Program-made: the position numbers and the translations under genes
Origin: Wolfiporia cocos
Lineage: Eukaryota; Basidiomycota; Agaricomycetes; Polyporales; Phaeolaceae
Direction of reading: 5' to 3'
Length of the DNA: 64,000 nt
Assembly (NCBI GenBank): GCA_029448655.1
Contig: JACCLO010000013.1
Location: forward strand, 1,984,001 to 2,048,000
Notes under the pieces: model-generated
What the model was told of the DNA's origin: nothing
The model's input: only the letters and a program-made list of their open reading frames with translations
Databases searched by the model: none
Shown: positions 1-64,000 of the stretch, in pieces
How positions within the stretch are numbered: position 1 is the first letter of the stretch
How the letters are laid out: each line of letters starts with the position of its first letter

Positions 1-1560
1 ATGCGGCACGTTTGCTAGCGCGGACGCCCTTCCACAGGACATCCTCCAAAGGAAGATCGACGAAGGAGCAGAAGGTATCGCCCATGGTTGAACTCAGTAG
101 TGAGCCATTGGCTGTATCTGCTGCATCATGGTTGTTCAAAGGTGTATCCCCGAGTCGTAGCGTGCTTACTTTGCTCTTTACTCGTCTACTGCGTCCCTGG
201 TAGAGGCGTGTCTAGGAGCGCAAGGCTCTGAGCAGGAATATCGACTGGCTCCACTACGAGATGCTCGAACAACGATCCTGACCCCGCGCGTGTTACATAG
301 ACGATCTTCCATCCCACCGACTGCGCCAATGCTGTAAGTTCGCGCAGTGCGCTTCCGAGCATTGAAAGTTACTCTCATCTGATAGCCACTGTCAATGGGA
401 GATCATTTAATGGGGCATGTTCACAAACCGTCAGATCTAGCCAGTACGCGTTGGCGTTAGCCTTGCCTAGATTTGGCAGAAGAGGCGAGCCCTCCGGCGC
501 AAGGGACCGCATCGTCCCCGGTAGCGGCGGAGCCTTCATCTTCCCCTCCATTCCGCAATCTTGACAAGGAGAATCTGGGTCTGGATTCTCGTCGAGACAT
601 GCCAGCGGCAAAACATAATCGGCGAGCAGCAGCTTGGTATTGGAGCCCGCCGCTCATAGGTGCAGCAGTATGCTGCAGAGAAGTTTGAACAAAGCCTGTC
701 AAATCGGTATCATGCTCCCCGCTTCATACTATCACTGGCCCACATATGCAATCGCAACAGCAATGCAATATCGCCTCTAGTTCCCCTCCTTCGAATTCAA
801 AAATTATGAATATTTGTACACTATGACTATATGACAATCTGCATGATCTTGTCAAATCAGATTATCAAAAACTCTAGTAGATGAAGAGGAAAAAATGAAC
901 AATGTCAATCAGAGTTATTGATGGACTTCGGCTCAGCCTTCACCTTGACGAAATCCTTCCAAAATAACAACACGTCTTCTCAATATACTTGAGGCTTCAC
1001 ATATAATTTTCCGAGGGGAAATGTGCATTGTGTCAATATAGAGAGGCAGATTGCAGTCAAAGTGTGACATCAGCCACATCCTCAGTCGGCAAATCTGAAC
1101 TCAGCCTCTGATGCCTGCTGGCTTAGTGGTTGCAATGCACCGATGGCGTCATGCCGTTAGATGCCGCGCGTTCGGCAATTTGGCGATCGTGACTGATGGC
1201 GTGACCGATGCTCGGAGAAAAGTTGCATTGCTGTTGCGATGCTTTACGGGCTTCGGTGTCATGCAGCATGCACTTTCGGAGGTTCGAAAAAATATATCTT
1301 ATACTAGAGATGCATAGCTATCATTTAAAAAAATACCGAGGGATTTGGGCTTGGTTTCATGAGGATAGAGGCAAAACTCGGCGGGACATGCGAAAAAGTT
1401 GCATATGTGGGCCAGTGATAGTATATGCATCTGGGCCAGTCATGGGTGATCACGCGAAGCAAGAAGCAAAGACACAGCCGGCGCGAGATCAGATGCGCTT
1501 TTGACTTCTTTCCTCTCGGTTATACTGTCCCGCATATTAGCATCTGGTAGAGGTGGCTGA
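1..1560 (-). pseudogene. Broken O-methyltransferase copy, interrupted by a MITE
   Basis: This stretch is a degraded duplicate of the C-terminal half of the OMT gene at 45318-50042. Bases 1-722 align with about 45627-46370, and 1424-1560 align with about 46373-46502. Recognisable peptides on the minus strand include PLLPNLGKANANAYWLDLT and the PPLPDA segment. Lesions are visible: small indels around 340-350 shift the frame inside the segment matching NAQERTLRELTALAQSVGW, a deletion lies near 650, and a 693-bp MITE sits between the two halves. Homology to the intact gene stops near 1560, so the Rossmann-fold SAM-binding exon is absent. It cannot encode a working enzyme. The copy continues off the left edge of the window. 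Confidence 0.85.
729..1421. mobile_element. MITE with 23-bp perfect terminal inverted repeats and TA target duplication
   Basis: The left end CTATCACTGGCCCACATATG (continuing CAA) is repeated in inverse at 1399-1421. TA flanks both ends (727-728 and 1422-1423), and the uninterrupted sequence survives in the OMT gene near 46361-46375. The 693-bp interior has no transposase frame. The TA duplication points to Tc1/mariner-type mobilisation. The inserted block is moderately AT-rich and contains CpGs. Confidence 0.85.
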
Positions 1561-3136
1561 GTCTCGCGACAAGTCTCCGGTGCCAGACTCAACATGTCGA
1601 TGGCCAGCGTCAGCGTCAATGTGACAGATATTGCACGTGTCATGCGGCTTCTCGTCCGAAGTGGCAAGTGCGGCGCGCTTCTTTCCTCCTTGGGCTCGCC
1701 GTCCGCGGCGATGACGACGTCTCCGGTCAGTGCGACGCGCTTCTCTTCTTCGGAACTCGGGTCTCGAGCCGCCGGCGATCTCTTCCTTTTGGCTGGCACA
1801 GCAGGCTCCACAGTGGAGCCCCTCTGCGTGCTCTGCTCCTCCTGCTGGCACCCGTCCGCCAAGTACCCGGCGTGCACCTGCCGCCTACCATCCATACGCG
1901 CACGACGTCACTTGGGAGGGCGTTTCCTGGGCGGCGCATTATCGACATCCGGCATTCCACGACAATGCTTCGCACACCGCACGTATACAGAATCCTTGTC
2001 AAAGCTTCCTTTGCTCTTGCGCAGGCGCTCGTCCTTCCTCCTGAATATCCTGTGTCTAGGTTTCGCTGAAGCTTTGTACATTAATATGACGACTCAATTG
2101 GCTTCGCGCTGCATCAATTGATACCCACCTTCTAATATTGAGGATGCACTATTGCGCTCGTTCTTGGTCGGCCGCCTCTCCCTGTTAGATATGTTCTCGA
2201 TCGCTGTGCTCAGTGAGCGCCTTTTGAGAATTTTCTCCAATCGTGCCATTTATGAGCCTCTACCCGTCCTGCCTCTACTTGCTCACTCGCTCATCTGCTC
2301 ACTATCAACCTCTCTTGTCAGGTCGTGCAAGCGCTTTCCAGGGATACTACGAGTCGTCTGCGATGTGAGTGGACACATCTCGTAGGGGTGGTATTCCGTG
2401 ACGGTCAGTCTCATCTATCCTCATCCTACCGTATCCATCCATGATGCCAATCGGATTCATCCTGCCATATATGCTTATCCTTTGGTAACGTCAACAGTGG
2501 CGGACGGTCTTTGACCTGCAGACATGCGCCTCCTCCATTGCTACCTTCAGTTCTGCCTGTTGAACCGTACCTGGGGGCACGTCACGCCACCATCATCTCC
2601 CATTCTTTGCTCGTGTCGATGACCGGTATCATACGTAATTCAGCCCGGGCCGTGCACTGCTATATCACGCTACGTGCAGGCGTCGGCTGTTGGCTGCCAC
2701 TCACTTGAGAACTGGACGATAGTGAGCATCCTCTGACTTGCGACGGAGGGAAGGTAGGTGCAATGCTGTACAGTAGGTACATGCTACGTATGCAACGATG
2801 GAGACTCCGACAATCTTTTGGGCTAAAATTTGTGGAAAATTCTGATGCTCAACATGACACGCCCTGTGCAACCTCTCGGCCGTGTCGCAAGTAGCCGCAC
2901 GAATGTACATCCGATGGCATGACCGTGCTCAGCTATTTAAAATGCAGCGATCGCCTTCGCAGACAGCACGGCAGCCCAACAGCTACGCCTGTATGCATAT
3001 TTTCGCCACCCTCTATATCATCACAGCAGGCTTTGTGCTTTCTTCTTGTTGGTGTCTCATCCTTCGCTTTCACAAGGACTGCCACACCGCTTTGGGCACG
3101 TGATCTGATCTCGTATTGTCGAGGAATCGTCACATA
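1561..3136. other. Gene-free stretch at the left end of duplicated unit A
   Basis: No intact gene is visible. From about 1800 the sequence is a diverged copy of 17280-18600 in unit B, for example the shared stretch around ATTCCACGACAATGCTTCGC (1958-1977) and CGACGTCAC. A minus-strand frame at about 1560-1895 has basic, nuclear-looking composition (KRKRSPAARDPSSEEEKR), but it has no homologue here that I recognise and it runs straight into the OMT pseudogene. I treat it as unproven. Confidence 0.5.
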
Positions 3137-3141
3137 CCCTT

Positions 3142-3532
3142 TGACCCAGGAATCCTGCCTGAGGTCGGTGTCTCCTACTGAAGGCGCTAGGGAGGCTGGG
3201 TCACCACTCCAGTCTAGCAAACGTAGTCACAACAGCAGAGGTTAAGGATAGAAGGTTGGGACACGCCCCAATGCCAAATTGATAAGTCTGAGGAGAATGC
3301 CTCAGACTTATGAGCCTTAAGTACATGCAACGCCGCGCACCACTACTTGTAAGACTACCCTAAAGCAGCGCCTATACTACCACCCAGAATAGTCCTATGG
3401 AACGCTTACATAATACACTACAATACTATATACTCTTGAGTACCCAGTGGTAACCTAAGCTCCCTATGTTAAATGCAACAGGTCATGTGACCGCTATGCG
3501 CTATACCTCATGTCGCAGAATTAACTGTGACA
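3142..3532. mobile_element. Solo LTR, 391 bp, target duplication CCCTT
   Basis: The element begins TGACCCAGG and ends AACTGTGACA. CCCTT occurs directly before it (3137-3141) and after it (3533-3537). The paralogous site in unit B (about 18594) reads straight through CATACCCTATACACTGC, so B preserves the empty site. The interior has a CTCAGA-type hairpin near 3285-3310 that resembles those in other LTRs of this window. Confidence 0.8.
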
Positions 3533-3537
3533 CCCTT

Positions 3538-4326
3538 TGAGATGCACTGCTCCTTTGCTTCTTTTCTAATACAATATTCAGTCAATCGTTGTCCTGCGAC
3601 TAGCGCATTTTATCCCTCTTCACCCACTCGTGCTACTTCAAACCCCAAAATAACTGCTAGGTGTCTCCAGGGCCGTGCAAAATGCATACGATAACCCGCT
3701 TTGCCTGGTATGTACAGCCTCATGCTATTCCAGCTAACCCACACTACAGCCATGACAGAACTGTGGGCAAAAGCGCAAAGCACATCATTGAACCTATGCA
3801 CTGGCGTGAATTCAGATCATCGTGCCTGTGGGCGCCTCAAGCAGTTAGGATCGTGGCATGCCTTATGCTGCAACATGCATATGTAGGACGCAGAGTGGCG
3901 CTACATTCTCGAGCAGTGTCCCTGGTGAGCTGAGAGTGCAGTCAGCTCACAGTCCACAATTTTTCAGGAGGCAGGTGACTAAGGGATCTGCACAATGAAG
4001 ACATGGTATGCCCATTTTGGCCATGTAAATAAGCGACTCCGCACGTGTTCCGTCAATGATTGAGGTGCCTATGCTCCCTGAAATCAGCATCAGTGACTGA
4101 AAAGAGTCACTGTGATCCGCTTGAATTTTCACTCACACTCTTCAAGGCTCAGCATGAGCATTGCTGTGCTCATGCCACACGTACAGGACAATACATGCAG
4201 TGCTAGAGGACATTGCATGTACATCCAGTATTTCACTCACAGATGTAGACTGTGTGACAGTGATAGGCAAGCTTGCAGTGCTGGGAGGTGCATTTACCCC
4301 TCATACACAATACCAAATGAGCATTC
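3538..4326. other. Gene-free unit A flank
   Basis: This is homologous to about 18600-19420 of unit B, for example CCAGGGCCGTGCAAAATGCA at 3668 against its near-copy at 18738. No reading frame with recognisable protein features is present on either strand. Confidence 0.5.
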
Positions 4327-4868
4327 TGTTATGATTTCATCAGGTGCACCCGAATATTCTCTTTGATGCCTCATAGTGTACGAGGACTTAGCGTTCAACT
4401 GCTGTACCCAGCGCTCTATTTCTAGGGGCCTCTGCTCAACCGTAGGCCCCGTTTCATGTATAACAACCCTATGCCCACTCTCCATGTTCGCATCGCATTC
4501 TAGCTGATATTCTTTGTCTAACCACAGTAGTTCTACGTTTCATCCCATGTTGCGCTCAACCGCAACACTTCTCCTTTGTTACTCATATCGTTAGCACGAT
4601 GGACTTAATAGTAGCAGAACCAAGGACACTGTGACCCCAATTAACAGATCGTAGTATATAACCTGATGTAAATACCGGTCGAGTTCCTCAGCTCGACCTT
4701 GTTGAATTACAAGGATCTTATACTCGTTCTCAAAGGCTTGAGCAATTAAGCCTGCAGCTTGTATATCGACGCTCTGACTCTGAGGAGTCCAACGAGTAGT
4801 GCACTACTTGATACGCTGAGTAACTCGACTTAGTTATTTTGCGTTAAACGGATATTCGATCCGTAACA
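4327..4868. mobile_element. Solo LTR, 542 bp, target duplication CATTC
   Basis: The element runs from TGTTATG to CCGTAACA and is flanked by CATTC at 4322-4326 and 4869-4873. It has the TGTTA..TAACA termini and internal motifs (CAGCTCGACCTTGTTG, TTATACTCGTTCTCAAA) shared with the LTRs at 7268, 40597 and 41808. Unit B lacks it at the matching place near 19400. Confidence 0.85.
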
Positions 4869-4873
4869 CATTC

Positions 4874-7267
4874 AAGCATTCAATGGCAGTGTCACAAGAA
4901 ATAACCGTGATTTCCCCCTTATTTTTGCGCTTTTTATTCCGATTTTTAGGCTTGTTAGACCGTCACTGGAGGGTATCACGTGCATAGGTAGATAAAGTCT
5001 TTATCTTATCTCGCTCTCACATGGTCACGTTGTAGCATCTTGAGTAGCACGTTATCTAGTTACCTCTGTAGTCACATGATTCCTACTGCGCACAGACCGT
5101 CTCTTTAGGGTAGACAAAAGGTCTTAGCTAGGGGGTCTCTACATGTATATATACAGGCGACGTCTGAGGATTACTCCTCAGACTGAAGATTTTGGCCTAG
5201 GGGGCATGTCCCCTGGTCACCTCTTTTACCCTCTGCTGCCTACTTTTGTGTGTCAGGGTCCTTGTGACTAAGCCTGCTACGTCCTACTTGGGTGTGGGGG
5301 CTCCTATTCATTGCAACCAATACTTCATCTCTTATACCTGCTAGTCTGGGGGCGTCGCGGTACACTCATGGGTCGCAACTTCAGGCAATACAGCAGGCCG
5401 TCTCAATAGACATGCCTTCTTGTGCTCCGCCACTAGGAGTATGGGGGGTTATTAGGGATAGGGGTGGCAGATATAGGGGTTCCCCGCTGGGGCGGGTGGC
5501 ACGGTGGTTTCCGTGTCAGGTAGTGTATTTGAGTGAATATTGTAGTCTTTTGTTCTGCTGTTGTGAGTCACAAATAATAACTTGGATTGCTTACAACAAT
5601 TCAAAATGTTCTTCTTTGCCACCAGGGTACCACACCATTGTGATTGGAGTGTGATTTGTGAGATTCAGGCCCAGATATACATGCTTCAATATTGATCTGT
5701 CCTCTTGTGCCAAGCATACCAATGTGTGTTGATTCCCAAATGTTTAGGGGTGGGTAATTTGTCACCTATATGTGCAGTATTTTGTTGTCATTGGTCACTC
5801 ATGCATGCAAATTATCAGGCAATGGCTACTACAGATTGAATGTCCATTTGACTAGATATCTCAGATGGAATATTCAGTATTGTCAAGTAGTGTACTATTT
5901 GCCTGCTCTCATATTGCAATCCTAGAAGCTAGAATTCAAACATATCACTGAGCTTGGTCATTCAGGTTTGAGAGTGGATACAAGACCCTTGTTATTACAA
6001 CAAGGCTGAGATGAAGAGCCCAATGTCACAAAGTTTATTTGATGCCCCACTATTTCACCATTGCTCAATACTGCACAGGGGACTTGACATTCAACAGCAT
6101 TCCTGTTATGAGTGGAATATATTTACTTGTCAGAATATCCTGCCTTGGATATTCTTCAGTAGCAAGTAGCACACCACTCACCAAGTCCCTAAGTCAAAGA
6201 CTTGGTTGAGGCACTTCAGAGCTCAAAAGATATTTTGATCACCCAAATACAAGAGCAAATATAAGACTCTTATTAATACAACAAGATTGGGCTGAGGGCT
6301 TGACCAATAAATACTTGAGTTTATATATGCTATTAAGTATCCTTGGTTGAAGTGACCTAGGTACTATCAGGTACCATAAGTAGACTAACTACATGATAAA
6401 GACAAATCACAGGGTGAAACAATAGATAAGAATATTGTAGTTGAATGCAACATATCAGTATCACAATGAACTATCATGGTTGGATGTGATACTGTGGTGT
6501 CACGACCTCAGACGACAGCGACAGGTGATGCACGTGATCGTGAGAAGGGGGAACTTAGGCGATAGTGGGGGTGGGGACAAGGGACACTGATGACATGCTG
6601 ATAGGTGACCGGTTGTCCGAGTGCAAGGTAATACTCTATTGTCATTAGTACTGTTGCACAGGGTGCCTGGTGAGAATTTCAATGAGCATTTCCACACTGA
6701 CTGCCAATGATTCAAACTTCAGCGCTTCAGCTCTCAATGGATCTCCCATAATTAGTAAGTGTTGAAGTCGCAGCTTAGGCGATGAGACCCTAAGCCACCT
6801 TCTAAGTCACTATGTCCTGTGCTGACTTATTGGTTGCAGTCTCCAGTCTAGTAGTCAAGCAGGTACAGAAGAGGGGAACATGCAATGGTGGGACATCAGA
6901 GAGCTTGCAGACAAGCCCTACATCTATATTTAAAGGTCTGAGCTGTAATGCTCAGAGTGCAGTACCTAATTACATGGTCATGAACATGTCACTAAGGGAT
7001 ACCCTAAAGTAGGGGGTCTGTGCACTAGAGGTTATGCTACATATAACTACACTGAGTCATAGACCATTATGTAATTGCATGTATGTACCTGTTAACATGG
7101 CTGCAGGGGTACAGGTGGTCCTATGTTTGAGTCCCTCTGGGGGAGGACCAGAAAATCTGTGACAGTGCCCTAGGTCTATGCTTCCCCAACACCACCAATA
7201 CTATACAAGGTGAGGCTATGAGCACAGCATAAGGTTAGATAAGGATGCTGTGGTTGAACATAGCAAT
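4874..7267. other. Gene-free, repeat-derived stretch of unit A
   Basis: No gene is visible. Bases 5560-5720 match 19520-19660 of unit B. The 4900-5570 block is extra relative to B and is bounded by the near-repeats GTCACAAGAAATAAC and GTCACAAATAATAAC, so another insertion is likely but its ends are not clean. 5090-5290 and 6480-7150 contain LTR-like motifs: a CTCAGA hairpin at 5163-5190, TATATATAC, and CTAAAGTAGGGGG near 7005. These motifs are shared with 33500-33580. Confidence 0.45.
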
Positions 7268-7809
7268 TGTTATGGTCTCTGCAGGTACACTCGTATTTTC
7301 TCCTTTGATGTCTCATTGTGTATGAGGACTTAGCATTCAACCACTCCACCATGCACTTCATTCTAGGGGCCTCTGCTCAACTGTAGGCCCTTGTTTCATG
7401 TATAACAACCCTATGCCCAAGATCCACTGTCTCATCGCATTCTAGCTGATATTGTATGCCCAACCATACAGCTTCTCTGTTTCATCCCTTGTTGCACTCA
7501 ACCACAATGCTTCTCCTTTGATACATAGAACGTTAGCTTGATGGACCTAATAGTAGCAGTACCAAAGACACTATAACCCCAGTTAACAAACTATAGTATA
7601 AAACCTGATGTACATACCGGTCAAGTTCCTTAGCTCAATCTTGTTGAATAACAAGGGTCTTATACTTGTTCTCAAAGGCTTGAGCAATTAAGCCCTCCGC
7701 TTGTATATCAATGCTCTGACTCTGTGGAGTCTGACAAGTAGTATGCTACTCGATATGCTGAGTAACTTGACTTAGTCATCTCAGCTGAATGGATAATCGA
7801 TCCATATTA
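7268..7809. mobile_element. Older solo LTR of the TGTTA..TAACA family
   Basis: This is collinear with the LTR at 4327 over its full 542 bp, but CpG sites have decayed to TG or CA and the 3' end reads CATATTA instead of CGTAACA. The flanks are GCAAT (7263-7267) and GCCAT (7810-7814), a one-mismatch duplication. Its age and methylation-type decay fit an insertion older than the 4327 copy. Confidence 0.65.
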
Positions 7810-7959
7810 GCCATAGCATCATCAGCAAACAATTGCAGTTTGATTGATGGACAAATGGGGGCCTGATAAATGTGAAACAGTCAGAACCTGAATTGGGGCC
7901 ATGGTTGTGCATGGCTTCCTGGGGCTTACAGTAAATTAGTGTGGTTGAACACTAAGTCT

Positions 7960-8115
7960 CTCTTTCCAATGTGGTATCAAATAAATATTGTAACAATGGC
8001 TATACCAAGATCTCTTAAAAATCTAGCATCCAAAAACCATGTATACTATGTATATACATACCATGTACATGTCATATAGTTGCTGACTTTTTGTACATGT
8101 ACTGTATAATATAGG
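7960..8115. mobile_element. Fragment of the TAAGGCTCC hAT-type MITE
   Basis: GGCTATACCAAGATCTCTTA and the following AT-rich TATATAC runs match the right half of the intact MITE at 38040-38731 (bases 38590-38715). The terminal GGAGCCTTA is missing. The fragment ends just beside the 3' end of the first NLR gene. Confidence 0.55.
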
Positions 8116-8940
8116 ACTGGAACCTTCATGATCATGTGAGGTGGATATCTTCCAATCCTGTATTTGTGTCAGTATATTCACAATGTATCTGCTGGAAGTG
8201 CTCACATGCATGTGTATAGAAATTTGATAGATCAAGGATGGTGACTAGGCCTGATTCTGACCCACATGCATAAACCATTTCATGGTATGCCTGTGTTGTC
8301 AGCCATTTTTTGTCACTAGGCCTCCTTACATCAGGGAGCCAAAAAAGCCTTCTTTCTGTGTCTCTGTCTGTAACCCATCCATGTTCTGTATAGAATTGTG
8401 GATCCTGCTGCACTGGTGCCACACCCCAGTTATTGGTCACAAGGTTCAGAGCCTCCCAGGTTTTGCATGACCAGATGATGGCATTGTTACCCCTGCCATA
8501 ATGCACACACAGTCTTCTGCTGTCTGGAGAAAACTCAATGCAGTTGACCAGTTCCCATGGTCTCATGATGAGTGGAATGTCTTGAATGAGTGCATAGCTG
8601 GTGGTTGACCAGATAGATATGGTGGTACGGCTGCTGGCTGCCAGCATTAGGCCATTTGGTGAGAATGCTAGCCTGGCAATAGTATCACCTGCCCACTGAA
8701 GAGAATGTCCCACCCATCCTGTGCTAAGTATAGCAATTTCACTGTTGGATGGCCAATGATGCAAGGCCCCATAGTATGCATCAGATGAGTCTGCACTTGA
8801 CCCCTGATGGTCACTGTTCCAGATAATGATCCTCTCATCATAAGCACATGTGGCCAGCTGAGCTCCATTATGTGAGAATGCCAAATTATAGACTGGGGCT
8901 GCATGGGCCATCAACTGTGACTTGGGCTGTTTTGGAATGG
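8100..8940. other. CpG desert over the 3' end of NLR gene 1
   Basis: I count one CpG in about 840 bases (near 8628), against about nine in the next 160 bases upstream in the gene (8941-9100). TG and CA are abundant, as expected from deamination of methylated CpG. The protein frame stays open throughout. Confidence 0.85.
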
Positions 8941-11900
8941 CTTGTAGGTCCCACACACGGATAGTCTCATCATCCGAGCCAGATGCAAGACGGTCACCTT
9001 CAGGTGAGAACCCAATGGACCGTACCCCATCAGAGTGTCCCTTGAGGGTTGCAAGGGCCTCCCCGGATTGCGCATCCCACAACCGCACGGTGCGGTCATC
9101 TGACCCTGAGGCAATAAGGTCACCTTTGATGGAGATTGTTACCGACTTGACTCCAGCGGTGTGACCCTTTAGTATTTGCGTGCACTGTGCTGATTCCATA
9201 TCCCAGATGCGCACTGTCTTGTCGTTAGACCCAGAAACAACTTTTGCTCCATCCGGGAAGAAGACGGCAGACTGCACCATGGCAGTGTGACCACGAAATA
9301 TCACTTGCAAATCAAGGGATTGTGAATCCCATGTGCGGACGAGCCCATCGCTGCATGCAGTGACAATGCGAGCGCCGTCCGGCGAATATGCCGCGTACAA
9401 CATATAGGTGTTTTCACACAGTATCGCTGATTGTAAGAATTCACCAGTGTTTGGACTCCATATATACAGCGTGGCTTCTATGACTGTCGAGGTCTGTTGC
9501 TCCGCATCTGCACCGGCACCCAATTTCGATGCTGCGGCAGCAATGCGCTTGATGCTGGTGCGGGATCCGATGACGACAGTACGCCCGTCAGGTGAGTATG
9601 CGATAGATATGACTTCCTGGATGCTTCCAGTATTTCGCGGGAGCCGCAATGTTTTGGTAGGAGCTCCTGACGCCGTGCTCCATACGTTGATCTCGCCGCC
9701 TAAAGAGCCGGAAACAGCGAATTTGCAATCAGGGGCGACGGCTACTGATGTCACCGCGAACGTATGACCGCGCATGGTGTTCAGGGTGGTGCCCGCAACT
9801 ACGTCGAACATTCGAATCCTTGTGTCATGGGATCCTGATGCGATATATCTGCCATTTTGTGAGAATGTCACACTGCTTACAATGTCTACATGATCCCGTA
9901 TCACACGGAGGCATGCACCCCATTGCTGGTCGCGTGGCAAGAGCAAAATAGGGGCGCGGTGACTGTAGATGTCACGGAGCCGGCACTCAGGAATGAACGG
10001 CAGGATGCCAACATAGATCTTCTCGGGGCATTCTTCTATCACTGAGAATGAGTCAAGCAGGAAGCGATATGCATCATGAAGCAGCCCCGAAGCTGTAAGG
10101 ATTCCATGCTCCTGCAAAGGGAATTTGAGCTTGGTTCGTGAAGTGAGTTATGGAAAATACCTGTGACCAAGTCTGAGATTTCACCAGGGACTTGACCGCA
10201 GCGTCAAGCTTGCCCAGGATACTACATGCTTCCATCCATACTAGCAATTTTCGGGAGCAAAGGACAGTCAACTCATTGATTAGTGATGACGTTGGATCTG
10301 CCTCGGCAAGATGGTAAGCCCAGTGGTTGCACGCATATTGGATATGAGGCGGCATAGACGTTCGGATGAGCGAGGGGAGGTCATTTATAGCAGTTAATGG
10401 AGCAGTAGGATCATTCAGGTCCAGGATGTTCCGGTGAAATCCAGGGTATGTATTCAGTAGCTTGAGACATGCGACCGCTAGTATCGCATGATGGATGCGT
10501 GGGCCGATGTAGTAGCATGTGTCCTGACACCGCTGATTGTCCACGAGGAACTGAGGAAAGCTTGCATGTAGTGGGCGGAATGGCACCGTTGAGTCGCTCC
10601 TATCATAATGTGACACAGATTGCAGACGTTCCAAAATGGAGAGTATTCCTTCCTCTGCGACATCCAACAATGCCGCAAGGGCATTTGGTGAAATGTGATC
10701 TCGTAGCAGTGCAAGGGCCCCCAGGACTTGCTCCATAGCAGCCCTGTTCTCGTGCCACTCATTCAAGAATTCTGATGGCAATGCTGATCGAAGTACGGCC
10801 AGGTACAGCGCATCCAAGTCGTTCAAAACAACCAATGAGTGTTCTGAATTGTCCAACAACGCATCGATGAGCTGAATGATGCGTCTAGAATTTCTGTCCA
10901 GAGTGCGGCATGCAGTTGCGGCCCAGATGAAGAGCCCTTTCGCTCGTTTAGTCAAGTCTTGTACCACATTTGGCCGCGAATCGAATAGAAGTCTGGAGGT
11001 GGGTAGTCTTGCCAGTCTATCCCAAAAGAATAAAGCGATGTCTCCGTCGACATTGACTTGAGGTACCTCTTCGAAACGATAGGATTTGGTGACGCTTTTG
11101 AATTCAACGGTTTCGAAGACGCGCTCAATGTGCAGCTCGGGACGAGTTGTAATAAAGATACGAATAGGAATGTGCAGGTCGCGGATCCCTCTGAGAAGAA
11201 GATAAAGTAGCCGCGGGATGCGCTCAAGGGCCTGATCCGTGCATTCATCGAGGGCATCAATGATGATTACAACAGGATTGCAATCTGCTGTGGCGACAGA
11301 AAGAGGCCGTGCGATCAGATCCTGCACCTGCGCCTCCATACTTTGTAGATCTCCCCTAGATAAATGAGAACGGACATGCTCGACGATGCAAGCGCGAATG
11401 GCAACCTGTGATCGAGCAAGCTGATATGCAATTGTCGGGATGACGTGTGTTGTGCAACTCAAATTGGCATCGCCACGAACAAAGAAAAAGGACGCGCCAA
11501 GACGACCAATTCCGTCCAGTCGCTTTGCAAACTCATAAGCCACCGTTGACTTTCCAGTCCCCGCTGCGCCGCTGAGTACGAATATGCACGGCTGTTCCGG
11601 TGCCGTAGCCCAGCGCTCAAGCGTGGTGAGCAGATCCATGCGAGTGCCCGGGAGGTATCCGTTCTTCGCTTCGTTGATCGCCGACCTATACTCCGCATGG
11701 TCACGATGAGGCAGCCTATCAAGAACGACCTGAACGTCTGCAGATCATTCATCTATGTCAGCGTACGTGTAGATTCTTTGTGATTTACACGCACCTCTAT
11801 CGCGTATAAACTAGTGCATGTCTCATCTAAGCTTGAGTTCATCACATATTTGGGGGTACGTACATTATTCATTTTCTGGTCAATGGAACGCACAATTTCG

Positions 11901-13185
11901 GCGAGTCCTCCAACACTAGCTTCCATCTGAGTTATTGTCTACACCATATTCGTAAGGGCTTTGTAAGTACGGTTCATGAATTGGCTGGCGAACAACTGAC
12001 ATTCTCCGTGCGACTCGTTGTAGAATTTACCGTATTGAGTGTCATATGGACGTCATTTATCGCGATCTCCGTCCTCATTATTGCACGTGTCTGCAGCAAC
12101 CCGATGAGTGATATGGCAATGCATAGAGAGTGGCCGCATAATATACTTGAAACTCATCCCGAGCGTCTCGAATACTCTGGCCAATCTCCTCCAGCTTTGC
12201 AGTATTTGACTTGCTACGTACGACTTGGGTGAGCCACCTGCTCTTGGTGATTATGCTTGCTTCTTCCTTGAGACCGCCCACTTTGCTTCAGGATGCATGT
12301 CATTACTCTCAGAATGGCATGATATGTTGATGACATACATTGACAATTGGTTCATTGCATCTTGTAAAGCATCAATGGAATACAATTTATAATTACCGCA
12401 GGATGCCGCAATGGCTTCCAATCCTTCCGTCAAGCTGACAGAGGAGTCCTCCGCGGCGGTAATTGTCAAAGCTGTGACTGATCCCATGTAAATCTTCCGG
12501 CCACTGACTTGCTCGTAGGTAGATATGATGGCCTCGACGAGTTCATTAACATTATCTGTGACTTTCTGCACCGCTTTGGCGTTATCTCTAGCCTCCTGCA
12601 CGATTGCAATATCATCACGAGGCCTGGAATGAGCACCACAGTTCCAGTGAGGTGACGCACCGCCACTCCAGCGAGTATCGCCTCAAGGCCAGACATGGCA
12701 GTATCGAACCCCGTAACATTGGGTATGAGCGATGCACATGCACCTAGACATCTCACCAAGTCTCGTGTCACCGCCAGCGCATCGTCCACATTCTGGTCGC
12801 TCAATAGCCTTTTCTTCTTAGAAGACAGGTTGAATGTGTCGGCTTGAATGGCATTCTGGCCATCCTCGCCCTTGTGATATGGTGACGCCGGCTCACTCTG
12901 CACGGACGACGAGCGTCCAGAGGATGAGGGGCCATCAACTGTAGGGGACAGAGCCCTCGGTGTGGGACTCGAGGCTGTACGAGCATGTCCGTCACTGTGG
13001 CGACGACGACTGAAAACCCTACTAATTCGCGAAATCGAACGTCCACGACCCGAGGGAGAATCACTCGGGTGAACGACAATTGCTGGAATTATAGGCGTCT
13101 GCGACTGCAATCGAAGAGCTGAAGATCCATCACTTGTGAGGGCTTGACGCTCCTCGACGTCTCTGCTGCCTTCTGTAGTATTCAT
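8132..13185 (-). CDS. NACHT-WD40 STAND receptor (NLR-like) 1
   Basis: Predicted signal-transducing ATPase of the fungal NLR type. I infer eight exons: 13185-12661, 12595-12339, 12285-12147, 12090-12031, 11926-11864, 11810-11795 (16 nt), 11737-10161 and 10111-8132. All phases close, giving about 1538 residues. Residues 1-110 are Ser/Arg-rich and disordered. Residues 130-330 are helical and contain the pattern RSKSNTAKLEEIGQSIRDAR, like the MLKL/HeLo-type N-terminal bundles of fungal NLRs. NACHT follows: Walker A GAAGTGKST near residue 410, Walker B VVIIIDALDECTD, then TTRPELHIE. From about residue 950 there are eight or more WD40 units (GSNDKTVRIWD, GSDDRTVRLWD). The start is supported by the paralogue's matching N-terminus. 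A 39-nt in-frame segment at 8329-8291 has GT..AG borders and may be an extra intron. The last 800 bases are almost free of CpG. Function in non-self recognition or cell death is inferred from the family. Confidence 0.85.
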
Positions 13186-14089
13186 CTTCGCGTTGTGAGT
13201 GCGGTGTGTAAGTGAAGTTAGTCCTGCTCGACGATAAGTGCTAGCTGAGTGGATAGAGAGGTGGGCTCTACGTTGTGTGGGAGCGCAAAGAGCACAAGGG
13301 ACAAAGCGAGCACAGATGGATGAAATCTAGAATTGATGAGCCCATGCGCCTCTTAGCATATGAGTTCCCGTAATGGCACGGCGCTCTATGCCAGTCATAC
13401 TAAGATTTGATCTCGAGAGACGCTGGGATCACAAGAAGCCGATCAGAGCTGTGGCTTATACACCGTGGGATGGCCGTATTTGCAGTGACTATGAATAGGC
13501 ATGAGGATCTGATCAATTTGCAAATGACAAATTTGAGTTGTTCACTTACTGGTTGTCATCACGCTCGCGAATGGCGAGTTACGGAGATCGGGTGCATCAT
13601 GATGTGAAGCCTGAGAATCTGTTGTGAGAGAGACATGTCCCACACTGGTCGTTTCATAGACCGACAACAAACTCTAATTTCAATCGCTATCGTCGCGCAT
13701 CATGCTCCAGCATGTCACATCTCGAGTCTCGAGGGACAATCAATGGACCATACCCTACATATGTCGCGCTATCATTCTTGGACAGCTGATAATTAGCAAA
13801 AAAGCCTCAGCATATCGAGTTTTCACGATGATGGGCTTCCACCGCCATTCCAGCTTGGCATGCTCCCATTTCAGGTGCCCGCAGTCTATCTCATGAGTGT
13901 GAGAGCGAGTAAGATCATTCGGCTTCCCGTCAGATTTGACATCGCCGTAGGCTACAACCCATTGATACGTCCACCCAGCAACGATCGAGCATGCTGTGCG
14001 TCCGCGACTCTGTAAGCGGACAGAGCCATCAGCCGTAGTAGATACGCTCGTGAGAGCAGCAAGGAGATACGATGGGTATGGGGAAGCGC

Positions 14090-14300
14090 GGCGCTCGATC
14101 GCTTTTGGCATATATGCGCGACTGAAGAAGCGGACACGGGGAAGGCACTATGTGCGATCAGCCTCGCGAGATGTGTGAGTGGAGAGATGACAATGGAGTG
14201 TGACGGACTGTCTAAAGAGGCGATGAACGTTCAGATCCTGATCCGCGCATACGGAAGATGGTGGCAGCGGAGGGCGGTGGCAGAACTACATTTGGCTTTG
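14090..14300 (+). pseudogene. Fragment of an unidentified gene, plus-strand copy
   Basis: The translated stretch with EEADTGKALC followed by SGEMTMECDGLSKEAM matches the minus-strand fragment at 15130-15370 (QEADTRKALC, SAEMTAECEELSKEDM). The plus copy needs a frame change near 14120 to keep the upstream part aligned, so it is broken. I do not recognise the family. Confidence 0.45.
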
Positions 14301-15129
14301 AGAATGAGTCCAAGAATCTGTGGAAATAGTCTCAAAGCTGTCAAATGCGCAAGACGCCCCCGTGCAATACGAAGTACGCCCTTTCATCTCCTTCAACCCT
14401 TCCCTCCGCATATCTCCCACGGTTAATGGGGGCAGCGCTTGCAGTGAGTCTTGTTCAACGAGAGAGTTGTGGTCCTTCACATTAGGCAGCGATACAGCTG
14501 GGTGGATAAAGCTCGTCTATCCCCATATCCGGTGGCTGGTAGTGCCCGTCTATGGACTGGCAGACTATGAGATCATCAGATAAGTATATGCTCGTTTTGT
14601 TCGCCATCGGTCGCCAGAGATCACTGCAACAAATACGATGAGCCGCGCAGAAACGGAGGCGCCGCGAGGTATCTTGGACCATGCCTGCAGCACTGTGCGG
14701 TGTATTGCTCGTGCGGTGACGTTTCATATGCATGATCTGACAGCTGTATGCTAAGCAATGTAGCGGAGGACTATAACATACCTCGCAGATCAAGTGCGAC
14801 GCTGCGGGGGGCAGTGCACATCATATGAGTAGCCGGAGCTTGCATTCTCTCCAATAACCGGCCAGAGGGGAGTGCGGGAGCATGAGAGTGGATGGAAGTC
14901 TGACCTGCGCGACACCGACGTGACGGTCTCGCGGCAAGTCTCGGGCGCGGGGGTGCCATACGTTGCCAGTCCAAGGCCGTAAGACAGGCACCAACGGGGA
15001 TAGACCAGCCTTATCCAAAGTATTCGTTCTCCGTCGCACGAAAGCGCGGAAGAAGCGCAGGGGGAGATCTATACCGGCCATGGATTGCGAGTGCGGTTAT
15101 GGTGCCGCCCAAGACTGCGTGTAATCGAG

Positions 15130-15370
15130 ACTACTGTTCGGCTTCATTTGCACACCCAAATCCATTCGGCTGGTGTCCTCCACTGAAAATGCTCTCCTCG
15201 TCTCCAGACTAGGATGAGAATGACCATATCTTCTTTGGACAGTTCTTCACACTCCGCCGTCATCTCTGCACTCGTGTAATCCATCGGGCTGGTTACACAG
15301 AGTGCTTTCCTCGTGTCTGCTTCTTGAGTGATGCACACACCAAGTGCGATGGCGCGGCACGCTTACCGCG
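15130..15370 (-). pseudogene. Fragment of an unidentified gene, minus-strand copy
   Basis: This is the inverted partner of 14090-14300. It reads QEADTRKALCVTSPMDYTSA, then AEMTAECEELSKEDMVILIL, and stops after about 20 further residues. It has no start context that I trust and no recognisable domain. It ends about 70 bases before the target duplication of the 15453 insertion. Confidence 0.45.
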
Positions 15371-15438
15371 GCTCCTTGTTACTTCTGTGGGCGGACCTTC
15401 GACCTAGGAGCTCACATGTGTGACGTTCGCAGACTGGT

Positions 15439-15452
15439 GATTCGTCACGCGG
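15439..15452. repeat. Left target-site duplication GATTCGTCACGCGG
   Basis: This 14-base stretch recurs exactly at 17209-17222, bracketing the C-rich ORF element. Its length is typical of target-primed reverse transcription. Confidence 0.75.
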
Positions 15453-17208
15453 CGACCCTCCTTTCTCTCTTACCACCACCACCGCCTTAGGCGCTCACGT
15501 ACCGTCCACCCATACGCCGACCCCCACGCACCGTCTCTCCCACCATGAACACCCAACGCACCGTCCCCAACACCCAGAGGGTCCAAACCGAAACCACATC
15601 CGCCACCTTTGCATTTGATCTACTTTTCAACGCTGCCCAGAGTATCCACCGGGCACACGAAACCAACTCCTCCAACTATGCTCTTCCACTTTGGAAGACT
15701 CACGTATCCTACCTCTTTACCGCAATCCAACATGGAGCTGACGAAATCGCTCACACCGAAGCCCTCACCTTACTCACAGTGCGAGACACAGTCCGCCAAC
15801 TCGCCAACCACTTAGACGCCATTCTGGCGCCTACTTTTCCCAACCCTATGCCCTACCCTATTCCCACACCTCCACCCTCACCGCCTGCTGTACGCACCAC
15901 TATCCAGACCCATCAGGCGCCATACATCAAACACTTAGTCACCACATCCCGAATCCCACGACGCAAAACACCCCTGCCCAAACTCCATTGGGTACCCAAC
16001 AAACCACCTACTCCCAACCCTACCCCTCCTGTAACCTCACCAGCGATTACCTCAACCCCGACTGTTACCGTCAAATCACCTAAACAGTCCACTACCCCAC
16101 CGCCTCCTCCCACACGCAACCACTCCCCCACACCATCCGCTCATACAGCGGATTCGGACGACACTGCTCACCCCCAACTCACCCACAACTCACCCACACC
16201 CACTCCTTCGGAACTATCCGCCGAAGACTACGCCATCAATTATGGCACCCTTGCTGAACGTGCCATGTTTCCCCAATATTTTGGCCCTGATGGCCGACGT
16301 CTCACTCCCCCAATTCGCTCACCCGTCTCTCAATCACCCATCCCATCTGCACCCCCACTCCCTTCACCCATAACCACTCCTCCCTCCGTGGCTACCCCTG
16401 CGGACACCACCGACGATTCTCCTCCTCAATCATGCAGACCGCTTTGGGTTGATCAAACTATGACAGCCCTCCTGGAACCTCCCATGTACGACCACCCCAT
16501 CGGACCTACACCTTCCCTCGACATGATTCGTAATACCAAACCTCCCACCCCGATCCCTAACACTTACACTGTCCAAATCAACAGCATCGCCTGTCGCTAC
16601 GCTGACGGCACTCAAGTCACCAATCAAGACCTTGCCGACGAATTCTTTTACGCACTCCGTCAAACTCCCTTCTACACCATTGCTCCACGACCATACCCCT
16701 TTACACCTCACTTCATACGTTGGATGAACCCCAACATCCCTGACCACAAGACGCACTCCTCTGTTCTCCTCTCGTTCACCGATGCCGACGACGGCCATAT
16801 ACTCAAAGCGCTCGAGAGCGCCATCCATGACTTTAACTACGGCGTCATCACCTCCCACTTCCACGGACGCGTATCCATGACTATCCGTTCTCGTACCTGA
16901 CCGCCTTCCCACATGCCACCTTGCAAGAAGTCCGGGTTCTTCTGCTACGTACTTTTCCTCTTAGTTTTCACCCCCCTTTTTCTTTCTTTTCTTTTCTCTC
17001 TACGTATCACTAGAGCGATTGGTGTCGCCTAACCTCGGGGCTTCTTCCATCTGCTCGCCCTCTCCTACGATACATAACCGACGTACGACCCCGCACACCA
17101 CCCTACTCGTGTCTTTCGTAAACTATCACCTTCGACCTTGGGCTCTCGTTAGCTGCCGCACATGTACTTAGGATACTGACTGCGGGATATAAATGGTTGT
17201 CTCTCTCT
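15453..17208 (+). mobile_element. Retroposon-like insertion carrying a single ORF
   Basis: A 1756-bp insertion lies between perfect 14-bp direct repeats. It has a 92-base leader, one 451-codon ORF (15545-16900), and a 3' region with polypyrimidine tracts ending in CTCTCTCT. There is no reverse transcriptase or second ORF, no terminal repeat and no poly(A). The plus strand is strikingly C-rich and G-poor. The structure fits a LINE-related element that kept only ORF1 (half-LINE type). A retroposed cellular mRNA is the alternative. Confidence 0.6.
15545..16900 (+). CDS. Proline/threonine-rich protein of the retroposon-like element
   Basis: This is an intronless 451-residue frame. Residues 1-95 are predicted helical (NAAQSIHRAHETNSSNYALP, then LTLLTVRDTVRQLANHLDAI). 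Residues 100-310 are low-complexity Pro/Thr/Ser with PPPPPTR and repeated SPTPT. Residues 340-450 are folded-looking and aromatic, with YTVQINSIACRYADGTQVT and SFTDADDGHILKALESAIHD. That end could be an RNA-binding, ORF1p-like domain, but I see no zinc knuckle or named motif. Codon third positions are overwhelmingly C. The start is the first ATG after a pyrimidine-rich leader. Function is unknown; a Gag/ORF1-like role is inference from the flanking target duplication. Confidence 0.65.
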   Translation: MNTQRTVPNTQRVQTETTSATFAFDLLFNAAQSIHRAHETNSSNYALPLWKTHVSYLFTAIQHGADEIAHTEALTLLTVRDTVRQLANHLDAILAPTFPNPMPYPIPTPPPSPPAVRTTIQTHQAPYIKHLVTTSRIPRRKTPLPKLHWVPNKPPTPNPTPPVTSPAITSTPTVTVKSPKQSTTPPPPPTRNHSPTPSAHTADSDDTAHPQLTHNSPTPTPSELSAEDYAINYGTLAERAMFPQYFGPDGRRLTPPIRSPVSQSPIPSAPPLPSPITTPPSVATPADTTDDSPPQSCRPLWVDQTMTALLEPPMYDHPIGPTPSLDMIRNTKPPTPIPNTYTVQINSIACRYADGTQVTNQDLADEFFYALRQTPFYTIAPRPYPFTPHFIRWMNPNIPDHKTHSSVLLSFTDADDGHILKALESAIHDFNYGVITSHFHGRVSMTIRSRT

Positions 17209-17222
17209 GATTCGTCACGCGG
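17209..17222. repeat. Right target-site duplication GATTCGTCACGCGG
   Basis: This is identical to 15439-15452 and marks the 3' border of the insertion. Confidence 0.75.
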
Positions 17223-20200
17223 ATGGCACAGGCTGATTAGTCGCCGGTGATCTGTGCCCGCGCAGCGCCTGCCTGGCTGTATGCACTGCTACTCACCTGC
17301 CAAGAGCCTGGCGTGCGTTGGACCGCCTTCCATATGGTGCACCTACGACGTCACCCGGGGGACATTTCTGGGGGCGGTGCGTTCTCGACATCCGGCACTC
17401 CATGACGATGATCCGCACACGAGGGCCTCTTAGTTGTCCTCTTGCGTGCCCGTGCGTACACGCTCGCCCGTTCTCCCGAGTATCCCGTATCTAGGTGCTA
17501 CCAAAGCGTTGTAGCATGCCGGCCCAGTTTGCTTCTCGCTGCATCGACTGCCAATCGCTCCTGCTGACGATGCACCACTGCGCTTATTTGCATTCAGCCA
17601 CCTTCCTATTGGCTATGTTCTCCATCGCCGCGTTCAGTGAACGCATTCGAAGAACACCCTGCTATCGTACCACTCATCAAACTTCAGCACATGAGCCTCC
17701 GTCCTGCCTCCTTCGTCCGTTGTGAACTTGTTCATCTGCTCGCTATCAGCCTCTTGTGTGAGATTGTGCAGACATTATCCAGGTACACTAGTCCAGGTAT
17801 ATAACGAGTTGTTTGCGGTATGAGTGGATGCATCTCGCAGAAGCGGTACTCCGTGACGGTGAGCCTCGCCTATCCTCGCCGTATCATTCCATACATGACG
17901 TCAATATGGTTAATCTGCTATGTACACTTACCCTTCGGTAACATCGACAGCTGTGGGCGTTCATCAGCCCACAGTCTCGTGCTTCCTCCCTTGTTTCCTT
18001 TAACTTTGTCTGTTGATCTGTGCACGGAGGTGCATCTGGCCGTCACCATCCCAAGTGCTTCTGCTCGTGCCGATGGCTGGTATTGCACACACATCAGCCC
18101 AGGCCGGTGCACTACTAGACTATGGTATGTGCTGGTATCGACTTGCTGACTGCCACTCGCTCCAAAGCTGGGCAATGGTTTGCTACGCTCTCTGACTGTT
18201 GCGGCAGATTGAATGAAACACTGATGAGTGCGATGCTGTGCACTAGGTGATGCGACAGTAATACTCTCACCATTATTCGGGCTGGCATTTTTCAGCAATG
18301 TCCGATACTCTTCAGGACACGCTCTGTGCAGCCTCTTAACTGCTTTGCAAGCAGTCGCACAAATGGACACCCATGTCATGACCGTGCTCAGTTGCGAAGA
18401 ACGCGCACGCTGATGCGATCTCCGTTGCAGACAGCACAGCAGCACAACAATCACACTGGTATGCTGATTCCGCCACTTTCCATGACAACAAGCCTCGCGT
18501 TATTTCGTCGTTGGCTCTCAGCTCTCACTGTCACTTGGACCGCCACACCGCTCATGGTATGTGAACTGATCTCGTATTGTCGGGAATCGTCGCATACCCT
18601 ATACACTGCCCCATGCATCCGCCTTCTTTGTCAGTACGTCCTTGTGTAGGTCTTTGTCTTTCCCATTCCACCTTTTACCCCTCATCCACTTGTGCCGTCG
18701 TCAAATGTTGAAATGAAACGAATATTAAAATGTTTCCAGGGCCGCGCAAAATGCATATGGCGAGTCGCTGGGTATGGTACTAGCCATCCCGTTGAGTCCA
18801 GTCGTGACAGGGTAGTGAGTGTGAGCGCAAAGCCCATCACCGAGCCCACGCATCGGCATGCACCCAGGTTGGATCGCACCTCGACGTGAATTCAAAGTCA
18901 TCGCGCCTGCGGGCACCTCAAGCGGTCACGGTCGCAGCACGCCCCGCGCTGCAACATGTGGGACCCGGGATGGCGCTGCGTGCGTGGCAGTGAATCCCGG
19001 TATGAGTGGAGGGTGCAGTCAGCGAACAGCTCACGATAGTTTTAAGAGACGGGCTAGCAAGAGATGCGGAGAACAGGGGTATGGTGTACGTAGCTGGCCG
19101 CGTGAGGCGAGCGATGCCGCACGCGCAGACGTGACTTGATTTTTTCGTCATTCATTGATTAGGACACCCATGCCCTCTGCGACCAGCTTTGGCAAGTGCA
19201 AGCCACTGTGATCTTCTTGGATCCGTCATCCTCACGCTCTCCGTAGCCCATGTGCATCGTTGTGCTTGTTGCACACCTACAGTACAGTAATGCAGTGTTA
19301 TAGGACATTGCGTGCGCATCCAGTAATTGATTCACAGATCTAGACCGTATCACGACGATGGACAAACCGACTGTTGGGGAGTGTATGTACCAAATCACAC
19401 CCATGAAAGCTCACACATGGTAACTTTGCGAGCGTTGAACGGCAGTGGTGGATGCATGCCCGAGTAAACATGGCGGCCTTTCGTTATGTTGCTGTAAGTC
19501 CGAAATGATGACTTGTGTTATTTGCAAGGATCCAAACTGTCTGCTTTTGCCGCCAGTGTACCATACCTTTGTGCGCAGAAGATGAAATGCAATCCCTGAA
19601 GCCAGGGCGCAGATACGCACTCCGGTTCATTTGTCCTCTTGTGTCGAGTATACCGATGCAGACATCGCTCATTGGAGTGGAGGAACAAGTCGTCCATAAT
19701 CTTGGATTCACGAATCGGACTAGTTGAGTACTGGTTGCGTCGATCTCTGAATGTCAAAATGCAGGGAATTGGCCGCACGTACGTGAGTCGCGATCGGTCA
19801 CGCATTCGTGCACATCATGCTGTCATGTCATGCGCGCATCGATCGCGCTGTATGGCTTCGATGATCCTGTCCAGCTTGCGTCTGACATCGATGACATCTG
19901 CTCTCTGCTGACTTGATCTTCTATGCATGTCCCGGATCCGATGCCCGGTCTCGAACATGTCTCCGTGCAGGCAACTGTGTGTTCTGGACTGGTGGCGTCC
20001 TCCCCTGGCCATGTCTGCGGATCTGATCGTCTCCTAGCCAGCATAGCTACGGCCTGTATTCATTCCGCGTGATGTCTTTTGTGCTTCTCCGTGCAGCGCA
20101 CCTATGCTTGTTGAGCATGACTGCCATTCTCAAATCTCGACGCACAATATTTCCCTTAATGTCTTGGCACGCTGGAATCGCCTCTCTTGCCGTTCCATCG

Positions 20201-20559
20201 CTGAAGTATTCTGCACATAGCCACTTGCCAACTGCTACATCACAAGCTGATGGTGTATACTATGAGTCAACCTGCCTCAAAGAATGCTCACCTTGTTTCT
20301 GAGTTGGTGCATGCACGAAATGCACACCTGCCCAAGCAAGCTCAGCCATCTGAGCTCGCAACAGATGCACCGCAATGGACTATGACATATGCATAAAGTG
20401 CACCTCTCAATCTCCATTGGAGAATTGGTTGATAGGTGTACACATGCTTTTGGGCTGAGTCTACAATCAACTACGGAGATAATGCATAGATTTCTGTGAG
20501 AAAGGTGCACTACATGCTACTTCCAATATTGCTACTCATCCTCCCAGCTTTTCAGCAAT
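17223..20559. other. Gene-free 3' flank of duplicated unit B
   Basis: No intact gene is visible. The sequence is collinear with 1800-5720 of unit A minus the LTRs and keeps more CpG than A does. Small frames on both strands have no recognisable domains or conserved counterpart in A. From about 20200 the CpG content falls as the NLR 3' end is approached. Confidence 0.55.
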
Positions 20560-20579
20560 TCTACATGTTCATCAGACAA

Positions 20580-20852
20580 CAATTGAAGTGAGCATCTGTA
20601 ATTACTTGCAGGAGACATTGTTCAATGTGATACGTGATGGTTATCATGCCGTGAGGTGGAGAGGTTGTGATCCTGACTCTGTTTGAGTATATGTATGATG
20701 TTTGGGCTTGGAAGTACTCACACACGTGTGTAAATGCATTTGACAGATCAAGGATGGTGACTATGCCTGCATCCAAATCTGATCCACATGCATACACAGC
20801 TCTGTGGCATGCCTGTGGTACCCAGTATATTGGGCCTTCTTACCTTAGGAAG
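20580..20852 (-). pseudogene. Untranslated relic of the NLR 2 C-terminus
   Basis: Beyond the TAG that ends NLR 2, the sequence still encodes a match to the NLR 1 tail (VYACGSDLDAGIVTILDLSN against VYACGSESGLVTILDLSN), but in a shifted frame. A 31-nt segment with GT..AG borders separates it from the stop. That is too short for a confident intron, so I read the tail as lost. Confidence 0.55.
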
Positions 20853-21470
20853 CTAACAAAGCCTCCTTTTTGTATCTCTGTTGATAACCCATCCATTCTC
20901 CTCATAGAATTGTAGATCATGCTTCACTGGTGCAACACCCCAGTCATTTGCTGCAAAATCCAGAGTCTTCCAGGTTTTGCATGACCAGATTGCAGGGCTT
21001 GAACCTTTGTGGAAATGTGCATACAACCTGCTGCTGTCTGGGGAGAACTCCAGGTAGTTTTTCCATTCACTGGATTTGATTCTGAGTGGAATCTGTTGAA
21101 TGAGCACATAGCTGGTGGTTGACCAGATCCCTATGGTAGTCTTGCTACTGGCTGCCAACATCATGCTATCTGGTGAGAATGCCACTCTGGTAACAGGGCC
21201 ACCTGCCCACTCAAAAGGATGCCCCACCCATCCTGCACTGAGAATAGCCATTTCACTGCCAGTTGACTGAGGATGTGAGACCTCATGGTATGCATCAGAT
21301 GAGCCTTCACTTGACTCCTGATTGTCCTTGTGCCAGATAATGATCTTCCCATCCTCACCACCTGTGGCCAGTTGTGTTCCATCATGTGAGAATGCCACAC
21401 AACTGACTGGGGCTGCATGCCCCATCAACTGTGAGTTGGACTGTTTTGCAATTGCTTGGAGGTCCCATAC
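20720..21470. other. CpG desert over the 3' end of NLR gene 2
   Basis: Essentially no CpG occurs between about 20730 and 21470, while 21541-21600 alone has five. The transition lies about 60 aligned bases from that in NLR 1. Confidence 0.85.
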
Positions 21471-24400
21471 ACGGACAGTCCTATCATATGAGCCAGATAC
21501 AAGACAGTCACCCTCAGGTGAGAATTCAACGGAGAATACCCAGCGAGAGTGTTCATCGAGGATGGAAAGGGCCTCCCCGGATCGTGTGTCCCACAAACGG
21601 ACGGTCCAATCGGATGAGCCTGATGCAATCAGGTTGCCTTTGGACGAGATTGCGACTGAATGGACTGTGTTGGTATGGCCTTGTAATATTTGTGCGCACT
21701 GTGCTGATGTTGCATCCCAGATGCGGATTGTCCTGTCTTTGGAGCCGGAGGCGAGTTTTGCTCCATCCGGGAAGAAGACAGCAGACAACGCCTTGTCAGT
21801 ATGGCCAGTCAATGTAGCTTTGGGATCAAGAGTATGTGCATCCCATGTCCGGATGAGCCCATCATTGGATACTGTGACAATGCGTGCACCGTCTCGCGAG
21901 TACGCCACAGAGTTTACACTGGTGTGTTTACCCACAATAGTCGATTGTAGACATTCACCGGTGATTGGATCCCATATATGCAGCATTGCCTCCATAAATG
22001 TTGAGGCCTGATGCTCCACATCCACACCGGAACCCATTTCTGATGCCGCGGCAACGGCGCACTTGATATTGGTGCGAGATCCGGTGACGACAGTACGCCC
22101 ATCTGGTGAGTATGCAATACACCTGACTGCCTCAATGCGCCCAGCATCCTCCGGAAGCCGCAATACTTTGGTAAGAGCTCCCGATGTCGTGCTCCACATG
22201 TTGATCTCGCCGTTTCCAGAGCCGGAAATGGCGAACTGGTTATCAGGAGAGATAGCTACCGACGTTACCCGTCTCGTATGACCCTGCATGGTGTTCAGGG
22301 TAGTGCCCGACACTGCATCGAACATTCGAACCGTTTCGTCATCCGATGCAGATGCGATCCATTGGCCATTTGGTGAGAATGTCACGCTGTTCACAGGGCC
22401 AGTATGATCTCCTATCACACGGAGGCATGCGCCCCATTGCCGATCGCACGGCGAGAGCAAAACGGAGGCGTGATGACTGTACTTCTCACGGAACCGGCAG
22501 TGAGGAATGAATGGCAGGATGCGAATGTAGATCTCCTCTGGACAACCTTCGATCTCTGAGAACGAGCAGAGCAGAAATCGGTATGCATCATGAAGCAGTT
22601 CTGAATTCGCAGGAAGCCCATGCTCCTACACATACAAGTTTAGCTCGGCTCGTGAAAAGTGAGTTCGAGCACATACCCGTGACCAAGTGTGAACGTGCAC
22701 CAGGGATTTAGCAGCGGCGTGGAGCTTGCCCAGGATGCTTGACGCTTCGATCCAGACCAGCACTTTGCGGGAGCAGAAGACATTCAACTCGCCAACGAGT
22801 GATGATGTGGGATCTGCCTCGGAGACATGGTAGGCCCAGTGGCTGCACGCATATTGAACGTGAAGCGGCATAAATTTTTGGGCGAGCGAGGGAAGATCAT
22901 CGATAGCATTCAAGGACACAGTAGGGTCATCGAGGGCCAGAATGTTTCGGTGAAACCCAGGGTGTGTATTCAGTAGCTTGAGACATGCGACCGCTGATCT
23001 CGCATGATGACTATGTGGGTTGGTGTAGTAGGATGTGTCCTGGCACCGCTGATTGTCCACGAGGAACTGAGGAAAGCTTGCATGTAGTGGGCGGAATGGT
23101 ATCGTTGGATCCCTCTGATCATAATTCGCCACCGACTGCAGACGTTCCAAAATGGACAGTACTCCTTCCTCTGTGACATCTAACAAGGCTGCCAGGGTCT
23201 GTGGTGAGATGTGATGTTGCAGTAGCGCAAGGGCTCCCAAGACACACTCCATATCAGCCTTGTTTGTGCTACATTCGATCAAGATGTCTGACGACAATGC
23301 TGACCGAAGCACGGTTAGATACAACCTGTCCAAGTCATTCAAAACGACTGCAAAGCTTGCTGAGTTGCCAAGCAACAACGCGTCGATAAACGGAAGGACA
23401 CGCGTAGAATTGTTGTAGAGCATACGACACGCCGTAGCCGCCCAGATGAAGAGCCCTCCCGCTCGTCTAGTCAGGTCGTGTACCACGTTTGGCCGCGAAC
23501 TGAACAGAACGCTGAAGTTAGGTAGTTTCTCCAGTCTATCCCGGAAGAATAGAGCGATATCGCCGTCGACATCGACCTGCGGCACCTCTTCAAGGCGGTA
23601 GGGCTTCGTGATGCTCTTGAACTCGACAGTGTCGAAGACGCGCTCGATGTGCAGTTCAGGACGTGTTGTAAGTAACACACGAATAGGGATGTGCAGGTCG
23701 CGGATTCCCCTGAGGAGAAGATAAAGTAGTCGTGGGATGCGCTCAAGGGCCTGATCTGTGCATTCGTCGAGGGCATCGATGATGATCACAACAGGGTCGC
23801 GGTGATCCAGTATAATATCAGCGAGGGGGTCAACAATAAGGTCCTGGATTTGCATTTCCATATTCTGTAGACTTAATCTTGGGACATGCGCGTGCGCGCA
23901 TTCAATGACACGAGGGCGAAGGAGAGTTTGTGAGCGCGCCAGCTGATATGCGATTGTCGGGATGACGTATGTGGTGGAGCTCAGATCGGCGTTACCGCGA
24001 ACAAAGAAGAAGGACGCGCCAAGTCGACCAGTGCGATCGAGACGCCTGGCCAGTTCAAAGGCCACAGTTGACTTTCCCGTTCCCGCCGCGCCGCTAAGGA
24101 TGAAGATGCATGGCTGATCTTCTGCAGTCGCCCAGTGCTCCAACTCGGAGAGCAATTCCTTCCGAGTCCCAAGCAGATATCCACTCTTGACTTCATTGAT
24201 CGGCGATAAGTACGAGGCATCATCGCGGTGAGGCAGTCTATCGAGGACGGCTTCGATGTCTGCGACACGTCAGCGCGTAACAATCGAGCATACCGCTGAC
24301 AGATGAATAATATGTACCAACCTCGACCGTGCATCGCCTGGATCATTTGCCTTTTAGTAAAACCCGGGCAGATAGAAACACAGCGACGCACTTTATCCAT

Positions 24401-25694
24401 CTTTCGCGTCCTGTCATCAATCGCATACGTCGTATCCGCAATGCCGCCAATATCAAGTCTGACTGCATTCATATTCTAGCATCCATACGAGTTGATCCGT
24501 GAGAGTGAAAGGCGATTAAAACTTAACGCACAACATCTGCCCTTTGAGCGTGATCATCTATCTGATTGATCGTTGTCTGTATATTGTCTAATTTGACCTC
24601 CGCTCTTACGAGGGAGTATGTCTGCAAATGAGACACTCATAAACTCGCATACTCGAAAACTTCCTATATGACACACCTGAAAGTTGCTACGAGCCTCGTC
24701 GATTTGTCGCTTTATTCGAACAAGTGTATTGGCATCCTGCTTGCTACGGAATATGCGCACGGCGGCATTGTTTCTCGTAATTTCTCCTGCTTCCTGGTTT
24801 ATATCTTTCAGGGTCCTGACATATCCTACCGTTAGTACAGGTTTCCGATCGTAAGGTCGACACATACGAATTTAACTGCAAAATTGCATGTTTCAAGGCA
24901 TCCACTGAATATCGCACAGGTGCACTGAGACGTCGCTCTCTGGATCGTGGACGATCCTCTATTATATCAGAATCCGTAGAAGGCGCCAAGGAGCCTTGTT
25001 GGCCGCTGACGACCATATATGTATGCGCCACAGAGCTAACGAGCTCCTGAACGCTGCGTCCGAGTTCTTCAACATCACCTTCATTGTCATTGGCTTCCTA
25101 CATCATGGTAGAAGGGTCAATACGTCTGGGTTGTCGATGGCAGCCGCGAGGTTTATAACGCACCGACACCTTGTCGAGCAATTTCTCCAAGCCAGACATG
25201 GCCGCATCGAGCCCAGTTGCATGTGGAATCAACGATGCGCACTTGCCCAAACCATTTACTGCAAGCTGTGCAGCCGTCAATAAATCATCTTTATTCTGAT
25301 CACTCAGATGATGTGTCTGAGTTGCGGTAGAGGATGGTCCGGAAGAATCCTCGGAGATGGGGACATGACTATTCCTGTCATGCAAAAGCGGAGAACGTAG
25401 TTTGCTTAATACAGATGGTGAGCGTTGAGAAGAAGAGGCGCTGTTAGCGGCGGGGGAAGGAGATCTTGACGCGGTGCTTGAGACCGGCTCGGGGTGTGGG
25501 CGACTACGAGATCGACGGTTGAAGATCCGGCCAGATTTCATAAACGGGCGCCCACGCGTAGCAGGGGCATCGTTCGTATTTACAACAATGGCAGGAACTG
25601 TGAGCATCGTGGTTGACGATAGAGTGCCTTCGGAGCTGTCGCCGGTGGGAGCTTGACGCTCCTCGCGCCCTCTGTTGTATTCTGCAGGATTCAT
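20853..25694 (-). CDS. NACHT-WD40 STAND receptor (NLR-like) 2
   Basis: Paralogue of the gene at 8132-13185. I infer eight exons: 25694-25164, 25097-24868, 24815-24677, 24621-24532, 24475-24392, 24337-24322 (16 nt), 24259-22677 and 22625-20853. The phases close on about 1481 residues. The N-terminus is Ser/Arg-rich, followed by a helical region with RSKQDANTLVRIKRQIDEAR, the MLKL/HeLo-like signature position. Walker A GAAGTGKST is near residue 420, Walker B is VVIIIDALDECTD, and TTRPELHIE follows. The WD40 units (GSGNGEINMW, GSKDRTIRIWD, GSSDWTVRLWD) start about 70 residues into the last exon. It ends at a TAG where NLR 1 has a Trp codon, losing about 70 C-terminal residues. WD40 folding up to the tail looks complete, so it may still function. 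The role in recognition and cell death is inferred. Confidence 0.85.
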
Positions 25695-26200
25695 GGTTGC
25701 ACAGTCGATGTGATCGATGAGTCAAAGCTTTTGTTCGCTGTGGAGAACTAGCTGAATGGACAGAGAGATAGGCTGAAGTGAGAGTCGACCACAAGGAGTA
25801 CACGGGGCGTGGGGCAGCAGTTAGACGGATCCTAGGATCGATGGCTGTACGTGCGCCTCTCAGCACGTAAGTTCCCGGTTTCGCGCCTGCGCCTGATGTC
25901 AAGCAGAGTGAGGCGGTAAGACGCTTGGACCACATACATATAACTGCCGCGAAGCCGTTCATAGCTGTGGCCCGAGATGCATGGAATAGGCATAGTTGTG
26001 GAGATAGTGGGCGCTATCAATAAGTTATCCTTGGCGAAGGATATGCATGCGATGTACTTGGACAACTGTAGCGATAGAGTGAGATTGCTCGCTATCGCGT
26101 CAACGTATCGGGAATACAGCGGCATCCGGCATCATGGCAGCGCATCCATGGACATCGCATTTTCACTTTATATTTCACGGGATAACGTCAGAATCCTGAG

Positions 26201-26895
26201 CCATTAGTCACAGTCACTGCGTTTGTACTTCATTAATGTTCGGCAAATGAGTGATGAGACGAATTGGAGTCATACTATGCACACTCTGTGCGATAATTTT
26301 CCGAAAGACGGGGGTGCTGGAGTGGGAATGCAGAAGGCAAAACTCAACATATCAAATACGCACGACGAAAGAGTTCCTTGGCTATATCTACGTGACAAGT
26401 CTAGCCTGTTCACGCTTTAGGCATGTATGACCTATCTACTACACCTAAAAGGCAAGCAATATCAGCCAAATTCCCGTGAGATTGTGACAAAGTTAGTGTG
26501 CACTCCGGCCCCTTCATCCTGATCGTCCAGCGGGAGTGTCATCCGCATTCACGTGTTTCCCATTTGACAGAATTATCGGTTGCAAAATGTCCTTCACTAG
26601 CAATGAAGCATTATCCACAGGCAGCAGAGCAGCATTTCATCACGATTGGCATCGGGGCTGAATATGAGGAAAGCGATGCATGAATTCAGTCACACGGTAC
26701 GTGAGCGCACGGATGACTTTACTGGATGCGAAGGATTGTGAAATGAGAGGTGGATACGGAGGTTCAGAGATTGATCCATACACGAAGACATGAGCAGTGC
26801 TGGGACGTGATCGACTCTGCAAGTAGATAGAAATGATCAGCAAAATATGTGCCGGGACACGAGCCACCGCACAATATGAGACACAGTATTCACAG
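26201..26895. other. Gene-free stretch
   Basis: I see no gene, RNA or repeat beyond short chance frames. It lies between the promoter side of NLR 2 and a small MITE. Confidence 0.5.
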
Positions 26896-27001
26896 TAAGG
26901 CTCCAACTATTTAGTTTATATTTACCGATTTTTTGTATTTAAACAGTATATAGTATATAGATAATAAATAGATAGTATTTAAACAGCTTAGGTGGAGCCT
27001 A
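26896..27001. mobile_element. Short MITE with TAAGGCTCC / GGAGCCTA ends
   Basis: A 106-bp AT-rich unit has inverted ends like those of the 38040-38731 hAT MITE, with internal PolyA/TATATAG runs. No clear target duplication is present (left ATTCACAG, right TTGTACAT), so the termini may be eroded or rearranged. Confidence 0.5.
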
Positions 27002-27246
27002 TTGTACATGAAACAGCCTGTCTTGAATCCACTGCTTAACATATAGCTTCTGAGATTGTCATTGTCTCAGCGTTTAGAGAGCCCTGTACATTGGTGCACA
27101 GGTAGTTAGATGAAAATAAAAGGTGCTCAATGGAAACACTGAAACCAAAGCCATTCGTAATATCACAGTTTATTCTGCGACATGAAGTGCCGCTATCACC
27201 TGACCTTAAATGTAGATAAGATAGGGATTGCATCGCTATGCTCACA

Positions 27247-28069
27247 TCTGAACTATAATGGGAGCTCGCGCCGTAGGCGCTCGCGTGCAGCTAGCGTGCA
27301 GCTAGCGTGTCGCTCGCGTGCAGCTAGCGTGTCGCTCGCGTGTCGCTCGCGTTTTGCGCACATGGCGAGCACGTTTGCCGCGTGGCGTCCATGCGCGTCG
27401 TTGATCCTCCTCCCATTAGATAGGGCGCCTGCCGTCCGCGGAGTTGGCCGGTAGATTCCCACGCCCGGCGCCTGCAAGGTGCGCGCGCTGTTCCTGCCCC
27501 GCACCACGGGGATTCGTGCCCCATGCCACGGGGATTCATGCCCCATGCCACGGGGATTCGTGTCCCATGCCACGGGGATTCATGCCCCACACCACGGGGA
27601 TTCGTGGCCCATTCCATGGGGGTTTGTGGCCCATGCCACAGGGATTTGTGTCCTGTGGCATGGGGATTTTATACCCCACACCATGGGGATTTGTACCCCG
27701 TGCCACGGGGATTCGTGCCCTACACCACGGGGATTTTTGGCCCATGCCATGGGGGTTTGTGCCCCATGCCACGGGGATTCGTGCCCCATGCCACAGGGAT
27801 TTGTGTCCTGTGGCATGGGGATTTTGTAATATAAATACTCCACACCACAGGGGTTTGTACCCTGTGCCACAGGTATTTGCACCCCAATGCCACAGGGGTG
27901 AATTCCCACACCCAGCGCCTGCAAGGCATGCGTGCCAGTTACAGATTCTACAAGCAAAGTGACAACGATACCGAGCATCAGCGAGGTGGAGGAGTGGCTG
28001 AGCAAGCAGAGACTAAAATATATTCCTAAGACATAACGTTTGTGGCGAAGCCACAGGTAATTAAGCTAG
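27247..28069 (+). mobile_element. Helitron-like unit 1 (type A, 823 bp)
   Basis: Starts TCTGAACTATAATGGGAG and ends GGTAATTAAGCTAG. It has a CpG-rich head with repeated GTGTCGCTCGC, a central minisatellite (about 27495-27905), and a tail with GATACCGAGCATCAGCGAGG. Confidence 0.65.
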
Positions 28070-29203
28070 TCCATAATATAATGGGAGCTCGCGCCGTAGG
28101 CGCTCGCGTGTCGCTAGCGTGCAGCTAGCGTGTCGCTCGCGTGTCGCTCGCGTTTTGCGCACGTTCAGCGCACGTTTTGCGCACATGGACGCCACGTTTG
28201 CCGCGTGGCGTCCATGCACGTCGTTGATCCTGCTCCCATTAGATAGGGTGCCTGCCATCCGCGGAGTTGGCCGGTGGATTCCCACGCCCGGCGCCTGCAA
28301 GGCGCGCGCGCTGTTCCTGCCCCACACCACGGGGATTCGTGCCCCATGCCACGGGGATTTGTGCCCCATGCCACGGGGATTTGTGCCCCACACCACGGGG
28401 ATTTGTGCCCCACACCACGGGGATTCGTGCCCCACACCACGGGGATTTGTGGCCCTTGCCACGGGGGTTTGTGGCCCATGCCACAGGGATTTGTGCCCCG
28501 TGCCATGGGGATTTGTGCCCCACATCATGGGGATTTTTGTAATGTAAATACCCCACACCACGGGGATTTGTGCCCCATGCCACAGGGATTTGTACCCCAC
28601 ACCATGGGGATTTGCACCCCATGCCACGGGGAATTGTGCTCTGTGCCACAGGGATTTGTGCCCTGTGCCACGGGGATTTTTGTAATGTAAATACCCCACA
28701 CCACGGGGATTTGTACTGCATGCCACAGGGATTTGTACTGCACACCATGGGGATTTGTGCCCCATGCCACAGGGATTTTTGTAATGTAAATATCCTGCAC
28801 CACGGGGATTTGTACCCTGCACCATGGGGGTTTGTGTCCCATGCTATGGGGATTTGTGCCCTGCCACAGGGATTTTTGTAACATAAATGGCCTGTGCTGT
28901 AGATGCCTGCCAAAAGATTGCAAAAAATGAAGAACATTTTGACACCACATTGCACAGTATTACAAGTGAAGCGACGATGAGACCGAGGATCAGCGAGGTG
29001 TCAGAAGTGGCTGAGCAGGCAGAGACAAGAGACAAAAGAGGGAAGTTGGGGAAGCCATGGGTAATGCACAGGAAATTCATGGGGGATGCACAGGTAACTT
29101 CAAAAAACCCCGATTATCTGAAATAGGCACACATGGATTGGGATACTGTATTGAAGTGGAAAAAGCGGTGTGACCGTGGCGAAGCCACGGGTAATTAACC
29201 TAG
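28070..29203 (+). mobile_element. Helitron-like unit 2 (type B, 1134 bp)
   Basis: Starts TCCATAATATAATGGGAG and ends GGGTAATTAACCTAG. It has a longer minisatellite (about 28318-28880) interrupted by several TTTTGTAATGTAAATA blocks. The 3' hairpin is CCGTGGC-GAA-GCCACGG. Confidence 0.65.
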
Positions 29204-29991
29204 TCCATAATATAATGGGAGCTCGCGCCGTAGGCGCTCACGTGTCGCTAGCGTGCAGCTAGCGTGTCGCTCGCGTGTCGCTCGCGTTTTGCGCACATGG
29301 CGAGCACGTTTGCCACGTGGCGTCCATGCGCGTCGTTGATCCTCCTCCCATTAGATAGGGCGCCTGCCGTCCGCGGAGTTGGCCGGTGGATTCCCACGCC
29401 CGGCGCCTGCAAGGTGCGCGCGCTGTTCCTGCCCCGCACCACAGGGATTCGTGCCCCATGCCACAGGGATTCGTGCCCCATGCCACGGGGATTCGTGCCC
29501 CACACCACGGGGATTCGTGGTCCATTCCATGGGGGTTTGTGGCCCATGCCACAGGGATTTGTGTCCTGTGGCATGGGGATTTTGTAATGTAAATACCCCA
29601 CACCACGGGGATTTGTACCCCGTGCCACGGGGATTCGTGCCCTACACCACAGAGATTTTTGGCCCATGCCATGGGGGTTTGTGCCCCATGCCACGGGGAT
29701 TCGTGCCCCATGCCACAGGGATTTGCGTCCTGTGGCATGGGGATTTTGTAATATAAATACTCCACACCACAGGGGTCTGTACCCTGTGCCACAGGTATTT
29801 GCACCCCAATGCCACAGGGGTGAATTCCCACACCCAGAGCCTGCAAGGCATGTGTGCCAGTTACAGATTCTACAAGCAAAGCAACAACGATACCGAGCAT
29901 CAGCGAGGTGGAGGAGTGGCTGAGCAGGCAGAGACTAAAATATATTCCTAAGACATAACATTTGTGGCGAAGCCACAGGTAATTAAGCTAG
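29204..29991 (+). mobile_element. Helitron-like unit 3 (type A, 788 bp)
   Basis: This has the same organisation and length as unit 5. It starts TCCATAATATAATGGGAG and ends GGTAATTAAGCTAG, with the minisatellite at about 29435-29830. Confidence 0.65.
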
Positions 29992-31063
29992 TCTATAAGT
30001 AATGGGGGCTCGCGCCGGAGGCGCTCGCGTGCGGCTAGCGTGCAGCTCGCGTGCAGCTAGCGTGTCGCTCGCGTGTCGCTCGCGTTTTGCGCACGTTCAG
30101 CGCACGTTTTACGCACATGGACGCCACGTTTGCCGCGTGGCGTCCATGCGCGTCGTCAAATCCTGCTCCCATTAGATAGGGCGCCTGCTGCCATCCGCGG
30201 AGTTGGCCGGTGGATTCCCACGCCTGGCGCCTGCAAGGCGCGCGCGCTGTTCCTGCCCCGCACCACGGGGATTCGTGGCCCATGCCACGGGGATTCGTGC
30301 CCCATACCATGGGGATTCATGGCCCATTCCATGGGGGTTTGTGGCCCATGCCACAGGGATTTGTGTCCTGTGGCATGGGGATTTTGTAATGTAAATACCC
30401 CACACCACGGGGATTTGTGCCCCGTGCCACAGGGATTTGCACCCCACACCATGGGGATTTGCGCCCCATGCCACGGGGATTTGTGCACCATGCCACAGGG
30501 ATTTGTGCCCTGTGCCGCAGGGATTTTTGTAATGTAAATACCCCACACCACGGGGATTTGTACCACATGCCACAGGGATTTGTACTGCACACCATGGGGA
30601 TTTGTGCCCCATGCCACAGGGATTTTTGTAATGTAAATACCCTGCACCACGGGAATTTGTACCCTGCACCATGGGGATTTGTGTCCCATGCTACGGGGAT
30701 TTGTGCCCTGCCACGGGGATTTTTGTAACATAAATGGCCTGTGCTGTAAATGCCTGCCAAAATATTGAAGAACGTTTGACACATGGCATTACACATTATT
30801 GCAAGTGAAGTGACGACAAGACTGAGCATCAGCGAGGTGGAGGAGTGGCTGAGTGAGCAGAGACAAGGAACAGAAGAGGGGAACCCATGGATAATCCATG
30901 GTAAATTGATGGGGAATCCACAGGTAAGTTCAAAAAACCCTTGCTTTGTGTGTGAATGGTCTGAATTCCCCCAGTTATCTCAAATAGGCACACATGGATT
31001 GGGATATGATATTGAAGTGATTAAACTATGTGTCCGTGGCGAAGCCACGGGTAATTAACCTAG
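29992..31063 (+). mobile_element. Helitron-like unit 4 (type B, 1072 bp)
   Basis: Starts TCTATAAGTAATGGGGG and ends GGGTAATTAACCTAG. The minisatellite is at about 30255-30735, with TTTTTGTAATGTAAATA spacers as in unit 2. Confidence 0.65.
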
Positions 31064-31851
31064 TCCATAGAGTAAGGGGAGCTCGCGCCGTAGGCGCTCG
31101 CGTGCCGCTAGCGTGTCGCTCGCGTTTTGCGCACATGGACGCCACGTTTGCCGCGTGGCGTCCATGCGCGTCGTTGATCCTCCTCCCATTAGATAGGGCG
31201 CCTGCCGTCCGCGGAGTTGGCCGGTAGATTCCCATGCCCGGCGCCTGCAAGGTGCGCGCGCTGTTCCTGCCCCGCACCACGGGGATTCGTGCCCCATGCC
31301 ACGGGGATTCGTGCCCCATGCCACGGGGATTCGTGCCCCATGCCACGGGGATTCATGCCCCACACCACGGGGATTCGTGGCCCATTCCATGGGGGTTTGT
31401 GGCCCATGCCACAGGGATTTGTGTCCTGTGGCATGGGGATTTTGTAATGTAAATACCCCACACCACAGGGATTTGTACCCCGTGCCACGGGGATTCGTGC
31501 CCTACACCACAGAGATTTTTGGCCCATGCCATGGGGGTTTGTGCCCCATGCCACGGGGATTCGTGCCCCATGCCACAGGGATTTGCGTCCTGTGGCATGG
31601 GGATTTTGTAATATAAATACTCCACACCACAGGGGTCTGTACCCTGTGCCACAGGTATTTGCACCCCAATGCCACAGGGGTGAATTCCCACACCCAGAGC
31701 CTGCAAGGCATGCGTGCCAGTTACAGATTCTACAAGCAAAGCGACAACGATACCGAGCATCAGCGAGGTGGAGGAGTGGCTGAGCAGGCAGAGACTAAAA
31801 TATATTCCTAAGACATAACGTTTGTGGCGAAGCCACAGGTAATTAAGCTAG
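31064..31851 (+). mobile_element. Helitron-like unit 5 (type A, 788 bp)
   Basis: Starts TCCATAGAGTAAGGGGAG and ends GGTAATTAAGCTAG. It has almost the same length and sequence as unit 3, suggesting recent amplification of the A-B dimer. Confidence 0.65.
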
Positions 31852-32363
31852 TCATATAATAAAGGGACGACCGTTGCGTGGGAACTGCCATGTGCTTTTC
31901 CACGTGCGCCACGTGCTGTCCGTCGTCCCATAGGGCTCGCGCCACCGACCCGGGGAGTTGGCCAGTGTATTCCCACGCCCGGCGCCTGCAAGGCGCGCGT
32001 TCAAAATCCCGGCGAAAAACGTTTCGCGCGTCCTCCCTGCGCTGTGCCACGGGGATTTTGTAGCTGTTGTAACGTAGATGGCCTGTACTGTAGATACACG
32101 CGATTAATTAAGAGAATTCAGGGAGTTTTTTGAGGCACCACACAATGTTACAAGCGAAGCGACGACGACACCGAGCATCAGCGAGGTGGAGGAAGTGGCT
32201 GAGCGGGCGGAGAACAAAAGACAGGTGCAACAGGGTGATCACACACCCTGGAGGTTGGGTGGACTCATAATGTCTCCATCCAGTGTTTTTTCCCTTATTC
32301 TATTAGTTATCTCACTTAAGTGACAATTGATATTCGTGGCGAAGCCATGGGTAATTAAACTCG
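31852..32363 (+). mobile_element. Helitron-like unit 6 (divergent, 512 bp)
   Basis: Starts TCATATAATAAAGGGACG. It keeps the GGCGCCTGCAAGGCGCGCG box and the GCGAGGTGGAGGAAGTGGCT tail but has only one minisatellite monomer. Its hairpin (GTGGC-GAA-GCCAT) and terminus (CTCG) are altered. It may be the ancestral or founder copy before minisatellite expansion. Confidence 0.55.
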
Positions 32364-32372
32364 TGTTAAATA

Positions 32373-33085
32373 AGATAGACCCAAGTCATACTCAACCAGG
32401 GGGTGTCACACCGTGACATCCACGTGCCGCAGACTAATCCGGCATGATCAAGACTTGTCTATTACATGATATGTAAATTACAAAAACAGAGTACACGTGC
32501 TGTCCTGGGCATGAAAGGATTCAATCTATGTTACATTGTCTAGCTTGGCCGAGACACCTTCTGGGGTCACTCTACGACCATGGTCGCCGCCCAAGCTGCT
32601 TGGGAGCCAGAGAGTCCCTTGCGGTATGCATCCATAAACATCTGCGAACGCATATAGAATTTATGTAAACGTCAACAATTAACTCACAATATAACGAGGC
32701 AATATATCATACCTCTGAATGTTCGCTTTGTGGATTGTATGCTCTTAGCAATGGTCTCTCGAGACTACATGTTGGAAGACACAATCTGTATGTCTGGGCA
32801 TATATTCGATGGATAATATCATCCTCCTAAATTGTGCGATGCTGACTAATTCGACGGCTCGGCCACATAAATAGCCACATAAGAAGGGACTGATGCACTT
32901 TATCAAAAATCGAAAACCTGAGAATCCTCAACCTTTGTGTTTGCAAGAGATCTCAGGTTTTAGATTTTACTCAAATGGTCTTTGACCATTGTTATGTCAA
33001 ATGCAAGTTGCCCACTCTGTCAAACTTGCCTCGGCGTGACAGATTTTGGTCATGTGACGTGATTGAGTATGACTTGGGTCTATCT
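32373..33085. mobile_element. MITE with 23-bp inverted ends and TA target duplication
   Basis: The inverted ends AGATAGACCCAAGTCATACT (continuing CAA) lie at 32373 and 33085, with TA at 32371-32372 and 33086-33087. The 713-bp interior has no transposase frame but contains further small palindromes near 32905-32960. Tc1/mariner-type by target choice, but its ends differ from those of the 729-1421 MITE. Confidence 0.8.
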
Positions 33086-33185
33086 TAGGTTGTTTACTAG
33101 CTTATGTAATCCAGCAACAGACTGTTACTTTAGGGTAGTTACTTACCTGAACACTGTGGTTGCATGTATATAAACTGGCAGTCTC

Positions 33186-33220
33186 AGGTTGTAAGACCTC
33201 AGGCTGAGGTCTTACAACCT
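33186..33220. other. Perfect 16-bp-stem hairpin
   Basis: AGGTTGTAAGACCTCA, a GGC loop, then its exact reverse complement. It ends just before the ACTTG duplication of the following LTR. Similar but weaker CTCAGA hairpins occur in other LTRs here, so this may be the transcript-end hairpin of a partial LTR spanning 33090-33228. Confidence 0.6.
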
Positions 33221-33228
33221 CAGACTTG

Positions 33229-33818
33229 TGACACAGACATACTGTCTGTGGGACTGGCCCATAGCCAGGGTAACCTCATAGCCTCAACATTGGAGTCCAT
33301 GCCCATGGTGCAATGGAACAATGAGGTGATGAGCCGTTTTCAGTGGCAGAGGGTCTTCTGTAGGGAGCGACCAAGTCCCAGAAGAGAGCCTCCCCAGACT
33401 AGCAAGTCAAGAGACTAACAGTGAGGTGGCACGGCACACAGAGTGAGCATGAGAGAAGGCCTAAGCCTCATTGTCGAAAATCCTAAGAATGAGGTTGTAA
33501 GACCTCATTCGTCGTACTTAAATACATGTGGGGGCTACCTAATGGCTTGCCCTAAAGTAAGGGCCTGTGTGCACTAAGTAAAGGTCCATGTGAGTGGTAA
33601 CTGCCCGTGATGATGCATGTAACTAATGTGATCGTGATGTAGGTAAGGGAGACGCGCACTACCCTACAGCGCTAATCTAATGGGTCAGGTGCCTGTAATG
33701 GCATCTAGGGAGCAAACGTAGAGGAAACCTGAAGTAAGGACTTAGCCCTGCACTCAGGGGCACTTCTGCAATCAGGAAAGGGATGTCGTAGAACCCCCTA
33801 GTGGCAGTTTCTGTGACA
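33229..33818. mobile_element. Solo LTR, 590 bp, target duplication ACTTG
   Basis: TGACACAGAC..TTTCTGTGACA termini, with ACTTG at 33224-33228 and 33819-33823. It shares its TGAC..GTGACA ends with the LTRs at 3142 and 54110. A TAAGACCTCA-type half palindrome near 33490 and CTTAAATACATG suggest a promoter/transcript-end region. Confidence 0.75.
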
Positions 33819-33857
33819 ACTTGTTATTTTGACTATGGGGCTGCACCCCATTACCCG

Positions 33858-34060
33858 TAGAGTTTCAGTCAAATAGCTTAATCTGCCAAGTGCCCTTTGC
33901 TTAAGAAATCGCAGTTGCGAGCTAGGTTTGCATGCAGATTAATCTGCCACAGCGGAGCAGATTAATCTACCATGAAATAAAATGTAACATCAGGATTCAA
34001 ACCAAAGGCCCATGTCACAAGCCGATTTCTTTCGCCTAGCCAACGACTAGTGACTAGAGC
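33858..34060 (-). mobile_element. tRNA-related SINE, minus orientation
   Basis: Reading the minus strand: a decayed A box near 34050, a B box GGTTTGAATCC (34003-33993), an AGATTAATCTG palindrome, TGCAAACCTAGCTCGCAACT, and a tail TTTGACTGAAACTCTAC. The same body occurs at 42886-43101 and 59832-60049. Confidence 0.7.
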
Positions 34061-34251
34061 CTAAACCCCAGCGAGAATCCAACGTATTTAAATGTATCCA
34101 GATGCATCAGATACATTTGGATATAACACGAACCATAGACTACATTAGGATACATCGTAGACACTCACACAATGTATCTCATCTACACTAGATGTATCCA
34201 AATGTATGTCGGATAATTTTCGAAACATCAAATATATCTGAATGTATCTTC

Positions 34252-36023
34252 TAGTGTTGCCGAAGTTCAGTTCAGAACCAAGGTTCAGAACCTGAACCGC
34301 CAGAACCGAACCTAGGTTCAGGTTCAGTCCAGGTCCGGTTCAGGGTAGGATGTCAGGGTTCGGTTCTTGGTTCAGGGGAGCCATGGGTACCCTTGAACCA
34401 GGTTCGAACCGGACTGAACCTTGAACCACTTAGCATTAACATATTCTTGGCAACTGCTGGTGGATAAGCATAAATTACAATCATATTCTTGCCATCTTTG
34501 CTATAGTATTGTTGCAGTAAGCTATGGATAACTGGCCTCACCATGGCAAGCATCAGCACTCATATACTCCAGTCTCCCAATATGGTGAGAGCTCAACCCC
34601 ATGCTGGAAGTACTGTGCTTTCTTTGGCACTGGGCTACATTCACTGCTGTCAGATGAAGTAAAAAATGTAGTTCACAATGTTTCACTTCATATCCATATA
34701 CAGAGCTGTCTAATAAGGTTTGTTATTGAGCTTTGCCTCAGGCCAATTTACACTCATTCTGCTCATGGATTCTGATTACTGAACTGCTCAAATTTGCTGC
34801 CTTGAGTGATTATTGTGCATCAAAGTTATGTTTTACCACTGTAAAGAAGACTAAGAGCCACTTTGGAATGTAGCAGCCCAATAGACACCAAATAGAGGCA
34901 CTGCAGAACTTGAAGTTTGGTGTTGTCAGAAAAATATTTCTCTCAGGTTTTCCAGGCAGGTCAGGATAGGTGAGGTGTTTGAGGGGTCGATAGCGAGCAA
35001 TATACCTAGTAGACACGCAGCTTGTAGCGATCCAAACGGCGGCGGCATGTTGAATGGATCAGGAATGATAGAAATCGAATTAAAACATTGGTAACTGATT
35101 CCCTGAGTCCTGAGCAAACACCTCGAGCACAGCTCTTCGTCTAACTTCGTCTTGGCAGTAATCAATGTATTTTCTCGTATCTACACGTCGCCTAAATACA
35201 TAGAGAGCCATAAGGTTTTCTACAACATTTTGAGTGCCCTAAAATTTGAGTATGCACCCTACAAGCTATACAAGTCAGAGACGAACCCTGAAACAGAGAG
35301 GATTGTCCTGTAATACAAGAAAATTATTTTACGAGACCGATAGACCGTAGATCGGTGGTGTGCAGAGGTTAGAGAGAGAAGACATGGAAAAAGCTATAGG
35401 AAAGCAGTCGAGGTTGGGACAGCCCTGTCTATGCTAGAGAGCCTAGAGAAATGTCGGATAGTACCTGTCTTTGACTAGATGAGCAGCCAGAGAGTGTCCG
35501 CAGGGCTTTTGCGATGTTTCAGATTGTGCGCAAGCCAGCGAAGGTTCACTGTGCGAGCACGATCGAGGTCGATCACGATCGGTAGAGCAGTGGCTAAACC
35601 ACCTCAGATGGGCATTCTGCCTACCAGCTGGCTTTCCGTGGTGCATTCTGCGTCATTTTGATGTGTGTTTGGTCGCGTCTCGATGTTCTTACATGGTTCT
35701 AATGTCTATGACACATTTATATTGCAGCACATTTATTACTCCAGTGGTCTCAATAGTGCTAGAAATGAGGTAGACAGTAGAAGGCAATTGGTATACATAG
35801 AAAGGTACCGAGAGTTGGTGTCCTAAATATTATTTTTACATGCTAGAAAAGCAAGTCATTTAGTGGTTCGAACCTAGTTCGAACCATGAACCGAACCTGC
35901 TGAACCGGTTCAGCAGGTTCAGTCCAGGTTCAGGTTCAGGTTCAGGCTCCCTGCAGTTGGTTCAGTTCTAGGTTCAGCCCCAGACCCCCTGAACCTGAAC
36001 TGAACCGAACTTCGGCAACACTA
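34252..36023. mobile_element. Non-autonomous hAT-type transposon, 1.77 kb
   Basis: Inverted ends TAGTGTTGCCGAAGTTC are flanked by a perfect 8-bp duplication GTATCTTC (34244-34251 and 36024-36031), the hAT hallmark. About 150 bp at each end is packed with GGTTCAG/CTGAACC copies, likely transposase-binding subterminal repeats. Frames inside are under 90 codons and show no BED or hAT dimerisation motif that I recognise, so it is a deletion derivative or cargo-type element. Confidence 0.85.
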
Positions 36024-36031
36024 GTATCTTC

Positions 36032-36920
36032 AAGATTGCATAAGAAGGTCCAGAGATATCCTTCAATGTAGCTCAGTATAGCTCACTACATCAGGATATG
36101 TATTCAGATGTAGCCTAATGTACACAAAAGTATAGACATTATACTACCCAAATGCACCCCAGAAATATCCCAATCTACCCACATCCATGCTCCACCCATG
36201 CTCACTCCCAGTGAAAGTCCCGCATATCCTTGGGATACCTGTAAATACCAGAAAATATATAAATATACCATTGAGATACCGGTTTCAACCCCAATGATAT
36301 CGAAAGCTAAATGCCAAGAGTACGAACGGTCCGATGACTGATGCCAAGACTTTCATCATACCCGTCCATACTAATTCATGTCTTCAACATATCTTCATCA
36401 AGGCGTTGAACTTGAGCTTGTTTCGGGCGCCTGTGAAGTTGAAGAGCCGCGTTTCGAACATACGTAGTGGACTTGGTTCAATGCAAGTCCAAGTGCCCAC
36501 GTGAGCTAATATTGCGTCATAGGGCAAGCACTTGTCCTGTCTCGAGTTGTCCATCTTTTTCTCTTACCTCTACCGCATACCTCCACTATCTCCCTGTCTT
36601 TGTTGTTCTGGTAAGGTGGCCATAGAGGTAATTGGTCACTTCATCACAGATCACAGCAAATGAAAGCTTTGAACAAGATTGAGTGAGTATATGCATGCAC
36701 AGCAACTGTCTTCGATAACTTCCGTCTGTAGGTGCAACTACAGCAAGAGCAGCGCCGCCACCATCTCAGTGGTTCAGCTAGTCGAAGCGGACAACGTGCA
36801 GCGTGTCCTGGTCACACGCTGTGAAGATAGTGTAGCTATGTGCAAAAATCCCACTGTGCCTGCAGATTGCTCACTGACGCTGCTTGCGATGTTTCACAAG
36901 GAACTGGGTATCTTGTTTAG
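36032..36920. other. Gene-free stretch before the RING-family pseudogene
   Basis: Mostly AT-rich, with repeated short ATGTAG/ATGTATC motifs to about 36250. 36540-36700 may hold the promoter and first exon of the pseudogene that follows, but I cannot place a start codon or first splice with confidence. Confidence 0.4.
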
Positions 36921-38974
36921 TCAGTTGGGACGTGCATATACGACAACAGCGTACCCACTGGGACATCGTCTGATCGCACCGGACCAAGCGGTGAAGCTGG
37001 TTCTGGTGGCAACACAATTTCCCAGACCGTTACCGCCGATTCTGCAGATCGCCCTGCTCCGGCTGAGGACAGCTTTGAGCACTTCCTGCTGAACCTACGG
37101 AACGACCTCAGGATTGCTTTGTCAGAGGATGGTGCTGCAGAACGCCCACAGCGGGATAGTGTTCACTCGTCTCACTCATCTAGTTCAACTACTCCGGCTC
37201 AGCAGGATCTAGTGCCTGTGGCTGGTCCCTCAAGCATGTGCTCGGGGACACCGGTCAATCAGTCTGAATACCCTGTACCAGAAAGTGAGGACCCTGATGA
37301 GGACAATCCCTCTCCCTTAGAAGATGGCTCCGACTCAGAAGACGAGTATGATGCGGATGACGACGAGGACATGGACAATGAGCACGATGTACACGATGAG
37401 CATGATCACGGCACCAATACACCGCGCTCTCCCCGCTCACCCACACCGATCCCTGGGTCCTTTTTCGACCACTGATACGTCCCGGATAGCGGTCGCAGGG
37501 CTCCTGGAGTCAACCTCTGGCGATTGTATTGCTTCCAGCCTATCCCCGCTTTGCAGACGCAGGGCCATGCGGCTACCACGAGTGCTACTGTCTCTCATCG
37601 CGCTTCCGTAGACGCTACTTCCCCTGCCTCGCCTGAGGCTGCCGGAAGCGCCACTTCTGACTCGCACCCCCCTTCCTGCACTACCACCACCCCGCTCGAC
37701 ACGCCCGCCGAAGGTGCGGAGCACAGCGAGCCTCAAACGCCGTCACCCGCTGCAACACACCCGAACACGAACGTCGTGGCACCCGTGATCGTTGTCGGTC
37801 TGCAGTCTGTCGATATGGGCCGCACGCACAATCATGCTCACGGCGCCACAGATCATATGCAGCCGTCGGACGACGTGCGCTCTACAGAAAGTAGCTTAGG
37901 TTCCGCTGAGAATTGGCGGAACCAGAGCAGCACTGCCCCCATGGACATCCCCTCGCGTGGTCACCCGTGGCGTTCACGTGCTGCAGATGCTCTGAGGCCG
38001 CTGCTTCCTGGACGGAGAATCGGCTTGCACAATAGACAATAAGGCTCCAACCATATAATGTATATACCATGTATACATGGTTTTATATATATACTATATA
38101 CATATATTTACATGTGGCCAAGTACATGGTATATACATGGTATATTATATGGTATATGGTTGTTGTGAATGCATTCATATTAGACCCTCAGTTGACAATT
38201 TGAATAGTGTATCTGAACTAGTTATGTGTCTTACAGAATGTACAGTGCAATGGTGATATGAGATTTAGACAATCTGGTGGCTGCTGCACAAATGCAAAGA
38301 TGTCAGGACATAATTCACATGCTTGGCTTACCCCCTCATTTGGCAGAAGGCAAGATCAGATTTATGTTTATGCTATATATCATCCCACATAATGATTGCA
38401 TCATGCATTAGACTCATGCATACAAGTTTCCCACCACCTCACACATTGTGCACAATTCCTAAGCCATTCCTGCTACTAGTGTGGCTGCTGAATGTTGAAC
38501 ACCGATTTTTTCCTCACATCAGCCAAGTGCTGATACCTGCAGCATGTCATTAAAGGAAGAGACAATCTCCATAGCTATATGGGCAAAGCAATGGCTATGC
38601 CAAGATGTCTAAAAAATCTACCATCCAAAAACCATGTAAACCATGTATATACTATGTATATACTATGTATATACCATATACCATATATTTACCGATTTTC
38701 TGTACATGTATATTATATGGTTGGAGCCTTAATAGACAATCGACTGATGCAAATGGAGCCAGGACGTTCCTCATTTATGTCATCGGAGGTATGCGAAATC
38801 TCAGCATCTTGAGATATCACTATTGAATTTCTACAGGCTATTACCCACCTAATCACCACATGGTGACGGGCTCGGACAGCTTAGATTCGTATGAAGCTCT
38901 TTGGTATGTTTACAGATTGTCTGACAGTGCAACATGTCTTATTTCGGATATTCAGGGAGCTCGCCGAGTTGCTG
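36921..38974 (+). pseudogene. RING-finger-family gene, disabled and lacking its RING domain
   Basis: I recognise a basidiomycete RING-type E3 ligase family by its conserved central block. One frame runs from a likely acceptor near 36920: an acidic stretch (DADDDEDMDNEHDVHDEH), then APGVNLWRLYCFQPIPALQ, then VVAPVIVVGLQSVDMG. After the MITE at 38040 come RTFLIYVIGG (to 38788), YYPPNHHMVTGSDSLDSYEA (38837-38903) and GELAELL (38956-38974), with clean GT..AG introns between them. Lesions: TGA at 37473-37475 where the family would read Arg, the MITE insertion creating an immediate TAA, and divergence after ELAELL so that the zinc-binding RING is absent. It cannot act as a ligase. The family call is from memory of its motifs. 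Confidence 0.7.
38040..38731. mobile_element. hAT-type MITE inserted in the RING pseudogene
   Basis: Inverted ends TAAGGCTCCAACCATATAAT with an 8-bp duplication ATAGACAA (38032-38039 and 38732-38739). The 692-bp interior is rich in TATATAC runs and has no transposase. Relatives or fragments lie at 7960-8115, 26896-27001 and 43760-43899. Confidence 0.85.
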
Positions 38975-40591
38975 CGCTGCAGGAGGATTTGAGTAGTATG
39001 ACGCAAACTTACGTCAAAAGGCCGAGGATATGTTCTAGTAGCTTTCTGTAGTTTGCGGCAGCTTATAAAATGGACAATGATATGAATTTGTATGTTCTGA
39101 TTGATTTGGGAGTAAAGGCCACTGGCAATGAGTATATTCTGGTAGCTTTTGGCACTCGAACCAGGGCCCCAAGTATTTTTCTCTAGCTTCCAGTAGACGG
39201 GGATATAATTTTTAAATTTTTGGGTATCCGTCCTACATGCCTAATACTACCTTCATAGCTTTTGGCATCTTACAGTAGCTACTACTATGTTACCGGGCGC
39301 CTGAAAGCTAGCGCATGCTATTCTACCGTCCAATTTTAACCCCTATCATACCCGTTATCTATTGATAGATTCTGGTATGAGGTACTTTCACTGGGGCTCA
39401 CTCCCTGCCCCCAATCTCTGCTACGGAAAACTGTCAGTTTTCGCATGTTCACACAATTGTATTGCATCTGAACTGTATGAATGAGTATATTTCGAAGTTA
39501 TGAGAATACGTACTGTTGGAGGTGCGGGTGCGGTGCACAGGTGTAATCTCGTCGCCACAGTGGGGAAAGACCTAAAAGGGAAGGTGGCAGAGTGAGCCCA
39601 GACCGGAAGGTGGTGCAATACGCACCTGGTTACAGAAAAGGGGCACGCAGGGTATATAGTCAAGGAACGAAAATGTACATACCTTACGCATTTGCTGAGA
39701 TTCCATTACATTCAAACTAGAGGAATGCCAGGCAGTATTAATAGCTGAAATAGGTGCTGCCTGAACTTCAACATGTACCAGTCTGTTCGCTGCAGCAGTT
39801 ACATCTCGCAATGGGAACGGTCATGTACTGACTGAATGTAGGTAGACAAGACAAAATTAAATAATAAAAAATAATGACTCAAATACTCATGGGTGGACGT
39901 CTACTCACATGTGGTCGTTTGGCTCCTCTCGAAGCTGGAGGATGGTGTTGCCCCACTAGGACCCAGAGACTGTATGAGAAAAACACAGGGAGAAGACAAG
40001 ATTGCACCACGCCACAAGCCTGCTTATGTGTAGCGAGAGAGATAAAGTTCAAGGGGCGACAGAGTAGGTGAAGGAACCTAAAACAAAGCCATTAATGGAA
40101 GACAACATAGTGACGCTAGGTAAGAGTAAGAGTAAGAGCATTGCCATAAAGGGATGTGGCTACAATGCCACAATGCCATAGGAAGACAAGGACTCAGACA
40201 GGAACCGCATTATCGGCATAGATGCATTTGCTGTATTCTTACATAAGAAATGAAAAACTCAACATGCATGCAATGGCTCTGTTGCCCAAGCGAGTGAGCT
40301 CAAAACTTGGCATGGCTGCAGTAGGTACCTTTGGTCACAAAATGCAGATCTCTCTTTGGGAACTGTTGATTGCAGCCACAAAAATATACCTTGTTCCTTT
40401 GTTATCAATTTTATATACGAAGGCTCGAAGCATTGTGAGTTGTGATTATCTTGGTAGGGGTATGGAGGGATGCACATACAGTAGTACGGCGGTATGAAAG
40501 TGTAACGACATAAGTGCATGGATCCGAAGCAATCTACGTGGGGATCCTTTACATGTAACTACCTTATGCGTATGCAACGCTAACGCGTTAC
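38975..40591. other. Gene-free stretch
   Basis: A CpG-poor region with no recognisable gene on either strand. The first bases after 38974 may be a scrambled continuation of the RING gene (an in-frame LQEDLSS occurs), but I cannot prove it. Confidence 0.45.
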
Positions 40592-40596
40592 GCAAA

Positions 40597-41303
40597 TGTT
40601 ACGATTATTTTGATTTCTCAAATATCGACGGAACTCACCACTGGGCGAATACGATACAGGGACTTGTTGCGCAACCAGCCCCCTGGCTACTCGTGATCTT
40701 ACTGGGCGCATCCCCAGTTGTACTAGTCTATAGGGCTCGTTTCATCTTTGGCAGATCCAACCCTGCCACCGTTTCATGTTCATCGTTTATTAGCTGATAG
40801 ATGGCGTTCAACCGCCATCATTCCTATCTATCGTCTCGGATATATCACTCCATACTTATCAAACGTTTGGGACTATAGCGTAGATAGTATCAGAGGCATC
40901 TGGGACAGACTTGACCCCTGAAACCTAGCGTAGTATAAAAACTCATGTACTTACCGTCGAGGCTCTTCAGCTCGACCTTGTTGTATAAACAAGAAGTCTT
41001 ATACTCGTTCTCAAACGTAGGAAACTACGCTCAGTATTTCTCACTCGAGCAACCGAACGACTAAGTCCTCGAAGTGCACACTGACTTCTCGGACTTAGGC
41101 GAGTCTTATATTCTATTCGACTCGCACTTGAACAGATTATATCCTCTAACGCGTATTGGATATTAACCGATCTCCTAAGGACTTCACTTAGGACCCAAAG
41201 GCATCTAACGAGTATTTGCCTTGCATACGGCGACGTGCCTACGTGCAGAAGAACGATCTATATTCGCGACTCGAATATACGAACGGGTATTCGACCCGTA
41301 ACA
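40597..41303. mobile_element. Solo LTR, 707 bp, target duplication GCAAA
   Basis: TGTTACG..CCCGTAACA termini, flanked by GCAAA at 40592-40596 and 41304-41308. It contains CAGCTCGACCTTGTTG and TTATACTCGTTCTCAAA, which are shared with the 542-bp LTRs of unit A, so all four belong to one superfamily. Confidence 0.9.
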
Positions 41304-41308
41304 GCAAA

Positions 41309-41802
41309 GGCCTTATGGTAAGATCTGTCACTCATTGGCACATGTCAATCTGCTCACCAGGTCACATGAGCTGCTGGGTACATTTCGATTGCGCTGTATA
41401 CATTTTGATATATTGAACTTTTGTGGATACATTTAGTTATATGAGGATTCATTTGGATATTTTTTAATACATCAGATTTTCACTGGGCCTAAACCCTTAT
41501 CTTATCTAAGTGCGCGCCTATGCAGTCATGTGCCAAGACCCTGGACACCCTATCACATGTGGCCAGACCCCTGGACACTCTGTGCCATGTACCTTACACC
41601 CATTATAGGGTTTACCTTACAGAACGGACTATCAGCTTATGTAATAACTGTACAGTTGCCAAACAATGTACAAACAGTAAAATAGCATATATACTGGCTG
41701 ACGAGCAGGGTAGCACCCCAGACTCGTCTTGGCCTTATACGCCTTGAGTAGCCTCAGATCAGGAATACACTTTCACGCGAATAATATTCCCCTAAGTAGT
41801 TG
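41309..41802. other. Unique spacer between two solo LTRs
   Basis: About 490 bp with no primer-binding site next to the left LTR, no polypurine tract and no gag or pol frame. It therefore does not look like the inside of a retrotransposon. Confidence 0.55.
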
Positions 41803-41807
41803 CTTGA

Positions 41808-42519
41808 TGTTACGGATATTTTGATTTTTCAGACGCTGACAGAACTCACCATCGGGTAAATACGATACAGGGACTTGTTGTGCAACCAACCCCCTGGCTA
41901 CTCGTCACTCTACTGGGCGCATCCCCAGTCTGTATTAGTGTATAGGGCGCGTTTGACGTTTGACAGATCCAACTCTGTCCCCGTTTCATGAGTATCATTT
42001 CTTAGCTGACAGATGGCGTTCAACCGCCATCATCATTTCTATCTATCGTTACAGATATATCACTACATACTTATCAAACGTTTGGCACTATAGCATAGAT
42101 AGTAGCGGTGACATCTGGGACGGACTTGACCCCTAAAAACCTAACGCAGTATATAAGCTCATGTATTCACTGTCGAGGCTCTCCAGCTCGACCTTGTTGT
42201 ACAAACAAGAAGTCTTATACTCGTTCTCAAACATAGGAAACTACGCTCAGTATTTCTCTATCGAGCAACTGAACGACTAAGTCCTCGAAGTACATCTTGA
42301 CTTCTCGGACTTAGGCGAGTCTTATATTCTATTCGACTCGCACCTGAACAGATTATATCCTCTAACGCGTATTGGATATTATACGATCTCCTAGGGACTT
42401 CATCTAGGACTTGAAGGCATCTAACGAGTATTTGCCTTGCACACGGCAACAAGCCTACGTGCAGAAGAACGGTCTATATTCGCAACTCGAATATAGGAAC
42501 GGGTATTTGACCCGTAACA
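41808..42519. mobile_element. Solo LTR, 712 bp, target duplication CTTGA
   Basis: A full-length sister of the 40597 LTR (TGTTACGG..CCCGTAACA), with its own CTTGA duplication at 41803-41807 and 42520-42524. It inserted next to or into the reverse half of the composite SINE that follows. Confidence 0.9.
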
Positions 42520-42534
42520 CTTGAAGTGTTGCTT

Positions 42535-43101
42535 GTGTCAGCCTGAGCACAGGAGGACAACCATGCATCACAAGGCAATAGCCAACTGAGCTATGGCAGC
42601 AACTGTGGGCTTCAAACAGTTAAACTATATATAGGTTGTTATTCACACTTAATTTTTGCACCAGATTTAAGAAGACTAGCTACTACTGCAAGTACAAACA
42701 ATAATGATAGTGGCTGCTTGTGTAACATAGCATGATCTGGAGTAAGTAAGCATGTAAGATATCAATAAACTATGACCAGTGCTTCTCAAAGGGAAATATA
42801 TTCGCATTTGTATTGAAGTAGATGTAGAGCATGTGAAAATGAAGTTCTATGAGGATCCTATATATATCAACTGTTTGTGGTTGACAGCTGCTGCCATAGC
42901 TCAGTTGGCTATTGTGTTGTGATATGCCATTACCTTCCTGTGCTTGGGCCTTTGGTTCAAATCCCGGTGTTGCATTTTATTTTCGCAGTAGATTAATCTG
43001 CTCGGCTGTGGCAGATTAAACTGCGTGCAAACCTAGCTCGCAACTGCAATTTCTGAAGTGAAGGGCACTTGGCAGATTAAGATATTTGACTGAAGTCCCT
43101 C
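42535..43101 (+). mobile_element. Composite element with inverted tRNA-like heads (copy 1)
   Basis: A minus-oriented tRNA-like head (about 42613-42535, A box TAGCTCAGTTGGC), a spacer of about 270 bp, then a plus-oriented head with A box (42894-42908) and B box GGTTCAAATCC (42953-42963). The SINE body and tail ending GACTGAAGTCCCTC follow. The arrangement and spacer match 59457-60049. It is CpG-poor and old. Confidence 0.65.
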
Positions 43102-43290
43102 ATTGCTCATGATCTGTGCTGTGCATGTGTGACATGCTAGGCTGGGGACTCAGGCATATAGTACAGGCATAGCATTATCCGATGCAGTTTAGCCCTGGAA
43201 GGGTCCCACACTGGAAGTGCATGGTGAGTCACAAGTTTGTGACATGTAAGATCATTGGGAACTCATGAGCATGTGACTAGCAACCTAGTG

Positions 43291-43584
43291 TCATGCCCAA
43301 CTCTGTTGTGCAATGTATAATTGATTAAACTTCCACAGCAGAAGTGGACAGTCAGCATCACCTCCACCTTCTTCATCAGTCTTCCACTGCTCAAGCTCAG
43401 ACCACTCCTGGACCACTTCCGTCCACTCAGGAATATCAAGCACCATTGTAGGTACAAATTTTGGCTCATGCAAAGCAGACTTGACTGGCAGAGGGATAGT
43501 ATATGGCTTTGATGTCAACATATCATAGCTCTTGTAAACATGCTTGAAAAGTGCTGATGCCTTCTGTTTTTGTTTATCTCCCAA
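43291..43584 (-). CDS. Unidentified small ORF
   Basis: A 97-codon frame with balanced composition (EPKFVPTMVLDIPEWTEVVQ then EWSELEQWKTDEE) that could be a gene remnant or exon. There is no paralogue in the window, no recognisable domain and no splice evidence. It sits in CpG-depleted, transposon-rich DNA. It could equally be chance. Confidence 0.2.
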   Translation of the reverse strand: MGDKQKQKASALFKHVYKSYDMLTSKPYTIPLPVKSALHEPKFVPTMVLDIPEWTEVVQEWSELEQWKTDEEGGGDADCPLLLWKFNQLYIAQQSWA

Positions 43585-43759
43585 TTTGGTGAACCAATGG
43601 TGCTGGAGAGCAGGATGGCATACTACACCATCTTGGCATATTAGTAGAATAACATGCCAGAAGCTTGCCTAGGCCTGCTTGTGCAGCATATTAAATTTAA
43701 GGTGATTCTGACATTTGGATTGCTCAGAAAGAGACAGGACCCATGGGAGTGTTGGCATG

Positions 43760-43899
43760 TCATGATCTACATGTGCAAAACCATTTACTACCTATTTACT
43801 ATGTATATACTGTTTACCACAGATGCATTATTTAGACATAAACAGTATACAGTAATAATCATTTATAAACAGTAAATAGATGAAATAGATGGAGCCTTA
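43760..43899. mobile_element. Right-end fragment of the TAAGGCTCC hAT MITE family
   Basis: AT-rich TATATACTG/AAACAGTA runs end in GATGGAGCCTTA, matching the right terminus of the 26896 and 38040 elements. No left terminus was found. Confidence 0.45.
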
Positions 43900-45317
43900 C
43901 TGCACAGTATGAGGTGCCAATAAGTTTCCCATGTCCTCTTGTCCATGGGTTACTATAATTGACATCTGAACACATGTCCAGGGTATGATCCAGACAGCAA
44001 GAGGAGGGAACACTAGCCTGAGAGATAAAATTAAGGGGTGAGCTTACATCTTCCAGTGTGTGAGAACATGTAGTGTCCACTTCTGACTTGGAGTCTGCTA
44101 CACTAGTAACATATATATAATGTTTCATCTGGATACCGCACTGAAAGCTTATAGTTGCTCCTGAGCCTGAGTATGGGACTCAGGTAGAAGCAGCAATACG
44201 GTACCTGAGGTACATGTGTGGTGGTCTCAGAGCAGGCCTATGCAGTTCCAGAACTTGAAGTAAATTACGTGTCATAAATTTCAAAGTCCTGTTGTAACAC
44301 AGTAATTGCCACAATGCCATTCCAACACCGCTCCAATGGCAATCAGCAGTCGCAATGAGCCACAATGCCCACTGTCACATTTCAACAGCCAAGTCCCATT
44401 TTAGCGTGCTACAAAATGCACTATAGCTGTATTAGTGCCCAAGCTCAGCGGTTATCCATTTTGTCACAAAAAAGTACGTTCCCTCTTATTTCCTCTATTC
44501 TATGCCAAGCACCATGAATTACCCCTACAATACGTGCCCAAGGGCGTCCCCTTAAAGCCCTTAAGGCTTACACCAACCCAGCACCTGCCATTACTGGTAG
44601 CATAGGGTCTTAGGACACGGACAATAGGTAGTCATGTGATCCACAATGCTAATGCCAGTGCCAGTGCCTGCCAGGGGACTGACACATGACTTATAAGCTC
44701 AGCCTGGCATCTGGCTATATAGTATATATGCTAGGCTATGTACCTAGCAACGATGGTCTTAGCAACACCATTACTGGCTGCACACAGACCAATACTGTAG
44801 GGCAAGAGTATCTAGAGTAGTACCAAGCCCCTATTGTACATAATGCCCAGTGTATGATCCGGGCATGACTGGGCGCAGGGAGTCTTGGGACCGGATCAGG
44901 CTCGTTGTCGTTATGGAAAGCTTTTGCCCGTGACACATGAGATCCTGCCCCGCCCGGTCCAAATGCCAACCTGTTTGTAACCATGAGCATATTTAACAGG
45001 TTTGATATATACTGTACCCAGTCCAGATACTGGTCCACACGCATACATGTTCACATTGCACGCTCCTGCGTGTATCCAACTGTGATGCGAATGCGTCTCG
45101 CCTCCGAGAGCCAACAAAGCTTCAGCTTCAGTCCTGAGCGCTTAAGCTTATATCCACTATCTACCCATCTAAGTATTGCGCTCATCCTCGGCACTCCAAC
45201 TATCAGGCGCGAAGTCAAGGCCGAGCGACATACACATGGCAGAGACGCCCTTGTGCTACATAGAAATTATAAGCTTCCTTCTAAGCTTCCATGACATCTT
45301 GAGCGAGCATTCCTTCG
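43900..45317. other. Gene-free stretch 3' of the OMT gene
   Basis: CpG-poor to about 44850, then more normal. No gene is recognisable. TATATAGTATATATGC near 44720 and clusters of GTGCCAGTGCC are the only visible patterns. The last part would contain the OMT 3' UTR. Confidence 0.4.
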
Positions 45318-48300
45318 CTAAGCAATCCGTTCCGTCCTATCCCGTTGCCTATCGAGGCCATCCCCGGTCAGCTGTGCACGAGAAAACACCTTGCGTAGCC
45401 CCCTTGGGGTTCCCTTCTGACTTTTCATCCTACTAGTAGGCCTCGCACCGTTGTCGGAGACCTTGGCAACATGGTCAACGTCCAGCTCTGGTAAAAGGTC
45501 GACAGACGGCAGAGGAGGCGCAGGGGTAGGTGAGCTGATTGAACCCTTGCGGTCTCTCCAGATCGCGGAGCTCTTTTTCACTATACGCTGCCTCCACTCG
45601 TTCGCGCGAGCCTGCCAGCCTTGCGATGCAGCACGTTTGCTAGCGCGGACGCCCTTCCGCAGGACATCCTCCGAAGGAAGGTCGACGAAGGAGCAGAAGG
45701 TATCGCCCATGGTTGGACCCAGCAGTTCTAAGCCATTGGTCGTGTCTGTTGTATTACGATTGATCACAGGTATCTACCCAAGCTGTAGTGTGCTTACCTT
45801 GCTCTTTATTCGTCTGCAGCATCCCTGGCAGAGACGTGTCCAGGAGCGCAAGGCTCTGAGCAGGGATATCAACTGGCTCCGCGATGAGGTGCCCGAACAA
45901 CGATCCTGACCCTGCGCGTGTCACCTGGACGATCTTCCACCCTACCGACTGCGCCAGTGCTGTAAGTTCGCGCAGCGTGCGTTCTTGAGCGTTGAACGTT
46001 ACTCTCATCTAATCGCCGCTGTCAGTGGGAGATCATTCCATGAAGCGTGTTCACAAACCGTCAGGTCTAGCCAGTACGCGTTGGCGTTAGCCTTGCCCAG
46101 GTTTGGCAGAAGAGGCGAGCCCTCCGGCGCAAGGGACCGCACAGTCCCCGGCAGTGGCGGAGCCTTCATCTTCCCCTCCATTCCGCAGTCTTGACAAGGA
46201 GAATCAGGGTCTGGGTCCTCATCGAGACATGCCAGCGGCAAAACATAATCTGCGAGCAGCAGCTTGGTATTGGGACCCGCCGCTTGGCGTAGGTGCAGCA
46301 ATATGCTGCAGAGAAGCTTGAACAAAACTAGCCAAAATCGGGTGTTATGCTCACCGTTTCACATATGCATCTGGCCAGTCATGGGTGATCACGCGAAGCA
46401 AAAACACAGCCGGCGCAAGATCGGACGCGCTGTCTTCGCTTTTTACGTCTTTTCCCTTAGCTATACTGTCCCGCATAGCATCTGGTAGAGGTGGCTGAGG
46501 CACAAAGAAGTTATGCGACTGGAATGCTGCCCGCCCGCTTTCCAACAATTCTGGGCAACGTTCCTTCCATGCCTAATCGAAGGGTATCAGGTGCTATCAG
46601 ATATCCTCATAACTCATGCACATACCGTTTCGCCCATTTTGACTACCTGCGGCCGATCTTGGATGAGAAAGCGAAGGCGCGGAAATGCATGCGCCAAAAG
46701 CAGGGACGTTGATCCGATTCCCCCACCCACGTCCACCACGAGTGAGGACGGAGGCAGAGTATGCCACGGAAAGCCTGCAAATTCAACGCGACTCAGCCAC
46801 TCGATCGTGCACAGCTAAGCAGATCAACGATGGCCATACCGCCCACGATCGCTCCCGGGACCTCCCACGATCCCGTCCCCGTCATCGCGCGGCCGAAGCG
46901 CTTGAGCCTCCCTGCGTTCTCGGGCGTCTCCAGCCACTCGAAGTACGGCACACGCGTGCGGAACGCCAGATTGAACGGGGCGTGCATCGGGTGATCGGCC
47001 ACTGCATCTTCGCGGCTCTTCTCACGACGCCGCGAAGCGCCGATATCGGATGCCTCTGGAGCTTTTGCGGCGGGAAGCACGAGCGACGGCGCTGCGGACC
47101 GGTTCCGCTCATGACGAGAAGATCGAGGACTGGAGAATATTGCGGCACTGCCTGGACGTGATGGCCCTGCGGACGAAGTACTCCCCGGCACTAGATCGGC
47201 GAGATCGGAGTAACTCTCTATTGGGAGTTGGGGAGTCAGATATGGTCGCTTTGACGCAATTATGGGCATACCAGAATTGGCTACAGCTCCATCTTGCGCG
47301 TCCTTGGAGGCTATGCCAGGAACCGAGTTCGCTGTGGAATGCGAGTCCGACTTTGGAGGACCGCCGTTACCGTGCTCGACGTGGGCAAACGAGGGGAGGT
47401 AGCAGTCCGTGAGATGGGCCGCAGATTTGAAGAGCTCATCCGTGCTACAACATTCAATTAGCCAGATGAAGTGGGATGGCCGACATATATGCGGTATATA
47501 TGCGCTACTCTGAAAGGACGCACCAGAGCCCTACGAACGCAGCAATCCCATTCGTCCCGTCATACTTTGTCTCGGGCCTACAACAGCACTAGTGGAGTCT
47601 ACTTGCTCGCGGAAGATAGGCAGTGGGCTTACGTTTGACCGAGCTCCGTGACTGTCCTGCCCGAATCGATCGCCCCGGATATGCGGTTGTTCGCGAATAC
47701 ATCCGGGCGTACTTCACGCGTGATATGGTGTGTCGCCAGAAGACGCAACACATGGCCTGTTGAGCCGCGGACCGTGTTAGTATCCTCACTGAATGCGCAC
47801 CATCCGGACATAATGAGCGACGCACTCAACAACGACGGATCTAGTTCCAGCTCTTGGGAGTCGTCAGTTTCAGCAGTCGCGCTCTGATCGTCGCCGTCTT
47901 CGGGCTTCCCATTGCGGCTGCGGTTAGCTTGCAGAAGCTGTCCCGCGCGCCTCGAGATCTCATTTACGTGTAGACCTCTCGGCCCCGCTTCACGAAGGAT
48001 CTCCGGTATGTGTGCGGCCTCGAGCAAGCGCAAGCACGCGGGCAAATGATACTAGCATCCCAATAAACCGTCAGACAAGAAGAACGGTATTCATAGAGAT
48101 ACGAGCATCTCGGGCACCGAACGATCAGACCACTCACCCCCATCGCCGCATCGCACACCGTCAGAAACGGCCGCTGCACGCTCGCACACAGCTGTCCGCA
48201 CGCCGCCACGATCTGGTTGACCGCAGCCAGCACCGCAGGGTGCGTCGTCAGCATCTCCGCCATGTCCGCAGCGCGTCGTGCACGCGCGTCCCCCTCCCCA

Positions 48301-50042
48301 GCCGCCCGCGTGTCCGCACCCGCACCGCCGCCCGGATGTATGCGCGCCCTCTGACTCTCCGGCGTGCCCTTTGTGCCCGAGGAGGATCCGCTCGGGCTCC
48401 CAGACGGCCGCCCCGCCGGCGAGCCGTGCTCCCCGGCGGACGAAGACAGCTGCACCGCATACACAGGCACGTCGAGCGACGGCCAGTCGAGTGCCACCCC
48501 AGCGCACACCGCCGCGCCGCCGTTCCTCCCCGCGGCCGTGCGCTCCCGCGGGTCGTCCCACGCCGACCCCAGCGCCGGCGCGCCGCGCACCGACTCGCGC
48601 GCCCCGTCGTCTGCGTCCCCGACGGACACGGGGCTGGCCAGAGAGAACAGCGACGAGGGCGTTGGCGGGGGCTGGCCCGCGCCCGCGGGCTCCGTCGCCG
48701 CGAGCGTCGCCGCGGGCAGGAGCGGCGCGGGCCGCCGCTTCTCGCGCCTTGGACCCGCACGCGCCTCGGTGGGCGTGCCCGGGGTCACGTGCAGCGTGGG
48801 GGAGCTGCGCACCGCGCGGGCGCGCAGAGGCGTCGCCGCGGGGTTCGAGCGCGGCGTCGCTGGCGAGGCCCATTCGGCTGCGCGTACGGCGGCGTCAGAC
48901 GCCTGGAATACCGCGGGCGGTGTGGCTAAGGGATGCGAGGAGAGGGCTCTGGATGCAGACACGGAGGCAGAGGCGGAGCCGAAGTCAGACGCAGAAGCGG
49001 AGGAAGAGGCGTGTGCGCTTGGGTTCGGCGCGAAACGGATGGGAGAGGGCGAGCCGGACGAGCTGCCCGATTTCGTGGTCGCATTTGCGTGCTCGCCGCG
49101 ACGCGCCCCGTTGGACCGCGGAGTGGAGAGAAGGTGAGAGCTCGAGTGCCCCGGCAAGTCGGTGCGCCGTCGCACGGGCGTGGACATCACGTCGTCCGTG
49201 ACATTGGGCCCAAATGCAGTCCGCGCCAGCGGCGAGCGCGACGCGCCGGGCATGGGAGGCGAAGGAGATGCGAACGTGATGGGCGAGGGCGGCGTCGCGT
49301 GAGAGCGGTACCTGGTCCGCCCTGGCGTCTCTGGCGCCTCTCCCGCGGTCTTCCCGCCAAGCCCCAGGCCAATGTTCAGGTTCATCAGCGTCGAGACCCG
49401 CTTGAGCGCGCTCTGTGCGGAGACGAGCGTCGCGGAGCGCCGCCGCGTGCTACGCATGGGCGTGCTGAGATTGATTTCGCTTGTGGTCGCGGGGATGTCA
49501 ATCGGCGGGGCTAGGAAGGGTGCGACCAGATGGGCAGCAGGGGACACTGGCGGTGTCTGCTGCATTATTGGCCCCATCTGCGTGTCTATCTTCCTCTGGT
49601 TGCGTCCTGACCCATTGTCCTCCCCACCCCGGTCCGGCGCTTCTAAGTTTTTTGATCCGCATTCAAATCCCAGTGCAGACGCAGATGTGGATGAATATGA
49701 GGAGAGTGACGAAAGCGATGCGGTACGGGAGACATTGAGCCCATGGGCATCGCGGAACAGCGGTGTGTACGGCGATGGATACGGCTCAGCGTATGTGACA
49801 GATGCAGATGATGGCGAAGGTGCCGGTGAATATGGCTGGCAAGGTGAGTACGGTACATCCTGGCGTGCCGATGACCACGAATTGCTGGTAACTGGCGTGT
49901 ATGGCGACCAAGGCGTATCAGATGGTGCCGGAGATAAAGTCTGCGGCGAGTCTGCGAGCGCAGCGTCACGGTAGACTCTCTCGATGTCGTCGAGAGCACT
50001 GCCAATGAGGGCGTGCAGCGTGCGCAGCGTTGCAAATGTCAT
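45318..50042 (-). CDS. SAM-dependent O-methyltransferase (COMT-like) with large low-complexity insert
   Basis: A family-2 (COMT-like) methyltransferase that would transfer methyl from SAM to a small hydroxylated acceptor; the substrate is unknown. I infer nine exons: 50042-48138, 48051-47633, 47577-47524, 47444-46840, 46774-46626, 46572-46355, 46305-46059, 46008-45798 and 45745-45318. All phases close, giving about 1411 residues. The order is: N-terminal MTFATLRTLHALIGSALDDI; about 500 Ser/Pro/Ala-rich residues; the dimerisation-type helix block (LTTHPAVLAAVNQIVAA, VQRPFLTVCDAAMG, HLPACLRLLEAAHIPEILRE, RLLATHHITREVRPDVFA); the SAM-binding motif VVDVGGGIGSTSLLLA; LIQDRPQVV; the catalytic-His region VITHDWPDAY; ILLHLRQAAGP; ERTLRELTALAQSVGW; and a basic C-terminal tail. 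It is much longer than typical plant COMTs because of disordered inserts. The start was chosen at the conserved MTFATLR. Exon 1 is very GC-rich, with long antisense shadows. Confidence 0.88.
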
Positions 50043-50960
50043 CGTTGCCGTCTGCAACGACGGCGGAACGCCAGCAGCTAAATAGTTGGCGATCTGGTCA
50101 GGGAAAGAAGAGAGGCAGCGGGCAAGGCGACCGCGAGTGGGTGCGAGTGGCTGGGCGGCGGGTGCCGTGGCGTGGACATACGCTGGGCCAGTGTCAAGCA
50201 CCATACCGCCGCTGCCGCCGATCGATTGCCCCAGCTGTCGTCCTCGGCCCACCGCATGCGATGTTCTCGCACATTGGTCCCTGCAGTGGTCATGCATAAG
50301 CCAGCGACATGAGCGCACACGTCCTCGATATCACGCGCATCATTCCTGTCGCCGCGCTATGCAGAGTTCGGTCGCGTGCATGCCACGGGCATGCAGTGGG
50401 TAGAGCGGAGGCGGTTGGCGCGCAATCTACCCAGAATGGAGATGCGCTTCCCCCGCAGATTCGCCTTGATCTGGCTCGGTCACTAGTTGGATGAATCTGT
50501 CATCTGTCGCGGCTCCGGCTGTCGAGCGACATGCATGGGATCATCTGCATTTGCGCTGCGCCAAACAGAGGTGGTCACGCGATGGACTTCCAGGCAACGC
50601 ATCGCGGGCTGTCACGCCCACGTGCTGACATCGTCACACGCTCGCGCTATGTCGCCTTGCCTCGTATAACCACATCGAGCTCAAGCCACACCGATCTTGA
50701 CCAGCATTCGATAAGACGGAGGCATCATTATTCGCTCGGATGCAGCTGCTATCACTAAAAGCGAGAACGAGGGCGATTTGATCGTTGCTCTGCTAGCTTC
50801 GATTGTGTGCGCGAATATGCTAGTAGATTGGCGCCGTCATAGCCACTTCACAAGGATGGCTAGCGATAGCGTCTCTGCAGTTCAGCTCCCGGTCTATACG
50901 GGAGAGAGGCAGCGTAGACTCCTAATGGATACGCGCGATGGCCACAGCTTGTTCTCTCTC
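50043..50960. other. Divergent intergenic region between OMT and membrane gene 1
   Basis: This would hold both promoters. The frame upstream of the OMT start stays open to 50318 but lacks family similarity, so I leave it out. A segment near 50590-50640 (CATCGCGGGCTGTCACGCCC) recurs at 53317-53345. Confidence 0.5.
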
Positions 50961-50967
50961 TCTCACG

Positions 50968-50973
50968 TATAAG
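50968..50973 (+). promoter_or_regulatory. TATA box of membrane gene 1
   Basis: CGTATAAGAAGGGAGACTC begins about 60 bases before the ATG and is conserved at the same distance before the paralogue at 57609. Confidence 0.6.
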
Positions 50974-51026
50974 AAGGGAGACTCAGTGGAGCAGGCTATC
51001 GAATTCCAGTCCTTCTTTCCGTTATC

Positions 51027-52180
51027 ATGTCTGCTCCTGCCGGCGATTATTTTCCTTCTCCTGTCGGAGGTGCTCCGTTCTCTCATGATCTTGTGCCATC
51101 TATACTATTTGCCGCTCTGTATGGTCTATTAGCACCTTTGGTTATATACCGCATGACATCTAAGCGGACACGCAATGTAATGTTTATTGCAGCAGCAATC
51201 TTTGCCTTGGAAAGGTGTGACTCGTGCCCAAACATCGTCTACCGAATACTGATGATCCACAGAATTGCTGATTTTTCGATTCGCGCCGCGGAAGCTAACA
51301 TCCCTCGAGATCGTACATCCAAGGGCATCGTCATCTACATGCAAACCACATATTCCATAGGATTCGTATCGATTGGCCAATGTTTTCTCGTTCTCCTCCG
51401 ATGTCTTCTGGTCAATTCCGCGAGTGTGGCCACTGGAGCTACGTATAAATCATTTACAGGGGAACATGACTATGAGTCGAGGAATCCAGTGGCGGCACGC
51501 GCGGATAATACCTCCGCCAGCGGAGGGGTATCCGCCTTGGCCATCTCGGAAGTCGACCCCGAAGTGGAGAATCGTCGTCATTTTTATCGCCGTGCATGTC
51601 TTGCCGCGAGCCTATTCTACTATACGGATATCGCGCTGGGCACTATCGCGGGCAGTCTCTATTTCAAGGCGATGTCTTCGCAATCGACAGCCAAATTGGT
51701 GCAGCACATGAGGTATGATCTGTGCGCATGGCTGAAGAACGGAGCTCATGCATCACTCGGACGATAGATATGCAAGCACAGCCATATCACTTATTCTTCT
51801 CTTCGGGACAGCGGGAGTCTCAATGTACATTCTGTACACAAAGCCTTCACTCAGGAGGCCTGCATTGTTCATCGTTACCAACAGTTTGCTCATCGTATGT
51901 GCCCTCTATGTTGATGCGATTTGCGGATGTTGCGTATAATGCGTGTCTTCTCCATCCACAGACTATCCCAGCAATCTATAGGCTCATAGTCATGCGGTTC
52001 CAAACAGACTCTATCGTCTCAACTGCGCCAGGCTCTCTGAACAGTCCTGGATCCAAAGCAGCCTTCTACATATTCCACATTGTACCCGAATTGGTGGCCA
52101 CCACGTATCTCTTCAGCGTCAACGTCCGGAAGCTATTCCAGGCAGGTCCATTGAGCGAGTTTCAGGGCCGATCCCAGTGA
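51027..52180 (+). CDS. Multi-span membrane protein of a fungal family, copy 1
   Basis: I infer four exons: 51027-51214, 51263-51712, 51768-51894 and 51962-52180. The protein is about 327 residues. Hydrophobic segments include LVPSILFAALYGLLAPLVIY, RNVMFIAAAIFALER, MQTTYSIGFVSIGQCFLVLL, ACLAASLFYYTDIALGTIAG, SLFGTAG-type and FYIFHIVPELVATTYLFSVN, suggesting about seven spans and a plasma- or endomembrane location. The conserved late motif SIVSTAPGSLNSPGSKA precedes the last span. I recognise it as a basidiomycete seven-span family of unknown function (resembling fungal RTA1/DUF7702-type proteins in layout), not as a named receptor. Splice sites are identical in the second copy, which is the main support. 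It is followed by a truncated NLR 5' end. Confidence 0.8.
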
Positions 52181-52793
52181 GTAGTTGTACGGACACCCGA
52201 GATAGTTTTGCTTCATATCGCACATCTACTGCCTGAATACATATATAATCTGCGGCGGTTCGCTATTTCCAGATACCAAACCAGACGTTTGTGTTCGTGC
52301 CATGAGCACCATTCCCACTATGGTCAAATCAATCAATAACTTTCCCGGTCAGTTGGGAATCGCAGGACAAAAAAAATTAATATAATGTACACACAAACAG
52401 ACGGCTTTGCTTACATCATGTAGCACTCTGTGAAGTCTGTGGCATTCGAGAGTGACGACACAAGTAAGGAAATAGCGCTACTTTAAGTCCGACAGTCCAG
52501 TAGACTGCTATTACCTACTCGGGTACGCTACCCTCGCAGACCCGTAGGGCCTACCTTTAAGCTCAGCACGGAGTGGGACGAGGCCACAAGGGCCTCCACA
52601 TCTAAATTAACGAACTGTCGGAATCGGGACGACGTGAGCAGGTACCGGGGAAGCAAGACTGTGGCTGAGCCACAGTCGAGTACCGTATCGGGAACGAGGC
52701 GCAGAACCGGGACGCCTCGGCCGTACACGTCGTGAGTCCTCAGTCTTGCATAATCTGCTGGTCACTCATCGTTCGACTGCTCGTGGGAGTGCC
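52181..52793. other. Spacer between membrane gene 1 and the NLR fragment
   Basis: 52480-52793 is a diverged copy of 60240-60503, the promoter side of NLR 3. Nothing else is visible. Confidence 0.55.
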
Positions 52794-53060
52794 ATGTCTC
52801 GTGTACGCGAGCTGCTTCATTCTCGCTTTGGCCATCACAGGTCTCGCGAAAGAAGTCTGTCCCGTGATACGACCTCTGATACGACCTCCAGTGTTACGGA
52901 AACCAAGGAACGTAGAAAGCAGCATGTCGATGATGCGCTCACGGCTGCAAAATTCGCGGTTGACACTTTGGGAGATTTTGTGGGCTCAGGCATTCAAGTG
53001 CCAGGCATAAGGCATAAGGCATAGATGGAGTGATATCGACCTTGGGACGTGTACTTGAAA
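52794..53060 (+). pseudogene. Truncated NLR first exon
   Basis: A near-identical copy of NLR 3 exon 1 (MSRVRELLHSRFGHHRSRER, later ALTAAKFAVDTLGDFVGSG). A short tandem expansion of AGGCATA near 53003-53020 shifts the frame to a stop. Homology ends at GTACTTGAAA, just where a fold-back element begins. No NACHT or WD40 follows, so it is a dead partial duplicate. Confidence 0.85.
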
Positions 53061-53310
53061 CGCTTTCGGAAACCTTTTGGCATGCGCCTTTTTCTTATTC
53101 GGAAAATAGAAATCTCTCCCCTCAGAAGCGCCTGTAAGTACATGACTCTCGTGCCCAGACAGTAAACGCTCGATGCCCAAACGGGAAACCCTTTCGGCGT
53201 CTACTGTCTGGGCACGAGACTAGCTTGCAGGGCGCTTCTGAAGGAACCAATCAGAGATTTTGATTTTCCGAATGAAAACGGCGCATCCCGAAACCCAAAC
53301 CGCTCCGATT
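53060..53310. mobile_element. Fold-back (long inverted repeat) element
   Basis: Left arm 53090-53169 and right arm 53197-53286 are imperfect reverse complements: TCTCGTGCCCAGACAGTA against its complement, CAGAAGCGCC against GGCGCTTCTG, and TATTCGGAAAAT against ATTTTCCGAA. The loop is about 27 bases. It abuts the truncated NLR exon. It may be a fold-back MITE or the product of inverted repair synthesis. Confidence 0.75.
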
Positions 53311-54104
53311 TCGCATCGCGGGCTGTCATGCCCACGTGCTGATGTTGTCACGAGCTTACGTCATCTGGCGCTGGTCCAGATGTCAAGACCAGATTGCGAT
53401 CGGAGATGCATATTCGTTTGAGCGAATAATATGATACCTTTGTTCTGTTGAATGCTGGATTTTGGTGTGGCTCGAGCTGGTACGTCACACCCCATATGGT
53501 CATACTCACGCATCTGTGATGGGTCGTCAGATATAGTTGCTGATACACTTGAAGCGAAAACGATCACGGGTTAAGCTCCAACAACCAGCATCAAAGCGAA
53601 TACTTGATGCATACTGTGAAGCCTCGCTTGCTGGGCTGTCGCTTACAGCAGAATTGAAGCCGGTTACTATTGGCATCAGCTGTGAATATACAGATAATTA
53701 GTGATTCCTGACTGCTTCATATGTCACTTATGGACAAGCTGACAGCATCTGATGTATCGACCGAACTCGCATATATGTCCCATTAGGGTATACTCGACGA
53801 CGACGTGTCTGTAACAGTGCGAAGATAACGAGCCACGCGGCCGTCTTTACGGACCTTCTTGTTCAACATTCACTGCAAACGTGAGCTCATGGAGTAAGTA
53901 TCCGATGGGTATTCGGTGCAGCTGCATGGCCGCCGTCACAGTCTGTGAGGAGAAAGAGAGGTTACTTAACAATTCCAGCCCACGCATGCTCTATGCTAGA
54001 GGTAAATCCCACGGGCATTAACCAGCATGCGATCCACTGTTGCATCGCGCTGCCGCGCACAACGAATGCATAAGGACAGCCCACTTATCGGGGTTCAATA
54101 CGTT
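53311..54104. other. Gene-free stretch
   Basis: It begins with a copy of the 50590-50640 segment. No gene, RNA or repeat is otherwise recognisable. Confidence 0.5.
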
Positions 54105-54109
54105 CAATG

Positions 54110-55043
54110 TGACACACGCAACAAACTAGCACTCAACCGGGGGAAGGGGGCTCGCTCAAAGGCGCCTTCCTGGTCCCGGGAACACTAGCCGTCAAAGGCC
54201 AAGACAAGTCTGAGGTTTACGCTCAAGACTGTCTGGCATATATACTCCTAATCTATTTGTACATGTTTGTGTACAGTGGCTCAGAGGCCTCTACGTACTG
54301 GTATCTAACTGGCTATGGGCTACGGGCCGGTAATGGCATCGGAGCGCTGATGCACGAGGATGTCCATGGTGACGTAGCGTATAAGGGGCGGATCTAATGA
54401 GTAGCCAATCGGTCGGGTTCGATCAGTGATTCTCGTCGATCGTAGGTGCGCCGGTAATGGCGGGGTTCTAAGTCCGTGATCGGGCGTGATCTGCCGCGAT
54501 CGGGGTATAGCGCTCTGTGACTGGTAGGGTTCTCAGTCGTGCAGAGCCTGAGGTTATTATCCCTGCCTGATGTGCTCGTAGGTCAGGGTGCGTACGGGGT
54601 ATAGTATAGTGTCTATTCCAGTAATGGCGAGTGTCCGTGCGGTAGGGACGCGAGGTGGTAGGTTTAATGTTCTGGGTCACGTGCGAGTGTAGACCATGTT
54701 CCTAGTCGGCGTATAGCGTAGTGTACGGTGGCGGTTTAGCCTGAGCTTGTACAAGGCGTACCGTCGTGCTATCGTAGCCTGTTGGACTCTAGGGGTCAGT
54801 TCGTGACTCCGGGGTTTTAGGGACTAGGCAGCGTATGGTTCTTGCTGCCAGGACTTGGACTGAGTTTAGGGTTAGACTGCTGGTGGCTTGCTAGTACCCG
54901 TAGTGTCCTGTATAGCGGAGGGCTCCTACTAGCGTTGCCATGGGTTTCCAGCTGGGCTCGGATGGAGTGCTGTAGTGTGCATACGGTGTGAATGGGGTGT
55001 CAACCTAGGGTGTTCTACTAGGCTTTGAAATTGGCTTGTGACA
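54110..55043. mobile_element. Solo LTR, 934 bp, target duplication CAATG
   Basis: TGACACACGC..GGCTTGTGACA termini, with CAATG at 54105-54109 and 55044-55048. An AAGTCTGAGGTTTACGCTCA motif and TATATACTCC near 54200-54250 resemble the promoter and transcript-end regions of the LTRs at 3142 and 33229. Confidence 0.7.
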
Positions 55044-55048
55044 CAATG

Positions 55049-57540
55049 CTGAGCAAGTTAAAGCGCCCTCAGACCAACACCCAGACGCAAGAGGAACTGA
55101 GGAGGATAAATTTGACTAAAACCAAGCTGGGAATCAGACTTGGTGGGTTTCTATTATATATACATGAGGCTGTGTGTGTCCCTATGTGTCTCGCATACCT
55201 GTAATGGTTTAGCGGTGTCTGGGTAGTGAACTAGAGCTGATAGACTTTGTTAGACCTTTGTCAAGGGTTTCTGAGAATTGTAACAGGTGTGATATGACTG
55301 GGGATCTGCGATGTGTGGTAACCATGTGTATCTACTGATCCCTGAATTGTGATTGAGTTAGAATGCTTCCTGGAATGTATAGGTGGTTCTGATATTCTCA
55401 GGAATGCTTCTGTGAAGTATAAACTTAATGAAAGAAACAAACTTAGTTCTTGTGTGGCTTTTGACTAAATATATCTCTGGAAGATCAGGAACTTGTTAAA
55501 CCTTATGTTTGAGTGTCGCCTTGTGGTAGCCTTGTGGTACTGGGATTATTCCTAGGGCTTCTGGTGTGTTGTGATAGTGGTATGGAACTTATTGGTTCGT
55601 CTTCTTGGGGCTTCTGTGATGATGGGATTTATCGGTGTTATTGCTTTATGGATTTCGTTGGAGGGTTCAGATAAAACTAGGTTATTATTAGATTGAGCCA
55701 TTTAGAACGTGGGTTGGTTTGGAATCTATTATGACTGGTTCTTGGGAACTGTTTGTGATGTGTGTTATGATTGGTTTTTAAATCCTGACATCAATCAGCT
55801 CAGATCTGCTACACTATCTGGTCCTCATATATGTAGGGCTTCATCTTCGGCTACCTTCTGCCGGCTCCAGAGATCTGCTCCACTCTCGCGCAACTCAAGT
55901 AGGGCGTCGCCCATACGGCCATTCATGTATTTTCCTGTTCTGAAGTTCTTGAAAAACGTGGCCGGAAGGACATAGCTAGCACAAAGCTTGTAAACGTTCC
56001 AAAGGCTTTTATGTTCGCCACATTCTCAAAGGACGGGTGCTGTGATGGTACAAACAGAAGCTACTCTTGAATGCATTGGTTTGATACACTTTTTCACGGC
56101 GCAATATGCACAGCACTTGTATATAAGCGAAATATCGCTGAGCAAATGCCTGCAGGGGACATCACCTTCGGCTCGGATGGATACCTCCGTATGTGTCAAG
56201 CTCGCCGTCACGGGTGCCGTGCGGCCTCCGGCGTTCCACAGAACAAGATACAAAGAAAGGCGAATGCAGCATAGACAGCTGAACGATGGCGGTCCGCACA
56301 CAGCTTCAGGCCCGTCATGCTCCGGTGTGTCAGATTACATGGCTGTGATGGTGATGTTCCCGGAATCGCCATTGACTATACGCGTGCATTCTACCTTCAG
56401 AAAGACTTATGACTAGATCGACATTGCGTAAGGCAACTTTACGACGGAAGTGGAGGCAGCCCTAAGCAGCCGCGCCGAGAGCGGCAACAGATGTATATGT
56501 TATACAATGATGCTAAAGAAGTTTGTTGTGATGCTAGATCGCGCGCAATCACTGCTGCTGCTCGAGAGACGGATGCATGCCGCGCAGCGACAGTCGCATC
56601 TCTGACTTTGTTTCTCTCGCAGGCTCAGCACACCCGTCGCAGCACTGCGGCCACCGGCATAACCCGATTTGCTAGATGTTTGGCATTCGACTGTAGGCAC
56701 AGCCTGTGACCTGTGATGACATGTGGCGCTGCGCCCGTTGATCAGTTTGATCGTTGCTCTTTTCAGCTTCGATCGCGTACGCGAATCGCCAATAGTACTA
56801 GCGAACTAGCGCCGTTCTCCTCCAACTCCAGCGTTTGTAACTCAGGTCGCTTTAGATCGCGGAGCATCCCAGATGTATATACCTTCAGTAGCTCTGAATT
56901 AATAGCTTCGAACATTAGTCTACTAAATGTGTTGCTCATGGATTGCAAGCCATGCAGTATACTGGCTGAGCGCCGATGAAGAGCGCGATCGAGGTATCCG
57001 GAGGCTGTACGGGCATCGTGCCCAGACCTTGCTTCTTTCGGTAAGTACATATGTTTTGACAGAAGCGATGCTCTCCATGTTTCACACTACGCTTACTGAT
57101 GACAAGTCAGTCATATTAGCTTTCCGGGTCCGGCAGACTCGCCGATTCCGTGGGTTTGGAGCGGAAGACTCCTTCCTTTCCAATGAGAAAATAATCGAGA
57201 ACAAGATGGGTCAGGCATTACCTCGCATTGCCTCGCATGGATTACACTTGCTTCGCTCAAGTGGTCGTGTCAGAAGAATATGCCCCGCACAGGCGCCACG
57301 AGATTAATGGAGGCAAGCGGAGCAACATTTCGGGGTCAAAGTAACATACCAACGCTCTGTTGATGGTATCTAATGCGGATTAGCGCAGATCATAGGCGGT
57401 GACTTGCAGCGCCCTCGCGAATAGCCATTTTACAAGGATGGCTGGCGGCGACGTCTCCGCATTCCAGCTCCCGGTCAATCCGGAAAAGATTCAGCATAAA
57501 TGCCTTATGGCTACATGTAATGATCACAGCTTATTCTCTC
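55049..57540. other. Gene-free region before membrane gene 2
   Basis: 55050-55800 is CpG-poor and featureless. On the minus strand, 56000-55810 reads ATFFKNFRTGKYMNGRMG then ALLELRESGADLWSRQK, which looks like a C-terminal exon of an unknown gene without a visible body. 56763-57050 (minus) has a protein-like frame inside a block of about 600 bp inserted relative to the promoter of membrane gene 1. Neither is recognisable. Confidence 0.35.
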
Positions 57541-57549
57541 TCACACGCG

Positions 57550-57555
57550 TATAAG
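57550..57555 (+). promoter_or_regulatory. TATA box of membrane gene 2
   Basis: The same CGTATAAGAAGGGAGACTC block as before membrane gene 1, at the same distance from the ATG. Confidence 0.6.
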
Positions 57556-57608
57556 AAGGGAGACTCAGAGGAGCTGGCCATCAAATCCCGGTCCCTCTTT
57601 CTGTTGTC

Positions 57609-58783
57609 ATGTCTGCTCCTGTCGGCGATTATTTCCCTTCTCCTGTCGGAGGTGCTCCATTCCCTCATGATCTTGTGCCATCTATACTATTTGCCGTCCT
57701 GTATGGCCTATTAGCACCTTTAGTTATATACCGCATGGTATCTAAGCGGACACGCAATGTCATGCTTGTTGCAGCAGCGGTCTTTGCATTGGAAAGGTGC
57801 GACTCATGTTTCCAAATTGTCTATAGAATACTGAAATCCACATATAGAATTGCTGATTTCTCGATTCGCGCCGCAGAAGCTAACATCCCTCGAGATCGCA
57901 CATCCAAGGGTATCGTTACCTACATGCAAACCACATATTCCATGGGATTCGTATCGATTGGCCAATGCTTGCTCGTTCTCCTCCGATGTCTTTTGGTCAA
58001 CTCCACGAGCCCGAGCACTGGAGCTACGTACAAAACAATTGTCGAAGAACATGACTATGAGTCGAGGAATCCACTGACGGCACGCATGGACAATGCTTCC
58101 ACCGACGAGAGATTTTCTTCGGCATCCACCTTGACCGTCACCGAAGTCGTTCCTGAGGTGGAGAAACGTCGTCAATCGTATCGCCGTGCATGTATTGCCG
58201 CAAGTATGGTCTACTATGCGGTTATCGTGCTAGGATCGATCGCAGGCAGTCTCTATTTCAAGGCGATATCCTCGCCCTCGACAGCCAAATTGGTGCAGCA
58301 CATGAGGTATGATCTGTGCGCATGGCTGAGTAACAGAGCTCACACGTCACTTGCACGATAGATATGCAAGCACAGCCATATCACTATGTCTTCTCTTCGG
58401 GACAGCGGGAGTCTCAATGTACATTCTGTACACAAAGCCTTCGTATAGCAGGCCTGCATTGTTCATCGTTACCAACAGTTTGCTCATCGTACGTGCCCTC
58501 TATTTCGATGCAGTGTGCGGATGGTGATCGGGTTGCGTCTAATGCGTGTCTTCTCCATCAACAGACTATCCCAGCAATCTATAGGCTCATAGTCATGCGG
58601 TTCCAAACAGACTCTATCGTCTCAACTGCACCTGGCTCTCTGAATAGTCCTGGATCCAAAGCAACCTTCTACATATTCCACATCGTACCCGAGTTGGTAG
58701 TCACCGCGCATCTCTTCAGCGTTAACGTCCGGGATCTGTTCCAGGTCGGTCCATTGGGCCAACCGCAGCCCCTGTCCAAATGA
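57609..58783 (+). CDS. Multi-span membrane protein of a fungal family, copy 2
   Basis: Paralogue of 51027-52180 with identical gene structure: exons 57609-57796, 57848-58306, 58362-58488 and 58565-58783. The protein is about 330 residues. About seven hydrophobic segments are visible (LVPSILFAVLYGLLAPLVIY, NVMLVAAAVFALER, GFVSIGQCLLVLLRCLLVN, AASMVYYAVIVLGSIAGSLY, ISLCLLFGTAGVSMYILY, FYIFHIVPELVVTAHLFSVN), and the motif STAPGSLNSPGSKA is kept. The main difference from copy 1 is a three-residue-longer polar loop before the YRRACIAAS segment. Reading straight through the first two introns gives a 250-codon frame ending at 58361, but family-like sequence resumes only after splicing. Its function is unknown. 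It lies 1.7 kb upstream of NLR 3 on the same strand. Confidence 0.82.
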
Positions 58784-58989
58784 GTAGACGTACGGACATC
58801 CGAGATACGATTGCTCTAAATCGCACGTGTATACCTAAATGCGTACATATTTTGCAGTGGTTCACTGATATCGGACACCAGACCACACGCAGGTGTTCGT
58901 GTTATGAGCACCGTTCAGACTACGATCAATTTAGTCGTTGACGTTTCCGTCAGTTGGGAATTGCAGGACAGAAAATCCAATCCTCAGCA

Positions 58990-59193
58990 CGCGAGGGACT
59001 TCAGTCACTGAGATTGATTTAGCAATTGCGCTTCGTTAGCGCTGCGCAGTTCCCCATGTGCATATCAATCTGTAGATTTATCTACTAAATTGATAAAATG
59101 AACCACACTAAGAGGGATCGAACTCTCAACCTCCGAACATCAGGGCCTGCATACAAGATGTCCATGAGTGTACCACTATACCAAGGAGCGACA
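58990..59193 (-). mobile_element. tRNA-related SINE of a second type, minus orientation
   Basis: On the minus strand: a head GTCGCTCCTTGGTATAGTGG (A-box-like), an AGTTCGATCC B box, a body with GCGCAGCGCTAACGAAGCGC, and the tail GTGACTGAAGTCCCTCGCG. The head differs from the other SINEs here, but the tail is shared. Acceptor-stem ends do not pair, so it is not a functional tRNA gene. Confidence 0.65.
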
Positions 59194-59456
59194 TAGCGAG
59201 TGGGCTTGTTCATATGCTATGTACCCAACAATGAAAAATTTTCGGTCATTCAAAAATTTATGTCAAGTAATTCATTGGCTTTTGGTCAGTTGAAGCACTA
59301 GCTACAGTAAAAGTATACTATAGTCATAATTCTACACCCAACATAGAGCTATCAAGGCTAGGAGCTTAAAATTTGATGAAAAAGTTTTGTTAGGCCGGAG
59401 TTTGGGGGAGCAAAAAACTCTTGGTACAATTGTAATCTAGCAAATCCTTTCAGTGT

Positions 59457-60049
59457 AATGGTACATCTTGGATTCAAACCAAGGACCTTAGCACAGATGA
59501 GAATAAGAGCATCACAGCATGATTAGCCAACTGAGCCATAGTGACAACAGTTACCATTGATCAATCAAATATATATAACACAAATTTTACACACAATTTC
59601 TGCAAATCATCAAGGCAACTAACTGCTACAACAAGCATAAGAAAATCAATGATAGTGGTAGCTTGTTTTACCATGCTTGACCTGGAGCAATTCACAATGG
59701 GAAAGTTGAATACAGTGGAATCACAGGTCTTTAGAGGCAGATTCATTTGTATTTGTGTTATGGAAGATGTTGAACTGCAAAAATGAAGTTTACAAAATAC
59801 TCTATATATTTCTTAAAAGTGCAAAGATACTAGTTGCACTGTGGCTCAGTTGGCTAATGTATGCTGCGATGCTGTTGTTCTCATCCGTGCTAAGGTCCTT
59901 GGTTCGAATCCGAGATGTACCATTCTATTGTCACAGTATATTAATCTGCCGCAGTTACCAGATTAATCTGCGTGCAAACCTAGCTCGCAACTGCGATTTC
60001 TTAAGCGAAGGGCAGTTGGCAGATTAAGATAATTGACTGAAGTCCCTCC
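59457..60049 (+). mobile_element. Composite element with inverted tRNA-like heads (copy 2)
   Basis: The minus head at 59553-59457 (GGCTCAGTTGGCTAAT, B box GGTTTGAATCC) and the plus head at 59832-59923 (GGCTCAGTTGGCTAAT, B box GGTTCGAATCC) flank a spacer of about 280 bp. The AGATTAATCTG body and GACTGAAGTCCCTC tail follow. The order and spacer match 42535-43101. Confidence 0.7.
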
Positions 60050-60050
60050 G

Positions 60051-60186
60051 ATTCCGTCTCGCGTAATTTTTAATCTGCTCAACACAGATTAATCTTATTT
60101 CTCCGGCGCTAGCTGAGCACTTGGGCAACTGCGCAGCGCTAACGAAGCGCAGTTGCTAAAGTAATCTCGGTGACTGAAACTCTACA
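60051..60186 (+). mobile_element. SINE 3' body fragment
   Basis: Contains GCGCTAACGAAGCGCAGTTG and the tail GTGACTGAAACTCTAC, like the 58990 and 33858 SINEs, but no tRNA-like head. It directly follows the preceding composite element. Confidence 0.55.
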
Positions 60187-60503
60187 GCACGCAACCGCTG
60201 GCAATGACAGACGGTTTCGCTTATTCAGCAAAAAGTAGTAGATTTACGAGGCCTCGTGGGCCTCTACAGCTAAACAAGCGAACGTTCGGAACTCGGAGTT
60301 TGAATGGAGAGACGACATGAGCTACCGGAAAAGCAAGCTTACATAAGAGACTATGGCCTCAGCCACAGTCGAGATTTTAAACGGGGCCGTTACACACCGT
60401 GTCGCGATTGATCGATTGATCACGGATCAATCTTGCGGCTGCATTCACCATCTGTACACGCAACTTGCTGGCCACCCATCCTTGAGCTGGTCGTTGGAGT
60501 GCC

Positions 60504-63500
60504 ATGTCTCGTGTACGCGAGCTGCTTCATTCTCGCTTTGGCCGTCACAGGTCTCGCGAAAGAAGTCCGTCCCGTGATACGATCTCTGACACGACCTCCG
60601 GTGTCACGGAAACCAAGGAACGTAGAAAGCAGCATGTCGATGATGCGCTCACGGCTGCAAAGTTTGCGGTCGATACACTGGGCGATTTTGTGGGCTCAGG
60701 CATTCAAGTGCCAGGCATAGATGGAGTGATATCGACCTTGGGACGTGTACTTGAAATGATCATGGTAAAGCCACAGCCATATTTCTATCACTCTAACGAG
60801 AAATAACTTGCTTTATCAACGAGAAAGCGAGAGATAACGACGCAGAAGTGCAGGCTGTCACTGATTGCATAGGATCGCTTGCGCAGACCATCAAGACGAC
60901 CATGATGGATATCGTCAACCGTCTTGGAAATGACAAAGATTCTACGATTCCAGGCGGTCACACGATAGCTGGACTCCTACTCCAGCTCGACTGGCTCATC
61001 AAAGCGATTGGACGTCTTGACATGTACGTTCACTACACTCGGACCATCTAACACATGCTCACGTTATTGGTCAGGACATTGAAACGCCTTGCGCAGCAAG
61101 CAAACGAAATCAGGAGCAGGAGTATGGCCGTGAAGGTGATCAGAAGCGATCAGAATACAGCGATCCTGCAGGGCATTAAGTCGGGAATCGAGAATGCCCG
61201 CGGCGAATTTCTGGTCAGTCTTGCGTATTCCTGAAGAGATCTTTGTTACCATCCGGTTGGACCACAGGCTGCATGTGTGATTGGAATTGGGGTAGGAGTG
61301 GAATCGGTGGGAGCAAGGTTGAACGAGATAGGTGTCGGGATTCACAGTGTGGATGAGGTTCGACTCTTGCTGTCCGGCATAACTTAATTGTTACTGACAG
61401 TATGTTCGCCTCTGCTGATATAGCGGTCTGTGAGCAAAGGTATTCCGATACAACAAAGCGTTTCTCATACCACACTAACGCGGTTGTATCAGAAAGTCAA
61501 GACTTACTAGATCGCCTTCCTCATCGGGATCACGCGGAGTACGGCTCGCCAATTAATGTGGCAAAGAGTGGTTACCTACCGGGAACCCGTATTGGAATCC
61601 TAGATGACTTAGAGCACTGGGCGACGGACGAGAAGCAGCATATTCCCATTTATATTCTGAGCGGCGCCGCTGGGACCGGCAAATCGACAATCGCATACGA
61701 AACGGCGAAGAGATTGGACGCGATGGGACGCTTGGGCGCGTCGTTTTTCTTCGTCCGTGGCGATGCAGACCTTAGCTCCACTGCATGCGTCTTCTCCAGT
61801 ATTGCTTATCAGCTCGCTCTATCACAACCCCACCTGCGGCCGTTCATCGTCGAAGCATGCCGTACTTCGTCGCTTCGTACCACCGTACACGACATGGTTC
61901 ACCAGCTTGACAGCTATATCGTTCGTCCTTTGACAGCTGCGTCGGAGAGACCTCATCCCGTTTTGGTCATCATCGATGCGCTCGACGAATGCACGGACCC
62001 CGAGCTGGAACGAATACCCCGGATGCTATATTTACTCTTTGATCGCTTGCATTCAGTCAAATACCCTCTGCGGGTCCTACTCACGACGCGTCCGGAACTG
62101 CACATCGAGCGAGCATTCGAGTCAATCGCGTCTGCCCATGCCTCGAAACCATACAGACTACACGACATCTCACGCACCATCGTTGACGAAGACATCAAGA
62201 GGTTTTTTCTTGATAAACTATCATCCATGTCACAGATCAACGATCTCCTGGCTATGCGACCCAGCCTCATCGATGACCTGACGCACGCAGCAGAGGGACT
62301 ATTTGTCTATGCGTCAACTGTGGTCAGATGCCTTCGTGAGGACCCAGAGCATATCGTTGAGCTCACAGACGAGCTACTCCACAAGACATCGGCAGATGAG
62401 GTTCAATTGAGCGAGTTGGACGGCCTATACATGGCCGTTTTATCTGGCGCGCTTCCGTCTTCATTTCTGAAACGGAGAAAGACCAATCGTGAACTGGCTA
62501 GAGCAGTCTTGGCAGCCATTGCATTACTTCAGGACCATCTGCCACCGTCCTCAATAGGAATGCTTCTGGATATCTCCGTCTACGACATACACTCGATCCT
62601 CTCCCGACTCGGTTCCGTCACGCTGTTTGACCCCGAAACCGACGACCCAGTGCGACCGTTGCATGCTAGCTTCCCTCAGTTCCTCATTGATCCCACAAGA
62701 TGCACCAGCGCTGACTACTGCATCTCGCCGGACCTGTATCACGCACGCCTGACGATTTCGTGTCTCCAGATTCTTGCTACGCCTGGTAGCTTACGCAGAA
62801 ATATGCTTGGGCTAGACGAGCCGATGACTATCAAAACTACTGTGACTGATCTCGAAAGGCGCGTGCAGGAGAACATTCCTCTGCATGTCCGATATGCCAT
62901 CAAGCACTGGGCTACCCACCTCAGGAATGCACGATGCAATCCCGAGATTATACAACTGGTTCAAGACTTTAGCCAGATGAGACTACTTCTGTGGTTGGAA
63001 GCCGTAAGCAGCCTTGGTCGGCTCGATACAGCCGTGCATATTTTACCTGCTGTATGTGCTTGGAGCAAGGTGAGCATAAGATCATCATGCTTACCGCAGA
63101 AGCTGTGCTAAGTTGCTGGATGTAACACAGGCAATCAACGACTCGGCAACACATGCACTGTTCAATGATGCTTATCGTTTTGTTCTAGAAAACTTCAGCG
63201 CAATCGACTCTTGTCCTGAGCAGCTCTACTATTGCCTTCCATTCATGCCAAATTGCTCACTGTACCAGACATACACCCGCGAGATGCCATTCGTTCCGCT
63301 CATCTCCCCTCGCAGCCAGCGATGGGGCGCTTGCCTACGCGTTATCACAAACCACACCGACTGGGTCACATCCACGCGAGTCTCACCAAATGGTTTGCAG
63401 ATTGTTTCAGCATCCAATGACAAGACCATCCGTGTCTTCGACGCAGAGTCAGGCACTGCACTGAGCGTCATGAAACGGCACCGCGACTCCGTGCTATCCG

Positions 63501-64000
63501 TTGATATCTCATCGAACGGCAGCTATATTGTGTCGTTATCTCGCAACGGCGAAATGTATCTATGGAATGCAGCCTCAGGAGCCATGGTCAAAAGGATACA
63601 AGGGGATTATTTGGCCAAAGGAGAGTGCTTCGAGCATGGATGCGTCGCGTTTTCTCCATCGGGAGAGAGGATCACTGCAGGATATAACACCAAAGCTCTG
63701 GCGTCAATCCCTACACCCACACACGTGCATGCTCCGGCAGATACCAGTCGCGCATCGGAGCTCATGGCTGTCGTACAAGTTTGGGATGTACAAAATGGTG
63801 TTTGTTTGCAATCAGCCACCGCGGAGAACAGCTCAAAGATATACTCGGTTACATATTCAGAGGACGGGAACAGTATTGCAGTTTCTTCGGACAGCCCCGT
63901 ATTCTGCACACTCGACCCCGACACCCTCGCGGTCGTAAATAGATACAGTGGCCATGAACATAGCATACTCTGTTTAGCCTTTCTCCCTACACACAACAAG
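60504..64000 (+). CDS. NACHT-WD40 STAND receptor (NLR-like) 3, 3' end beyond window
   Basis: I infer exons 60504-60764, 60824-61023, 61075-61213, 61268-61357, 61424-61439 (16 nt), 61493-63069 and 63131 to beyond 64000. Phases close, and at least 1051 residues are visible. It lacks the long Ser-rich start of NLR 1 and 2 and begins MSRVRELLHSRFGRHRSRER. The helical region (ALTAAKFAVDTLGDFVGSGI, KARDNDAEVQAVTDCI, SDQNTAILQGIKSGIENARG) aligns with theirs exon by exon. Walker A GAAGTGKST is near residue 295, Walker B is VLVIIDALDECTD, and TTRPELHIE follows. WD40 units begin in exon 7 (SASNDKTIRVFD, SLSRNGEMYLW). CpG is normal over the visible WD40 part. The same inferred role as NLR 1; a distant paralogue rather than a tandem copy. 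Confidence 0.87.

Follow-up and report, generated by a model that had tools for sequence, protein, structure and literature searches.

Tandem chains of unlike non-autonomous Helitrons in a basidiomycete genome, probably built from individually mobile units

In maize, according to the accessible text of the report, two unlike Helitrons lie head to tail, the CTAG of one followed by the TC of the next across a G/T junction, and its authors weigh insertion at an AT to which the host contributes the A and the resident 5' end the T against tandem replication (PMC2267711). Tandem Helitron arrays in bat, silkworm and plants, centromeres included, are cited in the accessible parts of three further papers and are ascribed there to bypassed termination or to circular intermediates (PMC4067079, PMC5148889, PMC5876387). 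Among fungi, Metarhizium acridum carries three tandem copies, for which 5'-end insertion and rolling-circle replication are both held possible (PMC5148889); as far as their accessible text goes, the maize and the Fusarium/Metarhizium papers leave run-off versus repeated insertion beside residents undecided (PMC2267711, PMC5148889). HELPO1 and HELPO2 of Pleurotus ostreatus are described with T[C/G] 5' ends, CT[A/T]G 3' ends, a hairpin and an AT target (PMC4289320, main text), and the repeat table of Wolfiporia hoelen SS20 lists 78 Helitrons, or 0.23% (PMC9503964, in the part available).

The window (the whole analysed stretch of 64,000 nucleotides) contains at 27247-32363 an array of six contiguous units, with 0 bases between neighbours:

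27247..28069, + strand: unit 1, type A, 823 bp, TCTGAAC...GCTAG, with an A directly before it at 27246
27504..27824, + strand: 22-bp minisatellite in unit 1, with comparable runs in units 2-5
28066..28071, + strand: junction of units 1 and 2, CTAG/TC
28070..29203, + strand: unit 2, type B, 1134 bp, TCCATAA...CCTAG
29200..29205, + strand: junction of units 2 and 3, CTAG/TC
29204..29991, + strand: unit 3, type A, 788 bp
29988..29993, + strand: junction of units 3 and 4, CTAG/TC
29992..31063, + strand: unit 4, type B, 1072 bp
31060..31065, + strand: junction of units 4 and 5, CTAG/TC
31064..31851, + strand: unit 5, type A, 788 bp
31848..31853, + strand: junction of units 5 and 6, CTAG/TC
31852..32363, + strand: unit 6, class C, 512 bp, TCATATAATAAAGGG...ACTCG, with a T directly after it at 32364

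The initial annotation, whose observation on this array we confirm in part, had described six consecutive units that start with TC, end in a hairpin plus CTAG, meet at CTAG/TC and lie between an outer A and T. Contiguity is borne out, as are the TC starts and the 3' stems (6/6 units each; GAA loop, 7-10 pairs with G-U allowed, 10-13 nt from the 3' end), the junction sequence (5/5) and the outer context, with A before the array and T directly after it. The CTAG ending stands for five of the six units and fails in the last, which ends in CTCG. The A-B-A-B-A order holds for the 3'-end types, the sixth unit belonging to another class.

Canonical Helitrons have a 5' TC, a 3' CTRR and a hairpin about 10-12 nt inside the end, encode a RepHel protein that joins an HUH Rep with two tyrosines to a PIF1-type helicase, and enter between A and T, the target not being duplicated. 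The window units carry these terminal marks, with CTAG in 5/6; unit 6 departs from CTRR because of its CTCG end. A RepHel gene with the TC..CTAG ends, which the initial annotation had suggested looking for, is present on another contig: an autonomous element of 6,820 bp (L039, 748-7567), flanked by tandem units and sharing its ends with the non-autonomous ones, encodes a 1,757-aa open frame (Rep-helicase). A Pfam scan of this protein returned Helitron_like_N (6.6e-57) and PIF1 (4.5e-75), and we take its motifs HVH at 810, YIHKY at 946 and GGGGKT at 1291 to be the marks of an HUH Rep with two tyrosines and a PIF1-type helicase, as in canonical RepHel. Helentrons (Helitron2) are marked by an endonuclease domain within the RepHel protein; the scan of this one RepHel gave Rep and helicase families only and no endonuclease. 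Its best named match is from Grifola frondosa (53% identity), and uninterrupted frames of at least 1,500 aa hold 10 of the 34 Rep matches. For a second RepHel group, ending in CTCG, a 5' end was sought and not obtained.

Empty sites were looked for by comparing the flanks of 23 loci (7 arrays and 16 short-unit loci) with the fetched DNA only, and spanning matches were found for four, namely L045, L051, L068 and, weakly, L078. The first three are solo units with paralogous empty sites at A^T, free of the target duplications that the initial annotation had named as counter-evidence. One of these sites lies in the window, and class C also occurs as solo copies:

4538..4871, no strand assigned: empty site of the solo class C unit C1:374404 (L045), 87% over 338 bp across A^T

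The L078 match, at array level and situated in L072, is weak (84%, with a left side of only 25 bases and a mismatch at the border). No empty site of the window array itself was found, there being no joined site in 40 scored matches; among the matches listed, which for DNA searches are the best ones, its left flank matched only itself and its right flank 38 other places, starting 3-8 bases past the border. Insertion at A^T is thus seen at the three solo sites and in the outer A and T of the window array. Taken together, the ends, the hairpin, the unduplicated A^T target and the RepHel gene with matching ends bear out the Helitron-like assignment and support classifying the window units as non-autonomous canonical Helitrons (Helitron1).

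How common is this arrangement? Across the 64.4 Mb of the genome the pattern GGTAATTAANCTAG has 522 matches, against 0 for the reversed control, so the exact 3' ends are not due to chance; together with 141 CTCG ends they number 663 (pattern-search totals are complete where they exceed 100 matches, and places refer to the first 100). T follows 517 of the 522 CTAG ends and TC follows 407, so that the array is no rare snapshot, as had been proposed, but one case of an arrangement common in the genome. The class C start motif (121 places) is preceded by A in 54 cases, by G in 67 and by C or T in 0. Among the 112 starts of units recorded in fetched loci (the overlapping L003, L007, L044, L054 and L055 being skipped), 80 lie at CTAG or CTCG junctions, 5 after CTA, 25 after A and 2 after another G.

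Exact junctions lacking extra bases are what would be expected if replication repeatedly passed the 3' end of one element, or of a dimer circle, and the linear concatemer inserted once; Helraiser circles with a precise end-to-end junction have been reported (PMC5876387, accessible text). Run-off of a single template also predicts that adjacent units are alike. For this comparison 90 units from 24 loci were reduced to 88 from 23, two having been dropped with L055, which is the same place as L078; units with a found start and up to 3,000 bp were included (the RepHel element thus being left out), the unit starts in L075 and L077 and one extra unit in L041 were set by hand, and similarity is counted as identical bases over the longer length. 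Arrays had been picked because they resemble the first 1,054 bp, and a CTCG end served to select 30 loci; class counts accordingly describe a non-random sample. For 5 of the 88 units, against 4.7 expected, the nearest relative is a member of their own array, and for 83 it lies at another locus; neighbours in the sample are of independent ancestry, and near-identical units occur in different contexts. The window array follows the same rule, its units having their best relatives elsewhere:

Unit 1: C45 (L040 7223), similarity 0.961
Unit 2: L040 2331, similarity 0.934 (99.3% over aligned bases)
Unit 3: L076 1805, similarity 0.992
Unit 4: L040 2331 by similarity (0.88), L078 2789 by aligned identity (96.4%)
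Unit 5: L041 4137, similarity 0.982
Unit 6: L043 587, similarity 0.979 (99.4% over aligned bases)

Within the window, similarity is 0.917-0.947 between type A units and 0.83 between type B units; outside relatives (0.88-0.99) are closer for 6/6 units, and remain so for 6/6 by aligned-base identity, although some margins are small (unit 1, 0.970 inside versus 0.976 outside; unit 5, 0.974 versus 0.985). Local amplification of a dimer, as the initial annotation had supposed, is not supported for the window on these grounds. Rolling-circle concatemers, its broader reading, would require neighbours copied from one template, which are not seen in the sample; its interpretation as a whole is partly supported. 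Given this composition of the arrays, together with the clustering of class C units on the 3' side, run-off is disfavoured as the main route, and we regard it as improbable.

That clustering is evident in the order of units. Class C is last in 18 of 26 cases and the other class in 3 of 62, counts that are biased because 30 loci were selected by their CTCG end; among ten arrays picked by likeness to this other class and with the right border in view, nine end in class C (the window array, L041, L042, L073, L074, L076, L077, L078 and L005), and the L040 array terminates in a chimera with a CTCG end. Types alternate in 27 of 49 steps genome-wide (null 21.0, p=0.013) and in 25 of 47 (p=0.036) when one copy of a duplicated dimer in L040 is removed. 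A modest tendency to alternate is thus real. An age gradient was sought along the arrays, and nearest-relative identity did not change systematically from 5' to 3' (Spearman -0.15, p=0.33, n=47).

The L040 dimer brings in unequal crossing-over. Satellite DNA consists of a near-uniform monomer homogenised within arrays. On C45, the A-B period of 1,817 bp in L040 is present twice, the copies matching base for base from 2407 to 4287; the likeness decays some 55-120 bp into units, as expected of unequal exchange. This one array thus seems to have grown in the way that the initial annotation had listed as a counter-explanation. As the origin of the window array it fits poorly: the units measure 262-1283 bp and fall into several classes, those of one array are no more alike than those of different arrays, and a plain satellite would leave the mixed units, the 6.8-kb autonomous element within an array and the solo A^T empty sites unexplained. 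Unequal crossing-over is very unlikely as the origin and stays as a secondary process.

Could the chains instead be assembled before integration, co-excised copies being linked CTAG to TC in trans and the mixed chain entering one A^T? A 2,496-bp block of four units does fill one A^T site; the site lies within the 3' tail of a further unit, which when closed measures 283 bp and differs from a 284-bp sister by 8 mismatches and 1 gap (275 identical). Three loci carry a trimer of 1,983 bp with 1,981/1,983 identical bases, and a two-unit block is found full length at 10 loci among the matches listed. The junctions of the trimer and of the 10-locus block, however, lack the G (CTA/TC), and units fused by its loss are seen to have moved as whole blocks. 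Neighbours joined by intact junctions are found together again a little more often than under the null, as in L073/L077 and in dimers such as C23:1340012, but not significantly: at similarity 0.95, 4 of 84 neighbour pairs recur (null about 2, p=0.14), and at 0.97, 2 of 31 (null 0.4, p=0.07), one of these being the L040 duplication. We consider joining in trans doubtful, if less remote than run-off.

We instead favour, as the probable explanation, that the array is a chain of canonical Helitrons, themselves non-autonomous and mobilised by RepHel, and that most units inserted singly at a resident A^TC. The protein would be supplied by a member of the same family that encodes it, and each unit would usually arrive alone, between the A of the host and the first base of a resident 5' TC. 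Rep probably cuts A^TC at the resident 5' end as if starting transposition, and the cut end is then linked to the 3' CTAG of a second copy; the chain would then extend on its 5' side, where a fresh A^TC is retained. Subsequent unequal exchange would duplicate some segments, and lost termini would yield longer composite elements. The arrays look built from individually mobile units, most simply through A^TC insertion.

Such docking accords with T and TC after the CTAG ends (517/522 and 407/522), class C starts after A or G, the unit-start contexts, the few same-array relatives (5/88), near-identical units in different contexts, class C in last position, the four-unit block at one A^T, the solo empty sites and the RepHel element. 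It would demand extreme selectivity among the AT sites of the genome, which number about 4.7 million when the window is scaled up. A^TC insertion alone explains neither the 3' placement of class C nor the mild alternation; the flat identity profile, the somewhat elevated recurrence of neighbour pairs (p=0.14, p=0.07; not clear) and the missing empty site of the window array also weigh against docking, and the insertion step is inferred from one assembly. Helitrons are held to insert widely at AT. There is perhaps an even chance that this transposase favours resident A^TC, a form of self-targeting that would place most copies in growing, ordered chains, with a lost base giving rise to spreading composites.

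With hundreds of junctions available in one genome, and with long frames that carry Rep, the origin of tandem Helitrons becomes testable here, and the G-less junctions amount to a natural experiment on how the Helitron 3' end is defined, two or three units having moved as one. Should the organism be Wolfiporia hoelen SS20, the 663 exact 3' ends against the 78 listed would mean that the family is probably under-annotated. In the literature searched, outside which most subscription papers lie, we found no account of genome-wide mixed Helitron arrays in a basidiomycete. HELPO1 and HELPO2 are likewise basidiomycete Helitrons, and the word "tandem" is absent from the main text of that paper (PMC4289320). 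The M. acridum copies are tandem fungal Helitrons as here, but they are non-canonical, Helitron2-like and a single case in the accessible report (PMC5148889). The bat, silkworm and plant arrays share the head-to-tail arrangement, as far as the accessible sources describe it, whereas here neighbours are not copies of each other. The maize pair, in the accessible text, resembles the window arrays in that CTAG is directly followed by TC and the elements are unlike (PMC2267711); it is one pair, whereas here 407 CTAG ends are followed by TC, an autonomous element sits within an array and fused blocks occur. Tandem Helitrons are thus already known, and the heterotypic, genome-wide form described here is a variant of them.

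The six head-to-tail units abut without a single base between neighbours. Each starts with TC and carries a GAA-loop hairpin that stops 10-13 nt short of its 3' end, all five internal joins read CTAG|TC, and the outer borders are A on the left and T on the right. This is the structure that the initial annotation had described, save for one 3' end: units 1-5 close with CTAG, and unit 6 closes with CTCG.

Features of the window
27247-32363: array of six units
Units 1, 3 and 5: type A, 823, 788 and 788 bp
Units 2 and 4: type B, 1134 and 1072 bp
Unit 6: class C, 512 bp; solo copies of the class are seen elsewhere
8132-11639, 20853-24155 and 61402-63111: open frames like P-loop (NACHT-type) and WD40-repeat proteins, two pairs and one single

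The resemblances of the open frames suggest what we take to be a cluster of fungal NLR-like genes. Types A and B are related to each other, and a 22-bp minisatellite of variable copy number inside units 1-5 is, we infer, probably behind much of the difference in unit length. To the right of the array, from 32367 onward and starting 3-8 bases beyond the border, lies a dispersed repeat, of which at least 38 further copies match at 97-100%. If the assembly is that of Wolfiporia hoelen SS20, PacBio-based according to the portion of PMC9503964 drawn on here, then an assembly artefact becomes less likely.

A search of the 64.4-Mb assembly (76 contigs) gave 34 Helitron_like_N matches, 33 of them above the cut-off. 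At locus L039 on contig C1, a 6,820-bp element running from TC to CTAG is flanked by a unit on either side and codes, in an unbroken frame, for a 1,757-aa protein with Helitron_like_N, a PIF1 helicase, and HVH, YIHKY and Walker motifs. Because this Rep-helicase (RepHel) element with TC/CTAG ends sits among units, the window units look as if they belong, as non-autonomous copies, to a canonical Helitron family. There is a second RepHel group, whose 3' end appears to be CTCG and whose 5' end was not seen: the GCTCG ends of three loci (L049, L052 and L069), each about 3.3 kb downstream of a Rep match, hint at a second autonomous group paired with the CTCG class. Among the matches listed, the L049 end lies 6.3 kb beyond the last CTAG|TC end of a long C1 array. 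Two Rep matches more distant than the main group, C10:349504 and C23:879462, score nearly alike (about 128 bits), both in 635-aa frames.

Genome-wide, 517 of 522 exact CTAG 3' ends are followed by T, with TC at 407 and TA, TG or TT at 110. Presuming that C follows T at host sites as frequently as each other base, we estimate that about 37 of the 407 are host sites and about 370 are true joins. The base before the class C start motif (121 places) is A in 54 and G in 67, never C or T. Paralogous empty sites of three solo units, out of 23 loci tried against fetched DNA only, are closed at A^T without target duplication.

Empty sites of solo units (percentage match)
L051: 96.6%, 135 bases to the left of the site and 69 to its right
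L068: 90.8%, 26 bases left and 159 right
L045, two places: 87-88%, 300 bases left and 32-35 right

A fourth candidate, at array L078, is a weak match. At L074, five surplus bases (TGATA, 7518-7522) stand between a CTAG end and the TC that follows, as though a pair of insertions had used A^T sites five bases apart.

Was the array amplified from an A-B dimer, as initially proposed? When 88 units from 23 loci were all compared, every one of the six window units was closer to some unit of another locus than to any of its fellows in the array, both by similarity (identical bases over the longer unit length) and by aligned-base identity, where the margin for units 1 and 5 is small (about 0.01 or less). 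Nearest relatives lay within the same array for 5 of 88 units, against 4.7 expected from numbers alone. These counts do not support dimer copying; such relatedness does not fit a main route in which one template, or one dimer, is run off repeatedly, and we consider run-off concatemers an improbable main origin. A 284-287-bp unit occurs in six copies with six different left contexts. Of the unit pairs that are near-identical, 4 of 84 (similarity 0.95; about 2 under the null, p=0.14) and 2 of 31 (similarity 0.97; 0.4 under the null, p=0.07) also have near-identical right neighbours, and pairs with an intact junction may move to a slight extent. What survives of the alternation is a mild genome-wide excess: 27 of 49 steps (p=0.013), or 25 of 47 (p=0.036) minus one copy of the duplication at L040 (contig C45).

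Duplicated segments at L040
2407-4287 and 4224-6104: two-unit A-B period of 1,817 bp, no mismatch

The identity holds throughout 2407-4287 and then breaks down. The breakpoints fall about 55-120 bp within units, away from TC and CTAG, as unequal exchange predicts, and we regard the duplication as the product of such an exchange that took place very recently within a Helitron array. Satellite expansion as the main origin of the arrays is highly improbable.

Joins lacking the G (CTA|TCTGAAC) occur at 14 places: ten inside full-length matches (1-1116 or 1-1117, 92-100% identity) to a 1,117-bp two-unit query, two in partial matches and two absent among the matches listed. At three of these places, all fetched (C45, C2 and C34), the match is a 1,983-bp trimer with two such joins, every pair sharing 1,981 of 1,983 bases. 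Its left side is host A at C45 and the end of another unit at C2 and C34, where similar neighbours lie on either side and the trimers may belong to a shared longer block. On the evidence of the trimer and the two-unit blocks, units with a damaged internal 3' end are found to have moved jointly. The split is not clean, however, since two-unit neighbours with intact junctions also recur (L075, equal to C23:1340012, and L073 with L077).

How might the arrays be built? A resident 5' end next to host A is itself an A^T site (A^TC). Insertion there would create a CTAG|TC join without loss of a base, and the outermost unit would again begin with an A^TC, whereas insertion downstream of a unit would require G^T. 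At the fetched loci, 25 of 27 unit starts away from junctions are preceded by A. Class C takes the last position in 18 of 26 units, against 3 of 62 for the other class in this biased sample, and in 9 of 10 arrays that had been selected for resembling the other class. A further unit comes after the CTCG end at 3 of 30 fetched loci, against TC after 407 of 522 CTAG ends. Given the A^TC geometry, the starts after A and the class order, we moderately favour docking at resident 5' ends over joining of units before integration, with insertion of the resulting mixed chain, which we think rather unlikely. At L073, a 2,496-bp four-unit block occupies a single A^T that lies in another unit's 3' tail, an arrangement compatible both with 5'-side growth and with insertion of a preassembled chain. 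No age gradient was found along the arrays.

Head-to-tail Helitrons with a CTAG|TC junction are already known from maize, and the part of that paper drawn on here already weighs insertion at an AT whose A is host sequence and whose T belongs to the resident element (PMC2267711). Tandem arrays in bat, silkworm and plants are cited in the portions used of PMC4067079, PMC5148889 and PMC5876387, the second of which also holds one Metarhizium case. Compared with what these excerpts describe, Wolfiporia cocos is unusual in the scale of its arrays, in their mixed units with an autonomous copy within an array, and in their class order and fused blocks with damaged junctions.
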